64,000 nucleotides of DNA, taken from assembly GCA_024225395.1 (NCBI GenBank), contig JAAEMR010000010.1:1-64000 (forward strand), given 5' to 3'. The stretch is from Gammaproteobacteria bacterium. Its GTDB lineage: Bacteria > Pseudomonadota > Gammaproteobacteria > GCA-001735895. The notes below the pieces were generated by a model. It did no database searches, was not told where the DNA came from, and was given only the letters and a program-made list of their open reading frames with translations. The stretch's first letter is position 1. Each line of letters starts with the position of its first letter. Position numbers and translations under genes: made by a program. Shown in pieces: positions 1 through 64,000 of this stretch.

Positions 1-310
1 AAAAGATAATAACTGTTAAAAAATTGGGGTCAGATACAAATTAAATCCTGAGTACGATCTATCACAGAGAAATGGGAGTATGTCTGTCAGCAAAAATGGC
101 TACGCACAATTTATTCAGCTTCGTGACACTGTGAAAAATGCGGAACTTCCTTTTGGAGGGAAGCCTTTTGGTGAAACCTCTTTCTGGCCCTGTGTGTTGC
201 GGAATTAACCAAAATCTGATTGACTGCTTTGGGTCGATAGTTCCTATTAGCGGTATTTAAATCTATGTCTGCAATCGAGCAGATACCAGCCACAGATTAC
301 TTAACAACTC
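1..310. other. gene-poor left edge
   Basis: No confident gene. A 42-codon reading frame at 80-208 (+) has a GGGAG ribosome-site-like sequence before its ATG but resembles nothing I recognise. The stretch lies beside a recombinase fragment and an IS3 fragment, so it is most likely junction DNA left by mobile elements. Confidence 0.4.
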
Positions 311-574
311 TCAACATTGGTTTTTCAGGTTGGTCCAATAAATCAATTGTCTGTTTAAATCGTTCATTCTTGACAAAGCAGCATAATCTTTTTCTGTAGT
401 TTTTACAGAAGCATGACCTAATAAATGTTGAACATCAGTAATGCCAGCACCGCGACTTAATAATCTGGTTGCAAACGTCTTTCTTAAATTGCGAGATGAA
501 ATATCTTCAATGCCAGCACGTTTAAATGCTGCTTCTAATGCTCGGTTATTCTGAATCGAGTTCTGGGGACACAA
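311..574 (-). pseudogene. tyrosine recombinase (phage integrase), C-terminal fragment
   Basis: The 87 residues match only the C-terminal catalytic part of a tyrosine recombinase. The box-II stretch LRKTFATRL, the following LLGHASVKTT with its catalytic histidine, and the nucleophile tyrosine in KDYAAL are all visible. The usual HxLRH reads RNLRK here, so one catalytic-box histidine is replaced. The N-terminal core-binding domain and the first catalytic arginine are missing, and similarity fades at about residue 10 next to IS-derived DNA. It is a decayed remnant of an integrated element and is very unlikely to be active. Confidence 0.75.
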
Positions 575-625
575 TAAAATGGCACTAAGTTAAGCCAGTT
601 TAGTATGATAAAGAGTCAAGGCGGT

Positions 626-786
626 CATGCCGTGATCGGCACCTAAAAGTAGAGATTCAGCGTGTCAGGGAAGACAACCTGCAGGTTTACGGTGCACGGA
701 AAATTAGTCGTCAATTACAGCGAGAAAATTTTGTTATCGCGCTGTACAGTTGAGCGACTGATGCGTGATCTGGGTTTACAGGGAGT
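626..786 (+). pseudogene. IS3-family transposase OrfB fragment, frameshifted
   Basis: Read on the plus strand, this stretch gives EIQRVREDNLQVYGARKI and RQLQRENFVIA, then, after a one-base loss near 741-743, CTVERLMRDLGLQGV. That is the conserved N-terminal part of IS3-family OrfB (the VYGxRK...RCTVxRLM region before the DDE core). The DDE catalytic region is absent because the next gene begins at once. It is an old, truncated and frameshifted insertion sequence remnant. Confidence 0.75.
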
Positions 787-827
787 AACCCAGTTACATG
801 TAATATTTATACTTCCTTTTTCTTTCA

Positions 828-2666
828 TTAACTTTTAATGGTTTCCAAATCGGTAGGCAAGATGGTCTTTGCAATACGCTTTGAGAAGTAGTAGATGCGC
901 TTTAAGCGTTCAATTAATTCAACCTCAAGAGCGTATGTTTCTACACGATTAGGAGCGTCAGCGACTAATCTGGCCGCTTGATGATGTTCTGCATCATATA
1001 TCTTTTTATTGATGAGGTTTTTGGCTTGTATCACATTAGCAGCTTTATTCACGTCATTCATTTCAACTGCACTCAATGCAGTTTCAAGCGAACCAACAAC
1101 CATATCATTGAGTCGACTTATAACGCCTTGTGTTTTTTCACTGATGATAATACCGTCACGCTCTACCGATGACATAATATCGGCCACATCGGTTTCAATA
1201 ATATCACCTATGTTTTCTAAATCATTAACAGCTTCAAGCAACCGAACCAATTCATTCGATTGTGCATCACTCAACTTGTTTTTACTCAATGCTCCCAAAT
1301 AGCGAACAATGTTAGCATGTAAGATATCAACGATATCATCGGTTTCAACCTGCTGTTTCACAGCATCTGCGTTCTTTTCAAGCACCGCAGGTATGCTACC
1401 TTGTAGCATTTTTTGCACATAACCGCCCATGTGCGCTATTTCTTTTCGCGCCATTTCAAGGGCTAACACTGGAGTTGAGAACAAACTTATATCCAGGTAC
1501 TTGGGCTCAATTATAATACCAGCCTTTTCCTGCTCTTCCTGCTCTTCCAATATTTCTTCCACTGTTTTATCAGGAACTAACCATTCACATAATCTTGCAA
1601 ACGGTGTAGCTAATGGAAGAAACAGTATACCAATACCAATGTTAAATATTGTATGCGCGTTGGCTATTTGACGTGGGGTCTCAGAAGCAAGTTTGTCTAT
1701 CCCAGTTAAACCAGCATCAGCTGCTGGAGATATAGCTCTAACAAAATCAGCCAGTTGAGGTATGAACCAAACAATAATTAACACACCAATGATTTTAAAC
1801 ATAACATGTGCCACTGCAACTCGGACAGCCTCTCTTGGCTTGCCAATTGCTGCAAGCCCTGCGGTAGCACATGTTCCGATGTTGGCACCGAGAGCTAATG
1901 CAATACCAGCTTCCAAAGATATGAGCCCCTGCAGTGAGAGAGCAATTACCACACCCATTGTTGCTGACGATGATTGCACTAAAGATGTAAACAATGTAGC
2001 CACCAGGATACCAACGAGTGGATTAGATACATTTTGCATTAGTCCAATAAAGGGTTCGTAAGTGCGCAATGGATACATTCCCTCACTCATGATTCCCATA
2101 CCGAAGAAAATCATACCCAACCCCATTGTTAGGCTACCATATTGTTTTATGCCATCATTCTTCCCCATAAAGAGCATACCAAAACCAATGGCAACCAAAA
2201 TTAATGCATATTTGGTAACCTTAAAAGCGACAATTTGCGCTGTAATCGTTGTGCCTATATCAGCGCCGAGAATCACTCCTATCGCCTGTGATAAGGACAT
2301 TAATCCTGCAGTCACAAAACCTATAAGCATTACAGTGGTTACAGAGGATGACTGAATGACAGCAGTCACAAATGCACCTGTTATCAAGCCCATTATTCGA
2401 CTGTTAGTTAGTTTGGCGAGGATCTGCTTCATACTATCGCCAGCCACTTCTTTTAATGCTGTGGCCATTTGTTCCATACCAAATAGGAATATGGCTAAAC
2501 CGCCAAACAGAGTCATTCCCATGGTAAACCAATCAATTTGTGATTCCGATGTAATGGTCGATGCAAAGGTTGGAGAGCACCACAAAATCAAAATTAAAAA
2601 GAAAGAAAAAACAAAGAACCCAGTGCGTGCATAATTGTTCTGAATTGCTGTGAGAAGAGTATTCAT
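828..2666 (-). CDS. Na+/phosphate cotransporter family protein with PhoU-like tail
   Basis: This 612-aa membrane protein belongs to the Na/Pi cotransporter (NptA/PNaS) family. After a hydrophobic N terminus it carries two inverted repeats, each with the family signature QSSS (about residues 105-108 and 231-234) in AVIQSSSVTTVM and SLVQSSSATMGV. Residues from about 400 to 600 are hydrophilic and helical, as in the PhoU-like domain of these transporters. By family it imports phosphate with sodium across the inner membrane. Some relatives export phosphate or have unclear substrates. It starts 5 bp after a small membrane-protein gene on the same strand, so the two probably form one transcript. 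Confidence 0.85.
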   Translation of the reverse strand: MNTLLTAIQNNYARTGFFVFSFFLILILWCSPTFASTITSESQIDWFTMGMTLFGGLAIFLFGMEQMATALKEVAGDSMKQILAKLTNSRIMGLITGAFVTAVIQSSSVTTVMLIGFVTAGLMSLSQAIGVILGADIGTTITAQIVAFKVTKYALILVAIGFGMLFMGKNDGIKQYGSLTMGLGMIFFGMGIMSEGMYPLRTYEPFIGLMQNVSNPLVGILVATLFTSLVQSSSATMGVVIALSLQGLISLEAGIALALGANIGTCATAGLAAIGKPREAVRVAVAHVMFKIIGVLIIVWFIPQLADFVRAISPAADAGLTGIDKLASETPRQIANAHTIFNIGIGILFLPLATPFARLCEWLVPDKTVEEILEEQEEQEKAGIIIEPKYLDISLFSTPVLALEMARKEIAHMGGYVQKMLQGSIPAVLEKNADAVKQQVETDDIVDILHANIVRYLGALSKNKLSDAQSNELVRLLEAVNDLENIGDIIETDVADIMSSVERDGIIISEKTQGVISRLNDMVVGSLETALSAVEMNDVNKAANVIQAKNLINKKIYDAEHHQAARLVADAPNRVETYALEVELIERLKRIYYFSKRIAKTILPTDLETIKS

Positions 2667-2671
2667 TTGAT

Positions 2672-2911
2672 TTAAGACTTACCCTTTTTTAAGTACATCG
2701 TTACGTTAAAATACCGAGGATGGTTCATGACCTTGTAAGAGAATACTGGCAATAATAAGACTAAAGCCAATAACAATATAATTTTGAAGGGTGGTGGTGT
2801 TTGCAACACAAACCAAAAGAGAGGCAAAGCAAGAATCAGCATAGCTGATCGCATTAAGACTCCTGTGGTTCCCCCTTCTTGGGATGCTCTTGCGCGATTG
2901 ATTAACCGCAT
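2672..2911 (-). CDS. small membrane protein, possibly interrupted upstream
   Basis: A 79-aa protein with about two hydrophobic segments (residues ~20-37 and ~42-58), encoded just upstream of the Na/Pi transporter with a 5-bp gap. I do not recognise the family. Its ATG directly follows an in-frame TGA. The same frame upstream (2912-2980) encodes 22 more residues from an ATG with a strong AAGGAG ribosome site. The intact ancestor may therefore have been a 102-aa protein now split by a stop. Otherwise translation may restart at this ATG by coupling, since no good ribosome site is seen directly before it. Confidence 0.55.
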   Translation of the reverse strand: MRLINRARASQEGGTTGVLMRSAMLILALPLFWFVLQTPPPFKIILLLALVLLLPVFSYKVMNHPRYFNVTMYLKKGKS

Positions 2912-2980
2912 TCAATAGTTCACAACAAGGTTTTTCCAGGCAGTATCAACTTTAATCTTGTTATCTTTTGAATTTGACAT
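2912..2980 (-). other. 22-codon leader frame ending in TGA just before the next ATG
   Basis: ATG at 2980 with AAGGAG seven bases upstream starts a 22-codon frame. Its TGA stop (2914-2912) is followed with no gap and in the same frame by the ATG of the 79-aa membrane protein. This can be a translationally coupled leader peptide, or the N terminus of one gene broken by a tryptophan-to-stop change. Confidence 0.5.
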
Positions 2981-3199
2981 ATTCTCCTTGGGCGGTAATG
3001 TTAGATTAAGTATAGGAAATATAAAAGCCCTATCCACAGGTGTCAATTCTCAAATTCCCCTTCAACGCCCTTCTCTTTTCCTATTAACAACTGGAATTCC
3101 CAGCAACTCCATCTGCTTATCACGAATTCACACGTTTATATTCAGACAAAGATCATCATAAGCCAAAAGCTCACCAGCCGCTGCCTATTAGCAGCAATC

Positions 3200-3385
3200 A
3201 AAAACGGCAAACTATTCTGATATTGTCAACTGAATAACCCTGTTCTCGAACCAGGGCTACCGCTTCTTCATTATATTCCTTAGAATATTTTTTTGTATGT
3301 TCGTTGCTGTCCCATTCTGACACCTTAATAGTTGATAAATATTATCTCTCATTAGAGTGTCCGGTGCTATTAGACCACTACATTG
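3200..3385 (-). mobile_element. IS3-family element remnant (orfA start and one terminal repeat)
   Basis: On the minus strand an ATG at 3315 begins MGQQRTYKK. A run of A bases then breaks the frame. The following frame gives KYSKEYNEEAVALVREQGYS, the typical start of an IS3-family OrfA helix-turn-helix protein, before it stops at about 3200. Upstream, at 3355-3382, lies GTGTCCGG and TAGACCACTACA, which resembles an IS3-family terminal inverted repeat. The rest of orfA and all of orfB are missing, so only the left end of the element survives. No gene was seen in 2981-3199 or 3386-3532. Confidence 0.65.
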
Positions 3386-3532
3386 TTCGTGGTCTTCCAG
3401 TTAAAGTGGACGCTACCCTTTATTTATTCTTTTAATTTGAATCTAATAATCATAGATTCAAAGATTCCTTCTCTCAAATATCGGCCTACTGTTAGGATAA
3501 TTAATCAAACGATTAACTAAAGAAGGCTAGAG

Positions 3533-4519
3533 ATGAAAAAAACCATTAAAGTCACCATTACCGGTGCTGCTGGTCATATTGGGTATGCGCTTGCTTTTCG
3601 TGTGGCGTCCGGTGAAATGTTTGGCCCTGATCAGCCGGTTATACTGCGACTGTTGGAGATTCCCCAGGCGTTATCATCGCTTAAAGGTGTAGGCATGGAA
3701 CTGGGGGACTGTGCTTTGCCACTATTGCACGATATTGTATTGACCGATGACCCGGCCATTGGTTTTAGAGATACGGACTATGCCTTACTAATTGGTGCCA
3801 GGCCTCGTAGTAAAGGCATGGAGCGCAAAGATTTAATAGTGGAAAATGCCAAAATTTTTGCCGCCCAGGGCAGATGCATCAATGATAATGCCTCTAGTGA
3901 TGTTCGGGTGCTAGTGGTGGGGAATCCTGCGAATACCAATGCCCTTATTGCCTCGGCCAACGCTCCGGATTTAAGTGCCAGTCAATTTACTGCCATGACC
4001 CGTCTGGATCATAACCGGGCCATGGGTCAATTAGCCATTAAGACCAACTCGTTAGTAGCTGATATTACTCGGGTTACTATCTGGGGTAACCATTCCATGA
4101 CACAGTATCCGGACATCGGTAGTTGTTTCATTGGTGATAAGCCTGCCTATGAACTGGTGACACGTGACTGGGTTATTGACCACATGATTCCCCGGATACA
4201 ACGTCGTGGGGCAGAAATTATTGATGCACGTGGGTTGTCTTCAGCAGCATCGGCTGCCGATGCCGTTGTTAGTCACATCCATGACTGGGCTTTAGGGACT
4301 CCGGACGGAGACTGGGTAAGCATGAGCGTAATGTCTGATGGCAGCTATGGTATTGACGAAGGGGTGTTTTTTTCCATGCCAGTGACTTGTAAAAATGATG
4401 AGTATGAGATTGTGCAGGGACTGGAAATGGATGCATTGAGTATCGCCAGGCTCAAGGCTTCAGAGAAAGAGCTGCTTGAAGAGCGGAAAATGGTTGAAGA
4501 TCTGTTACCTAAAAACTGA
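3533..4519 (+). CDS. mdh: malate dehydrogenase
   Basis: 328 aa, the normal length for the cytosolic-type bacterial malate dehydrogenase. It oxidises malate to oxaloacetate with NAD+ in the TCA cycle. The N-terminal nucleotide-binding loop is [14 protein letters not shown], and the substrate-binding mobile loop is [13 protein letters not shown]. The proton-relay aspartate lies in RLDHNR (about D159) and the catalytic histidine in [11 protein letters not shown] (about H187). GAAGGCTAGAG precedes the ATG. It is a single-gene unit, followed by an 11-bp inverted repeat. The family call is secure. NADP preference cannot be excluded by reading alone. Confidence 0.93.
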
Positions 4520-4566
4520 CCATTTAGCAAAAATAATTATTAAAGGGAGCACTTATTGCTAAATGG
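4520..4566 (+). terminator. inverted repeat after mdh
   Basis: CCATTTAGCAA at 4520-4530 is repeated in inverse at 4556-4566 with a 25-base spacer, beginning right after the mdh stop. There is no T-run, so it is either a weak or Rho-assisted terminator or a 3'-end stabilising hairpin. Confidence 0.35.
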
Positions 4567-4630
4567 GTATGCTGGCGAGGACCACAGCCATGACCGTAAT
4601 CCACCTCAATATTAATAGCTTAGAGATACT

Positions 4631-6319
4631 TCAGGGATGACTAACTACTTTGTTACGCCCCTGATTTTTAGCTTTGTATAAAGCCGAGTCTGCTCTTGAA
4701 ATAACATCGTCAAGAGATGGGTTTTGTTTGCTTTCAGCTACTCCCAGACTTGCCGTTAACTTTTCTATTGGATTAATGGATGGAATACCAATTTCAGTAA
4801 ATCCTAGACGTAATTTTTCAGCCAGTTTTAGGGCTCTTTCTAAATCAGTTTCAGGCAATATAATACAAAACTCCTCTCCTCCAACCCTGCCAGCAATATC
4901 AGATTCCCTTATTAAAGCTTTTATCTTTTCACTAAAATCTTTAATAGTTTCATCCCCAATACCATGCCCATATGTATCATTAATTTTTTTGAAAAAATCT
5001 ATATCAATCATGATAATTGAAAATAGACTTTTATTTCGTTTAGCCTGTTTCTGAATAACATTTCCCAGCATAAGAAATGAGCGTCTGTTATGCAGGCCGG
5101 TTAATTCATCTGTCATTGCCTTTTTTTCTGCTTGTTTCCTTGCTTCAATTAATTCCTTGGTTCGTTCATTTATCTTGCTTTCCAGTTTTTTATTCAGGTC
5201 ATCCAGTTTATTTCTGGTTTTCTTTAGGCTACCCCATGCTGAAGCCAGCCTCCAACTACCAATAAACATGGCTGACAATAAAATAAATATTGCTATCGAG
5301 TATTTTGTAGCTTTTTCCCATACTGAACTGTCTAAATCATGACTTGGTCGAAATAGAACAAGTTTCCAGAAAAAGCCATTTTTTGAAAGGTTTGAACCTG
5401 TAGCAGTAAATGCCTTTTGGTTAGGTCTGTTTTGTTTAACACTTGCAACCAGAGGGAAAATAGTGGTGTACGTCCATAAGCCTCTTTTATCTTCAAATTG
5501 ATCGTGATCGGAGAGGATGAGCTTTTGCCATACTGATGGATAATGATTTGGTATTGATGCTTCAGGATTTTCATACATGAAGCCCCACTCAAGTTCTTCT
5601 GATGGACCTTTTAGCCAGTAACCTTCCTTATTGATTAACCAGCTATTGGAGTTGCTAGTGGATGTTGCCTGTTTTAACTCGGTGAGTATGTTTTCTCCAA
5701 AGTAATTTAGTAAGACAATTCCCTTCTTGTCACCATTATTGTTAAAAATTGGCATACCAATTCTAATCATTGGTTTTTTGGGGACCTCAATTTTTCCTCT
5801 TTCCATATTAAGGTCTAATGGTGAAATAAAAAATTCGTTTCTTTTTAATTTTATTGTGTCGGTGAAATAGTACCTCCCCGATTTATTTTGTAATTTTTCT
5901 CTTGGCACCATTATTGGATTGTTATTATTGAAATTAACTCGGGCTCTTTCCTGGCCATTTGTATCAATCCAGCGTATTTGATCATAGGCACCTTTAATAT
6001 CACTAAAAACAGGCCAGTCAGCCGGTGGTAGTTGATACTTTTCAGGTAGTTCATCATTAATTAAAGTTAACAAACCATCTTCAGAAGCAAGATATGTCAG
6101 GTCGGTGATAAATGTTTGAATTTTTGAGTTTATGGCTCTCTCACCGACATAAACTGTAGCTTGTTCTGATGATCTTAATTTTGCGTCATCCAGATCAACT
6201 TCTGATTTAAATGTTAAGTAAGCAGCAGCAATAATTATGGTAGCGATTGGCAAAAATAATACTGCCAAATGTTTCCAGAATTGTTTTTTCAGATTTTGTG
6301 CGTTATTAATTCTTGGCAT
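4631..6319 (-). CDS. membrane-bound sensor diguanylate cyclase (GGDEF)
   Basis: 562 aa. A transmembrane segment lies at about residues 17-33, followed by a periplasmic region of ~300 residues that looks like a Cache-type sensor. A second membrane segment (about 345-365), a short coiled coil and a C-terminal GGDEF domain follow. The active site reads GGEEF at about 480-484, compatible with cyclase activity. RESD lies five residues before it, which is the inhibitory RxxD I-site, so product inhibition by c-di-GMP is expected. The domain start MTDELTGLHNRRSF is canonical, and no EAL domain is present. A perfect FNR-type box lies 92 bp upstream of the start, so oxygen-dependent expression is plausible. 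Confidence 0.9.
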   Translation of the reverse strand: MPRINNAQNLKKQFWKHLAVLFLPIATIIIAAAYLTFKSEVDLDDAKLRSSEQATVYVGERAINSKIQTFITDLTYLASEDGLLTLINDELPEKYQLPPADWPVFSDIKGAYDQIRWIDTNGQERARVNFNNNNPIMVPREKLQNKSGRYYFTDTIKLKRNEFFISPLDLNMERGKIEVPKKPMIRIGMPIFNNNGDKKGIVLLNYFGENILTELKQATSTSNSNSWLINKEGYWLKGPSEELEWGFMYENPEASIPNHYPSVWQKLILSDHDQFEDKRGLWTYTTIFPLVASVKQNRPNQKAFTATGSNLSKNGFFWKLVLFRPSHDLDSSVWEKATKYSIAIFILLSAMFIGSWRLASAWGSLKKTRNKLDDLNKKLESKINERTKELIEARKQAEKKAMTDELTGLHNRRSFLMLGNVIQKQAKRNKSLFSIIMIDIDFFKKINDTYGHGIGDETIKDFSEKIKALIRESDIAGRVGGEEFCIILPETDLERALKLAEKLRLGFTEIGIPSINPIEKLTASLGVAESKQNPSLDDVISRADSALYKAKNQGRNKVVSHP

Positions 6320-6410
6320 AATAAAGAATAACTTTTTTTATAAGTCTGACATATATATATAGACTACTATACAAAATTGTCCGGATCCTACCAACTGTGT
6401 TTGATCCATA

Positions 6411-6424
6411 TCAACGTATTAACG
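6411..6424. promoter_or_regulatory. FNR/Anr-type box TTGATCCATATCAA
   Basis: A perfect TTGAT-N4-ATCAA palindrome, 92 bp upstream of the diguanylate cyclase start. A TATAGT (-10-like) lies at 6381-6376 on the minus strand, which would place the box near -48, not exactly the usual -41.5. The identical 14-mer occurs again at 45126-45139. Confidence 0.6.
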
Positions 6425-6545
6425 GGTATCTATCTTGATGTATGAAATATCATATCGCGATTGGTCTGGTTCACTTTCAGAAATAAACCCCTGATCTTCC
6501 GAAAGAATTACTACAGGGAAAAGTCCTGAAACAACTGTCGGGAAG

Positions 6546-7013
6546 CTAAAAGGTTATAACTGTCTTTCTGTTGACGGTTCTAAGTGCAAAGTTAGAGCGT
6601 ATTTGCGAAACATTTGGAAAATTTGATAAGTGTTGTCTGTGTATTCTTTCATAATCTTGAGCATCGGCAGCTACCACTCTAAGAAGGTAGTCAGAGTCTC
6701 CTGACATTAGATAACACTCCATAATTTCTGGGCATCCCTGTACGGCCTTCTCAAAATTATCCAGGGACTCCTCATTCTGACTGCTTAAGCTAATTTCAAC
6801 AAAAATATTAGTTGGTTTACCTGCTTTTCCCTGGTCGAGGAGCATAAAGCATCCTTTAATAATACCGCTAGCCTCAAGTCTTTGAACTCGGCGCAGACAA
6901 GATGATGGCGAGAGGCTGATTTTTTCAGCCAGTTCTGCATTGGTAATACGGCAGTCGTTTTGAAGGAAGTTGAGAATGTCTCTGTCTTTGGTGTCAAGAT
7001 TGATTGCTGGCAT
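6546..7013 (-). CDS. Lrp/AsnC-family transcriptional regulator
   Basis: 155 aa, the standard Lrp size. The N-terminal helix-turn-helix (about 10-60) includes LNFLQNDCRITNAELAEKI and SPSSCLRRVQRLEASGII. A C-terminal RAM (ligand-binding, oligomerising) domain follows with GDSDYLLRVVAAD. It is divergent from the alanine dehydrogenase gene 127 bp away. That arrangement is common for Lrp-type regulators (AldR, BkdR type) that sense the amino acid substrate and control the neighbour. Repeated TTGCA elements lie between them. Confidence 0.9.
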   Translation of the reverse strand: MPAINLDTKDRDILNFLQNDCRITNAELAEKISLSPSSCLRRVQRLEASGIIKGCFMLLDQGKAGKPTNIFVEISLSSQNEESLDNFEKAVQGCPEIMECYLMSGDSDYLLRVVAADAQDYERIHRQHLSNFPNVSQIRSNFALRTVNRKTVITF

Positions 7014-7030
7014 ATAATTCTAAATATTAA

Positions 7031-7053
7031 GCAATAGTTGCAATAATGTTGCA
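7031..7053. promoter_or_regulatory. TTGCA repeats in the lrp-ald intergenic region
   Basis: GCAATAGTTGC (7031-7041) is a short palindrome and overlaps TTGCAATAATGTTGCA, where TTGCA recurs 11 bp apart, one helical turn. The spacing suits a dimeric Lrp-type operator. This is inferred from pattern only. Confidence 0.35.
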
Positions 7054-7140
7054 TATAAGAATGTATTAATGACAATTTTGCAAGCACATTCTGGATGTGC
7101 TGCTAGATAATTCATCTTCTTTGAATTGTGGAGGTGGAAA

Positions 7141-8253
7141 ATGTTAATCGGTGTACCCAAAGAAATAAAAAATCATGAATACAGAGTCGGTATGACGCCC
7201 GAATCAGTCGTGGCGGCAATCGCTCATGGTCACCAGGTAATTGTTGAAACTAATGCGGGGGAAGGCATTGGTGCAAGCGATGAATTATACAAAGAGGCAG
7301 GTGCAACAATCGAAGCTTCAGCCAGTGACATATTCTCAAAAGCTGAAATGGTTGTTAAGGTTAAAGAACCACAGGCTGTTGAGCGTGCTCTGTTGCGTCC
7401 GGGGCAGATACTGTATACCTATTTACATCTGGCACCTGATCCAGAGCAGACCAGGGATCTCGTGAATTCCGAGGCTGTGTGTATTGCTTATGAAACCATA
7501 ACGGATGAACAGGGTGGATTGCCATTGTTGAAACCGATGAGCCAGGTAGCCGGACGCTTGTCCATTCAGGCCGGGGCCACGGCGCTGGAAAAAAACCACG
7601 GTGGATTGGGGAGCTTGCTTGGTGGTGTACCCGGTGTAGCTCCTGCCAAAGTGCTAATCATCGGTGGTGGAATTGTTGGATTCAATGCGGCTCAAATGGC
7701 AGTAGGTATGCAGGCGGATGTAACAATTCTTGATACTAACGCATACACGGTGGAGAAACTGAGTAATTACTTTAGCCCAAAAGCCCGCGTGATCCAGTCA
7801 AACAAAGCGACCTTAGGCGCTGAGTTGAAGACGGCGGATCTTGTCATTGGTGGTGTGCTTGTGGCTGGTGCAGCAGCACCCAGGTTGGTCACAAGAGAGA
7901 TGTTGCTGGATATGAAAGACGGTGCAGTATTAGTTGACGTGGCCATCGACCAGGGAGGATGTTTTGAAACTTCCAGGGCTACCACTCATGCCGAACCAAC
8001 TTATGTGGTTGATGGGGTCGTACATTATTGTGTCGCGAATATGCCTGGTGCAGTTCCTCGCACATCAACCTATGCGCTGAATAATGCAACACTACCCGGA
8101 TTACTGGCTATTGCAAACAAGGGTTGGAAGAAAGCGATGTCAGAAGACAGGCATTTACTGCAGGGGCTGAATGTTTGTAACGGTAAAGTGACCTACAAAG
8201 CAGTTGCTGATGATCTGGATTATGAGTACGTAGATGCTTCGACAATGATCTAA
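7141..8253 (+). CDS. ald: alanine dehydrogenase
   Basis: 370 aa from the ATG at 7141, chosen because GGAGGTGG lies just before it and the family N terminus is [17 protein letters not shown]. The enzyme interconverts L-alanine and pyruvate plus ammonia using NAD+. The substrate-binding arginine is in YRVG, the catalytic lysine in VVKVKEP (about K74), and the catalytic histidine in YLHLAPD (about H95). The nucleotide loop is [15 protein letters not shown], and the aspartate lies in VDVAIDQGG. All key residues are present. A divergent Lrp-type gene probably regulates it. It would return alanine made by the aminotransferase at 40059 to pyruvate. Confidence 0.95.
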
Positions 8254-8278
8254 TTGCCCAGATGCAGTAGATAGTTTT

Positions 8279-8307
8279 ACTGGAAAGGACGTGATGTCCT
8301 TTCCAGT
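8279..8307 (+). terminator. hairpin terminator after ald
   Basis: A perfect 12-bp stem, ACTGGAAAGGAC / GTCCTTTCCAGT, with a GTGAT loop 25 bp after the ald stop. There is no T-run, so termination efficiency is uncertain, but the stem is strong. Confidence 0.55.
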
Positions 8308-8436
8308 CTGTTGATAGTGGTCTCAAGAGATATTTTACTGAGGCCAATTCAAAAAACTAAATATGTCTTGAATGCCTTTTACAGGTAAATATATTTTAGA
8401 GTTGAAAAGATCATCTCTTTATGGGAGGTTCTTCAT

Positions 8437-9354
8437 ATGAAGAATATAAATCTCCGTCAATTAGAAGCTTTTCGTGCGGTTATGTTGACTAAGTCAATAA
8501 CACGAGCTGCCGAAATGCTTTCTGTATCCCAGCCAGCGGTCAGTCGGTTGATAAGTGATCTGGAGAGTTCCATAGAATTCCCTCTTTTTGAAAGAGTAAA
8601 AAAACGTTTAATTCCAACCCCTGAAGCCGAAGCATTATTTGACGAGGTCGAAAGATCATTTGCGGGACTGAATAAAATCAATATTGCAGTCAGAGAAATC
8701 AGAGATTTCAGAAGCGGGAGTTTATCTGTTGCCTCTTTACCTGCTCTGGGGCTGGGGTATCTTCCTGAAATAATTAGTCAGTTTGCTGCGGATAGACCAG
8801 GTGTTTCTCTATCTCTGATTATTCGGGGTTCTCAAAATGTAAGTAGCATGGTTGCCGCTCAAAGAGTGGATGTGGGTTTTACTGAATCTATAGACCTGGG
8901 TGATAGTGTTGATTCAGAGCTTTTACTGACTACGAATCTGGTCTGCATTCTTCCACCTGGCCATAGGTTGAATAAGAAGGATGTCATTAAAGCTAGTGAT
9001 CTTGATGGAGAAACTTTCATTGGAACAGGAAACTGGCAATTAACTTGTAAAGATATTGACAGATATTTTGACCATCAAAAGGTAAGGAGGAAGATACAAA
9101 TTGATACTCAGTTACATGCAACGGTTGCTGAATTAGTTCTTGCGGGTGCGGGTGTGAGCATGATTGATCCAGTTACAGCTGATCGATATATCTCAAAAGG
9201 ACTTGTTGTTAAACCATTTTTGCCTTCGATTCTTTACAATTTGTATGTGCTTTATCCTGAAAACAGGCCAAGATCTCGTTTAGCTGAGCAGTTTGTAGCT
9301 CAGATTAGGCAAGATATTATGCGTTATGCCTCGAAAACAATAAGTCATTCATAA
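8437..9354 (+). CDS. LysR-family transcriptional regulator
   Basis: 305 aa, typical LysR length. The N-terminal winged helix-turn-helix includes LRQLEAFRAVMLTKSITRAA and VSQPAVSRLISDLE, and the substrate-binding domain follows from about residue 90. GGGAGG precedes the ATG. It is encoded just upstream of, and in the same direction as, the ABC transporter and amine oxidoreductase genes (9473-16102), which makes it their probable regulator. The inducer is unknown but is likely the transported amine or amino acid. This subgroup resembles the NocR/OccR-like regulators of opine use, though I would not rely on that from reading alone. Confidence 0.9.
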   Translation: MKNINLRQLEAFRAVMLTKSITRAAEMLSVSQPAVSRLISDLESSIEFPLFERVKKRLIPTPEAEALFDEVERSFAGLNKINIAVREIRDFRSGSLSVASLPALGLGYLPEIISQFAADRPGVSLSLIIRGSQNVSSMVAAQRVDVGFTESIDLGDSVDSELLLTTNLVCILPPGHRLNKKDVIKASDLDGETFIGTGNWQLTCKDIDRYFDHQKVRRKIQIDTQLHATVAELVLAGAGVSMIDPVTADRYISKGLVVKPFLPSILYNLYVLYPENRPRSRLAEQFVAQIRQDIMRYASKTISHS

Positions 9355-9368
9355 CATTTTGTTATGAA
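9348..9368 (+). terminator. hairpin overlapping the lysR stop codon
   Basis: TTCATAACA-TTT-TGTTATGAA, a perfect 9-bp stem with a 3-base loop that contains the LysR stop codon. It is A/T-rich and lacks a T-run. It could terminate lysR or be an operator-like palindrome. Confidence 0.3.
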
Positions 9369-9472
9369 CTACAATAAATAAATCAATATTATTATTAAAA
9401 AGGGGTTGTTATATTCCTCAACGTCAAAGACACCTATTAAAACTTTACTAAATGGCATTGGAGGAAATTTTC

Positions 9473-10507
9473 ATGAATTCTTATCGAGCATTACCGCTGG
9501 CAATACTCAGTACCGCTCTTTTGGCGACAGCAGCTCAAGCTGAACGCACGCTATATCTGGCTGGTTATGGTGGTTCAACTGAAACCATTTTGAAGGAAAA
9601 AGTCCTTCCTAAATGGGAAAAAGCTAATGACGCCAGGGTTGTTTATATCCCCGGCAACTCCACGACTACGCTTGCAAAGCTTCAGGCACAGAAAAATAAT
9701 CAGGAAATAGATGTGGCCTTTATCGATGATGGTCCCATGGAACAGGCGCTTGCTCTCGGTTTTTGCGAAAAAATCGAAAACAAAGGATCAATGAGTGAAG
9801 TTTACGACAATGCAAAATTCGGTAATGGTCGTGCCGTTGGCTTCGGTTTTATCGCGACCGGGCTGACTTATAACAAAAAAATGTTCAAGGATAATGGTTG
9901 GCCTGCACCCACAAGCTGGCGTGATCTGGAAGATAGTAAATTCAAAGGCAAAGTCGTCGTGCCACCCATTACCAACGGATACGGCTTGCTGGCCCTGATT
10001 CAAATGGCAAAGCTGAATGGTGGTGGTGAAACCAATATTGACCCCGGTTTTGAAGCAATGATTGAGCGTATCGGGCCAAACATTCTTACCTATGAGCCTT
10101 CATCCGGTAAGTTATCTGAAATGTTTCAAAGCGGTGATGTAGCTCTTGCTGTGTGGGGCAGTAGTCGCGCCAAGGCGCTGGCTGGAACAGGATTTCCTGC
10201 TGGTTTTGCCTATCCAAAAGAAGGTGCTGTTGCATTGATGGCGGCAACTTGTCCTGTAGTTGATAGTGATGTGCCTGACCTGGCTCAGAGTTTCATAGAT
10301 TACCTGGTGTCAGCAGAAGTTCAGGCATTGTTGGCTGAAGCCACGGGTTTTGGTCCAGTTAACAAGAACACTCAACTTTCTGCAGAGTTAGAGGCTTCTG
10401 TTCCTTTCGGACCAGAAAAAGTTGGCAAAATGGTTTCTGTTGACTATTCCATTATCAACAAACAAAGACAGGAATGGACAAAGCGCTGGAATCGTACTGT
10501 AGAATAA
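9473..10507 (+). CDS. ABC transporter substrate-binding protein (polyamine/opine type)
   Basis: 344 aa from the ATG at 9473. The longer frame from 9452 is rejected because GGAGG lies inside it, properly spaced before 9473, and a clean signal peptide (ending AAQA) then follows. The mature part begins RTLYLAGYGGSTET and contains GLTYNKKMFKDNGW, typical of the PotD/PotF-like family of periplasmic binding proteins for polyamines, opines and related cations. It hands substrate to the permeases encoded downstream. An intrinsic terminator follows directly, so this protein is probably made in excess over the membrane parts. The true ligand cannot be read from sequence. Confidence 0.88.
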   Translation: MNSYRALPLAILSTALLATAAQAERTLYLAGYGGSTETILKEKVLPKWEKANDARVVYIPGNSTTTLAKLQAQKNNQEIDVAFIDDGPMEQALALGFCEKIENKGSMSEVYDNAKFGNGRAVGFGFIATGLTYNKKMFKDNGWPAPTSWRDLEDSKFKGKVVVPPITNGYGLLALIQMAKLNGGGETNIDPGFEAMIERIGPNILTYEPSSGKLSEMFQSGDVALAVWGSSRAKALAGTGFPAGFAYPKEGAVALMAATCPVVDSDVPDLAQSFIDYLVSAEVQALLAEATGFGPVNKNTQLSAELEASVPFGPEKVGKMVSVDYSIINKQRQEWTKRWNRTVE

Positions 10508-10533
10508 AATCCTCCTCGAAGTAATCTTGATTA

Positions 10534-10559
10534 GGGGGGCCTTTGCCTCCCTTTTTTTT
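10534..10559 (+). terminator. intrinsic terminator/attenuator between binding-protein and ATPase genes
   Basis: GGGGGGC-CTTT-GCCTCCC (7 bp with one G-T pair) followed directly by eight T. This is a textbook Rho-independent terminator placed inside an operon, so it likely acts as a partial terminator that lowers expression of the downstream genes. Confidence 0.75.
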
Positions 10560-10581
10560 AAAATTAAACCTGGTGAATCAG

Positions 10582-11634
10582 ATGTCGTTTCTTTCATTAA
10601 AAAACATATCAAAACGATTTGGTGATTTTGTCGCGGTTGAAGATTTCAATCTTGAAGTAGACAAGGGTGAGTTTATTTCACTTTTAGGGCCTTCTGGCTG
10701 CGGTAAGACGACTACTTTGAACATGATTGCAGGGTTTGAGGAACCTACCACCGGAGCAATCCAGATAGATGGAAGGGATATGACGCATGTTTCCCCCAAT
10801 GCACGAGATATCGGGATTGTGTTTCAAAGTTATGCTTTATTCCCGCATATGACAGTGGCTGAAAATGTCGGTTTTGGTTTGGAAATGAGAAAAGTCGGCA
10901 AGCAGGAGCGACGTGAGCGTGTCATGGAAACCCTGGAATTAGTCGGATTAACTGAATTTGCCGAACGCGTTCCCAAGGCTTTATCAGGTGGTCAAAGGCA
11001 AAGGGTCGCATTGGCGAGAGCTATAGTGATCAGGCCCCAGCTCTTGTTGCTGGATGAACCCTTATCTGCCCTCGATGCCAAAATCAGGGAAAGTATGCAG
11101 GTTGAGCTGAGGAATATACAGCGTACAGTCGGTATCACCACCATTCTGGTTACTCACGATCAGGCGGAAGCGATGGCGATGAGTGACCGTATTGCTGTCA
11201 TGAACATGGGGCGGATGGCGAGGTTGGGTGAACCGTTTGAAATATATGAAAAGCCGGGTGATTCATTTACATCCAATTTCCTTGGGTCTACCAACATATT
11301 TGATGGGGAGGTACAGGATGAACTGGAAGGTCAGGTGCTGGTTAATTGCAGTGATATAGGTTTGCATATCCCTGGAAGCGCGGCTAAAGGAGCCCGGGTA
11401 TCAGTCGCGATCAGACCGGAAAAAGTAGGTCTTGTGCAAGCAGGGAAGGGTATTTTCAACGCTAAGGTCAGGACGCGAATCTTTTTGGGTACTTGCTGGG
11501 CTTATCAGGTTGAATCTGATCTGGGTAGTTTCAATGTCACTTTGCAAAATACAGGTCACAGTGTTGCGGGTGAAGGTGAAACTGTTGGAGTGACCTGGCA
11601 TGACGATGCAGTGCGTATCCTGGCTGAGAGGTGA
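10582..11634 (+). CDS. ABC transporter ATP-binding protein (PotA-like)
   Basis: 350 aa from the ATG at 10582. The upstream TTG start lies inside the terminator hairpin and is rejected. Walker A is GPSGCGKTT, the Q-loop lies in FQSYALFPHMTVAENV, and the signature is LSGGQRQRVALARA. Walker B is LLLLDEPLSALD, and the H-loop is VTHDQAEAM. A C-terminal TOBE-like domain (about 275-350) is typical of the PotA/FbpC group. It powers uptake through the two permeases that follow, in one operon with overlapping or close genes. Confidence 0.92.
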   Translation: MSFLSLKNISKRFGDFVAVEDFNLEVDKGEFISLLGPSGCGKTTTLNMIAGFEEPTTGAIQIDGRDMTHVSPNARDIGIVFQSYALFPHMTVAENVGFGLEMRKVGKQERRERVMETLELVGLTEFAERVPKALSGGQRQRVALARAIVIRPQLLLLDEPLSALDAKIRESMQVELRNIQRTVGITTILVTHDQAEAMAMSDRIAVMNMGRMARLGEPFEIYEKPGDSFTSNFLGSTNIFDGEVQDELEGQVLVNCSDIGLHIPGSAAKGARVSVAIRPEKVGLVQAGKGIFNAKVRTRIFLGTCWAYQVESDLGSFNVTLQNTGHSVAGEGETVGVTWHDDAVRILAER

Positions 11635-11639
11635 TTGTT

Positions 11640-12494
11640 ATGAATCGTCTGTTACCTCCTTATTTATTAAACGGTCCGGCACTCATTATTTTTGTTGTCA
11701 TGTTGGTTGTACCCATGGTGATGACTTTTATATTAAGTTTCAACAGTTTTGACTTTTATGGTGGGATCAAGCCGGACTATGGATGGCACAACTATCTTGA
11801 AGTTGTTCAGGATAGCTATTTTCATGAGATATTTCTGAGGACATATGGCATTGCTATCGCAGTGACTTTTCTCTGCGCACTCATAGGTGCGCCTGAAGCC
11901 TATATTCTTAGCAGAATGAGTAAGACCTGGCGTTCACTATGCCTTTTGGCCATCCTGGGACCATTATTAATTTCTGTGATTGTTCGTACTCTGGGTTGGG
12001 CGCTATTGATTGGTAATAATGGAGTGGTCAATGAAATTCTCATCGGGATCGGGATCATTGAAACGCCGCTGAAAATGATGTTCACCACCGGCAGTGTCAT
12101 TGTCGCATTGGTTCATGTACTGGTTCCTTTCATGGTGTTATCGGTTTGGACGACTCTACAGAAACTGGACCCCCAGGTTGAAAACGCCGCGCTGTCACTT
12201 GGGGCATCTCATTTCACTACATTGAGAAGAGTTGTTTTACCTCAGGTAATGCCTGGAGTACTCGCCGGATCTCTTATTGTTTTTGCGCTCACAGCCAGTG
12301 CCTTCGCTACCCCTTCAATACTGGGTGGCCGGAGGTTGAAGGTAGTTGCAACAACTGCGTATGACGAATATCTCAATACATTGAACTGGCCTCTGGGAGC
12401 ATCGATAGCAGTCATTCTATTAATAGCCAATGTGGTAGTGGTGATGTCTTATAACCGCTATGTTGAAAAGAAATATGCCGCCGTTTTCGATTAA
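11640..12494 (+). CDS. ABC transporter permease (PotB-like)
   Basis: About 284 aa with six predicted membrane helices and the ABC permease EAA-type loop GASHFTTLRRVVLPQVMPG. ATG 11640 is preferred because GAGAGGTG precedes it. A GTG at 11631 overlapping the ATPase stop (GTGA) is the alternative. It forms the channel together with the next gene product. Confidence 0.9.
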   Translation: MNRLLPPYLLNGPALIIFVVMLVVPMVMTFILSFNSFDFYGGIKPDYGWHNYLEVVQDSYFHEIFLRTYGIAIAVTFLCALIGAPEAYILSRMSKTWRSLCLLAILGPLLISVIVRTLGWALLIGNNGVVNEILIGIGIIETPLKMMFTTGSVIVALVHVLVPFMVLSVWTTLQKLDPQVENAALSLGASHFTTLRRVVLPQVMPGVLAGSLIVFALTASAFATPSILGGRRLKVVATTAYDEYLNTLNWPLGASIAVILLIANVVVVMSYNRYVEKKYAAVFD

Positions 12495-12516
12495 TGATTA
12501 AAAGTGGGATAGAGCG

Positions 12517-13317
12517 ATGAAAAGATATGATAAAAACGGTCCTTTGGCATTAGTTTTCAATTTTGTTTTTCTGTTATTTATTCTGGCGCCATTAGTAGTG
12601 GTTTGCCTGGTTGCGTTTACTGACAAAGGTTACCTGTCCCTGCCACGTGATGGACTTTCTGTGCGCTGGTTTGTGGCGATTTTAGACCATCCCGAGTTTG
12701 TCGATGCCTTCTGGTACAGCATTTATCTGGCGCTTGGATCTGCCACAGTTGCCGTAGCTTTGGCGATTCCAGCAGCGATGGCAACAGCCCGGTACAAATT
12801 TCCCGGGCGTGGCCTTATCATGGCTTTCTTTATGTCACCGCTGATGATTCCGCATGTGGTGCTCGGTGTTGCATTCCTTAGTTACCTGTCAAGTCTCGGC
12901 TGGTCTGGGACTTACATTGGCCTGGTGGCCTGTCATGTGGTTTTGATTATGCCCTATGCATTACGCCTGGTACTGGCATCAGTAACAGGTATGGACCGCT
13001 CAGCAGAATTGGCTGCAAAATCTCTGGGGGCGTCAAAATGGACAACTTTCCGAAGGGTTACGATTCCACTCATTTTACCCGGAGTTACCGGTGGCTGGGT
13101 ACTGGCTTTCATCACCAGTTTTGATGAACTGACGATGACACTTTTTATTGCATCGCCGAGTAGTACAACTTTACCTGTACGAATGTATCAACATATCACA
13201 GAAACGATTGACCCATTAATCGCTTCGGTCTCTGCGGTCATTATTTTTATTACGATGATCATGATGATTATCCTGGATCGTATCTTTGGTCTTGATAAAT
13301 TGCTGGTGGGTAAATAG
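12517..13317 (+). CDS. ABC transporter permease (PotC-like)
   Basis: 266 aa, the usual PotC length, six membrane helices, and the EAA loop SLGASKWTTFRRVTIPLILPG followed by GWVLAFITSFDELTMTLF, typical of the polyamine/iron class. The gene lies 22 bp after the first permease and 5 bp before the FAD oxidoreductase, so uptake and oxidation are co-transcribed. Confidence 0.9.
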   Translation: MKRYDKNGPLALVFNFVFLLFILAPLVVVCLVAFTDKGYLSLPRDGLSVRWFVAILDHPEFVDAFWYSIYLALGSATVAVALAIPAAMATARYKFPGRGLIMAFFMSPLMIPHVVLGVAFLSYLSSLGWSGTYIGLVACHVVLIMPYALRLVLASVTGMDRSAELAAKSLGASKWTTFRRVTIPLILPGVTGGWVLAFITSFDELTMTLFIASPSSTTLPVRMYQHITETIDPLIASVSAVIIFITMIMMIILDRIFGLDKLLVGK

Positions 13318-13322
13318 TAACG

Positions 13323-14420
13323 ATGGAGTATGACGTTATTGTCATTGGTGGAGGTCTGGTGGGTTCTTCGATTGCCTACGGATTATCCAAACAAAAACTA
13401 AAAACACTGGTGTTAGATGGTGGTGATCAATCTTTTCGCGCATCACGTGGCAACTTTGGCCTGGTATGGGTGCAGGGTAAAGGCTGGAATTACGCTCCTT
13501 ATGCACGGTGGTGTCAACAGGCTGCTGATCTATGGCCTGAATTCAACCAGGAGTTGCAGGATGTTTCAAGTGCAACCCTGGACTATCAACGTACTGGGGG
13601 GTTTCATTTTTGTCTCGATGAGACGGAATGGGAACAACGTCAAAAAATGCTGGCTGCGGTGAATAGACACACTGAAGGACAGTTTGAATACGACATGATA
13701 GATCGAATCCGCTTAAAAAAAATGATTCCTCAAATTTCAAATAAAGTGATTGGAGGGAGTTTTTCAGGCCAGGATGGACATGTTGATCCATTGGCGTTGT
13801 TACATGCGTTGTTTACGGGGATGAATCAGCAAGGCGTTGATTACCTGGCCAGTCAATCAGTGAATTTGATTGAAAGGAGAGATAATGGCTATCTTGTAAA
13901 AACCAATAAAGGGATGTTCTCAAGCGAAAAACTGGTTCTTTGCGCGGGTCTGGGCAATCAAAAGCTGGGTCCGATGGTAGGCCTTGAAGTTCCTGTAATT
14001 GTTGAACGAGGTCAGGTAATGATTACAGAGCGGATGAAACCTTTTTTAGAATGGCCAACCCTGCATGTAAGGCAAACGGGAGCAGGTACGATTCAGATTG
14101 GTGATTCTCATGAAGATGTCGGGTTTAATGATGGTACTGATCCCTATGTGCTGAAAAAAATAGCTCAACGAGCCGTTTCTATGTTCCCGTTTCTGGAAAG
14201 TGTGAAAGTGGTAAGGGCATGGGGTGCACTGAGAATACTGACTCCGGATCACAATCCCATTTATCAGCAATCTTCGGCGTATCCAGGAGCCTTCGCGGTT
14301 ACCTGTCATAGTGGTGTAACTCTTGCTGCCGCTCATGCGGGTCCCGTTGCCAACTGGATATCCGGTAAAGACCAGCCCTCAGATATTAATCAATTCAGCG
14401 CGGACCGGTTTAATGTTTAA
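13323..14420 (+). CDS. FAD-dependent amine/amino-acid oxidoreductase (DAO family, catalytic subunit)
   Basis: 365 aa of the DAO superfamily. The FAD-binding loop is VIGGGLVGSSIAYGL at the N terminus, and the C-terminal part ends in AVTCHSGVTLAAA, as in glycine/sarcosine/opine oxidases. The two genes that follow encode a small [2Fe-2S] protein and a pyridine-nucleotide-disulphide-type flavoprotein with a BFD-type cluster. That trio is the composition of HcnABC (hydrogen cyanide synthase), octopine/nopaline oxidase and dye-linked L-proline dehydrogenase. This subunit would oxidise the amine or amino acid taken up by the adjacent ABC system. Hydrogen cyanide production is possible but not implied. 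Confidence 0.85.
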   Translation: MEYDVIVIGGGLVGSSIAYGLSKQKLKTLVLDGGDQSFRASRGNFGLVWVQGKGWNYAPYARWCQQAADLWPEFNQELQDVSSATLDYQRTGGFHFCLDETEWEQRQKMLAAVNRHTEGQFEYDMIDRIRLKKMIPQISNKVIGGSFSGQDGHVDPLALLHALFTGMNQQGVDYLASQSVNLIERRDNGYLVKTNKGMFSSEKLVLCAGLGNQKLGPMVGLEVPVIVERGQVMITERMKPFLEWPTLHVRQTGAGTIQIGDSHEDVGFNDGTDPYVLKKIAQRAVSMFPFLESVKVVRAWGALRILTPDHNPIYQQSSAYPGAFAVTCHSGVTLAAAHAGPVANWISGKDQPSDINQFSADRFNV

Positions 14421-14727
14421 GTTGATAGACAAAGGTATACCACTTACGGTTGAAATTATTCTGGATGGGAAAGCAGAGCTAGTTCCGGAGAATATAACGG
14501 TTGCTGCTGCGGCACTTTTTTGTGGCCTGGAAAGCGTTCGTAAAACTCCGGTATCAGGATCGAACCGGTTACCTCTATGTATGATGGGGGTGTGTTACGA
14601 GTGCCTTATGAAAATTAACGGACAAGCTAATCAACGAGGCTGCCAGATCCTTGTCAAGCCAGGTATGGTGATAGAGCGCCAGTCAGGTGCGGCAGAACTT
14701 GAGAGTGGCTATGAAACAGAAGTATGA
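14413..14727 (+). CDS. [2Fe-2S] ferredoxin-like subunit of amine oxidoreductase
   Basis: 104 aa from the ATG at 14413, overlapping the previous stop by 8 bp. The cluster ligands read C-x4-C-x2-C-x12-C in LCMMGVCYECLMKINGQ and RGCQIL, a plant-type [2Fe-2S] arrangement. It matches the small electron-carrying subunit (HcnA/OoxA-N type) of three-part amine oxidoreductases. The longer frame from 14323 lies entirely in the upstream gene and is rejected. Confidence 0.85.
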   Translation: MFKLIDKGIPLTVEIILDGKAELVPENITVAAAALFCGLESVRKTPVSGSNRLPLCMMGVCYECLMKINGQANQRGCQILVKPGMVIERQSGAAELESGYETEV

Positions 14728-16102
14728 GCTATTAATTATAGGTGCCGGTGCTGCAGGTATGGCCGCCGCCTGCGAAGCGGCCAGTCATGGCGTAGATGTT
14801 TGTGTCATTGATGATCAGCAGCGCCCTGGTGGTCAAATTTATAGAAATATAGATCAAGCTACAGAACAGGTGAAGAGAATTCTGGGTGATGATTACCAAA
14901 AAGGGATGGAGCTTGTTGATCAGTTCAAAAAAAGCGGCGGAAAATATTTCCCGGCAGCTTCTGTCTGGTACCTTGATGAGAATAATCAGGTAGGGGTTCA
15001 ACTTGATGGGAAAACCTGCTTTATCAATCCAGGCGTTTTGCTAATTGCTACTGGTGCTCAGGAGCGGCCCATGCCTATCCAGGGCTGGGAGTTACCCGGG
15101 GTCATGTATGCCGGTGCAGGACAGATATTACTAAAATCATCAGGTCTGGTCCCGGGAAAAAAGCTGGTATTAGCCGGTAGCGGCCCCCTGTTGCTATTGC
15201 TGGCTAATCAATATCTTCAGGCTGGTGTAAAAATAGAAGCCATTTTGGATACAACGCCTGCGTTTAGAATGCTGTCTTCCATGAATCATTTTATTCCAGC
15301 ACTGAAGGCTAGGGAATATTTGTTAAAAGGGATGGACATGCTACGGAATATAAAAAAGGCCGGAGTTCCTTATTATAAAAATGTACATGGATTACGGGCC
15401 GAAGGTACCTCAAAGCTGGATGCAGTTACCTTTGAAAAAGCAAAGCAAGGATTGCGTAATATTTTTGATGTACGTATCGAGGCGGACAATCTGTTGTTAC
15501 ACCAGGGAGTCATTCCCAATTTAAGATTACCTTTGGCGGCTGACTGTGAAGTTATCTGGTCGGATCAGCAGCAGTGCTGGACAGTGAAGACGGATCAATA
15601 TGGTCTAAGTAAAGACAAAACCTACGTTGTGGGTGACTGTGCGCGTATTGTGGGAGCAGTGGCATCACGTCATCAGGGGCGGCTTAGTGGTCTTCATATT
15701 GCGCTTGGATTGGGTAAAGTGGCAGAAAATGAATTCCAGGTATCACAAAAAAATCTCAGGGAGTTAATTGATCATCATTTATGTATACGCCCTTTTCTTG
15801 ATCATTTATATATGCCGGCACCCGAATACCAGGCCCCGGAAGCGGATGCATCGATTGTTTGTCGCTGTGAAGAAGTCACCGCCGGGCAAATTCGTGCAGC
15901 TATCTCTTTGGGTTGCGTCGGTCCGAACCAGGTCAAATCCTTTACCCGGTGTGGAATGGGTCCATGTCAGGCCGGGCAATGTGCGAATACTGTTTCCCGG
16001 CTGATTTCCAATGAATTGAATAAGTCCATGGAAGAGGTGGGCATGCTGCGAGTAAGACCACCGTTAAGCCCTGTTACCCTGGGACAGATAGCGGATCTTT
16101 AA
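14711..16102 (+). CDS. FAD/NAD(P)-binding subunit of amine oxidoreductase with BFD-type [2Fe-2S] domain
   Basis: 463 aa from the ATG at 14711, preceded by GAGAGTGG and overlapping the previous gene by 17 bp. FAD loop IIGAGAAGMAAACEAA, GGQIYR, a second nucleotide fold with LAGSGPLLLLLANQ, and VVGDCARIVG near the C-terminal end of the flavoprotein part. The tail has the BFD-type ligand set CRCEEV...FTRCGMGPCQAGQC. It corresponds to HcnB/OoxA and passes electrons from the DAO subunit toward the respiratory chain. The start overlap and shared direction argue for a stoichiometric complex. Confidence 0.87.
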   Translation: MKQKYELLIIGAGAAGMAAACEAASHGVDVCVIDDQQRPGGQIYRNIDQATEQVKRILGDDYQKGMELVDQFKKSGGKYFPAASVWYLDENNQVGVQLDGKTCFINPGVLLIATGAQERPMPIQGWELPGVMYAGAGQILLKSSGLVPGKKLVLAGSGPLLLLLANQYLQAGVKIEAILDTTPAFRMLSSMNHFIPALKAREYLLKGMDMLRNIKKAGVPYYKNVHGLRAEGTSKLDAVTFEKAKQGLRNIFDVRIEADNLLLHQGVIPNLRLPLAADCEVIWSDQQQCWTVKTDQYGLSKDKTYVVGDCARIVGAVASRHQGRLSGLHIALGLGKVAENEFQVSQKNLRELIDHHLCIRPFLDHLYMPAPEYQAPEADASIVCRCEEVTAGQIRAAISLGCVGPNQVKSFTRCGMGPCQAGQCANTVSRLISNELNKSMEEVGMLRVRPPLSPVTLGQIADL

Positions 16103-16138
16103 GGAAGCCTGAGATTATTGGACTTATCAGAGCTTCCT
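16102..16138 (+). terminator. hairpin at the end of the amine oxidoreductase operon
   Basis: AGGAAGC CTGA pairs with TCAG (A bulge) GCTTCCT, 11 bp with a 14-base loop, starting at the stop codon of the last gene. No T-run follows. Confidence 0.5.
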
Positions 16139-16169
16139 GAAATCAACCAAAATCAGTAGTGATGGGGTG

Positions 16170-16192
16170 TTGATTTGGCTCTAGCAAATCAA
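16170..16192 (-). terminator. palindrome at the stop codon of the reductase gene
   Basis: TTGATTTG-GCTCTAG-CAAATCAA, a perfect 8-bp inverted repeat overlapping the stop codon of the convergent reductase gene. It is probably part of a termination region between the convergent genes. Confidence 0.35.
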
Positions 16193-17043
16193 GTATAGAG
16201 AAGTTCTGATAGCCGATTTTCCTGAGTTAGTTTTTTCTTGAGAGTTTCCCAGGTATTTTCAGAACCTGATATTTCAGCCATTTTAGTATTAAAAGTTTTA
16301 GCAACATCTTTCAGTCCAGCGAGATATACATAGGTATTGGGTTGTTGAATTAGTGACCAGAGCTCCTCTGCATTGTCTGCAATGGATCGCTCAAGTCCTT
16401 CGCTTGCTTTGGATAAAGGTCGACTTTCTAATCCACAAAATGCCTGAAAGGTTCTCTCATCATAATAGTTGGCAAGATCATCATTGAGATCGTTCATGTA
16501 CAGTAAGTCCATTCCACTGGTCGCACCATAGAACAGCCGAACATTGCCTTGCCAGCTGCCTTTTTCCCTGTAAATGTTCTGAATGAATACCCGGAAAGGG
16601 GCAATTCCTGTTCCAGTACCTATCATAAGTATATTATCGGTAGTTTCTGGTGGTATTTTGAAGGGGCTTTTATAAGGTCCGGAAAGAGCAATTTTGTCTC
16701 CTGGAGATGCATCACACAGATAGTTCGATGCAATGCCTGGGTATTGTTCTCCGTTCACTTCATCGATATAAAAACACCGTTTAACCAGCAGGGAAAATTC
16801 GGCCACACCATCTGCTGCTGAAACGTTATCATTTGTGATGGAGTAACGGCGCATATAGTGAGTATTGCCAAAATGGTGAGGACCGGGCACGACTACGCCA
16901 ATACTCTGACCTTCCATATAACGAAATGAAGGATCATCTATTTGTAGAGTAATTTGCCTAACTTCGTCAGTTGATTCAGGTGTAATCCTGGCGCTCTCCT
17001 TTACCACAGCTTCAACTGTAGAGTTATGTATACTTTCATTCAT
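16189..17043 (-). CDS. ferredoxin-NADP+ reductase, plant-type FNR family
   Basis: 284 aa. The FAD-binding site RRYSITN (RxYS motif) lies at about residues 65-71, the NADP-binding glycine loop is GTGTGIAPFR (about 142-151), and a C-terminal YVYLAGL precedes the last helices. It has no iron-sulphur domain of its own, so it exchanges electrons with a separate ferredoxin or flavodoxin. The last residue is Thr after Tyr, as in enzymes with an aromatic residue near the flavin. PFOR and the Rnf complex are encoded 3 kb away, so it probably draws on the same ferredoxin pool. Its promoter sequence is a near copy of the one before the nosD-like gene. Confidence 0.87.
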   Translation of the reverse strand: MNESIHNSTVEAVVKESARITPESTDEVRQITLQIDDPSFRYMEGQSIGVVVPGPHHFGNTHYMRRYSITNDNVSAADGVAEFSLLVKRCFYIDEVNGEQYPGIASNYLCDASPGDKIALSGPYKSPFKIPPETTDNILMIGTGTGIAPFRVFIQNIYREKGSWQGNVRLFYGATSGMDLLYMNDLNDDLANYYDERTFQAFCGLESRPLSKASEGLERSIADNAEELWSLIQQPNTYVYLAGLKDVAKTFNTKMAEISGSENTWETLKKKLTQENRLSELLYT

Positions 17044-17124
17044 TTAACTAATCTCAGCTTTGGTTCTTCCCTCAAATATCTGTATACCTTAAAAAGAGAG
17101 AGGGTTTTCTCATTTTGAAAGGTC

Positions 17125-17196
17125 ACTAAAATCACACAGTTAGAAAACGATGCTAAAGATTATAACTCGTATCGATAATCGCATCGGTATTTTTTT
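17125..17196 (-). promoter_or_regulatory. duplicated promoter region, copy 1 (upstream of the FNR-type reductase)
   Basis: 72 bp matching 18549-18620 without gaps at 63 of 72 positions. On the minus strand it contains TATCGATAC, then a TATAAT (-10) at 17164-17159, then a conserved transcribed part with GTTTTCTAACTGTGT. Transcription would begin near 17152, giving a leader of about 109 nt before the reductase ATG. No clear -35 hexamer is visible, which suggests an activator-dependent promoter. Confidence 0.6.
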
Positions 17197-17212
17197 GGGG
17201 CTGTCTAAAAAA

Positions 17213-18484
17213 CTATAAGCGACCATTGGTTGAATTATTTTCTACTTTAAATTTTGGTCTGCTATCTCTTAACATAACCTTCGGGTCTGAAAAACGGGTT
17301 AATCGTTCTAGAAAATCCAATGCTTCCAATATTGGTGTACCTCGAAAAAACTGGGTCATGGGTATATCTACCCAAAGACGATCTGACCATGAATGCAGTT
17401 CGAATGGTGTGTCTCCATAGCCATCATTATCCAGGTCAAATCCTGCATAATTATCCCAGTAATTCCCGGACCAGTCATTAAAGAAGGAAGCGGGAGGAGC
17501 ACTGGCCTGGACATCAAGCATATTTGAAATAAAGTGGTTATCATGGATGATATGGCCACCCTTCTCTCCATAAAAATAAAGAGCAATATTATTGTATGAA
17601 AAAAGATTATTTTTTATGGTTAAAATGTTTTCAGGATTGAGTGGAGCATTTGCGCTAATCCCGATAGAACAATGTAGAATTACATTTTCCAGTACCTGAA
17701 CTGAATTGCATTCTTTTAATGCCATTGCAAAACCGGAAAAACTTCTCAGATGACTAATATGGTTTCCCTTAAGCAATAGATCATTTGAGTAGACAAGTAC
17801 TATACCCCTTGTATTATTTTTAATACTGTTACCTATGATTTCATTTTCATGTGAAAAAACAAGTTCAAAGCCGATTCTACTTTGGCTGATTTCGTTACTT
17901 ATAAACCGGTTTGTAAGGGAGTTAGTGATATATAGATCACGAACATTTATAAATATGTTTTTTTCTATTAAATTGTCATGGCTATTCCACATTCTTAAGC
18001 CGTCACCTCTTTGACTAGGGGACGCGTCTTTAGAGGAAATTTTATTATCACGGATAATATTACCGTTACTACCCTGAACATTTATCCCAAATAGAACATT
18101 ATCAATGTGATTATTTTCAATGATTGCTTGATCTGCTTTAAGCGTAATACCCGAGTTAATCTTGTCAAAAGAATCACCGGAATTGGTGATATGCAGGCCT
18201 CTGAGCACTGTGTTGTTAGCTTCAATAGTTATTACGCTCCCATCTCCTTCGGCATCGATAGTAACCTGACCCTGACCATCAATTGTAATAGGGCGAGTCA
18301 GTACCACAGGACCTGAATAATGTCCCGGTTCAGGGCGTAATACACCTCCGGCAGGAGTAAGCTCTACATAAAGTTGCATTGGAGGAAAAGCGAGCAGAGT
18401 ATTTGATTTAAAAAGGAGGACTGAAAGAAATAACCCCCTCCTCATAATGGATAAAAGTAATCTGTTCCTTTTAATAGTAAACAT
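17213..18484 (-). CDS. nosD: NosD-like right-handed beta-helix periplasmic protein
   Basis: 423 aa from the ATG at 18484. A start at 18574 would begin at the predicted transcription start, so it is disfavoured. A signal peptide is followed by parallel beta-helix repeats with many Asn/Ile rungs (for example NNTVLRGLHITNSG and IIENNHIDNV). The tail NDWSGNYWDNYAGFDLDNDG and FLERLTRF is characteristic of NosD, a periplasmic protein needed to mature nitrous oxide reductase with the ABC proteins NosFY. No nosZ, nosF, nosY or nosL gene is present in the window, so this is an orphan copy. It may serve another process or a nos operon elsewhere. Confidence 0.82.
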   Translation of the reverse strand: MFTIKRNRLLLSIMRRGLFLSVLLFKSNTLLAFPPMQLYVELTPAGGVLRPEPGHYSGPVVLTRPITIDGQGQVTIDAEGDGSVITIEANNTVLRGLHITNSGDSFDKINSGITLKADQAIIENNHIDNVLFGINVQGSNGNIIRDNKISSKDASPSQRGDGLRMWNSHDNLIEKNIFINVRDLYITNSLTNRFISNEISQSRIGFELVFSHENEIIGNSIKNNTRGIVLVYSNDLLLKGNHISHLRSFSGFAMALKECNSVQVLENVILHCSIGISANAPLNPENILTIKNNLFSYNNIALYFYGEKGGHIIHDNHFISNMLDVQASAPPASFFNDWSGNYWDNYAGFDLDNDGYGDTPFELHSWSDRLWVDIPMTQFFRGTPILEALDFLERLTRFSDPKVMLRDSRPKFKVENNSTNGRL

Positions 18485-18548
18485 GATGTGGGGTTGGGTA
18501 ATAGTGGCTTGTGCAGCAGAGGATATTCTGTGTTTTATTAAGCAATCT

Positions 18549-18620
18549 ACTAAAATTACACAGTTAGAAAACAATGCTGGGGATTATAACTTGTATCGAT
18601 AGTCGCATCTGTATTTATTT
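18549..18620 (-). promoter_or_regulatory. duplicated promoter region, copy 2 (upstream of nosD-like gene)
   Basis: The second copy of the 72-bp promoter sequence, with TATAAT at 18588-18583 on the minus strand and the same TATCGATAC palindromic core. The predicted start site near 18576 gives a leader of about 92 nt before ATG 18484. See the copy at 17125. Confidence 0.6.
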
Positions 18621-18711
18621 TTAGCAGGTTGGTGCTGGAAATGGCTGCTATTGATTTAACTGGTGACGTTTGGGTAGCGTCCCCTTTATTCCTTTATTCC
18701 TTTATCATTTC

Positions 18712-19120
18712 TTATTCATTCACTTCTTCAAAGCCATCAATCGAGGCAGGGACAACCTTCTGTTGTGATCTTGTAAATTGTGTTATTGCCTTAATAGATT
18801 CGGATTTAATGCCTGATGAAATGCTTTTATGTATCCACCACCCACCTGTTTCAACAGCTTCGGTTACGGCAATAATTGAAAAGTTATTTTGATTAGCCCA
18901 GTGTTTAGCTAAAGGTTCAGCAATAATGGCAACCTGTAGCCTGTAACCTATTGAGAAAGTTTGCCAAATGGCGTTGACTTGTTTTTCCACCATCATCATT
19001 AATTGAAACGCTAATATTTTCTGAAAATGAAACTGCTGGTGTTAATAATATAATGGAGATCAATAGCTTTAACATAAAACTGTCAGTGTCAGGTATATTC
19101 CTTGTCATTTGATAAACCAT
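18712..19120 (-). pseudogene. secreted protein gene, probably frameshifted
   Basis: One frame from 19120 begins with a convincing signal peptide (MLKLLISIILLTPAVSFS, ATG 19075) but stops at 18917. An overlapping frame (18999-18712) continues with coding-like sequence, including VAIIAEPLAKHWANQ and TEAVETGGWWIHKS, and ends at 18712. Joining the two needs one frameshift near 18990-19015. I do not recognise the family. It sits between the LysR gene and the nosD-like gene on the same strand. A plus-strand frame at 18629-18892 seems less coding-like. Confidence 0.45.
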
Positions 19121-19205
19121 ATATGCCCCTGTTGTGTTGACGTTTATTGAGGAACAAACTTAATGTATTTTGTAAGACACTCTGACTACTCTGACTGAGA
19201 ATTAA

Positions 19206-20165
19206 TCAGAGATTCAATTGCTGATTGAATGTAAGGTTAATGCCGGGTTGGTTTAAAAAGGCAGGGTCAATCATATCGATAAATGCCTGTGCTTGAGGGC
19301 TTAAAAATTTCCCCCGCCTTATGACAACACCATAAGAACGCTTAGGGATAAAGGCATCGAGGTTTTTTCGTGCTAATTGCTCTTCACCCGTGAGGCAAAC
19401 ATCAGTTACGATTGAGACTCCCAGGCCCAGTGCTACATATTTTTTTATAATTTCCCAACCTCCCGCTTCCATGGAGACTTTAAATTTCAATCCTGACTGA
19501 TTAAACACCCATTCAAGAAAACGCCAGGTTGCAAGATGGCGTGGAGGAAGTATCAAGCCATGTGGACAAATATCTTCCAGGGTAGTTTCATCTTTGTCAG
19601 CTAACGGGTGGTCTAGTGGAGTTATTAAGGTGTGGCTAAACCACAGTGACTGACGATAAATAATATCTTGCGGGATCTCCAGCATAGAACCGATCGCAAA
19701 ATCTGCTTCATTAGCCCGTAACATCGCCATCCCATCTCGCCCGGTAACATTGTGTAATTTAATTTGAATTCCCGGATAAGTATTGGCAAAGCGTTTAATA
19801 TATTTCGGCAGAATATACAAGGTGGTTGATTCTCCTGCAGCAATGTTTAATTCACCACTTTCAATGTTGCCAAAGTGAGCATTAAAACTTTCCTGCAGAT
19901 TTTCGATCCCATCCACTAATGGCAATGCTATCTGGTTCAGTACATCTCCCGCAGGTGTAAGAAGAACCCTGGGGCCACGACGCTCGAATAAAACCGTATT
20001 CATTTCCCGTTCTAGAGCCTGAATTTGCAGGGAAATGGTTGGCTGGCTTAAAAACAGGCTTTCTGCAGCCTTTGAAATACTGCCTAATTTTGCGGTTGCA
20101 CAAAAAGCTTTTAACTTTTTTATCCTGTTTTGCTTGTAATAGAACGGACCTTTACTTTTAGACAT
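19206..20165 (-). CDS. LysR-family transcriptional regulator
   Basis: 319 aa from ATG 20165; the longer frame from 20192 adds nine unlikely residues. The N-terminal helix-turn-helix has KLKAFCATAKLGSISKAAE and SQPTISLQIQALEREM, followed by a full LysR effector domain. It is divergent from rnfB with 114 bp between the start codons, a classic LysR arrangement. It may control the PFOR-Rnf operon, and perhaps the duplicated promoters on its other side. The intergenic DNA is very AT-rich with ATTGATCAATATTTATTGA, which could hold a T-N11-A site. Confidence 0.88.
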   Translation of the reverse strand: MSKSKGPFYYKQNRIKKLKAFCATAKLGSISKAAESLFLSQPTISLQIQALEREMNTVLFERRGPRVLLTPAGDVLNQIALPLVDGIENLQESFNAHFGNIESGELNIAAGESTTLYILPKYIKRFANTYPGIQIKLHNVTGRDGMAMLRANEADFAIGSMLEIPQDIIYRQSLWFSHTLITPLDHPLADKDETTLEDICPHGLILPPRHLATWRFLEWVFNQSGLKFKVSMEAGGWEIIKKYVALGLGVSIVTDVCLTGEEQLARKNLDAFIPKRSYGVVIRRGKFLSPQAQAFIDMIDPAFLNQPGINLTFNQQLNL

Positions 20166-20279
20166 ATTTTGAATAATTATTGAGAAACTCAATATAATAT
20201 ATTAAATATATTAAATTGATCAATATTTATTGACCCTGCATTCTGTGGCTTATTATCAAAACAGATTTGAAGTTTCCTG

Positions 20280-21158
20280 ATGGTTGAATTTGATCTATTG
20301 CAAACCCTGATTACGGTAGCTTTTATGTTTGGGCTGGGTTTTCTGCTGTCTATGGCACTAGTATTGGCAAACCGAAAACTATGGGTTTTTGAAGATCCAC
20401 GTATCGATGAAGTCGAAGAAATGCTGCCTAGTACTAATTGTGGGGCTTGTGGTACGGCCGGATGTAGACCATTTGCTGAAGCCTTAATTGCGGGTGATAT
20501 CAAACCTGCCAGTTGTACTGTCAATTCAACTGAAGCCACTGGTGATATTGCAAACTACCTGGGTGTTGATGCTGGTGATGTCGTTAAACGCGTTGCCAGA
20601 CTGGCCTGTGCCGGTGGTTCAAATGTGTCTAAAAACAAAGCCCACTATTCAGGAATGTCAACATGTCGTGCAGCTGCCCTGGTTAATGGTGGCCCTAAAA
20701 GTTGTAGCTGGGGTTGCATTGGACTGGAAGATTGCGCCAGGGTTTGTGATCAGGATGCCATTAAGATGGATCTGCATGGGTTGCCGGTTGTTGATCCGAG
20801 CAAATGTACGGCCTGCGATGATTGTGTTGATGTCTGTCCTAAAGATCTGTTCTCCCTGCAACCGGTCACTCAAAAACTATGGATAGCCTGTAAAAATCAG
20901 GTACATGGAGATGCTGCTGAAGCTGACTGTGAAGTTGCCTGTAATGCCTGTGAGCGCTGTGTAGTCGATTCTCCCGAGGGACTCATTGTTATGCAGGATA
21001 ATCTGGCGGTGATCAATTATGAAAAAAATCATCTTGCTTCTGCGGTTGCGGCTGAACGCTGTCCAACGGGTGCCATTGTCTGGCTGAATAATGAAATCCC
21101 GGTAAAAGGTATCAAAGCAAAACGAATTGTGCGAAAAGATGCACTTCCCATTCACTAA
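20280..21158 (+). CDS. rnfB: Rnf complex iron-sulphur subunit RnfB
   Basis: 292 aa. An N-terminal membrane anchor (about residues 9-30) precedes a cysteine cluster NCGACGTAGC with a distant fourth Cys (PASC), the RnfB-type [4Fe-4S] site. Further cysteine sets follow in SWGCIGLEDCARVC, KCTACDDCVDVCPKD and CNACERCVVDSPEG, the last group with a downstream CPTGAIVW. It receives electrons from ferredoxin and passes them to the membrane complex. Here it is the first gene of the operon, 17 bp before PFOR, not next to rnfA or rnfC as in enterobacteria. Confidence 0.9.
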   Translation: MVEFDLLQTLITVAFMFGLGFLLSMALVLANRKLWVFEDPRIDEVEEMLPSTNCGACGTAGCRPFAEALIAGDIKPASCTVNSTEATGDIANYLGVDAGDVVKRVARLACAGGSNVSKNKAHYSGMSTCRAAALVNGGPKSCSWGCIGLEDCARVCDQDAIKMDLHGLPVVDPSKCTACDDCVDVCPKDLFSLQPVTQKLWIACKNQVHGDAAEADCEVACNACERCVVDSPEGLIVMQDNLAVINYEKNHLASAVAAERCPTGAIVWLNNEIPVKGIKAKRIVRKDALPIH

Positions 21159-21175
21159 GGTTCTGGATCCTACTC

Positions 21176-24100
21176 ATGAATTTTCTTAAAAAAACACAAG
21201 CTACATTCAAATACCCCGGCATTCGCATGGCGATGGATGGCAATACAGCAGTAATTATGTGTGAACGGGAAGCTTCCGATGCAGCGGGTGCCTACCCGAT
21301 TACACCTTCTACACAAATGGGGGAGTACTGGGCCGAGGAAAAGGCGAAAGGGCATATCAATACATCAGATCGCTCATTGATATTTGTTGAACCTGAATCA
21401 GAACATGCCGCCGCCGCGGTCACAGCAGGAATGGCTATGACTGGACTCAGAGCCACTAACTTTTCATCTGCACAGGGTATTGCTTTTATGCACGAATCGC
21501 TCTACACCGCAGCAGGAAAACGGTTGCCTTATGTACTCAATATTGGTTGTCGGGCAATTACCAAGGCCAGTCTAAATGTTCACTGTGGTCATGATGATTT
21601 TCACTGTATAGACGATACCGGTTTCTTTCAGGTGTTCGCCCGTGATGCACAGGGAGCAGCTGACCTGAATTTAATTTCACGCAAGATTGCTGAACTCTCA
21701 TTAACTCCGGCAGCCGTTGCTCAGGATGGCTTTTTAACCACCCACCTGATTGAACCACTACAGGTTCCAGAGCGTGAATTAATTGCTGAGTTCCTGGGTA
21801 GACCTGATGATCAGATAGACTGTCCAACACCCGCTCAGAAAATGTTATACGGTGAAACCCGCCGGCGAATTCCTGCCATCTGGGATGTAGATAACCCATT
21901 ACAGTCTGGTGTAGTACAAAATCAGGATGCCTATATGCAGACACAGGCTGCACAGCGGCCCTATTTTTATCAGCATATAGCTGAAATTACCGAGCAGGTG
22001 ATGGATGAATACTACCAGCTGACTGGGCGTCAATATCACCGAATCTGCAGTTTTGATATTGAAACTGCTGATTACGTTATCGTCGGTATGGGATCCATGA
22101 TTGTGCAGGCTAAAGGTGTGGCCGATTACCTGAAAAAGACGCGTAAACTAAAAGTAGGCATTCTCGATGTGACTATGTTTCGTCCGTTCCCTGGTGATTT
22201 GATTGGAAAGTTGCTTAAAGGCAAAAAAGGTGTGGTTGTTTTAGAGCGTACCGATCAGCCTTTGGCGGAAGACTTGCCGCTGATGCGTGAGGTAAGAGCA
22301 TCTATTTCAAAATGTATGGAAAACGGCCAGTCTGAAAATTCTAAACCTTATGCTGAGTATGATACCTATAAATCTTTTAAAGATGCTCCACACCTGTACT
22401 CGGGTGCTTTCGGTATGGGTTCACGTGATTTACAACCCGAAGGGTTAATAGGTGCTATAGAGAATATGTTACCCGATGGAGATCAAAAACGATTTTTTTA
22501 CCTGGGTATAGATTTTGTACGTGAAGCGGCCAATCCGAAACAGGAAATTCATTTGCAGAAACTGCTCGAAGCATACCCGGATGTAGGCGATCTTTCAGTG
22601 CATGGTTCAGAAAATCCTAACCTGATGCCGGAAGGTTCAATGACAGTGCGTATGCATTCAGTAGGTGGGTGGGGGGCCATTACTACCGGGAAAAACCTGG
22701 TCATGACATTGTATGATTTACTTGGTTTTGAAATTAAAGCGAATCCCAAGTACGGCTCGGAGAAAAAAGGCCAGCCAACGACTTATTATCTGTCGGTAGC
22801 ACCAACACCAATTCCTCTTAACTGTGAATATCATTATGTGGATGTAGTGCTCAGTCCTGACCCCCATGTTTTTGGTCATTCCAATCCGCTGGCCGGGTTG
22901 AAACATGGAGGAACTTTAATAATTCAGTCTTCCTTACAAACTGAAGCTGAAGTCTGGGCCAGTTTTCCGCGCTGGATGCAGCAACAGGTAATCGAAAATG
23001 ATATTCATATTTTTTATATTGATGGTTTCAAAATAGCGAAAGAAGAAGCGTCTAACGTTGAGTTGCAGTTGAGAATGCAGGGTAATGCCTTTCAGGGAGC
23101 TTTCTTCGCCGGTTCACCGTTAATGGAAATGAATGGTCTGGATGAGAAAAAACTATTTTCATCTATTGAAGCGCAATTACAGGAAAAATTTGGAAGCAAG
23201 GGTAAATCGGTGGTAGAGGATAATCTGCGTATCGTGCGTCGTGGTTTTGATGAAATTCATCGACTGAATATTCGTGATATAGGTGCCAATGTCGTTGAGC
23301 AGGGTCAAAAAATTTCCAACCTGCCAGTTATGCTCAAACAGATACCTCAGGGTGAAGGTGCAATATCTGATGTGCACAGGTTCTGGGAGCAAACCGGTAG
23401 TTTCTATGCTCAGGGTAAGGGGGAAGATAATCTGGCTGACCCTTATCAGGCATTATCTCTGGTGCCTGCTTCCACCGGTGTTTTTCGTGATATGACTTCG
23501 ATACGTTTTGAATATCCCAAGTGGGTAGCTGAAAACTGTACGGCCTGTGGAGATTGTTACAGTATTTGTCCCGATAGTGCTATTCCTGGTCTGGTGAATA
23601 CCATCTCTGAAATTTTTGCCACGGTTATCGATAAAATTGAACTGGGTGGCATGCCTACCGTGTATTTGCGCAGGGAATCTCGACAGGTTGAAAAACGTTT
23701 ACGCCAACTGCTTAACGAGCAGGGTGATACAGCCAATGTCCGTGAAACACTGGATCGAGCTATTCTGGAAGTTGTTAAAGAATCGTCGACTGAAGGAGCA
23801 GCAAGAACCACGCTGGAAAAGGAATTTGCATTATTTCTGGATAAGCTTGGCACTTTTGAGTTTGCCGTCACCAAGCCGTACTGGAATATTAAAGAAAAGA
23901 AGAGCCCTAATTCCGGTGGCTTATTTTCCATTACGATCAATCCATTTACCTGTAAAGGCTGTATGGAATGTATCGATGTCTGTGAAGATGATGCCCTGTT
24001 GATAAAAGATCAGGATAACGCATCGATTGAGCGTATGCGTGATGACTGGAAGTTCTGGCTGGATTTGCCGACTACGCACGAAAGTTTCAGTCGTATCGAT

Positions 24101-26101
24101 GATATGGATGAAAAAATAGGCGCTTTGGAAACCATGCTGCTGGATAAAGACTCTTATAACTCGTTGAACTGTGGTGATGGTGCCTGCCTGGGTTGTGGTG
24201 AAAAAACCGTTATACATTTGTTTACCGGTACTGTGACCACATTAATGCAACCGCGTGTTAAACAGCAACTGGCTAAACTGGATGATCTGATCGCTAAACT
24301 GGAAAATCATATTCGACTCAAGCTGACTGCAGGAGTTGATCTGAGTAACTTGTCGGCTCTTAAAAATGCGGCACAAAATGGTGATGATGATCTGACGCTG
24401 GCTGGATTATCCGACAGTATTGACCCTGACCATGAGAACACGCTGGTTGATAAGGAATGGCTGAAAAATATCAGTAACATGCTGGATAAGTTACGTGATT
24501 TACACTGGCGTTATCGGGAAGGACCTACCAGAAATGGCCGTGCTGAGATGGGTATAGTAAATGCAACCGGTTGTACTTCGGTGTGGGGTTCGACTTATCC
24601 TTATAATCCTTATCCATTCCCGTGGACCAGTAATTTATTTCAGGATAGCCCGTCTATGGCGATGGGGTTGTTTGAAGGTCACATGGCAAAAATGGCTGAA
24701 GGTTTCAAGGTTATCCGCAAGGCAGAACTGGAACTGGCTGGAAAATATAACCCTGCTGAACATGATCTGTTTTTTAGTAAATTTAACTGGAATCAATTTA
24801 CTGATGAGGAGTTTGCGCTTTGCCCGCCGGTCGTGTCCATTGGTGGTGACGGTGCGATGTATGATATTGGATTCCAGAACCTGTCACGTGCGCTGGCCTC
24901 GGGCATGCCGGTTAAAGTGCTGGTGCTAGATACCCAGGTTTACTCCAATACTGGAGGACAAGCCTGTACTTCGGGATTTATTGGTCAGGTAGCGGATATG
25001 AGTCCGTATGGTAAAGACATGAAAGGTAAGGAAGAAGCGCGTAAGGAAATGGGTTTGATTGGAATAGCGCATCGTACTTCTTATATTTTACAGGGTTCAC
25101 CCAGTAACACGACACATTTGATCGAAGGCTTCATCGATGGACTGAACAGTCGCCGTCCAGCGATGTTCAATATTTACTCAAGCTGTCAGCCAGAACACGG
25201 CATTGCCGATGATGCAACTTATCGTCAGTCTAAGCTGGTTGTTGAATCACGCGGTTATCCATTATTGAAGTTTGATCCCGATGCAGGTGAAACACTGCAG
25301 GAATGCATAGATCTGGATGGCAACCCTGCGCTTTCTGATGACTGGCCTGAGTATACACTAAACTATGAAGACGAAAATGGTCAGCAAGGTAGCATGCAGC
25401 TGCCAGTCACCTTCGCAGACTTTGCTGCCAGTGAAGGCCGATTCCGTAAACATTTTCGTAAAGCTCCGGCAGAAATCTGGGGTGATGAAATGATTCCTTT
25501 TGATGAGTTTTTACAGATGGAGGAAGATGAGCGTGAAGATAATTATCCTTATATCTGGGGAGTCGATGATAAAAATCGTCTGATCAGAATATTATGCTCA
25601 CAGGAAATTGTTAATTCGGCACAGGAGCGTCTGCAGTACTGGCACCAGCTAAAAGGACTGGCAGGAGAAATGGATAAGGTAGATGTCAATGGTCTCATCG
25701 AGCAAACCAAGGCGGATATGGCATCTCGCCTGAGTTCGACGCTATTGTCACTATCTGCATCCGGTGAAACCAGTGTTTTAGCCCAGGCTGTTTCTACCGA
25801 TGGTCATTCAGTTTCACCTGCTGTTGCAGCTGGTGGCACTGCCAGTGCAGGTTTCGAACCTGTGTGGATAGAAACTCCTGAGTGCACTGCCTGTGATGAA
25901 TGCACCGATATTGCACCGGGTATTTTTGCCTATAATTCTGACAAGCTGGCAGAAGTCATTAATCCAACGGGGGGCAAATTTAAAGACGTAGTACGTGCTG
26001 CTGAAAAATGTACAGCAGGCTGTCTGCATCCGGGTACCCCCTGGGATATGAATGAAAAAGATGTGGAAAAACTGATCAAACGGGCTGAGAAATATCAGTA
26101 A
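21176..26101 (+). CDS. nifJ: pyruvate:ferredoxin (flavodoxin) oxidoreductase with extra C-terminal ferredoxin domain
   Basis: 1641 aa, about 450 longer than the usual NifJ-type enzyme. The N-terminal 2-oxoacid domain has AYPITPSTQMGEYWAE (about 39-54). Two cluster motifs follow, NCTACGDCYSICP (about 786) and FTCKGCMECIDVC (about 924), then CLGCGEK (about 1004). The thiamine-diphosphate site is GGDGAMYDIGFQN (about 1223), and SNTGGQACTSG follows. A charged helical stretch of ~115 residues interrupts the usual path between CLGCGEK and the substrate domain. The last ~75 residues form another ferredoxin-like domain with ECTACDECTDIAPGIF and KCTAGC. It converts pyruvate and CoA to acetyl-CoA, CO2 and reduced ferredoxin, or runs in reverse. 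Its place inside the rnf operon suggests direct coupling. Confidence 0.88.
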   Translation: MNFLKKTQATFKYPGIRMAMDGNTAVIMCEREASDAAGAYPITPSTQMGEYWAEEKAKGHINTSDRSLIFVEPESEHAAAAVTAGMAMTGLRATNFSSAQGIAFMHESLYTAAGKRLPYVLNIGCRAITKASLNVHCGHDDFHCIDDTGFFQVFARDAQGAADLNLISRKIAELSLTPAAVAQDGFLTTHLIEPLQVPERELIAEFLGRPDDQIDCPTPAQKMLYGETRRRIPAIWDVDNPLQSGVVQNQDAYMQTQAAQRPYFYQHIAEITEQVMDEYYQLTGRQYHRICSFDIETADYVIVGMGSMIVQAKGVADYLKKTRKLKVGILDVTMFRPFPGDLIGKLLKGKKGVVVLERTDQPLAEDLPLMREVRASISKCMENGQSENSKPYAEYDTYKSFKDAPHLYSGAFGMGSRDLQPEGLIGAIENMLPDGDQKRFFYLGIDFVREAANPKQEIHLQKLLEAYPDVGDLSVHGSENPNLMPEGSMTVRMHSVGGWGAITTGKNLVMTLYDLLGFEIKANPKYGSEKKGQPTTYYLSVAPTPIPLNCEYHYVDVVLSPDPHVFGHSNPLAGLKHGGTLIIQSSLQTEAEVWASFPRWMQQQVIENDIHIFYIDGFKIAKEEASNVELQLRMQGNAFQGAFFAGSPLMEMNGLDEKKLFSSIEAQLQEKFGSKGKSVVEDNLRIVRRGFDEIHRLNIRDIGANVVEQGQKISNLPVMLKQIPQGEGAISDVHRFWEQTGSFYAQGKGEDNLADPYQALSLVPASTGVFRDMTSIRFEYPKWVAENCTACGDCYSICPDSAIPGLVNTISEIFATVIDKIELGGMPTVYLRRESRQVEKRLRQLLNEQGDTANVRETLDRAILEVVKESSTEGAARTTLEKEFALFLDKLGTFEFAVTKPYWNIKEKKSPNSGGLFSITINPFTCKGCMECIDVCEDDALLIKDQDNASIERMRDDWKFWLDLPTTHESFSRIDDMDEKIGALETMLLDKDSYNSLNCGDGACLGCGEKTVIHLFTGTVTTLMQPRVKQQLAKLDDLIAKLENHIRLKLTAGVDLSNLSALKNAAQNGDDDLTLAGLSDSIDPDHENTLVDKEWLKNISNMLDKLRDLHWRYREGPTRNGRAEMGIVNATGCTSVWGSTYPYNPYPFPWTSNLFQDSPSMAMGLFEGHMAKMAEGFKVIRKAELELAGKYNPAEHDLFFSKFNWNQFTDEEFALCPPVVSIGGDGAMYDIGFQNLSRALASGMPVKVLVLDTQVYSNTGGQACTSGFIGQVADMSPYGKDMKGKEEARKEMGLIGIAHRTSYILQGSPSNTTHLIEGFIDGLNSRRPAMFNIYSSCQPEHGIADDATYRQSKLVVESRGYPLLKFDPDAGETLQECIDLDGNPALSDDWPEYTLNYEDENGQQGSMQLPVTFADFAASEGRFRKHFRKAPAEIWGDEMIPFDEFLQMEEDEREDNYPYIWGVDDKNRLIRILCSQEIVNSAQERLQYWHQLKGLAGEMDKVDVNGLIEQTKADMASRLSSTLLSLSASGETSVLAQAVSTDGHSVSPAVAAGGTASAGFEPVWIETPECTACDECTDIAPGIFAYNSDKLAEVINPTGGKFKDVVRAAEKCTAGCLHPGTPWDMNEKDVEKLIKRAEKYQ

Positions 26102-26144
26102 TGAATTTTTTCTTTATATTTTTTATTAATCAGGATGACTTGTG

Positions 26145-27485
26145 ATGGGATTCTTTTCGGCCATCACTAGAAGCTCGTTTTCGCATGGTTTACATCCTCC
26201 GTCGCATAAAGCGGAAACGGCGGGTATTCCGATAAAACGAATGCCTTTTGCACCATTATTGATTATTCCCCTGAGTCAGCATATTGGAGCGCCCTCACGT
26301 TGCATTGTGAATAAAGGTGACGAAGTGGTGCGAGGGCAACCCATTGCCGATGCAAGTGCTGCTTTATCAGTACCCATTCATGCTCCTGCTACCGGGAGAA
26401 TCAAGTCCATTGAGCAAGTGACAGGAGCTCGTGGCACTATGGAAACAGCTATTTTATTGCAGGTTTATGACGCATCGAGTCAGCAAGTGTTATGGCGGAA
26501 TCCTGTCGATCCCGCCAGTTTAAGCAGTGAGCAAATTTTACAGGCCATTCAGGATCTGGGGCTGGTTGGATTAGGCGGTGCAGCATTCCCGTCACACTTT
26601 AAGCAGAGAATTCCAGATGATAAAATGGTTGATACGCTGGTTATCAATGGCAGTGAGTGTGAACCCTATCTGACCTGTGACCACCGTATTATGCTGGAGC
26701 GTCCCGAGCATTTAATAGCAGGTATAAAGCTCGCCATGCGTGCTACAAAAACCAGGCGCGCCATCATTGGTATCGAAGATAACAAGATGGATGCCGTTAA
26801 TGTATTGCAAAAACACCTGCTAAATGAAGAGCATATTTCCGTGCAGGCGGTTAAAACAAAATACCCGCAGGGTTCTGAAAAAATGCTGATTAAATCACTG
26901 CTTAATCGTGAAGTACCAGCGGGTGGTATTCCACTCGATATTGGTGTTGTGGTGAATAATGTTCAAACGCTTAGCTCTCTTGGACAACTACTGCCAGTTG
27001 GTGAAGGGTTGATAGAAAGAGTCATTACCGTGACTGGGCCGGGTATAAAACATCCTGGCAATTACCGGGTACCTGTTGGAACGCCGATTGGCTTTATTCT
27101 GCAGCAGGTTGGATACAGCGGGGGAGTGAATGAATTCATTCTGGGTGGTCCGATGATGGGTCCTGCCGTTTCTTCGCTGGAGACGCCTATCACTAAAAGT
27201 TGTTCGGGGTTGCTGGTACTCAATGAACCGGGTATACAGGATGAAACCCGTATGATCTGGCCCTGTATAAAGTGCGGGCGTTGTGTCAGTGCTTGTCCCA
27301 TGCATCTCAATCCGGCCCAGTTAGGGCTGCTTGCCTCGGCAGCAGAGTATCAGCAAATGGCTGATGACTATAATTTAAACCACTGTTTTGAATGTGGATG
27401 TTGCTCCTATATTTGTCCATCAAATATTCCACTGGTGCAATATTTTCGCATAGCCAAAGCGATCAACCGGGAGTTGGCTGCATGA
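26145..27485 (+). CDS. rnfC: Rnf complex NADH-binding subunit RnfC
   Basis: 446 aa from ATG 26145 (AGGAT upstream; a GTG three bases earlier is possible). The N terminus has the family start FSHGLHPPSHK, then a lipoyl-like HIGAPSRCIVNKGDEVVRGQ. The nucleotide/FMN site is DLGLVGLGGAAFPSHFK and INGSECEPYLTCDHR, as in NuoF/RnfC proteins. Two [4Fe-4S] motifs close the protein: CIKCGRCVSACP and CFECGCCSYICP. It is the NADH site of the complex and overlaps rnfD by 4 bp (ATGA). Confidence 0.93.
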   Translation: MGFFSAITRSSFSHGLHPPSHKAETAGIPIKRMPFAPLLIIPLSQHIGAPSRCIVNKGDEVVRGQPIADASAALSVPIHAPATGRIKSIEQVTGARGTMETAILLQVYDASSQQVLWRNPVDPASLSSEQILQAIQDLGLVGLGGAAFPSHFKQRIPDDKMVDTLVINGSECEPYLTCDHRIMLERPEHLIAGIKLAMRATKTRRAIIGIEDNKMDAVNVLQKHLLNEEHISVQAVKTKYPQGSEKMLIKSLLNREVPAGGIPLDIGVVVNNVQTLSSLGQLLPVGEGLIERVITVTGPGIKHPGNYRVPVGTPIGFILQQVGYSGGVNEFILGGPMMGPAVSSLETPITKSCSGLLVLNEPGIQDETRMIWPCIKCGRCVSACPMHLNPAQLGLLASAAEYQQMADDYNLNHCFECGCCSYICPSNIPLVQYFRIAKAINRELAA

Positions 27486-28525
27486 GTAAAAAGCCACAGG
27501 TTGAATTAAGAACAACTCCACATCTGCATGCTCCGCAGGATGTTGTAGTAATCATGCGTAATGTTGTGTTTGCAATACTGCCAATAGCTGCCTGGTCAAT
27601 CTGGCTATTTGGTTTAAGCGCTCTTATGTTACTGGTGATAGTAACTGCTAGCTGCCTGATTACGGAAAGACTGTTTACGATGGCGAACGGACAGGTCAAT
27701 ACACTGGGTGACTGGTCAGCCATTATCACTGGCTTATTACTGGCGTTAACTTTACCACCGGCATTTCCTTTATGGATGGGAGTCGTTGCCGGATTCATAG
27801 CCATTTCGATGGGCAAGGTGATGTTCGGGGGGCTGGGCATGAATATTTTTAATCCTGCACTGGTGGGTCGGGCTTTTGTACAGGCTGCTTTTCCTGTGGC
27901 GATCACCAGCTGGACTCCCGCATTATTTGAAGAGCGCTTCAGCCAGTTTATTCCATCAACCTTTACCGCTCCATTCATGATTCCAGTAACACTTGATAAC
28001 TGGAATTTACAGTATGCTGTAGATGGTTTTACCGGAGCCACACCTTTGGGTTTACAAAAATTTGATGGTATTAGCACGCCTGTACTGGATTTGTTTGTGG
28101 GAAATTCTGCCGGCTCCAGTGGGGAAACTTCGGCATTGATTATTATGTGTTGCGGGTTGTATCTTGCTATAAGAAACATGCTGGACTGGCGAATCCCTTT
28201 TTATATAATGCTAGGCACGCTATTAACTGCTGGAGGGTTTTATTACATTAATCCTCAGCAGTATCCCGAACCTCTGTTTATGTTATTTTCCGGTGGTCTA
28301 ATGTTAGGAGCCTGGTTTATGGCTACTGATATGGTTGGTTCCCCGGTTACCCCTTTGGGGGTTGTTATCTACGGCTTATTTATTGGTTTTTTAACCGTAA
28401 TTATCCGGTTATTTGGCGGGCTGTCAGAAGGTGTTATGTATGCCATATTACTGGCAAATGCTGCGACACCTTTAATAGATCAATATACTACACCTAAAGT
28501 ATTTGGTCACAGGAAGCAGTCATGA
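27482..28525 (+). CDS. rnfD: Rnf complex membrane subunit RnfD
   Basis: 347 aa from ATG 27482, overlapping the rnfC stop (ATGA); the earlier start at 27392 lies inside rnfC and is rejected. It is a polytopic membrane protein with the covalent-FMN motif DGFTGATPLG, where the threonine carries FMN through a phosphoester bond in RnfD/NqrB. GMNIFNPALVGRAF is a family hallmark. It takes part in electron flow coupled to Na+ or H+ movement. Confidence 0.93.
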   Translation: MSKKPQVELRTTPHLHAPQDVVVIMRNVVFAILPIAAWSIWLFGLSALMLLVIVTASCLITERLFTMANGQVNTLGDWSAIITGLLLALTLPPAFPLWMGVVAGFIAISMGKVMFGGLGMNIFNPALVGRAFVQAAFPVAITSWTPALFEERFSQFIPSTFTAPFMIPVTLDNWNLQYAVDGFTGATPLGLQKFDGISTPVLDLFVGNSAGSSGETSALIIMCCGLYLAIRNMLDWRIPFYIMLGTLLTAGGFYYINPQQYPEPLFMLFSGGLMLGAWFMATDMVGSPVTPLGVVIYGLFIGFLTVIIRLFGGLSEGVMYAILLANAATPLIDQYTTPKVFGHRKQS

Positions 28526-29223
28526 ATAATCCTGAAGCCAACGACGAAGTTAGCACTACAAAGGAACATCAGGCCGATACACCGTCGTTAAGAATGATAT
28601 CTGTTTTAACGGGGATAGCCATGCTATCTGGTTTTCTGGTAGTTTTTACCTCGCAACTAACCGCGCCCGCTATTGCCGAAAATCAACGTATCGCGATAGA
28701 GCAGGCTGTCAGTAAAGTTATTCCCAACAGTGTCAGTCACCGTGAGTTTGCGTTGGTGGATGGACAGCTTGGAGTAGTTGAAAAAGGCAGTAACCAGAAA
28801 ATTGTGTATGCCGGTTACGATAGTGACGGGGAGTTTCTGGGTATAGCGTCAAGGGCTTCGGCCCAGGGTTATGCCGGGATGATTTATTTACTCTATGGCT
28901 ATGACCCTTTTTGTCAATGTATCCGTGGTATTAAAGTGCTTAAAATGACTGAAACACCAGGACTTGGAGATAAAATAATTACCGATAAAAAGTTTCAGAA
29001 AAATTTTGAGCAGCTGGATGTTCAACTGAATAAAAAACACAGTGCCCTTAAAAATAAAATTACTATGGTTAAACAGGGTTCTAAAAAAAATGACTGGGAA
29101 ATTGATGCAATTTCAGGGGCGAGTATTTCATCAAATGCTGTAGGAAAGGCACTGAATCAGTCGGCACAGGTATTACTACCAGAACTTTATCCGTTAATCG
29201 AACAGCTAAAGCAGGCAGAGTGA
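28522..29223 (+). CDS. rnfG: Rnf complex FMN subunit RnfG
   Basis: 233 aa, overlapping rnfD by 4 bp. One N-terminal membrane helix (about 25-45) is followed by a periplasmic FMN-binding domain. The flavinylation motif reads DAISGASISS, with serine where RnfG/NqrC proteins usually have threonine (SGAT). ApbE-type transferases are known to act on Thr or Ser in such motifs, so it is probably still flavinylated. Two adjacent cysteines in CQCIRGIK are unusual-looking. No apbE gene is seen in the window. Confidence 0.9.
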   Translation: MNNPEANDEVSTTKEHQADTPSLRMISVLTGIAMLSGFLVVFTSQLTAPAIAENQRIAIEQAVSKVIPNSVSHREFALVDGQLGVVEKGSNQKIVYAGYDSDGEFLGIASRASAQGYAGMIYLLYGYDPFCQCIRGIKVLKMTETPGLGDKIITDKKFQKNFEQLDVQLNKKHSALKNKITMVKQGSKKNDWEIDAISGASISSNAVGKALNQSAQVLLPELYPLIEQLKQAE

Positions 29224-29873
29224 TGAGCAGGATTAGAGATAACAGCATAAGCTGGGAAACATTTAACGAAGGTCTGTGGAAAGAAAATCCTGTATTTGTC
29301 ATGTTACTGGGTATGTGCCCGGTACTGGCTGTTACCAATTCGGCCATGAATGCTCTGGCCATGGGAATAGCAACAGCCTTTGTGCTGGTAGCTTCAAGCA
29401 CACTGGTTTCATTACTCAGTAAATACATCCCGAAGCAGGTGAGAATTGCTACCTACATTATTATTATCGCAACTTTTGTGACTATTGTTGATTATGTAAT
29501 CCAGGCTATTTCACTGGATTTATACAATGCACTGGGAGCTTTTATTCAATTGATTGTGGTTAATTGCATGATTTTAGGACGGGCTGAATCTTATGCTTCC
29601 AAATACCGTCCGTTGAAATCTATTGTCAATGCACTGGGTATGAGTGCTGGTTTTACGATTGCGCTCCTTTCCCTTGGTGTTGTGCGTGAAATTCTAGGTG
29701 CGGGTAGTCTGTTTGGTATTCAACTTTTTGGCGATAACTTCCAGCCCTGGGTCGTTATGGTGCTTCCACCCGGGGGGTTTCTGGTACTGGGTGCCTGGCT
29801 ATTACTGTTTGACTGGGTAAACCAACGCCAGCAAAAAAAGGCTGAAAAACAGGAAGCTCATCATGCAAGCTGA
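29223..29873 (+). CDS. rnfE: Rnf complex membrane subunit RnfE
   Basis: 216 aa from ATG 29223, which overlaps the rnfG stop by one base. It has six predicted helices. The two family cysteines are present, in LLGMCPVLAVTNSAMNAL (about C32) and VVNCMILGRAES. In Rnf/NQR complexes the equivalent cysteines, together with those of RnfA, bind an iron-sulphur centre inside the membrane between the two subunits. Confidence 0.92.
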   Translation: MSRIRDNSISWETFNEGLWKENPVFVMLLGMCPVLAVTNSAMNALAMGIATAFVLVASSTLVSLLSKYIPKQVRIATYIIIIATFVTIVDYVIQAISLDLYNALGAFIQLIVVNCMILGRAESYASKYRPLKSIVNALGMSAGFTIALLSLGVVREILGAGSLFGIQLFGDNFQPWVVMVLPPGGFLVLGAWLLLFDWVNQRQQKKAEKQEAHHAS

Positions 29874-30450
29874 TTCATTAAGTTTTATATTTTTAAACAC
29901 GGTATTGGCAAATAATTTTGTGCTGGCTATGTTCCTGGGGCTTTGCCCGTTTCTGGGTGTTTCCGGCAAACTGAGTATGGCAGTGCCGATGGGTATAGCC
30001 ACACTGTTTGTTATGCTGGTTAGCTCCATCTCTGCGTATGCTGTTAACATAATACTGGTCGCACTGGATATAGAGTTTCTCAGGTTAATTGCCTACATTG
30101 CCATTATTGCAAGTGCCGTACAACTGGTCGAAATGACGTTGAAAAAATACAGTCCCACTCTATTTAGATCATTAGGTATATTCCTGCCATTAATAACAAC
30201 TAACTGTGCCATTTTAGGGTTAGCGCTTTTTCAAACTTTCTACCAGTATAATTTTGCGCAGTCGGTTACCTATGCTTTTGGAGCAGGAACTGGTTTTATT
30301 CTCGCGATTACATTAATGGCTGGTCTTAGAGAAAAACTGGTGTTATCAAAATTGCCCAGTGTGACTCAGGGTGCCGCGTTAAGTTTAATGTTAGGAGGCC
30401 TGTTGTCCCTGGCTTTTATGGGCTTTGCCGGTCTAGGGAGTGTGCACTGA
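29863..30450 (+). CDS. rnfA: Rnf complex membrane subunit RnfA
   Basis: 195 aa, overlapping rnfE by 11 bp. The family sequences VLANNFVLAMFLGLCPFLGVS (split here as VLANNFVLAM and FLGLCPFLGVS, about C28) and TTNCAILGLALFQ carry the two cysteines that pair with those of RnfE. Its stop overlaps the start of the small cysteine protein that follows (TGATG). Confidence 0.93.
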   Translation: MQADSLSFIFLNTVLANNFVLAMFLGLCPFLGVSGKLSMAVPMGIATLFVMLVSSISAYAVNIILVALDIEFLRLIAYIAIIASAVQLVEMTLKKYSPTLFRSLGIFLPLITTNCAILGLALFQTFYQYNFAQSVTYAFGAGTGFILAITLMAGLREKLVLSKLPSVTQGAALSLMLGGLLSLAFMGFAGLGSVH

Positions 30451-30626
30451 TGCTGCAATATTTAATTGCTATGTTAACTGTTCCTGCCTTACTTATTGGC
30501 TGGCTGATTATTCAACATATTAGTCGTAAGTATTCTACGTCACATCCTGAGTTCGGTCCTTTCAAAGAAGAAGGTGCCGGCTGTGGAAAAAACTGTGGAT
30601 GTAAGGGCAATAACTGTAAAAAATAG
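30450..30626 (+). CDS. 58-aa membrane-anchored four-cysteine protein, NqrM-like candidate Rnf assembly factor
   Basis: ATG 30450 overlaps the rnfA stop by one base. One N-terminal membrane helix (residues ~4-22) is followed by a short basic segment and a cysteine-rich tail GCGKNCGCKGNNCKK, pattern C-x3-C-x-C-x4-C (C45, C49, C51, C56). Small size, single helix and four cysteines recall NqrM (DUF539), which is needed to mature Na+-NQR and is thought to bring iron to the cysteines of NqrD/NqrE, the homologues of RnfE/RnfA. I infer the same job for this Rnf complex. The sequence itself is not clearly NqrM. Translational coupling to rnfA makes a real gene very likely. Confidence 0.7.
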   Translation: MLQYLIAMLTVPALLIGWLIIQHISRKYSTSHPEFGPFKEEGAGCGKNCGCKGNNCKK

Positions 30627-30920
30627 TAATCGTATTTGAGATGAGGTGTTTTTATATCCGCTAGAAACTATGCCAAAACTACTACCAGGACGTCCACCAG
30701 AAGGTGAGACTAATGTTATTTATCCACGGCAACCACTTCGTAAAGCCTGTGAAAATTGATGAACTGAATAAGTAAATTTCAGACTTTAAAGCTTATAATA
30801 TTTATCCATGTGCAGAAGAAAAGGACAAAGTCTGGGAACTACTCAACAGCATATCCTCATGTTCAGCTGTACAATTTAGCTCTAGTCTGAGACTATTTAG
30901 GCCTGTTTTGGAGGAAAGCA
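30627..30920 (+). other. intergenic region with possible degraded reading frame
   Basis: No confident gene. One plus-strand frame reads FIHGNHFVKPVKIDELNK, then TAA, then in the same frame ISDFKAYNIYPC and KDKVWELLNSIS. This may be a decayed short gene. The last 20 bases carry TTTTGGAGG, the ribosome site of the cytochrome gene. Confidence 0.35.
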
Positions 30921-31583
30921 ATGAAAAAAATAAACCAGTCCATCATGTTACTTACCCTGTTAGCCATTTTTATTCCTGAAGTATCGGCTAATCCCCCACT
31001 GGCATTTGAGGGAAGAAAGTTATTTGTTTCCTATTGTCAGCTATGTCATGGAACTGAAGGAAAGGGAGATGGTCCCCTGGCAAAAGCCATGAAAATTACT
31101 CCAGCAGACCTGACTATTACAGTCCGCGCCAGGAGTGATACCATTCTTAAAAAAATTATCACTGGTAGAGGGAAACAAACCATTACCGGTCGTGATCGCC
31201 ATAATATAATCAGCGATGCAATGCCCGAGTGGAAGGATATTTTTGACGATAATCAAATTAACGCGCTCATTGCCTATTTACGTTTTATGGGTAATAGAAA
31301 ACATAATTTGATGGGTGACCCTGAAATCGGCCAGCAGCTTTATTTGAAATATTGTCAGGTCTGTCATGGTGTTGAGGGTGATGGTGATGGCATCATGACT
31401 AATCTTATTGGAATTATGCCGATGGATCATACCAACCCTAATGAAACCAATAGTATAGATAATCAGCAACTGGTCAGCAGTATTCTTGATGGAAAAGGTC
31501 GATTCATGCCTGCCTGGAAAGGTATTCTCAGTGATACAGATATTGAGGCTTTGGTCAGTTACATAAGGTTATTATCGCACTAA
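30921..31583 (+). CDS. periplasmic di-haem cytochrome c
   Basis: 220 aa. A signal peptide ends near VSA (residue 23), then two similar class-I cytochrome domains follow, each with one haem site: CQLCH (C39, C42, H43) and CQVCH (C145, C148, H149). Methionines in AMPEWK and RFMPAWK are the likely sixth ligands. GGAGG lies 9 bp before the ATG. It would carry electrons in the periplasm, for example to a terminal oxidase or reductase. It follows the Rnf operon by ~290 bp in the same direction but probably has its own promoter. The tandem arrangement resembles cytochrome c4, but the domains differ. Confidence 0.87.
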   Translation: MKKINQSIMLLTLLAIFIPEVSANPPLAFEGRKLFVSYCQLCHGTEGKGDGPLAKAMKITPADLTITVRARSDTILKKIITGRGKQTITGRDRHNIISDAMPEWKDIFDDNQINALIAYLRFMGNRKHNLMGDPEIGQQLYLKYCQVCHGVEGDGDGIMTNLIGIMPMDHTNPNETNSIDNQQLVSSILDGKGRFMPAWKGILSDTDIEALVSYIRLLSH

Positions 31584-32153
31584 AATTTCTTTCACTACCC
31601 GGTCTTACGGAAATACTATTTGCCGCTGGCACTTCATGATTATGTGATAGTGCCAAAATTAGCTGTTGTGTCGAGCATGGTTCTCCATGCAAATGCACCC
31701 TGGCCATCAATTTTGTAAGCCTTTAATAACAGCTCCACAGCAAGGTTACGAAGCATATAATTTGCAGCTTCGTAAATGTCTGTACCTGTCCAGCCCTGCC
31801 TGTAGGCTTCTCCAGGATCATTTTTTTCAACAGCATCCGCATTTAAAACCATTTTTAAAATAACAGGCAGAAGGTTTTTTCTACCGGGAAGGGGACAGAA
31901 TAAGGATCATCCTGCGCATTGCGAAGGTCATCCAGATCTATTTCATCAGTTGTATTTTTATTCTCTAATGAAACAGGGTTCCGGCAGTCTGTACATATAA
32001 TGGGGGAGAGAAAATTTGAACCTTTTAAGAGGACAGGTCTATTATCTTAACATTGGCAAAATTGATGTTGATTAAGTATTATGGAGCTTGTTTTGCTAAA
32101 TGAGATAATAATTCTCGACTCCACCGGTGTTAAGATAAATTTCAGCTGATAGC
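31584..32153 (-). other. gene-poor stretch with two minus-strand fragments
   Basis: Two minus-strand frames are seen. One (31852-31640, 70 aa) includes GWTGTDIYEAANYMLRNLA. The other (about 32047-31855) has no ATG and contains a possible zinc-ribbon half, PIICTDCRNP, followed by acidic sequence. Neither is recognised, and they may be parts of decayed genes. The selD terminator was not identified here. Confidence 0.3.
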
Positions 32154-33188
32154 TCATATTACCTGGATACGAAATCCCTCAACCCATGGTTTCAGGTTGC
32201 CAATGGGTTCCAGTGCCAGCCCTTCTTTGTGCAACAGGGCTTTAAATTCATCTTCCGCTTCCTCTGCAACCGCCACCAGTAACCCACCAGAGGTCTGGGG
32301 GTCGCACAACAATTGTCGCTGTTCATCGTTAACAGGTGCCACAAAATCACCGTAGCTCTCAAAGTTTCGAGTTGCCCCACCGGGAGAGCAACCCATGGCC
32401 AGGTAGTCTCGAACATGGGGAAGAAGAGGAACTTGTTCGAACTCGATCTCGGCTGCGAGATCACTGCCCTGACAGATCTCCAGCAAGTGTCCGAGCAGAC
32501 CGAAACCGGTCACATCAGTCATCGCAGTAACACCGGAAATACATCCCAGTGATTTCCCGATACGGTTCAACGAGCACATGGTATCAGGGGCAATACGTTG
32601 ATGTTCAGGGCGGAGCTTCTTCTGCTTCTGCGCTGTTGTGAGAATGCCTATGCCCAACGGTTTGGTAAGATAGAGCTTGCAGCCTGCCTGAGCCTGGTCG
32701 TTGCGCTTGAGGTGTTGATTCTCAACACTACCCGTAACTGCAAGACCAAACATTGGCTCTGGTGCATCGATAGAGTGTCCACCTGCTAGAGGGATGCCTG
32801 CCTCCTTGCAGGTCTGGCGACCACCATCGATGACTTGCTGTGCAATCTCCGGGCCCAGTTTATCGATAGGCCAGCCAAAGATGGCAATGGCCATAAGGGG
32901 TGAACCACCCATGGCGTAGATATCGCTGATGGCATTGGTAGCTGCGATACGGCCAAATTCAAAAGGGTCATCTACAATGGGCATAAAGAAATCTGTGGTT
33001 GAGATTACAGAACGACCGTCACCCAGGTCATAGACCGCGGCATCATCCCGACTCTGGTTTCCCACCAGAAGCCTTGGATCTGAAGGCATGCCAATTTGGC
33101 TCTGCAAAATCTCGTCCAGTAGTCGGGGAGCAATCTTACAGCCACAACCAGACCCATGACTGTATTCAGTGAGGCGTATTTTATTCAT
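32154..33188 (-). CDS. selD: selenide, water dikinase (selenophosphate synthetase)
   Basis: 344 aa, aligned by eye over its whole length with the E. coli enzyme. The active-site segment SHGSGCGCK carries the catalytic cysteine (C15, as cysteine not selenocysteine) and lysine (K18). [37 protein letters not shown] and [10 protein letters not shown] are all conserved. It makes selenophosphate from selenide and ATP for selenocysteine or selenouridine synthesis. No selA, selB, selC or selU gene is in the window, so its use cannot be told here. Confidence 0.95.
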
Positions 33189-33942
33189 AACTTTGATACA
33201 AAAGAATTTAAAGGGTCACCCGCGCTGGATTCCCTGGTAGATTAGTAAGTACTCACGACGGGTAGGTAGTGAGTATAAAGAAGTCATCAACTTAGTAAAC
33301 AGCAATTTTATTTTGTTGTGAACAAAAAAGACGGGGTGTAAAAAGTGCCTGAGTAGTTCCAGAGGAAATTAATGTTTCATTTGCGTTTGCATTACACCTC
33401 TTTGCGGCAGAGTGCGTGTACGAATCTACTTGACTAGCTCATTGCAATCACTGTGTCTGTAGCCACATTAACCTGGGTTGAATACCCGGTTTTAAACTAT
33501 CAAAAAATTTTATGGTGAACTAATATTCACGACGCTTGCAGGAATCAATCATGCCTCGTGTTATCAAGTTTTAATAGGCGCTCACCACCGTATTATTAGA
33601 AACAGCCAGTTGCAATGCAGGCTTTCGACATGTAGGCAAGCGTGTGCCAGGCGTTAATATTCCCTGTGATATCATCAGCTTAACTTTACTCCTGTAATTG
33701 CTCACAGAGCTGTACAGCTGAAGGTTTATCCAGTGCTGAAAATAATATTGGCATTTAATTAGTGTTTTTTGTAATGCAATCTGTATTATTAGATTTGCCT
33801 AATCTGTATCTGTAAAAAGTTTTCTTATCAAGATACTATCAGTCGACTTAAGGCGACAATTACAAATACACGAATAAAAAAATAATATAAAGCCGCTTTA
33901 TTATTGCAATATATCTATTCGCTTAGGGGGATTAAGCAAATA
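33189..33942. other. 750-bp region without a recognised gene
   Basis: No coding frame or RNA gene seen. A short inverted repeat (TACTCAC / GTGAGTA, 33250-33275) lies behind the selD start. The last 150 bp are AT-rich, with AGGGGG about 12 bases before the ATPase ATG at 33943, and probably hold the promoter of the second transporter operon. Confidence 0.4.
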
Positions 33943-35040
33943 ATGACCGCTGATAATGCCAGCCACTATTTACGTTTTGACGGTGTCAAAAAAAGCTATG
34001 ACCAAAAATCACTGGTTGTTAAAGACTTTAACCTGGACATTGCCAAGGGTGAATTTCTCACTCTGCTAGGTCCTTCAGGTTCTGGAAAAACAACCGTATT
34101 GATGATGATGGCAGGCTTTGAAAGTGTCACCAGTGGAGATATTTTGCTCGACGGCCATCCCGTCACACGGACCGCTCCCTACAAACGCAATATTGGCATG
34201 GTATTTCAAAACTACGCTCTTTTTCCTCATATGAGTATTGCCGAAAACCTGGCCTATCCGCTGAAAGTTAGAAAGATGGCCAAAGCTGAAATTACCGAGC
34301 GTGTTTATAAGTATCTCAAGCTTATAGAACTGGACCAGTTTGGAGGTCGTACCCCGGCACAATTATCCGGCGGGCAACGTCAGCGCGTTGCATTAGCGCG
34401 TGCACTGATTTTTAAACCCAGCCTGGTGTTGATGGATGAACCATTGGGTGCTCTGGATAAAAAACTTCGTGAACAGATGCAATTAGAAATTACCCGCTTA
34501 CATAAGAAACTGGGGTTTACGGTTATTTATGTGACCCACGATCAATCGGAAGCGCTCACCATGTCAGATCGTATCGCAGTTTTTGAAGATGGTGTGGTGC
34601 AGCAATGTGCATCACCTGAAGAGTTATATGAGCAGCCAGCGAATTCTTTTGTAGCTGACTTTATCGGTGAAAATAATTTATTACCCGGAACGGTTATTGA
34701 GACTGTTAAAGGCATCGCAAAAGTAAAAATGCTAACCGGTGATGAAATAACGGCACGTTGTGCCGATTGTGGTGAGGGAAATTCTGAATGCGTTGTCTCG
34801 GTTCGCCCTGAAAAGGTATTCATCGTACCCGGCGACCACCATTATGAAAATAAAATTACGGTGAAATTTACCAACTGTCTGTACGTAGGTGATTTTATTC
34901 GATATTTTTTTGAGCTGCCTGATGGAACAGAAGTTGTTGCAAAATTTCTAAATGATCATGTCGCCCCCAAACTTTCGGAGGGAGATAAAGCGAGTCTTTA
35001 CATTCGAACTAAAGACTGTTTTGCCTTTAAGGTGAAATAG
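33943..35040 (+). CDS. potA: ABC transporter ATP-binding protein (PotA-like)
   Basis: 365 aa from ATG 33943 (AGGGGG upstream; the longer frame from 33904 is rejected). Walker A GPSGSGKTT, Q-loop FQNYALFPHMSIAENL, signature LSGGQRQRVALARA, Walker B LVLMDEPLGALD, H-loop VTHDQSEAL, and a C-terminal TOBE-type regulatory domain. It is the first gene of the second polyamine-type transporter cluster. Here the ATPase comes first and the binding protein second, the reverse of the cluster at 9473. Confidence 0.92.
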   Translation: MTADNASHYLRFDGVKKSYDQKSLVVKDFNLDIAKGEFLTLLGPSGSGKTTVLMMMAGFESVTSGDILLDGHPVTRTAPYKRNIGMVFQNYALFPHMSIAENLAYPLKVRKMAKAEITERVYKYLKLIELDQFGGRTPAQLSGGQRQRVALARALIFKPSLVLMDEPLGALDKKLREQMQLEITRLHKKLGFTVIYVTHDQSEALTMSDRIAVFEDGVVQQCASPEELYEQPANSFVADFIGENNLLPGTVIETVKGIAKVKMLTGDEITARCADCGEGNSECVVSVRPEKVFIVPGDHHYENKITVKFTNCLYVGDFIRYFFELPDGTEVVAKFLNDHVAPKLSEGDKASLYIRTKDCFAFKVK

Positions 35041-35176
35041 GCACGAGTATGCTATCTGGAGGACTGCCTGATTATGAACTATTTTTGTGTTTAGCATATC
35101 GATAATGTTCAGATCAGCACTTCCTTAAAGCATGATTTTTTATTAATAAAACCCAAGTGGTGGAGAGTAAAAAAAG

Positions 35177-36232
35177 ATGAATATTAAAAAAATAACGACC
35201 AGTCTGGCGATATCGGCGCTGATGGCATCGACAGCTAATGCCGGGGAGTTGACCGTGGTGTCTTTTGGTGGTGCTTATGGCGCCGCTCAAAAACAGCATA
35301 TGCTAGATCCCTATACGGCTAAAACCGGTAACAAATTATTATTCGAAGATTACTCCGGTGGTATTGCTGAAATTAAAGCACAGGTAGAAGCCGGCAATAT
35401 TCAATGGGATGTCGTTGATATCGAAGTCATCGACCTGGAGCGTGCATGTTCTGAGGGTCTGCTGGAACTTGTTCCGACCAGTATTTTATCAAAAGGTAGT
35501 GATGGTTCGTCAGCTATGGATGATTTTATTCCTTCGGCGCTAAAGAATGAGTGTGGCGTGGGTAATATTGTGTGGACTATCGTTTATGCATACAGTGAAA
35601 AAACCATCGGTTCCACAAAACCCCGGTCAATTGGCGATTTTTTCAATACCAGCAAAATTCCGGGCAAACGGGCGATGCGAAAACGTCCTCAGGTTAACCT
35701 GGAATGGGCATTAATAGCCGATGGTGTGCCTCGTGATCAGGTTTATAAAGTTCTGGCCACAGAAGCCGGTCAGGCTCGTGCTTTTGCCAGGCTTGGAACC
35801 ATTAAGAATGACATCGTCTGGTTTGACTCCTGGTCTCAGGTGCCTCAGTTGCTGAATGATGGTGGTGCAGTCATGGGGCAGTCTGCCAATGGTCGTATCT
35901 TTAATGCCATCAAAAAAGATGGCAAGCCGTTCAAAATGGTCTGGGATGCGCATGTTTATGACCTGGACGTCTGGGCTGTTGTAAAGGGAACCAAAAACAA
36001 AAAACTGGCATTTGATTTTGTTAATTTCGCAACCGGTACCAAGCCTTTATCCGGAATGCCTGATGTTGCTTACGGGCCAACTCGTAAATCATCAATGGCT
36101 CTGGTTGATCCTGCTGTTATTCCTGACCTGCCAACTTCACACCTGGATCAGGGTGTTAAGGCCGATGGTATTTTCTGGGCTGACTATGGCGAATCACTCG
36201 GTGAGAAATTTAACGAGTGGTTATTAGAGTAA
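35177..36232 (+). CDS. ABC transporter substrate-binding protein (polyamine type)
   Basis: 351 aa with a signal peptide ending STANA (about residue 22). The mature start ELTVVSFGGAYGAAQ and later QWDVVDIEVIDLERAC and WFDSWSQVPQLLNDGG are typical of the PotD/PotF family. A strong hairpin lies just after the stop and before the permease genes. The neighbouring beta-alanine:pyruvate-type aminotransferase and semialdehyde dehydrogenase suggest a polyamine or omega-amino acid as ligand. Confidence 0.88.
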   Translation: MNIKKITTSLAISALMASTANAGELTVVSFGGAYGAAQKQHMLDPYTAKTGNKLLFEDYSGGIAEIKAQVEAGNIQWDVVDIEVIDLERACSEGLLELVPTSILSKGSDGSSAMDDFIPSALKNECGVGNIVWTIVYAYSEKTIGSTKPRSIGDFFNTSKIPGKRAMRKRPQVNLEWALIADGVPRDQVYKVLATEAGQARAFARLGTIKNDIVWFDSWSQVPQLLNDGGAVMGQSANGRIFNAIKKDGKPFKMVWDAHVYDLDVWAVVKGTKNKKLAFDFVNFATGTKPLSGMPDVAYGPTRKSSMALVDPAVIPDLPTSHLDQGVKADGIFWADYGESLGEKFNEWLLE

Positions 36233-36248
36233 CCTGAGTTCTGATCTT

Positions 36249-36290
36249 AATTTGGCCGGGTATGGGTTTTAAATCATATCCAGCCAAATT
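36249..36290 (+). terminator. long hairpin between binding-protein and permease genes
   Basis: AATTTGGC (C/A mismatch) GGGTATG pairs with CATATCC (mismatch) GCCAAATT: 15 pairs with one G-T and one mismatch, and a 10-base loop. No T-run follows, so it is likely an mRNA-stabilising or processing element that favours the binding protein over the permeases. Confidence 0.6.
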
Positions 36291-36296
36291 TAAGAA

Positions 36297-37586
36297 ATGA
36301 GAAATATGACTCCATTAACTCAAATTAACGCGGAGATCACCACTCACCCTGCTGGTGATCTATTGACCAGTGAAGAGGTCAGCTTAGCCCGTCGTGAGCT
36401 TCGTCGCAAAAAGTTAATAGCATTAGCACTGGTTATTCCGTTATTAATATTTTTATTTTTCACGTTTGTTGCGCCTATTGGCACCATGTTATATCGAAGC
36501 GTATATAACCCGACGGTGGCTGAACTAATCCCACAGACACTCTCCAGTCTGGAAAGCTGGGATGGTCAGGGTATGCCAGACAAGGCAGTAATGTCACAGA
36601 TGGCTGCCGACATGAAACGGCTGGCTAATTTGCGTAAATCAGGGAAACTGGCCGAGTCTATCAACCGATACCTGCCAGGAACATCAAGTGTCATTAAGTC
36701 GACCGCACGTAAATTGCGCCGTAAAGATGATCAGAAAATAATCAGTCAGGGTGCAGAGTTTTTACTTGCAGCTAATGACAAATGGTCCCAACCAGAAATT
36801 TGGCAAGCCCTTATTAAAGCAGGAAAGGTTTATACCGATGGATACTTCTTAACCGCCCTGGATCTGGAAAGAAATGATGCAGGCGATATTCAACAGCGCA
36901 CCTCGACTCAGATCTATATCAAGCTTTATGCCAAAACCCTGCGAATGGCCCTGATCATTACTTTTATGTGTTTACTGCTGGGTTATCCATTGGCCTATTA
37001 CCTGGCTAATGCCCCCTCAAAAACGGCCAATATGTTAATGATCCTGGTGTTATTACCATTTTGGACCTCATTACTTGTACGTACCACGGCATGGATTGCT
37101 ATGTTACAAACCAATGGTGTGATCAACTCTTTATTGACATCTCTGCATGTTATTAGCTCGCCACTTGAAATGCTGTACACCGAATTTTCCACGATTATTG
37201 CGATGACACATATTTTGTTGCCTTTTATGATTTTGCCACTGTACAGCGTCATGAAAGGTATTGATCCCAGTCTAATGAGGGCTGCTATGTCGATGGGGGC
37301 TAAACCGCCTTCCGCATTTATCAGTGTGTATTTTCCAAACACTCTACCCGGATTATCGGCAGGCGCTTTGCTGGTGTTTATTATTTCGGTGGGTTACTAC
37401 ATTACCCCCGCTCTGGTGGGAGGAACCGACGGACAAATGATTTCCAATATCATTGCCTTTCATATGCAGCAATCTAACAACTGGGGCTTAGCCGCCGCAT
37501 TGGGCAGTTTGCTACTGGTGCTTATATTAACGCTTTACTGGGTTTATGACCGCTTTGTCGGTGCCAGTAATATAAAACTGGGGTAA
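36297..37586 (+). CDS. ABC transporter permease (PotB-like) with large periplasmic insertion
   Basis: 429 aa, about 130-140 longer than usual PotB. After the first membrane helix (about 40-63) comes a hydrophilic stretch to about residue 210, rich in Lys/Arg and helical, before the second helix TLRMALIITFMCLLLG. The remainder is a normal permease with the EAA loop SMGAKPPSAFISVYFPNTLPG. The insertion should face the periplasm and may contact the binding protein. Related long PotB-like permeases exist in marine proteobacteria, so it is probably a real subfamily and not an assembly error. Confidence 0.87.
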   Translation: MRNMTPLTQINAEITTHPAGDLLTSEEVSLARRELRRKKLIALALVIPLLIFLFFTFVAPIGTMLYRSVYNPTVAELIPQTLSSLESWDGQGMPDKAVMSQMAADMKRLANLRKSGKLAESINRYLPGTSSVIKSTARKLRRKDDQKIISQGAEFLLAANDKWSQPEIWQALIKAGKVYTDGYFLTALDLERNDAGDIQQRTSTQIYIKLYAKTLRMALIITFMCLLLGYPLAYYLANAPSKTANMLMILVLLPFWTSLLVRTTAWIAMLQTNGVINSLLTSLHVISSPLEMLYTEFSTIIAMTHILLPFMILPLYSVMKGIDPSLMRAAMSMGAKPPSAFISVYFPNTLPGLSAGALLVFIISVGYYITPALVGGTDGQMISNIIAFHMQQSNNWGLAAALGSLLLVLILTLYWVYDRFVGASNIKLG

Positions 37587-37592
37587 AGATCA

Positions 37593-38453
37593 ATGAAACA
37601 GGAATTCCCAGGCTATTATACTTTCTGGCATAAATTAGGGGCATACTCGTTAAAGTTTTCAGCCTGGCTGGTTTTGTTCTTTTTGATCATGCCTATTCTG
37701 GTGATTCTCCCTTTATCCTTCAATGTGGAACCTTATTTTACTTTTACGCCTGGCATGGTTCGACTCGACCCTGATGCATATTCATTACGCTGGTATGAAG
37801 CCATTGTTGAAAATGATAACTGGATGCTAGCGATTAAAAACAGCTTTATTGTTGGAATATTTGCCACCATTCTTGCTACTTTTTTTGGTACCCTGGCTGC
37901 GGTTGGGCTTTCCAGCCAGTACATGCCTTACAAACGTTTGATTATGGCATTGTTGCTGTCACCCATGATTGTGCCTTTAATTATTGTAGCGGCGGGTATG
38001 TTTTTCTTTTATACCAAATTTAATCTGGCAGGAACTTACACCGGCCTGATTATTGCTCATGCTGCACTAGGCATTCCTTTTGTCATTATTACCGTGACTG
38101 CAACGCTCAGTGGTTTTGATCGATCACTCTATTTTGCCGGATTGAGCATGGGTTCATCACCGCTAAAAACATTTCGTGATGTTGTTGTTCCATTAATACG
38201 TCCCGGAGTCATTTCCGGTGCCATGTTTGCTTTTGTTACTTCATTTGATGAAGTGGTGCTGGTGCTGTTTTTAGCAGGACCCGGGCAACGAACTATTCCA
38301 CGACAAATGTTCTCCGGTCTGCGTGAACAAATCAACCCGACTATTCTGGCTGTAGCGAGCCTGCTCATTTTGATATCAATTCTTTTCTTACTGACATTAG
38401 AATACCTGAGGCGGCGTTCGGAGAGGTTACGCGGGCTCGAACATATCAATTAA
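37593..38453 (+). CDS. ABC transporter permease (PotC-like)
   Basis: 286 aa, six membrane helices, and the EAA loop GLSMGSSPLKTFRDVVVPLIRPG followed by FAFVTSFDEVVLVLFLAGP (each shown here in parts: SMGSSPLKTFRDVVVP, FVTSFDEVVLVLF). It starts 6 bp after the first permease stop. It is the partner of the long permease and completes the second uptake system. Confidence 0.9.
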   Translation: MKQEFPGYYTFWHKLGAYSLKFSAWLVLFFLIMPILVILPLSFNVEPYFTFTPGMVRLDPDAYSLRWYEAIVENDNWMLAIKNSFIVGIFATILATFFGTLAAVGLSSQYMPYKRLIMALLLSPMIVPLIIVAAGMFFFYTKFNLAGTYTGLIIAHAALGIPFVIITVTATLSGFDRSLYFAGLSMGSSPLKTFRDVVVPLIRPGVISGAMFAFVTSFDEVVLVLFLAGPGQRTIPRQMFSGLREQINPTILAVASLLILISILFLLTLEYLRRRSERLRGLEHIN

Positions 38454-38520
38454 CTCATTGCGTTTATGTAATCAGGTAACTTCCTGTTTAATTAGTTATT
38501 TATTTTAGAGAGTATTACAC

Positions 38521-40041
38521 ATGCAGACATTAGCACATTTGGTCAAAGGGGCTGCCTGGAATGGTTCAGGCTCACGCACAGGTAAAGTTTACAATCCATC
38601 GACTGGAGAAGTGAGCAGGCAAGTTATTTTAGCCACGGGAGATGATGTTAACGAAGTGGTGACTATTGCTCACGATGCCTTTAAAGGCTGGTCTACTACA
38701 CCGCCTGCAAAGCGTGCGCAGATCATGTTTAAATTTCGTGAACTGTTAAACCGGCACATGGATGAATTAGCACAACTTTTATCCGCAGAACACGGCAAAA
38801 CGATTGCAGATGCGAAAGGTGAAATTAGCCGGGGTATTGAGGTGATTGAATTTACCTGTGGTATTCCGCAGTTGTTGAAAGGAGAATATTCAGAACAGGT
38901 CGCAAATGGTGTTGATTCCTATTCTACTCGTCAGGCCATAGGAGTTGTCGCAGGTATTACCCCGTTTAATTTTCCGGCTATGGTACCTTTATGGATGTAC
39001 CCTGTTGCGCTGGCCTGCGGCAACTGTTTTATTCTTAAACCATCAGAACGGGACCCGTCGGTTGCCTTGCGGATTGGAGAGCTATTACACGAAGCAGGAC
39101 TGCCGGCAGGTGTCTTTAATATTGTAAATGGAGACAAAGAAGCGGTTGATGCATTACTGGATAATCCACTGGTTGAGGCAATCAGCTTTGTGGGTTCAAC
39201 AGCGATTGGCCATTACATCTATAAACGTGGTACAGAAAATGGTAAACGTGTTCAGGCTTTATGCGGAGCGAAGAATCATATGGTGATTATGCCGGATGCC
39301 GACATGCAACAGGTCGCAGATGCGTTGATTGGATCAGCTTATGGTTCTGCAGGCGAACGTTGCATGGCTATTTCTGTAGCGGTACCAGTTGGCGATGAAA
39401 CTGCTGATCGAGTGATACAAGCACTGGCCCCCCGGGTTAAAGAATTAAAAATTGCACCCTATACCGATCCGCAATCAGATATGGGGCCGGTTATTACCGG
39501 TGACAGTCTTGAACGAATTCATAATTATATCCAACAAGGTGTGGATGATGGTGCGAAGCTAGTTGTTGATGGCCGTGAGCTAAAAATTGAAGGGCACGAA
39601 GATGGTTATTTTATTGGAGGCTGCCTGTTCGACCATGTCACTGCAGACATGTAGATTTACACCGATGAGATTTTTGGTCCTGTGTTGTCGGTTGTTCGTG
39701 TTCAGGGCTATGAACATGCCATCGATCTGATCAATGATCATGAATATGGCAATGGTACGGCAATATTTACACAGGATGGTGATGCAGCACGAGATTTCTG
39801 TACCCGTATCAGAATCGGTATGGTTGGCGTGAATGTGCCTATTCCAGTACCGGTTGCCTATCATTCATTCGGTGGCTGGAAGCGATCGCTATTTGGTGAT
39901 CATCATATTCATGGCATGGAAGGCATTCGATTTTTTACCCGACTGAAGACGGTGACTGCACGTTGGCCATCAGGCATTAAAGAAGGTGCCGTATTTAATT
40001 TCCATGCGGGTAGTGAAACCCATCATAAAAAATCTCATTAG
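38521..40041 (+). pseudogene. mmsA: CoA-acylating (methyl)malonate-semialdehyde dehydrogenase interrupted by in-frame TAG
   Basis: The full frame would encode 506 residues, the normal MmsA length, but codon 378 (39652-39654) is TAG. Before it lie the NAD-binding site GITPFNFPAMVPLWM, FVGSTAIGHYIY and the catalytic cysteine in GERCMAISVAV (about C281). After it the same frame continues without shift: [26 protein letters not shown] and [13 protein letters not shown]. The family enzyme turns malonate or methylmalonate semialdehyde into acetyl- or propionyl-CoA, as BauC/MmsA does in beta-alanine use. The stop either inactivates it, is suppressed, or is a sequence error. Its excellent conservation after the stop suggests a very recent change. 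Confidence 0.85.
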
Positions 40042-40058
40042 TAACTGGCAGAACTAAC

Positions 40059-41369
40059 ATGTCTTCATTAAACCTGGAAAATTACTGGATGCCCTTTACG
40101 GCGAATAAATCTTTTAAGGCTGATCCAAGAATGATCGTGTCAGCCAACGGGATGTATTATAAAAGTAGTGATGGTCGTGACATTCTTGATGGTACGGCTG
40201 GTTTGTGGTGCTGCAATGCGGGGCATGCTCACCCCAAAATTGTGGAAGCCGTTTCCAGTGCCATTAAAACACTCGACTATGTGCCAGGGTTTCAATTCGG
40301 TCATTCAGGTGTTTTCGAGTTATCCCGTCAACTCGCAGAAATATTTCCCACGCATCTTAATCATTTCTTTTTTACTAATTCGGGTTCTGAAGCGGTCGAT
40401 AGTGCTTTGAAAATTGCTCTTGCCTATCAACGCTCGCGCGGTAAAGGCACAAAGACACGTTTAATCGGGCGCGAAAAAGGCTATCACGGTGTTGGTTTTG
40501 GCGGTATTTCTGTGGGAGGTATAGTAAAAAACCGGATGTATTACGGTTCATTGTTGAGTGGTGTGGATCACCTGCGTCATACGCATAACCCGGAAAAAAA
40601 TAGTTATAGTCGTGGTGAAGTCGAACAGGGTGCAGAATTAGCCAATGACCTTGAAAATCTGGTGGCCCTGCACGATGCTTCGAATATTGCAGCAGTTATT
40701 GTTGAACCCGTAGCCGGGTCTGCGGGTGTATTACCACCCCCCAAAGGTTACCTGAAACGATTACGAGAAATTTGTGATGCCCATGATATTTTGTTGATTT
40801 TTGATGAAGTCATTACTGCATTTGGGCGACTGGGTAGCAATACGGCAGCAGAATGCTTCGCAGTAGAGCCCGATATTATAACCTTTGCCAAGGGATTAAC
40901 GGGGGGCACTGTGCCCATGGGTGGTGTTGCCGTTAGAGACAACATTTACCAAAGCATGATCGACAATGCTGACGCGCCTATTGAACTGTTTCATGGATAT
41001 ACTTACTCCGGCCATCCACTCGCAACAGCGGCTGCACTAGCGGCACTGGATGCCTATAAAAGTGAAGGATTATTTAGCAACTCGGCTGACCTCTCTTCCT
41101 ATTTTGCCGACGCTGCTCATTCACTGAAGGGAATAAACCATATCGTGGATATTCGAACCATTGGTTTAATTGCAGGTATTGAACTGGAATCACGCCCCGG
41201 GGCAGCGGGACAAAGAGGTTTCGAGGTGATGAAAGGAGCCTGGGATAAAGGCCTGATGGTGCGTGTAACTGGAGACATTCTGGCTTTTTCACCACCACTC
41301 ATTGTGAGTAAGCAGGATATTGATCAGATATTTGACTGTATTGCAGAAGTGATACGCTCTGTTTCTTAA
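40059..41369 (+). CDS. omega-amino acid (beta-alanine):pyruvate aminotransferase, class III
   Basis: 436 aa. It starts with NYWMPFTANKSFK, typical of beta-alanine:pyruvate transaminases. PLP site: FTNSGSEAVDSALK, FDEVITAFGRLG (about D249) and the Schiff-base lysine in ITFAKGLTGG (about K278). It moves the amino group of beta-alanine or a similar omega-amine to pyruvate, giving alanine and a semialdehyde, the substrate of the dehydrogenase encoded 17 bp upstream. Together they form a BauA-BauC-like pathway fed by the ABC transporter in front. Confidence 0.9.
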   Translation: MSSLNLENYWMPFTANKSFKADPRMIVSANGMYYKSSDGRDILDGTAGLWCCNAGHAHPKIVEAVSSAIKTLDYVPGFQFGHSGVFELSRQLAEIFPTHLNHFFFTNSGSEAVDSALKIALAYQRSRGKGTKTRLIGREKGYHGVGFGGISVGGIVKNRMYYGSLLSGVDHLRHTHNPEKNSYSRGEVEQGAELANDLENLVALHDASNIAAVIVEPVAGSAGVLPPPKGYLKRLREICDAHDILLIFDEVITAFGRLGSNTAAECFAVEPDIITFAKGLTGGTVPMGGVAVRDNIYQSMIDNADAPIELFHGYTYSGHPLATAAALAALDAYKSEGLFSNSADLSSYFADAAHSLKGINHIVDIRTIGLIAGIELESRPGAAGQRGFEVMKGAWDKGLMVRVTGDILAFSPPLIVSKQDIDQIFDCIAEVIRSVS

Positions 41370-41433
41370 TCAGAGATTTGCTGGTTTAAAAAGTGACACT
41401 TCTCTGTGTCAATGTATTGCTTCACGCTATCGT

Positions 41434-41856
41434 TTAATCATCGTCTTCTTCTTCAATTTCAACCTTGTCTATGGCTCCATCGGGTAAATCACCACTCACT
41501 CCACCGGGTATTTCATGCGCTTGATTTGCACTTAATGCATGTTCAACTGTCTCAATGGCCCGGTCTCGGCTTTGCTCGCCTGCCCGGGCAGCCTCAATGA
41601 CCGCATTTAATGCCAGTTAGTTTGTCTGCTCGGCAATGGTCTTTATCACATCCAGTACCGTGCTGATATGGTGACTGTCCTTTTCAAGGTCAGTCACCAT
41701 ATTCGAGGTGTGTTCTATTTCAACTGACAGTTGGCGAATAGAACCTACTGCTTCCTCGACAATTTGTTTAACTTTACCGGTTTCCTGCCGGGTCTCGGCT
41801 AATAGCGTTACTTTTTCCATTAACAAGTCATGATTAGCTTCAACTGGTTAATGGAT
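41434..41856 (-). pseudogene. methyl-accepting chemotaxis protein, signalling-tip remnant with in-frame TAA
   Basis: The fragment contains the conserved hairpin of chemoreceptors: VIKTIAEQTN, then TAA (41619-41617) where leucine is expected, then LALNAVIEAARAGEQSRDRA in the same frame. Homology then fades into an acidic tail ending EEEDDD. The sensor, HAMP and most of the signalling domain are missing. It is a dead gene fragment. Confidence 0.75.
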
Positions 41857-42045
41857 TCATTTTATTTAAAAATACAATACCCGAGGATTTCAGGTGGTTA
41901 ACAACACAAGTTTCTACAGTGATGGCTCAACTCATGGAGCATTTGAGCTGATTCTATAACCCTAATATCTCTTCGGGCTAGAGCGCAGCGATGCCACTTA
42001 CCGGATATTGTAAATGGGACGAACTAATTCAATTTAGGTTGTACC

Positions 42046-42801
42046 CTAAATTTCCTTTAAGCCTTCATACTTGATGAACATGGGATGTCCACGATATAGA
42101 GGAAGAGTGTTTTTGCTCTGTTTTGCTTTGGGGTCGAATGGGTCTTCTGAGTTTCCAGCCGAGACGGATGCAAAGTATCCCGCTTTCCCCATGGGTGAGC
42201 AGTTATCTTTTATATCATCAATGTTAGATGGGGTTTGAGTTTCCGGCTCGGGATACCTGGTGGCTCTTACCACGACCCAGTATGCATGGCCGGATTCTTC
42301 AAACCATATTGAAGGGTCAATGGTTAAAGATGATTGAGCTGAAAAAACATTTTTGCCTGCTTTCTTTAAGCTCTCTTTAACGACCTGTATAGCAAAATCA
42401 TGTAACTCCCAGTCAGATATTTGTATGAGTTCATCTGTTACCAGTTCCAGCGGGTTCACAGCTTTACCTGTTTCAGCATGAACCAGTCCCCAGCCTGAAG
42501 AAGCGGGTGTATATTCTGAAAGCTGCCCGGTCATCGTTAAAATGCATGGAATGGCGGTCGCTACTTTTGCAGCCTTAAGGAAAGACTCCGGATTTTGTTG
42601 GAAGTTAAATTCAGCTGCTTCCACAAATATAAAAATCAATTGATTGCCTATTCTGAATGACAGGTGCTCTGCCATGGGAGGGTTCAGGTCAGCTCGTACC
42701 CAGTTAATGCCTTCCTGTCCCTGTTTCTGAAGGTGATGCCCTGCTGCTTGCCATGCTTTGACAAAGGCCGGGCTTGGTTTTTCATGTTCTACTGGATGCA
42801 T
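42046..42801 (-). CDS. hypothetical protein, 251 aa
   Basis: Soluble, no signal peptide or membrane helix, slightly acidic, with several Trp and a Pro-rich C-terminal third ending LPLYRGHPMFIKYEGLKEI (19 residues). I do not recognise the family. It stands alone on the minus strand beside a chemoreceptor remnant. Base composition and codon use look like the neighbours, so it is probably native and expressed. Confidence 0.7.
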   Translation of the reverse strand: MHPVEHEKPSPAFVKAWQAAGHHLQKQGQEGINWVRADLNPPMAEHLSFRIGNQLIFIFVEAAEFNFQQNPESFLKAAKVATAIPCILTMTGQLSEYTPASSGWGLVHAETGKAVNPLELVTDELIQISDWELHDFAIQVVKESLKKAGKNVFSAQSSLTIDPSIWFEESGHAYWVVVRATRYPEPETQTPSNIDDIKDNCSPMGKAGYFASVSAGNSEDPFDPKAKQSKNTLPLYRGHPMFIKYEGLKEI

Positions 42802-43100
42802 GCTTAATATTCACTTTCTCGATAATATTAAGTTTAACAATTTTTGTTTGTTAATTCATTTAATCCACATCTTTAAGGAATTTAATTAGAGTAAATTCAG
42901 GATTATTACCGAAGATTTTATGCTGGATAAGTTAGGAGTCTTTTACTTACTTAACCTTTGGTGATGTTCTTTGGGGGAGAACCAGACATTGCCCCAAGAG
43001 AGCAGGTGGCTTATCAATGTAAATTTATTTAACATAAATCATGGTAAATAATCAGGCTATGATTATATTGCAACAATTTTCAAGTAACCCTGCGTGTCAT

Positions 43101-43409
43101 ATGAACAAATTGAAAACATCAATAATCTGGTTTTATCTCTTATTTCTACCTTCAGTTCTTACCTTACTGGGCCTTGGTTTCGTATTCGCTGCGGTTACTT
43201 TTGAATGGGGTAGTGAAGCTAAAATTCCCGTAGCCATGTTGTCAGGTCTGTTTTTTGCTGAATTAATCATGGTTGTCGCGGCTTTGGGTATAGTGGCATT
43301 TATTAAATCCACTCCCAAAACCTCTTTTCTTAAAGTCATTGGAATATGGGACACTGTTATTTTGATTACCGCAGGAATAACAGGGTACAAAATCTTTATG
43401 TCATTGTAG
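43101..43409 (+). CDS. small integral membrane protein
   Basis: About 102 aa from ATG 43101 (MNKLKTSIIWFYLL), or 122 aa from 43041. The shorter start is chosen because the extra 20 residues are not membrane-like, but neither has a good ribosome site. Three hydrophobic segments are seen. No family is recognised. Confidence 0.5.
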   Translation: MNKLKTSIIWFYLLFLPSVLTLLGLGFVFAAVTFEWGSEAKIPVAMLSGLFFAELIMVVAALGIVAFIKSTPKTSFLKVIGIWDTVILITAGITGYKIFMSL

Positions 43410-43492
43410 AAGTTGAGAGCGCCTGCATTGATGAAGTTATTGAAGTGATATTTTGTCGGTTGAATATAATAATTTAAACTCAGGAGATGATT

Positions 43493-43882
43493 GTGCAGTC
43501 AACAGGTGTAAACAGAACCAGCTCTTTTACAGACCAGCAAATTAAGCAGGCCTCAAATAATGCCGTGGCTTCATTATTAAATTTAACCTTTCTTCCCGGG
43601 CTGGCATTTATTTACCTTCTCATTAAACTCTCCAAATCTGATCCGCATCAAATAGATCATTACCATGCCCGCCTGGGTATCAAAATCAACCTGTTTGCTT
43701 TCGTTATATTGATCTTTGTGAGTGGTTTGATGATTTTCTTTGGGGGCTTTGATTCTGCCTGGACATGGGTTTATGTCATTACCTATTTCACCTTTGTGCA
43801 CACCATGTTTATTCTTATTGCCGTCTGGGCAATGATACGCGCCTGGTCAGGGCAGAAATTACGGGGTAATACCCGGGATTAA
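43493..43882 (+). CDS. DUF4870-like small membrane protein
   Basis: About 129 aa from GTG 43493, chosen because AGGAG lies 7 bases before it. The ATG at 43487 is too close to that site. There are three hydrophobic segments and a cytosolic loop DHYHARLGIKINL, similar in layout to DUF4870/Tic20-like proteins with a HYHARxxI motif. Function unknown. It is convergent with the PilZ gene, 13 bp away. Confidence 0.7.
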   Translation: MQSTGVNRTSSFTDQQIKQASNNAVASLLNLTFLPGLAFIYLLIKLSKSDPHQIDHYHARLGIKINLFAFVILIFVSGLMIFFGGFDSAWTWVYVITYFTFVHTMFILIAVWAMIRAWSGQKLRGNTRD

Positions 43883-43895
43883 ACCGGCTTTACTG

Positions 43896-44282
43896 TTAAG
43901 TGTCTTTCTTTTCTAGGGAGTTAATGTAAGTCTGAAGGCTGGCGTCACTATCATTCTGGAAATCGATGAACTCCAGGCCAATTAAGTAATTATCCTGTGA
44001 CATTCTTCTGGCAATAATAATTCGGCTGTTAGCAAACAGCTTATTTTGATTATGCAACTCTGCAACGATATTGATCCTGATATGATCAAAAGGGTGGTTG
44101 TGAATACCTCGTGATTCGATTTGATTAGAGGCCCATTCATCACAGCTGACCAGAATTCCATTTATAGAGAGGTTGCAGGCATTTACTTTTAATGCAGTAC
44201 CGTTACTCAATAGAAGTTCTACAGGTATATCAACCTGATGACGAAAGGAGAGCCTTTGCTCATTATGTATAGATGGGTGCAT
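43896..44282 (-). CDS. PilZ-domain protein (c-di-GMP binding)
   Basis: 128 aa, almost only a PilZ domain. The c-di-GMP-binding RxxxR is RLSFR (about residues 10-14), and the second motif (D/N)xSxxG is NLSINGI. By family it binds c-di-GMP and changes motility or surface behaviour through a partner protein. A diguanylate cyclase is encoded at 4631-6319, but nothing ties the two specifically. Confidence 0.82.
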   Translation of the reverse strand: MHPSIHNEQRLSFRHQVDIPVELLLSNGTALKVNACNLSINGILVSCDEWASNQIESRGIHNHPFDHIRINIVAELHNQNKLFANSRIIIARRMSQDNYLIGLEFIDFQNDSDASLQTYINSLEKKDT

Positions 44283-44526
44283 ATCAAGTATTAAAAAGTG
44301 ATAATTATTATCTCAATTTAATATCAGTGTAGTACAGCAGAGAAAAAAGCAATAGAGAATTATTTATATTTAAAGAACAGGGTGTTTCTAATAGCACCGT
44401 TAATTATTGAAATGCTGATCCTGAATTATTTTAGTTTAATGTCGATTTATTGAGCCCAGGTGATAATGAAATAAATACTTCAGTTCAGGCCATCCCTGGC
44501 CAGTCAAAATATCCTTTTTAATATAT

Positions 44527-45015
44527 TTATTTTTTACCTTTAACGGGCATATTTGCCACTTTAGGGTCCAGATAAGCACTTAAAGCGTGGATGCCACCCT
44601 TTAATACGGCCACATTTTTAAAGCCTATGTGGCGCAGTGCTGTACCCATAGTTACGGCACGTATCCCGGATTTGCAGATAACAACCAGTGGAGTATTAAC
44701 GGGTAATTGTTTTAAATTTGCATGACTAAACAGTTCATTGGCAGGAATGATCAGGCTGCCGGGTAGAGACATGGTGAAAACGCCTGCTTCAGCGGGTGTT
44801 CTGATATCCAGAGTTACCATACGCTTACCGGTTTTTAAATTGTTCATAAATACGTCCGGCTTCATGAGGTGCAAACCTTTTCCTAATTTTGCTCCGGCGA
44901 CTGGTTGAAATAGCTTATAGTAACTTTCTGCTAGCTGTTGATTATAAGCGACGGCATTTGATGAAAACAGAATGAAGAAAATGGCCAGGATTGAAGTTGT
45001 AATTTTAATAAACAT
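44527..45015 (-). CDS. exported rhodanese-domain protein
   Basis: 162 aa. A signal peptide ends near NAVA (residue 23). One rhodanese domain has MVTLDIRTPAEAGVF and the active-site loop VICKSGIRA with C114 as the persulphide cysteine. It probably handles sulphane sulphur in the periplasm. A perfect FNR-type box lies 111 bp upstream, suggesting expression under low oxygen. The domain is single, unlike two-domain thiosulphate sulphurtransferases. Confidence 0.87.
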   Translation of the reverse strand: MFIKITTSILAIFFILFSSNAVAYNQQLAESYYKLFQPVAGAKLGKGLHLMKPDVFMNNLKTGKRMVTLDIRTPAEAGVFTMSLPGSLIIPANELFSHANLKQLPVNTPLVVICKSGIRAVTMGTALRHIGFKNVAVLKGGIHALSAYLDPKVANMPVKGKK

Positions 45016-45125
45016 GTCAGTCTCCTATATGACAATTTACTCACTGAATCTACTTATTCAGTATTTAAATATAACCACCAGGGCAATTGGCATTCAATAA
45101 TATTTGATCAAGTTTGATGTCTTTA

Positions 45126-45139
45126 TTGATCCATATCAA
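45126..45139. promoter_or_regulatory. FNR/Anr-type box TTGATCCATATCAA
   Basis: A perfect TTGAT-N4-ATCAA palindrome, identical in all 14 bases, spacer included, to the site at 6411. It lies upstream of the rhodanese gene (minus strand). Extra half-site-like TTTGATCAAGTTTGATG sequence lies between it and the gene. Confidence 0.6.
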
Positions 45140-45294
45140 AGCTTTATTTTTTTAATAAAATGGCTAAATTGGCAGTATAAAAATTTTGTATTAACAGGGC
45201 TGGTTTGACTTAATTAAGCGAATTTAGAATATGCAGGGAAGTAATAGCGGGGTTTAGTTTAGCAGTATTGATAGTGTTCACCGGGAGTAATTTC

Positions 45295-45327
45295 ATCTGG
45301 TTCTCAGCTGAGAGCAGAGAACCAGAT
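45295..45327 (-). terminator. hairpin terminator of the propeller-protein gene
   Basis: ATCTGGTTCTC / GAGAACCAGAT, a perfect 11-bp stem with an 11-base loop, 29 bp after the stop codon at 45356. No T-run follows on the minus strand. Confidence 0.5.
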
Positions 45328-45355
45328 TCAGGCATTATTCTGCTGTTTCAGATAT

Positions 45356-46804
45356 TTATATTGAAGAACTTTTGTTACGGGTAAGGCTGATTTTATTTAC
45401 AGCAAATAGTAGTGAAAGAAAAAATAACATGAACAGGTTAAGTGAGCCGCTTGATGAGCTGCTTTCATCTGATGTTGAGGGATTGGTTGAACCATTAGAG
45501 AGTGTGCTAACTGGATTAACATTGATGTTTATTTGAGCGTTACTACTTGAACCATCGTTATCCGTAGCAGTTAAGCTGAATACTAAAGTTTCAGCAGTGG
45601 TTGCATCAGGTGCTGTAAAACTACTGTCTATTGAATCGGTGGCGTCCAGGGTAACTGTCGTCCCGCTGACCTGTTCCCAAAGATAAGTTGATATTGAACC
45701 ATCACTATCTGTAGCCGTTCCGGTGAGCGTCACTGTTGTATTTGCAGTTACTGATTGATCAGTACCAGCACTGACAGTCGGTGCTACATTGCTGGTGACT
45801 GACAAGCTGCCTTCATAAATAAGAGCTGATACGCTGCCTCCCCCGGTTTTAGGTTTGCTGCCGACAGCGATAACCTGGTCACCTATTGATGCCACGCCTT
45901 TTAATAACATCTGATCAATAAAAGTTTCATCATCAACCCAGGTGCTTCCATCTGTACTGGTAGAGACTATGCCTTTGTCATCAACAATTACGAAGTTATT
46001 GCCTGTCCATATCACATCACTCCATCCAACGGCCAGTTCTGAGGCAGTTTTACGGTGAGTTATCTCGGTCCAGTTTTGACCATCAGGGCTTGTCGCTAAA
46101 GACCTGTGCCAGCCAGTAGCTACGATTAAATCAGATTCATTAGAGGCAATTGCAGTTACTGTCAGGTTTGGATCAATTACACTGGTTTGCTGAATCCAGC
46201 TTACTCCATCGGTGCTGGTAAAAATCTCTCCAGAGCTTCCTCCTAAAAGTAACTGGCTACCATCCCAGCCAAGAGATAGAGCCTGGCTACCGGTTATAGT
46301 GCCAGCTTCTGTCCAGGTTACTCCGTCACTACTCTCTAAAATTTGTGTTGTGGGAGTGAATGAGGGGCTGGAAAAATAAGTTGCAGTTACAAAATATTTA
46401 GACCCATTATAAATTACAGCGGTAAGGTCCGGGTATACAGAGGGGTCTACAGGGATTGATCTTTCTGTCCAGTTTTCTCCATCCGGGCTGGTATAAATAA
46501 TGGATTGTTGAGTGACCGCAATAAATAAATTATTTCCCCAGGTTATATCGCGGAAATTCTTGTATGTTGTCATACCGTTATCTGGTACCGCCTGTTTAAC
46601 CCAGTTAATCCCGTCATTGCTTTGAAGGACTTTGCTGAAAATCCCTACGGCTATGTACTTGTTATCTGATGCGGCAACTGCGATCAGGCCTCCATCATCT
46701 CCACTGGGAGCTACGCCTTGCTGAAAAACAGCATGGGCAGTTTGTACGTAAAAAAGTACAGGGATTAAACTTAAAGCGTGAATAATAAAACGTTTATAAT
46801 TCAT
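45356..46804 (-). CDS. secreted beta-propeller protein with PKD/REJ-like domain and C-terminal sorting-like tail
   Basis: 482 aa. A signal peptide ends near AHAV (about 25). At least five BNR-like repeats follow, each containing a variant of SxDGxxW (SPDGENWTE, SSDGVTWTE, STDGVSWIQ, SPDGQNWTE, STDGSTWVD). An Ig-like PKD/REJ domain comes next (about 345-430), with SAGTDQSVTANTTVTLTG. The tail has a Ser-rich stretch, SSSSSGSLNLF, a hydrophobic helix and a basic end, resembling GlyGly-CTERM/rhombosortase signals. It is probably anchored or processed at the surface. Substrate unknown. Confidence 0.75.
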   Translation of the reverse strand: MNYKRFIIHALSLIPVLFYVQTAHAVFQQGVAPSGDDGGLIAVAASDNKYIAVGIFSKVLQSNDGINWVKQAVPDNGMTTYKNFRDITWGNNLFIAVTQQSIIYTSPDGENWTERSIPVDPSVYPDLTAVIYNGSKYFVTATYFSSPSFTPTTQILESSDGVTWTEAGTITGSQALSLGWDGSQLLLGGSSGEIFTSTDGVSWIQQTSVIDPNLTVTAIASNESDLIVATGWHRSLATSPDGQNWTEITHRKTASELAVGWSDVIWTGNNFVIVDDKGIVSTSTDGSTWVDDETFIDQMLLKGVASIGDQVIAVGSKPKTGGGSVSALIYEGSLSVTSNVAPTVSAGTDQSVTANTTVTLTGTATDSDGSISTYLWEQVSGTTVTLDATDSIDSSFTAPDATTAETLVFSLTATDNDGSSSNAQININVNPVSTLSNGSTNPSTSDESSSSSGSLNLFMLFFLSLLFAVNKISLTRNKSSSI

Positions 46805-46890
46805 AACTATCTCCTTAATTATTTGTTGAATCGGTTAAGTGGGTGTAAGAGTTTTTAACTATCATGATTTTAGAAATAAACTTAAACTTT

Positions 46891-46924
46891 CAGGGGTTTG
46901 TTTAAAACCCCCTGAACAGGGGGG
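46891..46924. promoter_or_regulatory. three-part hairpin region with alternative pairing
   Basis: Segment A CAGGGGTTT (46891-46899), B AAACCCCCTG (46905-46914) and C CAGGGGGG (46917-46924). B can pair with A or with C, but not both. On the minus strand the C-B hairpin is followed by TTTT like an intrinsic terminator, ~100 nt before the propeller-protein ATG. On the plus strand it lies ~107 nt before the histidine kinase ATG. Confidence 0.4.
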
Positions 46925-47030
46925 ATAAAATAAACAGGATTGGAGAGGTTGCAGGAACTGGGGCCACTATTTATTTGATAAATCCTGACGAAGTTGAAAG
47001 GATCATTTTGGCAAGTAAGGGGTGCTTATA

Positions 47031-47780
47031 ATGAAGAACTATTTAGCCGGGCTTTTTTTTCTGTTTTTAGGAATAACTATAAGCTCAATTTTAAATCTAT
47101 ATATCTCTACTACGATCACCTTAACGGTTTCGGCTTTATTTCTACCTGCCTTTGCTTTTTTGTGGTGGTTGCTGAAGCAAAAAAATCTACAAAAAGTGCA
47201 GCTGCAGGATATATCTCAACGTGTTGAACAGGCCGTTAATAAAGAAAGAGAGCGGATATATAGAAATTTACATGATGACATCGGTGCGCAACTTTTAAAC
47301 CTGGTTTTTAAAGCACCGGATCCTGAGGCGGCTGATATTGCACGTGTAGCATTACAGAATATGCGGGAAGTTATTGCCAAAACAGTCGATAAGCAGTTAT
47401 CACTGCCGGAGTTACTGGGTGATATCAGGGTTGAAATTGAGAATCGATTATCTAATACTGCTATCAAACTAAACTGGAATATCCCTCATGACTTATTGGA
47501 AAAACCTCTTCAGGCCAGTCAGATAATTTCCATCAGTCGAATTTTTCGTGAAGGCTTGAGTAATACCTTGAAACATTCCAATGCCACTGAAGTGACATTC
47601 GAAGCACGATCAAGTGATGATGAACTCACGTTGTCGCTATCAGATAATGGAATCGGGAAGCTCTCGCCTGGTAAAGGAAGGGGGCTTGCTTCAATGCAAC
47701 AGCGAGCAAAGAAAATAAAGGCGCAACTTGAGGTTACTAATCTGCAACCTCATGGAATCATGGTTAAAATAATATTATGA
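47031..47780 (+). CDS. sensor histidine kinase, NarX/DegS type (HisKA_3)
   Basis: 249 aa from ATG 47031 with AAGGGGTG upstream; the GTG at 47022 is the alternative. Two membrane helices (about 5-25 and 30-48) have almost no sensor loop between them. The dimerisation/phosphoacceptor motif RERIYRNLHDDIGAQLL (H81) and an HATPase domain follow, with EGLSNTLKHSNATEV and LSDNGIGK. It autophosphorylates and passes phosphate to the NarL-type regulator encoded 44 bp downstream. The sensing mode is probably intramembrane or cytosolic. Confidence 0.88.
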   Translation: MKNYLAGLFFLFLGITISSILNLYISTTITLTVSALFLPAFAFLWWLLKQKNLQKVQLQDISQRVEQAVNKERERIYRNLHDDIGAQLLNLVFKAPDPEAADIARVALQNMREVIAKTVDKQLSLPELLGDIRVEIENRLSNTAIKLNWNIPHDLLEKPLQASQIISISRIFREGLSNTLKHSNATEVTFEARSSDDELTLSLSDNGIGKLSPGKGRGLASMQQRAKKIKAQLEVTNLQPHGIMVKIIL

Positions 47781-47824
47781 TCTGTGTCACTTATTGTTTC
47801 ATATAGCCGGTTTATTATTGAACC

Positions 47825-48466
47825 ATGAATAATGACATAATTATAAATAGTGGTTTTATACTGGAAGATCATTACCCGACTTTTGAATGGTTAAAGCAAG
47901 CACTGGAATATTGCTTTCCTGATATTCAGGTGACTCATGCCACTACCATTGCCCAGGCAGAAGGTATGCTTACTGATTTTTCTCCTGATATTGCTTTAAT
48001 AGATCTGGGGTTACCTGACGGCTCAGGGCTTGAAATTTTAAAAGTCTTACAACAGGTGTCTTCACAAACACTCAGGATAGTGACCACTACATTTAGTGAT
48101 GATGAGCACCTGTTTTCAGCATTGCAGGCTGGTGCACAGGGTTATATTCTGAAAGAACAGGAGGTAGCGCAAATTTCTCAATTACTAACTGCAGCAGTTT
48201 CAGGTCAACCGGCTTTATCACCACAAATAGCTCGTCGTATCTTAAGCCATTTTCAACCTGAAATAGAAAAGGGTGAATTAACGCCTCGACTGTCAGAAGT
48301 TCTGCAGTTAATTGCCAAAGGCTACAAGAATAAAGAGGTCGCTGAATTACTGGAAATCAGTTCTCATACTGTGAACGGTTATATTAAGGATATTTATCGA
48401 ATCTTAGGTATCAGCAGCCGGTCAGAAGCCACTCTAGAAGCGACAAAACGCGGTTTGATTCGTTAA
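47825..48466 (+). CDS. NarL/FixJ-family response regulator
   Basis: 213 aa. Receiver domain with the phosphoacceptor in IALIDLGLPDGSG (about D60), an acidic pair E14-D15, and a lysine in ILKEQEV. The C-terminal LuxR-type helix-turn-helix reads LTPRLSEVLQLIAKGYKNKE and ISSHTVNGYIKDIYRILG. It is the partner of the preceding kinase. The target genes are not evident, though the propeller-protein gene upstream of the kinase is divergent and could be one. Confidence 0.9.
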   Translation: MNNDIIINSGFILEDHYPTFEWLKQALEYCFPDIQVTHATTIAQAEGMLTDFSPDIALIDLGLPDGSGLEILKVLQQVSSQTLRIVTTTFSDDEHLFSALQAGAQGYILKEQEVAQISQLLTAAVSGQPALSPQIARRILSHFQPEIEKGELTPRLSEVLQLIAKGYKNKEVAELLEISSHTVNGYIKDIYRILGISSRSEATLEATKRGLIR

Positions 48467-48534
48467 ATATTTTAACAATAAATGATTTCTCTTTATCTCT
48501 GATTAGGCAGCATCCTGTAGACCATTACGTGGTA

Positions 48535-50850
48535 TTAATTTGTTAATGAAGCGATTCGATTTGATGACTTAATCACTCGTACGTGATCTTCACCAAAATA
48601 TTTAATTAATAATTTATGGCTACGATTGAGGTGTTCTAATGCTTTCTCTGGTTCACCGCTGATCCCCAGACTTTCACCATAATTATTTTCAATAATTGCG
48701 TAATAAACATGATTTTTACCCAGTTGGTCATTTAAACCAATAAGTAGTTTATTAAATTCATCGTGTGCTTCTGTATGACGATTGCTATTCATCAATAACA
48801 TGGCAAGATTATTACGAAGGGGGAATAGTTCGATAATAGAGCGCCCCTGTTTTTTCTCGAGTTGTGACAAGGCAGCTCTGTAGAGCCTTTCTGCTTCTTT
48901 CAAATTTCCAAGGTCTTCAAGCACAAACCCTCTCATGCTCATAATCTGAATCATTTTTTCATCTTCAAGTGGATGTGCTTTTGATTGTATTAATAACTCT
49001 TCACTTAACTGATCAGCTTTATCATATTTTTTTGAATTTACCAGAACATTTAACAGGTTCATTGCGGTAGAAACGGTGCGTGTATGAGTCTTGCCGTAGA
49101 CCTTAGTTCTTACCTCTAAAATTTGATTAAAGATGACTTCTGCATTATCAAATTCATTTTTATTGATCAGGATAGCGCCAAGATCATTCAAGGAAAAAAG
49201 TGTTTCAGGATGTTCACTGCCGTAAACTTCCTTTTTAAGCTTTATAACGGCTGTCATTTTTTCTTCTGCTTTTTCAAACTGACTATCCTCTCGAAGCATA
49301 GATGCAAAAACATGCATCGCTTCCAGGCGTTGTGCATTTTTTTCAGGCAAAATATTTTCCGGCAGGGTTAATACTTTCTCCAGTCTGTCAAATGATGCTT
49401 TTAAATCGCCTTCGGCTCCATCCATTGTCGCTAACTCGATCTGAATACTGATCCAGTTTTTACTTCCTTCTACGAATTTAATGCCGGCAAATGTTTTACG
49501 GGCAGCGTCACGTTCTCCTTCGGCGGATTCAATAATTCCCCGGACAAGATGACACTCGTTTATCATGTCAGTATTTTCAGACGATAATATTGCCAGGCCA
49601 GATTTAACCTGTTGGTGAGCTTCCCGATAATTACCCAGAGATCGTAGTGAGTCAGCTAAAGTGCAATGAATGCTCGCTTTAAGAATGGGATCTTTTATAT
49701 TTGGCTTAATATTTTCGGCAGCACCTAAAACCAGCTCTCGCACGGTTAGATCAGAACCTTTACCCAGGTCGGGATTAGCAGAGGCCAGCATATCAATTAA
49801 AAAATCTGAAATAATATTGGCTTTTTGCATTTGTATTTCAGTTTCCTGCCGGGCTTTTTTTTCATTAATGGCAAACCAGCTTGAAACACCAGCCGCCAAA
49901 GTGGCCATCAAAAATGTAAATATGGCCAGTGATACAGGAAGTTTGTGCCTGACAAAAATTTGCTTCATTTCGTCCCAGGTATTCGGTGCCGTAGCACGAA
50001 CCTTTTCTCCGTTACTGAAACGAGTCAGATCATCAACGAAATCTTTTGCCGATAGATATCTATCGCTGATATTCCTGGAAATAGACTGAGAGAGAATACG
50101 GTCAAGCTCTTCATTGATATGCGGATTATAAGTTGAAGCAGGTTTGGGTATTGAGTTTAATACCCTGTCTAGAGATTCTGCCAAACCCAGTCCATGTAAT
50201 TCAAAAGGGTGACAACCTGCAAGCAACTCATAGGCGATTATTCCAACAGCGTACAGGTCAGAAGTTACAGCTATCTTATTGGTATCAGCCTGAATTTGTT
50301 CAGGGCTCATGTAAGGTAAAGTCCCCAGTATTTGTCCATCCATGGTCAGACGGGTTAAATCAGGCAGGTTTTCATTAATGACTTTGGCTATTCCAAAGTC
50401 GAGAATATGGACTCTCCCCTGTTTATCGACCAGAATGTTTGCGGGTTTTAAATCCCTGTGCAGAACACCTCGCTCATGGGCATATTGTATGATTTCGCCA
50501 CATTGCTGAAGTAATGAGATAATTTTATTTTGGGATAAAGAGCGATCGACTACGTATTGATCAAGAGATGAGCCTTCAATGTATTCCATCGCCAGGTAAG
50601 GTGATCCCTGATCCGTCATGCCTGAATCCAGCAGGGAAGATATGCCCGGATGGTTTAAACGGGATAAAATTCCTATTTCTTTTTGAAAGCGTTTTAGTAA
50701 CGATTCCTTTCCATTTAATTGAAATATTTTTACAGCACGTTTTTCATTTTTATAATCAGCTAAAAATACCTGGGCACTGGCTCCTGTCCCTAATAAGGTA
50801 ATGAAATTATAATCCGTAATTGAATTGCTTGATGAATGGTTACTGAGCAT
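48535..50850 (-). CDS. membrane-bound Ser/Thr protein kinase with TPR-like C-terminal region
   Basis: About 771 aa from ATG 50850 (or 776 from 50865; no clear ribosome site for either). The N-terminal Hanks-type kinase has the glycine loop LLGTGASAQVFLAD, VAL-type lysine in RAVKIF, catalytic loop VLHRDLKPANILV, DFGIAKV and SPEQIQ. A membrane helix lies near residue 315 (LAIFTFLMATLAAGV). The C-terminal half is a run of TPR-like helical repeats (for example GNYREAHQQVKSGLAIL). By family it phosphorylates Ser/Thr in response to partners bound by the repeats. It is convergent with the two-component genes, and no cognate phosphatase is nearby. Confidence 0.88.
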   Translation of the reverse strand: MLSNHSSSNSITDYNFITLLGTGASAQVFLADYKNEKRAVKIFQLNGKESLLKRFQKEIGILSRLNHPGISSLLDSGMTDQGSPYLAMEYIEGSSLDQYVVDRSLSQNKIISLLQQCGEIIQYAHERGVLHRDLKPANILVDKQGRVHILDFGIAKVINENLPDLTRLTMDGQILGTLPYMSPEQIQADTNKIAVTSDLYAVGIIAYELLAGCHPFELHGLGLAESLDRVLNSIPKPASTYNPHINEELDRILSQSISRNISDRYLSAKDFVDDLTRFSNGEKVRATAPNTWDEMKQIFVRHKLPVSLAIFTFLMATLAAGVSSWFAINEKKARQETEIQMQKANIISDFLIDMLASANPDLGKGSDLTVRELVLGAAENIKPNIKDPILKASIHCTLADSLRSLGNYREAHQQVKSGLAILSSENTDMINECHLVRGIIESAEGERDAARKTFAGIKFVEGSKNWISIQIELATMDGAEGDLKASFDRLEKVLTLPENILPEKNAQRLEAMHVFASMLREDSQFEKAEEKMTAVIKLKKEVYGSEHPETLFSLNDLGAILINKNEFDNAEVIFNQILEVRTKVYGKTHTRTVSTAMNLLNVLVNSKKYDKADQLSEELLIQSKAHPLEDEKMIQIMSMRGFVLEDLGNLKEAERLYRAALSQLEKKQGRSIIELFPLRNNLAMLLMNSNRHTEAHDEFNKLLIGLNDQLGKNHVYYAIIENNYGESLGISGEPEKALEHLNRSHKLLIKYFGEDHVRVIKSSNRIASLTN

Positions 50851-51139
50851 AAAAAATACATACAAAAATTATAGGGGCAATCATCAGGCAAAGTGTCATC
50901 CAGTAGTTAAAATGTCAAGTTAAAGTGGAAGCACTTGCTGTTGCCTGTCAGCTTGCTTCTACTCTGTCTAGCGTGGCTTAATTAATGGGTTGGCTTTTGA
51001 TCTTTAATCATTAGATAATTCCCTGTATTTGTTAATAAACTAATCTTGATAATTGTTCAGTTTATTTATTTATTTTTTCCACGTTAATTCAGGCTGTAAA
51101 CCAGTGCCAAATACCCGGGTGAGAAAGGTAATTGTGAAC

Positions 51140-52879
51140 ATGCGCAATGGCTGGCGTTGTCTGCTGGTTCTGGTTCTTTACGTTTGGTCTTCAATTTTAC
51201 CGGCTGCCACAGATGTTGAAATTCTGGTCAAGGGTTTAGACAAAAATCTGGAACAGAATGTTCGTTTGTTTATCAGTATCGAACAGCAAAAAAACCATGC
51301 CTTGTTGAATGCAGGCAGGTTGAAACGTCTGCATCAAAAAGCGCCCGGGGAAATTGAGCAAGCCTTACAGCCTTTTGGTTATTATCGTCCAGACATTAAT
51401 TCACAGCTTCACCCGTTAGAGGATAATCGCTGGCAGGCGATTTACCAGGTAGACCCTGGACCGGCCATCACCATCGCAGAATTTAACCTTCGGGTTAACC
51501 CTGAGATACAGGCTGATGAGGCGTTTAATAAATTTCTCAATAACCTCCCGCTAAATTCAGGAGATGTATTTCTGCATCAGGAGTACGAGTCTATAAAGAC
51601 TGCTTTACTGCGCCTGGCTTCAGAGAGGGGCTATTTTGATGCGCACTTTCCAGAGCATATTGTATCTATTGACCTGGAGAAATATGAGGCCAGGGTGCAG
51701 TTGTTGTTTGAGGGTGGGTACAGGTATAAATTTGGTGATGTCATGGTCACCGGTAATGTGCTGGAACCGGAATTGCTAGATCGCTACATGAACTGGGAAA
51801 AAGGAGCGGAATATCAACTCAGGAAGTTAGTCAGTTTGCAGCATACTTTAAGTGATAGTAATTACTTTCAATCGGTTGAAATTACACCCGGTCAGCCGCA
51901 ATTTACTACTCAACAAATACCGGTTAACCTGACTCTAACACCCCGTAACAAAAGTATTTATAGTATCGGACTTGGTTATGGAACGGATACGGGTGCTCGT
52001 GCAAAACTAGGCTATGAGAAGCCGTTGGTTAATGCTCGAGGCCATCAAATTAAGACTGAATTTGATATATCTGAAATCGGAAATACGCTGAGTGCAAGTT
52101 ATTCGGTACCGGTACTGGATCCACGTACTGACCGGCTTGTATATAGCGTCGAGTTGACGGATGAGGAAACTGATACGAATGAGAGTCGATTGCAGACAGT
52201 GGGGGTGAGCTTGAATCAGACTCGTGGTGACTGGCGTGAAAAGTTGTTTCTGGAGTTACAGCAGGAGGATTATAGTGTTGCTGATATCGATGACCAGGTA
52301 ACGTCATTAGTACCAGGGGTAAGCTGGAGCAGAATCTGGGGTTCGGACGTTATCTATACGCTGGATGGCATACGTCTTAATATCGGTTTAAAAGGAGCGA
52401 CAGAAGAAATACTGTCTGATTTTAATTTTATCCAGCTTAAAACCGGTATCAAGTTCATTCACCGTTTAGCCGAGAGATATCGTTTCATCGTACGAGGCAG
52501 TCTTGGCATCACCTGGACGGATGAATTTGTGGAACTGCCTTCCTCGTTACGTTTCTTTGCCGGTGGTACACAAAGCGTACGTGGCTATGCCTATGAGTCG
52601 CTGGGACCGACAGATGAGAGCGGAGAAGTTGTGGGCGGTAATCATTTGATGGTAGGTAGCATAGAGTTTGAACATTTATTGACTAACAAGTGGGGTGTGG
52701 CCCTTTTTACAGATGCTGGAAATGCGCTTGATAGTTTTAAAGATGAACTGGAAATTGGAGCCGGCCTCGGCCTACGCTGGAAATCACCGGTGGGTTCAAT
52801 AAGAATAGATTTTGCGAGTGCTCTTACTGCCGATGGAGAACCGTGGCGCATACATATTAATATAGGGCCGGATTTATGA
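51140..52879 (+). CDS. tamA: outer-membrane translocation/assembly protein TamA
   Basis: About 579 aa from ATG 51140; the longer frame from 51053 adds 29 residues with no signal-peptide logic. A signal peptide ends near LPAA, three POTRA domains follow, and a 16-stranded Omp85 barrel closes the protein. The family loop-6 region reads FFAGGTQSVRGYAYESLGP (VRGY motif), and the C terminus ends IHINIGPDL. It works with TamB, whose gene overlaps its stop by 4 bp, in outer-membrane protein insertion or phospholipid transport. Confidence 0.93.
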   Translation: MRNGWRCLLVLVLYVWSSILPAATDVEILVKGLDKNLEQNVRLFISIEQQKNHALLNAGRLKRLHQKAPGEIEQALQPFGYYRPDINSQLHPLEDNRWQAIYQVDPGPAITIAEFNLRVNPEIQADEAFNKFLNNLPLNSGDVFLHQEYESIKTALLRLASERGYFDAHFPEHIVSIDLEKYEARVQLLFEGGYRYKFGDVMVTGNVLEPELLDRYMNWEKGAEYQLRKLVSLQHTLSDSNYFQSVEITPGQPQFTTQQIPVNLTLTPRNKSIYSIGLGYGTDTGARAKLGYEKPLVNARGHQIKTEFDISEIGNTLSASYSVPVLDPRTDRLVYSVELTDEETDTNESRLQTVGVSLNQTRGDWREKLFLELQQEDYSVADIDDQVTSLVPGVSWSRIWGSDVIYTLDGIRLNIGLKGATEEILSDFNFIQLKTGIKFIHRLAERYRFIVRGSLGITWTDEFVELPSSLRFFAGGTQSVRGYAYESLGPTDESGEVVGGNHLMVGSIEFEHLLTNKWGVALFTDAGNALDSFKDELEIGAGLGLRWKSPVGSIRIDFASALTADGEPWRIHINIGPDL

Positions 52880-55800
52880 CACGGCGCTGGATATGGATTG
52901 TGCTCGTCATGTTGCTCATACCGATGATATCTACGGCCTGGCTCACCTTAACTGAAGATGGGTTGTTATGGCTTTATCAACAGGCTAAATCCTATATTCC
53001 CGGACAGCTTAATATAACCCGTGTGCAAGGGAGGTTGATCGGTCCGGTTATTTTAAGCGGCATAGAATATGAGCAGTCAGGCTTACATATTCAGAGTCAA
53101 CGAGTCGAGGTTAACTGGCACCCCGAACGACTGATTTATTCCCGCGCCGAGATTAGCAAGTTGCACATTCAGGGTTTAGATATTGATCTGCCCCGGACGC
53201 AGTCAAATGAACAGGTGAGTAAAAAAACTGTTGTTCTTCCTGATGTCAAATTACCGATAGATTTAACCATCAGTAACATACAGCTTGGAAGTATCAACAT
53301 TCTTCAGGCCGGACAGGTCACCCGGCTTAAACAGATCAATGCTTCAGTAAAGTCCAGTTTTAACCAGGTCAATATTGAACAGCTGGATGTTTTATCCGGT
53401 GAGCACCAGTTAAGTTTAACGGGAAAAATAACACCTTCAGGAAAATACCTGCATGATCTGAATGTAGAGTGGCAGACACGCCTTGCCAGTGGTGATGCTC
53501 TGCAGGGTAAGGGAAGAATAGCCGGTAATATTGAAAAAACCCGTATCATTCAACAGTTAAAAAAACCATCATCATTAAGGCTGGAAGTTGATGCTTTCAA
53601 GTTACTGCAGCAACCTGCCTGGCAGGCCAAAATAGATTTGCAAAAATTTGATTCTGCACAGTGGAAAATAGAATTTCCTGAATTGACAGCAGCGCTTAAG
53701 GCCACCGCAAGGGGTGACCTGAGTACAGCAGAAGTTTCTGGCCAGCTTGATGCGCAACGTGATGATACCGGGCCATTTAAAGCTGCTTTTAATTTGCAGT
53801 GGCTGCAACAGAAAGTTTTGAAGATTGATGATTTAAATTTGCAGCTTGAAAAAAGTGACACCTCGATTAAGGCACAGGGTCAATGGAAACCGGGTAATGC
53901 CGGGGGAGAGGTAGAACTGGATCTGGATTGGAAAAACCTGCGCTGGCCGATACAACAGAAAGCGATGTTTAACAGTGCCAATGGTAAAGGTCGTTTAGAA
54001 GGCGGAATGCAAAGTTACCGTTTTAACCTCGAAACCGATAAGCCTTTAGCAGAATTACCAGCTTCCAGCTGGATTGTTCGTGGCGAGGGCAATCAGCATG
54101 AAGTGATCTTTGAAAAAATACGGGTCAACACTCTTGAGGGTGAAATAGAGGTAAAGGGAAAGCTCAACTTGTCACCCCAATTGAGCTGGCAGGCAGAGGT
54201 TGGCGCAACTAATATCAACCCTGTTTCGCTTTACCCCGAGTGGCCGGGCAAATTGAATTTGGCATTGAAAAACAAGGGAAAACTTGTTGATGGACAGGTA
54301 GATACCGAAGTCGATATCGACAGTCTCAATGGCTCACTGCGTGAATATCCGGTGGAGCTGCAAGGTCAGTTGAGCTGGCAACAACACAGGCTTGATATCA
54401 AGAATCTCAATTTTCACTCTGGTGATTCGACTTTAAAAGCGGATGGTAAGGTCGATCAGGATTTGCAACTTAACTGGTCCATTCAATCCAGTGATCTGAC
54501 TCAGCTATATCCTGCTATAAAGGGTGAGCTTTATGCGTCTGGCAAGTTAAACGGGAGCCGGGAAAATCCATTGCTGAAAGCGAAAGTGAAGGCGAAAGCT
54601 CTGTCATACCTCGATTACCGGGCAGGGGCAATAGAAGGTGAGTTCAAGGTAGAGCCGACTAATCTGCAACGACTGGATCTCAATCTCAAGGGCACTAATG
54701 TCAGCTTCCAGCAATATACAGTGGCTTCACTTAATATCCTTGGTAATGCGCAGAAGCTGCAGCTTAAGGTTGACTCAGAAGAACTCGACGTCGATATAGA
54801 ATTAACAGGAAAAGCTCAGCAAGATGGGTGGAAAGGTCAAATAAGACGCGCAAATATAGATTCAAAAGAGTTGCAGCAATGGCAGTTAAAAAAGCCCGCG
54901 AAGCTTAGTTTTGGGCGAGATAGAGTACAGCTGCAGCAACTTTGCTGGGTCAACCCGGCTACCGAACAGGCAAAGACCAGCTTGTGTGCCAGGCTTAAAC
55001 GAAAAGGCGAAAGCTGGCATTCTAAGCTGCAACTTGAGCAGTTTTCGATGCTGTTATTTAAGCCCTGGCTTCCCCGGGATTTAATTATTGACGGTCTTAT
55101 TGATGTACGAGCTGATATGAAACTGGAGAAGGATAGAGTCACTGGTGAAACAACCATCGATCTGTCACAAGGTAAAATTGACTACCCGGTGATAGACGGT
55201 GAAAGGATGCAGCGGATATACAATGGAGGAAAAATACAATTGTCATTGACCAGGCAGGGGCTGATTTCAACAGCCGACATCAATTTGCCAGATGATGAAA
55301 AGCTGCAGGCTGATTTATCATTACCCGGGGCTAATTTGCTGACACTCAATCTTCAGCAGCAACCCCTTAAGGGACAGGTTAACCTGGTGCTGCATAAGCT
55401 TGATTTCATCGACCTGTTAGTTCCGGAGGTTGAAAGGTTGCAGGGTGAACTGGCTGTGAATGTGGCACTTTCAGGTTCTGTAGATTTACCCCTTGTTAAA
55501 GGGAAGGTCGATTTTAAACAGGGAGCTTTGAGCATTCCCAGAATGGGTCTGAAGATTGATAAACTGACCTTAAAGGGGAGTAGTACGGATTTTAATGAAG
55601 CCTCTTACTCTTTAACGGCTGCTTCGGGTAACGGTGACATAAAGGTTACCGGTACCGCCCTGATCGATCAGCAGTCTGACTGGTCTGTAGATATGAATAT
55701 AAAAGGTCAGGACTTTGAAGTCTCTCATATACCTGAAGCGAGTGTGTCGGTTTCACCTGATTTATCTATCAAGCTTAAACAACATGTTATCGAAATAAAT

Positions 55801-56619
55801 GGCAAAGTAATTATTCCCTACGCACACATAGAGCCTCGTGATGTTTCTACAGCTACCAGGGTATCCAGTGATGTAGTCATTGTAGGGGGGCAGCAACAGG
55901 TGAAAGAAAAGTGGGGAGTTATTTCCCGGGTAAATCTGGCGCTGGGTGATCGCGTTCATTTTTTTGGTTATGGCCTGGAAGGGCGACTGGGCGGAAAGAT
56001 GTTACTGCTTGATGACCCGGGGCTGCCAACTCGTGCCAGCGGTGAAATTACTATTGATGAAGGTCGGTATCGTGCCTATGGTCAGCGACTGGATATCGAA
56101 AAAGGCAGGCTGTTGTTTTCGGGTGGTCCATTGACTAAACCGGGGCTGGATGTGCGTGCCGTGCGAAAAGTGAACACGGTGACTGCCGGAATTAGAGTGA
56201 AAGGTTATGTGGATGAACCCACGGTTGAGTTGTTCTCGGTACCTGCCATGGGTCAGACTGAGATGCTGTCTTATCTAATTCTTGGACGCCCTGTAGACAG
56301 TGCTTCTAACGAGGAAGGCGCGACTATGGCAAAAGCAGCGCTGGCGCTTGGTTTAACCGGAGGAGATAAGCTGGCCAGGAACCTGCGCGATAAATTTGGT
56401 CTGGATGAAATGCGCGTTGCCTCCAGTGATGACGGTGACCAGGCTTCACTGGTTGTCGGTCGATATCTGTCACCGAAGCTGTATGTAAGTTATGGAGTTG
56501 GTTTAATTGAGGACTTTAATACAGTCATCGTGCGTTACAAGATTTCAGATCAATGGCAACTCAAAGCTGAAAGTGGAGAAGCAGATGGTGCTGATATTAT
56601 TTATACCATTGAACGTTGA
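52876..56619 (+). CDS. tamB: inner-membrane-anchored TamB (AsmA/DUF490 family)
   Basis: 1247 aa, normal for TamB. One N-terminal membrane helix (about 5-25) is followed by a long periplasmic beta-rich groove and the conserved C-terminal DUF490 domain with FGYGLEGRLGGKMLLLDD (about 1030-1050) and GMGQTEMLSYLILGRP-like sequence VPAMGQTEMLSYLILG. It spans the periplasm and partners TamA; family work also supports a role in phospholipid transport to the outer membrane. ATGA overlap with tamA indicates co-translation. Confidence 0.93.
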   Translation: MTRRWIWIVLVMLLIPMISTAWLTLTEDGLLWLYQQAKSYIPGQLNITRVQGRLIGPVILSGIEYEQSGLHIQSQRVEVNWHPERLIYSRAEISKLHIQGLDIDLPRTQSNEQVSKKTVVLPDVKLPIDLTISNIQLGSINILQAGQVTRLKQINASVKSSFNQVNIEQLDVLSGEHQLSLTGKITPSGKYLHDLNVEWQTRLASGDALQGKGRIAGNIEKTRIIQQLKKPSSLRLEVDAFKLLQQPAWQAKIDLQKFDSAQWKIEFPELTAALKATARGDLSTAEVSGQLDAQRDDTGPFKAAFNLQWLQQKVLKIDDLNLQLEKSDTSIKAQGQWKPGNAGGEVELDLDWKNLRWPIQQKAMFNSANGKGRLEGGMQSYRFNLETDKPLAELPASSWIVRGEGNQHEVIFEKIRVNTLEGEIEVKGKLNLSPQLSWQAEVGATNINPVSLYPEWPGKLNLALKNKGKLVDGQVDTEVDIDSLNGSLREYPVELQGQLSWQQHRLDIKNLNFHSGDSTLKADGKVDQDLQLNWSIQSSDLTQLYPAIKGELYASGKLNGSRENPLLKAKVKAKALSYLDYRAGAIEGEFKVEPTNLQRLDLNLKGTNVSFQQYTVASLNILGNAQKLQLKVDSEELDVDIELTGKAQQDGWKGQIRRANIDSKELQQWQLKKPAKLSFGRDRVQLQQLCWVNPATEQAKTSLCARLKRKGESWHSKLQLEQFSMLLFKPWLPRDLIIDGLIDVRADMKLEKDRVTGETTIDLSQGKIDYPVIDGERMQRIYNGGKIQLSLTRQGLISTADINLPDDEKLQADLSLPGANLLTLNLQQQPLKGQVNLVLHKLDFIDLLVPEVERLQGELAVNVALSGSVDLPLVKGKVDFKQGALSIPRMGLKIDKLTLKGSSTDFNEASYSLTAASGNGDIKVTGTALIDQQSDWSVDMNIKGQDFEVSHIPEASVSVSPDLSIKLKQHVIEINGKVIIPYAHIEPRDVSTATRVSSDVVIVGGQQQVKEKWGVISRVNLALGDRVHFFGYGLEGRLGGKMLLLDDPGLPTRASGEITIDEGRYRAYGQRLDIEKGRLLFSGGPLTKPGLDVRAVRKVNTVTAGIRVKGYVDEPTVELFSVPAMGQTEMLSYLILGRPVDSASNEEGATMAKAALALGLTGGDKLARNLRDKFGLDEMRVASSDDGDQASLVVGRYLSPKLYVSYGVGLIEDFNTVIVRYKISDQWQLKAESGEADGADIIYTIER

Positions 56620-56800
56620 TAGCTGGCTTTGCCGTAAACTTCATTCGAATAACCAGCGCATCATCTTCAGCTTTATGGACATCCTGAGATGTTTGACCGG
56701 TGGAATTTCTCCGTAGGGAATGGTTTGTACCTCGCCAGGATAGTGACGCAATCTGAGCGAACGTACGGTAGTGGATTCTACCGTTCCATCGAGGAAAAAA
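56620..56800 (-). pseudogene. MscS-type mechanosensitive channel fragment, frameshifted
   Basis: Minus-strand frame: DGTVESTTVRSLRLRHYPGE, VQTIPYGEIPPVKHL, matching the MscS beta domain (VExTxxRxTxLR...IPNGEI). A frameshift then moves the homology to VHKAEDDALVIRMKFTAKPA near the tamB stop. The pore helix and most of the channel are absent. A dead fragment. 56801-56943 shows nothing else recognisable. Confidence 0.65.
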
Positions 56801-56943
56801 TATAAAAAAATTGCGATGATGTTGAGTGGAAATTTTATTTATCCGGTTTTAATTATTACTCTGTCCCCGGTGCTTAAGGAGGGCAGATCCGATGGAGTGG
56901 GTGGTAATAATAACAATTGTTTTTATATGATGAGATGAAGAGT

Positions 56944-57215
56944 TTATTTTAATTGATGGTTAAATCCTTCATAGTCGACACTATCACCCTTGCATTCTAT
57001 GTTGTAGCACCTGATTGCAATGGAGCGTCTTTGGGGTTTTCCTTTGAGTCTGTTGATTTCACGTGACATTTCTTCACAACGGGAAGACAGGCTATTATTC
57101 TGATTTTCAGGTTCAGTGGTTAAATGTTGTAAATGATCCTTCTCGGTATTAAATATGATGGAGGGATTCGTTTCATCTGCACTGACGGTAGAAAGAATAT
57201 AACCAATAGTCTCAT
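56944..57215 (-). pseudogene. small secreted protein gene with one-base deletion in the signal peptide
   Basis: AAAGGAG precedes ATG 57215, which begins MRLLVIFF. One extra base near 57187-57190 would join this to TVSADETNPSIIFNTEKD and onward to SIAIRCYNIECKGDSVDYEG at the stop (56946-56944), giving a 90-residue secreted protein with a normal signal peptide and three cysteines. The length (272 nt) is one short of a multiple of three. No family is recognised. Confidence 0.55.
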
Positions 57216-57378
57216 TTCACCGGACTCCTTTTCAATTGATCGCTTTATATAATGCCGCAATATATACAGTTTTGAAGGGGTATTCATAGTTCACAGGACT
57301 TACTGATTTTAAGAGTAATTTTTTCGCTCAGTATGAAGCCAGTGCAGGTTTAATGTTGAAATTCTAAATTCTTCAAAT

Positions 57379-57411
57379 AATATCGGGGGTTGAGAAACTC
57401 CCGATATTTTT
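57379..57411 (+). terminator. strong intrinsic terminator with no gene before it
   Basis: AATATCGGGGGTT-GAGA-AACTCCCGATATT: a 13-bp stem with one G-T pair and a four-base loop, followed by TTT. No plus-strand gene ends within 750 bp upstream. It could end a small RNA starting after about 57240, where TATATAATG resembles a -10 element. Confidence 0.6.
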
Positions 57412-57690
57412 ACTTCCTTTCTACCTGTAGAGGAAATTGCCGGGAAGTTGGCCATCAATTTTGATGTGTATAGTTCTGCGGCTTGTCAGTAATAAGAGAG
57501 TTATTTCCAAATCCAGATCAAAAACACTCGAAAATTTTGATTTTTTACTAATCCTCAGATTTAAAAAACGACTGAAATAAGTAATAATTAGATATTGACG
57601 AGTTATTCAAACAACTCTCAGAGATGGTTAAAACAGATAGAGCTACACACTGAGAAAAGACATAAATTAACCACAGTTAAAAAGTGAATA

Positions 57691-58458
57691 ATGATGAAAA
57701 GTTATAAACTTAAAGTCCAGCTGCTGTTTCTTATTGTTTGCTTTATCGCATTTCCTCTCCACTCGTCACCCCCGCAGGCACGTGAACTTATTCAGCAGGC
57801 TATGGATCACTGGCGTGGGCTGTCTTCCTATTCAGAAATGACCATGACGATACACCGTCCAGACTGGCAAAGGAGTATGTCTATGCGTAGCTGGACCCAG
57901 GGAGATAAAACTTCATTAGTACGCGTAACGCTGCCCAAAAAAGATGCCGGCAACGGGACTTTGACCAAAGGTAACAACATGTGGACTTTTGCCCCGAAGG
58001 TTAATCGCATCATCAAGATACCTTCTTCGATGATGAGCCAGAACTGGATGGGCAGTGATTTTTCTAACAAGGATATCAGTAAATCCACGGACATTCTTGA
58101 TGAGTATGATCACCGGTTGGTAGAAACCCGTGAAGAAAGGGGGCATAGTGTTTATGTGATTGAGTCAATACCTCATGAAGATGCCGCCATCGTCTGGGGC
58201 AAAGAAATTTTGTTCATACGCGACGACTACATATTGCTGGAACAGCAGTTCTGGGACCAGGATGGTGTGCTGGTGAAAACCATGAAGACAAGTGAAATAA
58301 AACAACTGGGTGGTCGCACCGTCGCCAGCACTATTCGCATGTTCCGACAGGAAACCCCTGATGAATGGACAGAAATATCAGTGCAGAATATTCAGTTCGA
58401 CCAGTCGAATCCCGATTTCCTTTTTACCCTGTCTAATCTGAGGAACCCACGCCGGTGA
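57691..58458 (+). CDS. LolA-like outer-membrane lipoprotein-sorting family protein
   Basis: 255 aa. A signal peptide ends near LHSS, and the mature protein belongs to the LolA/LolB-fold family often annotated as outer membrane lipoprotein-sorting protein (TP0789-like). GNGTLTKGNNMWTFAPKVNR and MMSQNWMGSDFSNKD are typical stretches. It overlaps the next gene (GTGA), so it is the first member of an envelope transport operon. It likely shuttles a lipid or lipoprotein through the periplasm. Confidence 0.85.
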   Translation: MMKSYKLKVQLLFLIVCFIAFPLHSSPPQARELIQQAMDHWRGLSSYSEMTMTIHRPDWQRSMSMRSWTQGDKTSLVRVTLPKKDAGNGTLTKGNNMWTFAPKVNRIIKIPSSMMSQNWMGSDFSNKDISKSTDILDEYDHRLVETREERGHSVYVIESIPHEDAAIVWGKEILFIRDDYILLEQQFWDQDGVLVKTMKTSEIKQLGGRTVASTIRMFRQETPDEWTEISVQNIQFDQSNPDFLFTLSNLRNPRR

Positions 58459-59684
58459 ATATCACCTTGCGCATGGCATGGCGTAATTTATGGAGGCATA
58501 AGCGCCGCACATGGCTGACTGTTGGCGCGATGATTTTTTCTAACCTGCTGCTGGTGTTTATGATTTCGCTGCAGTTTGGTAGTTATCGCATGATGATCGA
58601 CAATACGCTGAAGTCTTATACCGGCCATATGCAGGTTCAACTGGAGGGGTATAACGATGATTCAAAAATACGCAACAGTTTCGATAACATCATTCCGTTA
58701 GCTGAGCAATTACGTCAAACATTAAACACCAGCAGAGTCGCCGCACGAGGTGTTGCCTTTGCCATGACATCCAGTGAAATGCGCTCCTACGGATTACAGA
58801 TTGTCGGTGTTGAGCCCGGTTATGAACCTGAAGTATCCACGTTGTCCGGGCTACTGAAAAAGGGGCAATTTTTCAGCGGGAATAATGCTGAAGAAATAAT
58901 CATTGGCAGCATACTCGCACGTAACCTGCGTGTTGATATCGGTGCTGAACTCACTCTTCTCGGTAGCGGGCGTGATGGCTCATTCGCTGCCGGAGTTGTG
59001 CTAGTAACAGGTATATTTGAATCAGGTTCCAATGACGTTGACCGCTCTATGGCTCAGATTCCGCTGGGGTATTTCCAGTCTCTTTTCAGCATGGGAAATC
59101 AGGGACACAATATTGTCATAAATGCTGAAGACTTATCTCTGGTTGATGTATTACAGTCAAAAGTCAGTCATGTTATTGCTTCTCGTAAAGAGCTGGTGTT
59201 GCTGGACTGGAATCAACTACAACCCGGGTTGCAGCAGGCAATACAGGCCGATATGTTCAGTGCCTGGTTCATGTACGCAATACTAATCGTGCTCGTTGCC
59301 TTTAGCGTGCTAAACACGCAGTTAATGTCTGTGCTCGAGAGAACGCGGGAGTTCGGTATTATGATGGCACTTGGCGTTAAACCCGTTCGCCTGGGTGCGT
59401 TGGTTATCACCGAAACCACGCTGATGTCTACGCTTGGATTAGCGATAGGAGCGGGACTCGGTGCTCTGCTTGCCTATTATTTGAGCCTGGTTGGTTTTAG
59501 CTATCCGGGTATGGAGGAAATGGCCGGTAAATTTAACCTGCCTGATCGGATGTACCCCAGCCTGTCATTATTATCAGTTTTTCTCGGTCCCTGTATTGTA
59601 TTTATATGCAGCCTGCTGGCATCAGTTTACCCCGCACTCAGGTTGTTCTTCCTGCACCCGGTTAGCGCGATGAGAACGGTATGA
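58455..59684 (+). CDS. ABC transporter permease, LolC/LolE-FtsX type
   Basis: 409 aa from GTG 58455, which overlaps the previous stop. It has the N-terminal helix, a periplasmic MacB_PCD-like domain (about 45-255), then three membrane helices with the FtsX-domain sequence VLNTQLMSVLERTREFGIMMALG (seen as SVLERTREFGIMMALG). It forms half of a type VII (mechanotransmission) ABC transporter with the next protein. Confidence 0.88.
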   Translation: MNITLRMAWRNLWRHKRRTWLTVGAMIFSNLLLVFMISLQFGSYRMMIDNTLKSYTGHMQVQLEGYNDDSKIRNSFDNIIPLAEQLRQTLNTSRVAARGVAFAMTSSEMRSYGLQIVGVEPGYEPEVSTLSGLLKKGQFFSGNNAEEIIIGSILARNLRVDIGAELTLLGSGRDGSFAAGVVLVTGIFESGSNDVDRSMAQIPLGYFQSLFSMGNQGHNIVINAEDLSLVDVLQSKVSHVIASRKELVLLDWNQLQPGLQQAIQADMFSAWFMYAILIVLVAFSVLNTQLMSVLERTREFGIMMALGVKPVRLGALVITETTLMSTLGLAIGAGLGALLAYYLSLVGFSYPGMEEMAGKFNLPDRMYPSLSLLSVFLGPCIVFICSLLASVYPALRLFFLHPVSAMRTV

Positions 59685-59688
59685 TTTC

Positions 59689-60930
59689 ATGATGACATTT
59701 CAGCTGTCTAATACCGTTATCTTTATACTTGCCTGGCGTAACCTGTGGCGTAACCATCGTCGTACTCTGATCATGCTATCGGCCATCACGGTGGGTGTCT
59801 GGGCAATGATTTTTATGACCGCACTGATGCGTGGCATGGTGGATGACATGCTGCTCAATGGCATCCGCAATCTGCCGGGTGAAGTACAGATTCACCATCT
59901 GCAATTCCTCGATGATCCAGGTATTAATAACAGTATAACTGCTCCGGATGCAAAGCTATTAAAAGCACTGCAAAGCCCTGAAGTAAAAGCCTGGACCACA
60001 CGAGTTCGAGTACCGGCGGTGATCTCAAGTGAACGCGACAGTCGTGGAATTACGCTACTGGGTGTAGAGCCGGGCAGGGAGGTACAGCTTGGTTTTGATA
60101 TAAGCAGCATTATTGAAGGTCGTTTCTTAACCGGCAATAATGACAGTGGACTGGTGATAGGTGCGAAACTCGCTGAGCGGCTTGAGACCCGTCTTGGCAA
60201 GCGCGTTGTCGTTATGAGTCAGGATCCTGATAACAATATTGCTGACCGTGGTTTTCGTGTGGTTGGTATTTACAAAGCGAAAATGGACAGTCTGGAAGAA
60301 TTGAATATTTACGCGGGTCTCACTACGGTGCAGAAATTACTTAAACTTGAAGATAAAGTGTCTGAGATCGCAATTACCGGTAAAGATTATCGCCATGTTG
60401 AAAACTGGTTCTCAACTATTAAACTGGTTGCTGGACAAACAGTGCAGACTTTACCCTGGTACGAAATCGATAAATATCTCGGCAGCATGCTGGCGATGAT
60501 GGATGGTTTTGTGCTGGTATGGATTATCGTTATTTTTCTGGCATTGTCATTTGGCCTGGTGAATACACTGGTGATGGCCGTGTTCGAGCGTACCCGCGAA
60601 ATTGGCCTGATGCAGGCTTTAGGAATGCGTCCAAATATGATCCTGTATCAAATTTTGGTCGAATCATTTTTCCTGTTATCTATCGGTTTACTGATTGGAA
60701 ATGCACTTGCCATCGGCACCATTCTTCCACTGCAGGATGGTATCGATATTTCTGTTGTTGCCAAAGGTATGGAAATGATGGGTTCCAGCAGTATTCTGTA
60801 TCCGGCATTAAAGCTAAATGATGTACTCCTGGCCAATATTATTGTCATAACGCTTGGCCTGCTAACCAGTTTTTTACCGGCATGGCATGCTGCCAGCTTT
60901 GACCCTGTTGAAGCCCTGGGCAAGGATTGA
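59689..60930 (+). CDS. ABC transporter permease, LolC/LolE-FtsX type
   Basis: 413 aa, same architecture as the preceding permease: helix, periplasmic domain, three helices with TLVMAVFERTREIGLMQALG. It starts 4 bp after the first permease stop. Two distinct permeases imply a heterodimer, as in LolCDE. Confidence 0.88.
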   Translation: MMTFQLSNTVIFILAWRNLWRNHRRTLIMLSAITVGVWAMIFMTALMRGMVDDMLLNGIRNLPGEVQIHHLQFLDDPGINNSITAPDAKLLKALQSPEVKAWTTRVRVPAVISSERDSRGITLLGVEPGREVQLGFDISSIIEGRFLTGNNDSGLVIGAKLAERLETRLGKRVVVMSQDPDNNIADRGFRVVGIYKAKMDSLEELNIYAGLTTVQKLLKLEDKVSEIAITGKDYRHVENWFSTIKLVAGQTVQTLPWYEIDKYLGSMLAMMDGFVLVWIIVIFLALSFGLVNTLVMAVFERTREIGLMQALGMRPNMILYQILVESFFLLSIGLLIGNALAIGTILPLQDGIDISVVAKGMEMMGSSSILYPALKLNDVLLANIIVITLGLLTSFLPAWHAASFDPVEALGKD

Positions 60931-60971
60931 CAGCTGATGCTTAATATAAAAACTCAACAGATGGTATTACA

Positions 60972-61655
60972 ATGACCTCAATTGTCTGCAAAGACCTGTG
61001 TAAAACTTTTCAGCAAGGTGATGAAGTCATTACCGGGCTGGATAATGTTTCCATCACTATCGAAAAAGGTGATTTCGTTTGTCTTTCAGGCCCGTCGGGT
61101 TCGGGTAAAACTACCCTGTTAAATGCAATGGGTGGGCTCGATACGCCAGACAGTGGTGAAATCACAATAGGCAGGGTACGCATCGATAAACTCGGCAAAG
61201 CCGCACTGGCAGATATACGTCTTCACAATATTGGTTTTGTGTTCCAGGCATACAACCTGATACCGGTTCTGACAGCTCGCGAAAATGTTGAGTTTGTTAT
61301 GCAGGTGAGTGGTTTAGATGCAGAGGAGCGTTCAAAACGTTCATACAAAATTCTCCGGGAAGTTGGCCTGGAAGGGATGGAAAACCGTCGTCCTGCGCAT
61401 CTGTCTGGTGGTCAGCAGCAGCGGGTTGCTGTTGCCCGTGCCATCGTCAGTCAACCCACGCTGGTGCTGGCTGATGAGCCTACAGCTAATCTGGACAGCG
61501 TCACATCTAGCCAGCTGATGGATTTATTTGTTGAGTTGAATCAGCATCACAATATTACCTTTATCATAGCCACTCATGATCTACGGGTGATGAAATATGC
61601 TAAACGGTTGATTAAAATGGAAGATGGTAAAATTATCAGTGATGAAAAACAGTAG
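60972..61655 (+). CDS. ABC transporter ATP-binding protein, LolD/MacB type
   Basis: 227 aa. Walker A GPSGSGKTTLLNAMG, Q-loop FVFQAYNLIPVLTAREN, signature LSGGQQQRVAVARA, Walker B LVLADEPTANLD and H-loop IATHDLRVM. The VFQAYNLIPVLTAREN segment is typical of LolD-like ATPases. It powers the two permeases before it, 41 bp away. The operon probably also includes the barrel gene 13 bp after it. Confidence 0.92.
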   Translation: MTSIVCKDLCKTFQQGDEVITGLDNVSITIEKGDFVCLSGPSGSGKTTLLNAMGGLDTPDSGEITIGRVRIDKLGKAALADIRLHNIGFVFQAYNLIPVLTARENVEFVMQVSGLDAEERSKRSYKILREVGLEGMENRRPAHLSGGQQQRVAVARAIVSQPTLVLADEPTANLDSVTSSQLMDLFVELNQHHNITFIIATHDLRVMKYAKRLIKMEDGKIISDEKQ

Positions 61656-61668
61656 AGCATGCTAGAAA

Positions 61669-62937
61669 ATGTTTCGTCGCTTAATTTCCTCCATATTCTT
61701 TTGCTGTGTATTAAGTGCTTTAGCAACTTATGTGGCAGCCGATAAGCTGAAATTCACCGGCGGTCATGCAAAATATCAATTTGTGTTTAATGCATTCCCT
61801 GATGATAGTTTGTTCCTTGATGTCGTCGAGTCACCGGCACTCGATCAAAATGCTGACTTTAGGCTGAAGTTCGACTGGCGCAGTGATAAGGTTTCACTGG
61901 TGACAGATTATCAGTTTATTGCACAACACGGCGACAGTGTTACGCTGTCCAGAGGATTGCCCGGTTCGGTGATTATGCAGAACCTGGTGCCCAATGATGA
62001 CTATCGGTTGTTCGACCTAACGCATATCATTTCTAAGCAGGATAACAGTATATTCGCCCACCGCTTCGATCGTTTGTATGTGGATATTACCGGGACAAAT
62101 GCAGTTGCTCGCCTGGGTCGACAGGCCATCAGCTGGGGTAATGGTCTGATCTACACACCGATGGATTTTTTTAACCCGTTTGATCCTTCAGCCGTCGATA
62201 AAGAATACAAAACGGGTGACGATATAGTGTATGGCCAGTACTTGCAGAAAAATGGGAATGATCTTCAATCGGTCTGGGTTATGCGTCGAGATAACAGCGG
62301 AGATATCAGCAATGATGTTGACTCTATAGCTGTCAAGTATCATGGCTTTGCCGGTAACCATGAATATGACTTATTATTTTCAGAACACTTTGGTGACACT
62401 ATTTTAGGTCTGGGCGGCCTTGCTGATTTAAATGGTGCTATATGGCGTGGAGATATCACGCTGACTCATACTAATAATTCCGCGAATGTAACCAGTCTGG
62501 TGACCAGTTTAAGCTACTCATGGGTCGGCTGGGGTCACAATATGAGTGGTGTTGTCGAATATTTTTATAATGGTTTTGGTCAGACTGATGGAGACTATAG
62601 CCCGCTATCACTCATCAGTAATCCGGCATTAGCTGAGCGCATTATTCGAGGTGAACTCTATACCCTGGGGCGGCATTACGTGGCAGCATCGGCCATGGTA
62701 GAAATGACTCCATTGTGGTTATTAACGCCAAATGTTTTTATCAATGCCAGTGATGGTTCGTTTTTATTTCAGCTGGTCAGTAGTTACGACCTGAAACAGG
62801 ACTGGCAACTGCTGGCATCTGTCAGTCTACCCGTTGGCGCAACAGGTACAGAATATGGCGGGATTGATTCATCCATAACAGGCAAACAGCTGGGTACAGA
62901 GTTTAACCTGTTTGCGCAACTGTCCTGGTATTTCTAA
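61669..62937 (+). CDS. putative outer-membrane beta-barrel protein
   Basis: 422 aa. A signal peptide ends near YVAA, then alternating beta-strand sequence runs throughout and ends in a C-terminal aromatic residue (LSWYF), a usual barrel signature. ARLGRQAISWGNGLIYTPMDFFNPF resembles DUF1302/porin-like outer membrane proteins (seen as GRQAISWGNGLIYTP). As the last gene of the LolA-like/LolCDE-like operon it may be the outer-membrane receiver or a client. Confidence 0.72.
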   Translation: MFRRLISSIFFCCVLSALATYVAADKLKFTGGHAKYQFVFNAFPDDSLFLDVVESPALDQNADFRLKFDWRSDKVSLVTDYQFIAQHGDSVTLSRGLPGSVIMQNLVPNDDYRLFDLTHIISKQDNSIFAHRFDRLYVDITGTNAVARLGRQAISWGNGLIYTPMDFFNPFDPSAVDKEYKTGDDIVYGQYLQKNGNDLQSVWVMRRDNSGDISNDVDSIAVKYHGFAGNHEYDLLFSEHFGDTILGLGGLADLNGAIWRGDITLTHTNNSANVTSLVTSLSYSWVGWGHNMSGVVEYFYNGFGQTDGDYSPLSLISNPALAERIIRGELYTLGRHYVAASAMVEMTPLWLLTPNVFINASDGSFLFQLVSSYDLKQDWQLLASVSLPVGATGTEYGGIDSSITGKQLGTEFNLFAQLSWYF

Positions 62938-63383
62938 AGTCAAAAGATATTCACCGCGAACTAAGGCAGTATGCCTGTCGTAGATATTTACCGGGTTAAA
63001 TCTAGTGATGCCAGTTTTTTATCACGGGGTACTCAGGTTTTATGATATCCAGTCTTGCTTTAAGTTTATCAAAATATGCATAGTGATAATATTAGTGAGA
63101 GCTTTATGCATGAATGTAGAAGATTTTTTAAAATTTATTATTGATCTCGGCAGTATTCCTGTTTCAATGCTATAAACCGGGATAAATCAGTAGAATGACG
63201 AAAGTCTGCACAAGTTCTTGATCCGTCTAGCTATATGAAAAAAGTGCTTGTCACCAATAAGGTAATGTCGCATTGTTTCATTACGCTAGCCAAACCAGTA
63301 ACTTGCACACCTTTTTCACGCTTAACTGATTTTTCTAGGATAAAAGCTTTAACTGTTTATAACCTGAAAAGAGTTTATTTTAA
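62938..63383. other. 446-bp intergenic region
   Basis: No coding frame or RNA gene was recognised. It presumably holds the promoter of the hydrolase gene; TAGGATAAAAGC lies at about 63337. Confidence 0.35.
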
Positions 63384-63887
63384 ATGAAAGTATATTTTTC
63401 CCATGGTAAGGAAAGTGGTCCCTGGGGCAGCAAAATAAAGAGGCTGGCTAAAGTTGTAGTCGAGCATGGGTGCGAAATAGAGAGTATTGATTATTCTGAT
63501 CTTATGGATCCTGATCTTCGGGTAAAGCGACTACTGGATATTATTCACAATGAGGATGATGAAATTATCTTGGTGGGTTCCAGCATGGGTGGATATGTAT
63601 CACTGGAAGCTTCTGAGCAAGTGGAAGTGAAAGGGGTGTTTCTGCTTGCTCCGGCTCTTTTTATGCCGGGTTATGAAAAGCAGTTATATCGTTCCCTCTG
63701 TAGGCATATTGAAATTGTTCACGGTTGGTCGGATGATGTGATTCCTGTCGAGCATTCGATGAAATTTGCACAAGAAGCAGACTGTAGCCTTCATTTAATC
63801 AGTGGGGATCACCGTTTAAATGACTCGATTGAGCAGGTGGTGAATATTTTTGAAAATTTCCTTAATCGAAATGCTACAAATTATTGA
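63384..63887 (+). CDS. small alpha/beta hydrolase
   Basis: 167 aa. An oxyanion-side HGKESGPWG lies at the N terminus, nucleophile in GSSMGG (about S67), acid in HGWSDDVIP (about D117/D118) and histidine in SGDHRLND (about H143): a complete triad in the order of the alpha/beta hydrolase fold. Size and motifs recall the YqiA/RBBP9-type small esterases. Substrate unknown. Its last codons overlap the convergent gene by 7 bp. Confidence 0.85.
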   Translation: MKVYFSHGKESGPWGSKIKRLAKVVVEHGCEIESIDYSDLMDPDLRVKRLLDIIHNEDDEIILVGSSMGGYVSLEASEQVEVKGVFLLAPALFMPGYEKQLYRSLCRHIEIVHGWSDDVIPVEHSMKFAQEADCSLHLISGDHRLNDSIEQVVNIFENFLNRNATNY

Positions 63888-64000
63888 ACATTAATGTTGT
63901 GTGTAATATTAATGTTTCCATTGCTGGTGTTAAGAGAAAGCTTTCCTGAGTCACTGTTTTTGGGCAGCTTTGGCCCGTAGAAATATGACTTTCCATTACC
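63881..64000 (-). CDS. C-terminal end of a DUF4097-like protein (partial)
   Basis: A minus-strand frame open to the window edge codes for 39 residues ending GKLSLNTSNGNINITHN and a short tail. Repeated S/N-G-x-I beta pattern is typical of DUF4097 adhesin-like domains. The start lies beyond the window. The stop (63883-63881) lies inside the last codons of the convergent hydrolase gene. Confidence 0.5.
   Translation of the reverse strand, partial: GNGKSYFYGPKLPKNSDSGKLSLNTSNGNINITHNINVQ

Follow-up and report, generated by a model that had tools for sequence, protein, structure and literature searches.

Which function does the small gene at the end of an rnf operon fulfil, and could its product be for Rnf what NqrM is for the Na+-NQR? 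This question is raised by a gene for a 58-residue protein, hereafter called X, which is located directly behind rnfA in a window of 64,000 nucleotides, the whole stretch of gammaproteobacterial DNA analysed here. The job proposed for NqrM in the Na+-NQR is the handover of iron to the cysteines of the intramembrane centre, and we know of no other factor implicated in insertion of the Nqr cluster. Insertion of the [2Fe-2S] cluster at the membrane site of NQR seems to need NqrM, whose gene is found together with apbE in the Vibrio nqr operon (PMC12174285).

Gene X and its operon

X (MLQYLIAMLTVPALLIGWLIIQHISRKYSTSHPEFGPFKEEGAGCGKNCGCKGNNCKK) is encoded on the forward strand at 30450..30626, where its ATG shares one base with the rnfA stop codon TGA (30448–30450) in the sequence TGATG, and a GGGAG-type ribosome site lies upstream of the start. 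Hydropathy predicts a single N-terminal membrane helix at about residues 4–22 (30459..30515), followed by a tail in which cysteines 45, 49, 51 and 56 (30582..30617) form an exact C-x3-C-x-C-x4-C motif. The coupling to rnfA, the single helix and the cysteine motif were all recovered exactly as the preliminary description had given them. The open reading frame is confirmed as a real gene, since homologues at the same position beside rnfA in many genomes set it apart from a chance ORF. When the window is compared with two congeners, pN amounts to 0.14–0.20 and pS, which is nearly saturated, to 0.73–0.85; as pN lies far below pS between species, X is under purifying selection. Pfam and NCBIfam profile searches gave no family match for the X of the window.

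X is the last gene of an operon with the order rnfB-nifJ-rnfC-D-G-E-A-X, all on the forward strand. It opens with rnfB (20280..21158), which scores above the TIGR01944 cut-off, and with RnfB encoded there, a reading of X as a stub in its place was ruled out. A gene for a nifJ-type pyruvate:ferredoxin oxidoreductase of 1641 residues with an extra C-terminal ferredoxin domain (21176..26101) comes next, followed by rnfC (26142..27485), rnfD (27482..28525), rnfG (28522..29223), rnfE (29220..29873; cysteines C33 and C116) and rnfA (29863..30450), whose cluster-ligand cysteines C28 and C115 are invariant in 14 relatives. On the same strand, a gene for a two-domain cytochrome c (30921–31583) follows X at a distance of about 295 bases; no such gene was detected beside X in the relatives examined. 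A second rnf operon, of the canonical type, lies on another contig of the same genome, and the four PF02508 proteins of this genome all fall within the two rnf operons. PF04400, the NqrM family, has no match anywhere in the genome, and a separate RseC is encoded as well.

Distribution of X among Rnf lineages

Eight related genomes, the window's own counted, carry X, a ninth and weak match being left out of this number, and a search of 369 sampled gammaproteobacterial genomes with an X alignment returned 13 true matches, all directly behind an rnfA that belongs to an rnfCDGEA operon. One additional match (L053), near which no rnf gene was found, was treated as chance and is not counted among the 13. 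For loci chosen independently of X, 84,980 species genomes were scanned for RnfA, which gave 80 named loci, and X was called behind rnfA wherever a short ORF encoded one helix and three or more cysteines in the tail. Such an ORF is located at most 100 bases behind rnfA in 28 loci, and approximately 410–460 bases downstream in L071 and L073. Within one RnfA lineage, X follows rnfA in 30 of the 34 operons that are uncut, versus none of 43 other rnf operons, which comprise the canonical rnfABCDGE, the clostridial rnfCDGEAB and the ignavibacterial types; these counts ignore shared ancestry, and the association recurs over many phyla. As a background, about 5 of some 1430 further long-ORF ends in these loci satisfy this rule. 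When rnfA genes of this lineage were located independently as second copies, X was present behind 8 of 10. Homologues beside other rnf operons, whose absence would have spoken against the preliminary description, do exist, and a generality for Rnf is not supported, X being confined to one lineage.

In a tree of 98 RnfA/NqrE proteins, the 39 X-bearing rows all fall inside one RnfA clade of 46 rows with an SH-aLRT of 100, and X was found in none of the 44 Rnf rows outside this clade. The clade comprises nine phyla (Pseudomonadota, Bacteroidota, Kiritimatiellota, Calditrichota, Spirochaetota, Planctomycetota, Gemmatimonadota, Acidobacteriota and Myxococcota), which argues that X partners an Rnf lineage that moved between phyla and not a bacterial group. 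The partnership of X with one Rnf lineage is well supported. Of the four clade operons that lack X, L062 and L095 belong to genomes with X at a further operon of the lineage, RseC is present instead in the genome of L070 (G435), and the contig of L089 measures 3.3 kb and comes from a gammaproteobacterium in which RseC is likewise encoded; many of the genomes are fragmentary MAGs, in which a missing X or RseC may be missing sequence. Two Calditrichota and one myxococcal genome have X at only one of two clade rnf operons, so that X is probably able to act in trans. Thiothrix caldifontis (L055, genome G406) apparently harbours four pump operons, one of the X lineage, two for canonical Rnf and one for Nqr with NqrM.

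Comparison with NqrM and RseC

All 45 relatives of X contain more lysine and arginine residues after the helix than before it, and by this positive-inside count the tail is predicted to be cytoplasmic. Exactly four tail cysteines at widely varying spacing are found in 36 of the 45, as in NqrM, which is more in keeping with a flexible donor of metal than with a fixed redox cluster. The whole set ranges from three to six cysteines in more than 20 spacing patterns. The 45 relatives were assigned to no family in Pfam or NCBIfam, and the X profile matched no PDB chain, known Rnf and Nqr subunits included.

In architecture X and NqrM (PF04400, DUF539) are much alike, as both comprise about 60 residues with one N-terminal helix and a cytoplasmic four-cysteine tail, often with a CxC, and both genes lie in a pump operon near apbE, their products being partners of the homologous RnfA/E–NqrD/E core. 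This operon is rnf for X and nqr for the NqrM family, however, and the four cysteines, though arranged in order in both proteins, differ in spacing and context. The GSCGG-x(n)-C-x-C-x3-C signature of NqrM is replaced by GCG-x2-C-x-C-x4-C in X, and the linker of gammaproteobacterial X, W/Q...HPE-x-G...EEG-x-GCG, is likewise different from NqrM. In the profile search against DUF539 that had been suggested for checking the resemblance, none of the 45 relatives matched at E≤1, and Thiothrix caldifontis encodes a true NqrM separately from the X behind its rnfA; X is therefore NqrM-like at most by analogy or remote descent, and of the earlier label only the architecture stands, not the family membership.

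Remote descent would imply that X is a true, diverged NqrM homologue, with the same family swapped between the sister pumps, which would be compatible with a role as assembly factor. Besides the shared architecture, there are short NqrM forms, RGSCGGMNNCACASPC among them, that come close to X, and profile–profile comparison of the broad X set with NqrM gave 30.3 versus 17.5±3.5 for permuted NqrM columns, the broad X alignment reaching a probability of 76–88 % and doing better than all 60 controls in which helix and tail were each permuted internally. The core X alignment, however, failed to beat controls permuted in the tail only, and the tails alone reached a probability of 1.7 %. The profile comparison thus points both ways; with PF04400 matching none of the relatives, we consider homology rather unlikely.

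Two variations were noted on the Nqr side. Two planctomycetes (L082 and L084) encode an ApbE–NqrM fusion (L153, 205–1665, and L154), in which the ApbE domain is followed by the NqrM helix and the GSCGG tail. The Bacteroidota Nqr operons L166, L167, L168, L169 and L171 have no NqrM-like gene behind nqrF, PF04400 gave no match in the genomes of these loci, and neither NqrM- nor X-like genes were found behind nqrF of Bacteroidota and planctomycetes. The Nqr of Bacteroidota may need another factor, or X.

RseC (PF04246) resembles X in being a membrane protein with a cysteine motif that tracks one Rnf lineage, although it belongs to the other lineage, is about 150 residues long, has two helices and carries its motif, C-x2-C-x5-C, on the N-terminal side. 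X, with one helix instead of two, gave no Pfam match to the RseC_MucC domain, and some of the X tails repeat the cysteine spacing of RseC (L063, L066, L080 and L161), e.g. CLTCALKDNC and CGFCSMSDDC. Of 50 genomes examined for both, 28 have an RnfA of the other lineage, with a TIGR01943 score of 257–299 bits, and RseC was found in 26 of these, versus 1 of the 22 that have only the X lineage (Fisher p=8e-11, ignoring kinship); it was also found in 23 of 23 further genomes of the other Rnf lineage. The one RseC holder in the group of 22, G435, is at the same time the sole genome of this group without an X found, so that RseC and X show a complementary pattern. This rule has exceptions and other possible causes, as gammaproteobacterial rseC is also part of the rpoE-rse cluster and some acetogens manage without the gene. 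Seven acetogens have RNF genes without rseC; in Clostridium ljungdahlii, Rnf-dependent growth requires RseC, and deletion of rseC abolished autotrophy and lowered the rnf transcripts. The protein was read there as a transcription regulator, with direct participation in the complex regarded as possible (PMC9124969). In Ignavibacteria and Omnitrophota, rseC is located within a few kb of rnfA (genomes of L083, L086, L088, L096 and others), the order at L086 being rnfCDGEA-apbE-rnfB-rseC.

Proposed role of X in Rnf assembly

Judging from sequence and gene context, we hold with moderate confidence that X serves one Rnf lineage as a dedicated assembly (maturation) factor, with a tail that most likely donates iron or a nascent cluster to RnfA and RnfE. 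The protein would be anchored in the membrane by its one helix with the cysteine tail in the cytoplasm, where the tail would most likely hold ferrous iron or a nascent cluster and pass it to the RnfA and RnfE cysteines which bear the intramembrane [2Fe-2S] centre, as proposed for NqrM. An assembly role is suggested indirectly by the position of X beside rnfA, whose product ligates this cluster, the cluster cysteines of RnfA and RnfE being conserved. It is further suggested by the gene order rnfCDGEA-X-apbE in Gemmatimonadota and Acidobacteriota, in which X is directly followed by another maturation gene of pump operons, that of the flavin transferase ApbE, which attaches FMN and is unrelated to X as a protein. 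The variable cysteine spacing, unlike that of a structural redox centre, points in the same direction, as does the finding that one X seems to serve two operons in three genomes. From this we infer that X would bind metal, transfer it and be required for Rnf activity. The assembly-factor idea of the preliminary description thus gained strength from the tie to a lineage, the adjacency to apbE and the sharing of one X by two operons, but it applies to one lineage only. Against the idea speaks that Rnf occurs without X in the canonical, clostridial and ignavibacterial arrangements and, within the clade itself, in G435 at least, and that neither NqrM nor any other named family matches the X of the window. 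Proteins with such cysteine tails could alternatively bind zinc or perform thiol chemistry.

An alternative that we regard as unlikely is a small structural or redox subunit of Rnf, with an Fe–S or rubredoxin-like centre between RnfB or ferredoxin and the RnfA/E cluster. The tight coupling to rnfA and the strict lineage restriction would fit such a subunit, and the solved Rnf structures found are compatible with it as they are apparently not of the X lineage, the best PDB match of RnfA coming from an Rnf complex whose subunits are of the canonical type. A conserved redox centre is, however, hard to reconcile with the number and spacing of the cysteines, some clade operons do without X while the sister operon in the same genome has it, and among PDB chains, Rnf and Nqr subunits included, the X profile found no counterpart. 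Still less probable is that X, in parallel to RseC, acts as a regulator responding to redox state or iron, or in quality control; the complementarity of the two proteins and the loss of autotrophy and lowering of rnf transcripts upon rseC deletion (PMC9124969) speak for this, yet X has neither a DNA-binding nor a second domain and stands last in its operon, and the RseC work itself allowed for direct participation of RseC in the complex. The FeoB-associated cysteine-rich membrane proteins (PF12669), named for their linkage to feoB and presumed to handle iron, share with X the small size, the one helix and the cysteine-rich tail, and 7 of the 45 relatives match this family weakly with a best E of 4.9e-5. 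As even the best relative stays below the cut-off (23.9 versus 27 bits), the X of the window does not match PF12669 and the class-wide X matches lie behind rnfA with one stray excepted, an iron protein of this type that is unrelated to Rnf assembly appears highly improbable; 143 gammaproteobacterial genomes contained no member of the family above the cut-off.

Coming back to X as an assembly factor, it is conceivable, albeit tentative, that each Rnf/Nqr lineage has its own membrane iron or cluster donor with a cysteine motif for the shared [2Fe-2S] site, in which case NqrM would serve proteobacterial Nqr, RseC the canonical and clostridial Rnf, and X the rnfCDGEA lineage. RseC, which is treated as a regulator, may then do the job of X for the other Rnf lineage, and lineage-specific donors would, if true, also give RseC a molecular function. 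The X family, for which Pfam and NCBIfam hold no model, tracks one Rnf lineage in nine phyla and thereby offers a direct genetic handle on insertion of the unusual [2Fe-2S] cluster that lies within the membrane between RnfA and RnfE, and production of X-lineage Rnf in other hosts may fail without X.

The surroundings of X also recur as a module, which consists of rnfB, a pyruvate:ferredoxin oxidoreductase with an extra ferredoxin domain, rnfCDGEA, X and a flavin NAD(P) reductase and is found in the window (20280–30626) and at L012, L045, L055, L057, L062 and L068. A flavin reductase of the ferredoxin-NADP reductase type is encoded on the reverse strand of the window (16189..17043), and its homologue lies directly behind X in several relatives. 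Seen in gammaproteobacteria, Bacteroidota, Kiritimatiellota and Calditrichota, the module apparently constitutes an ion-pumping unit from pyruvate to NAD(P)H.
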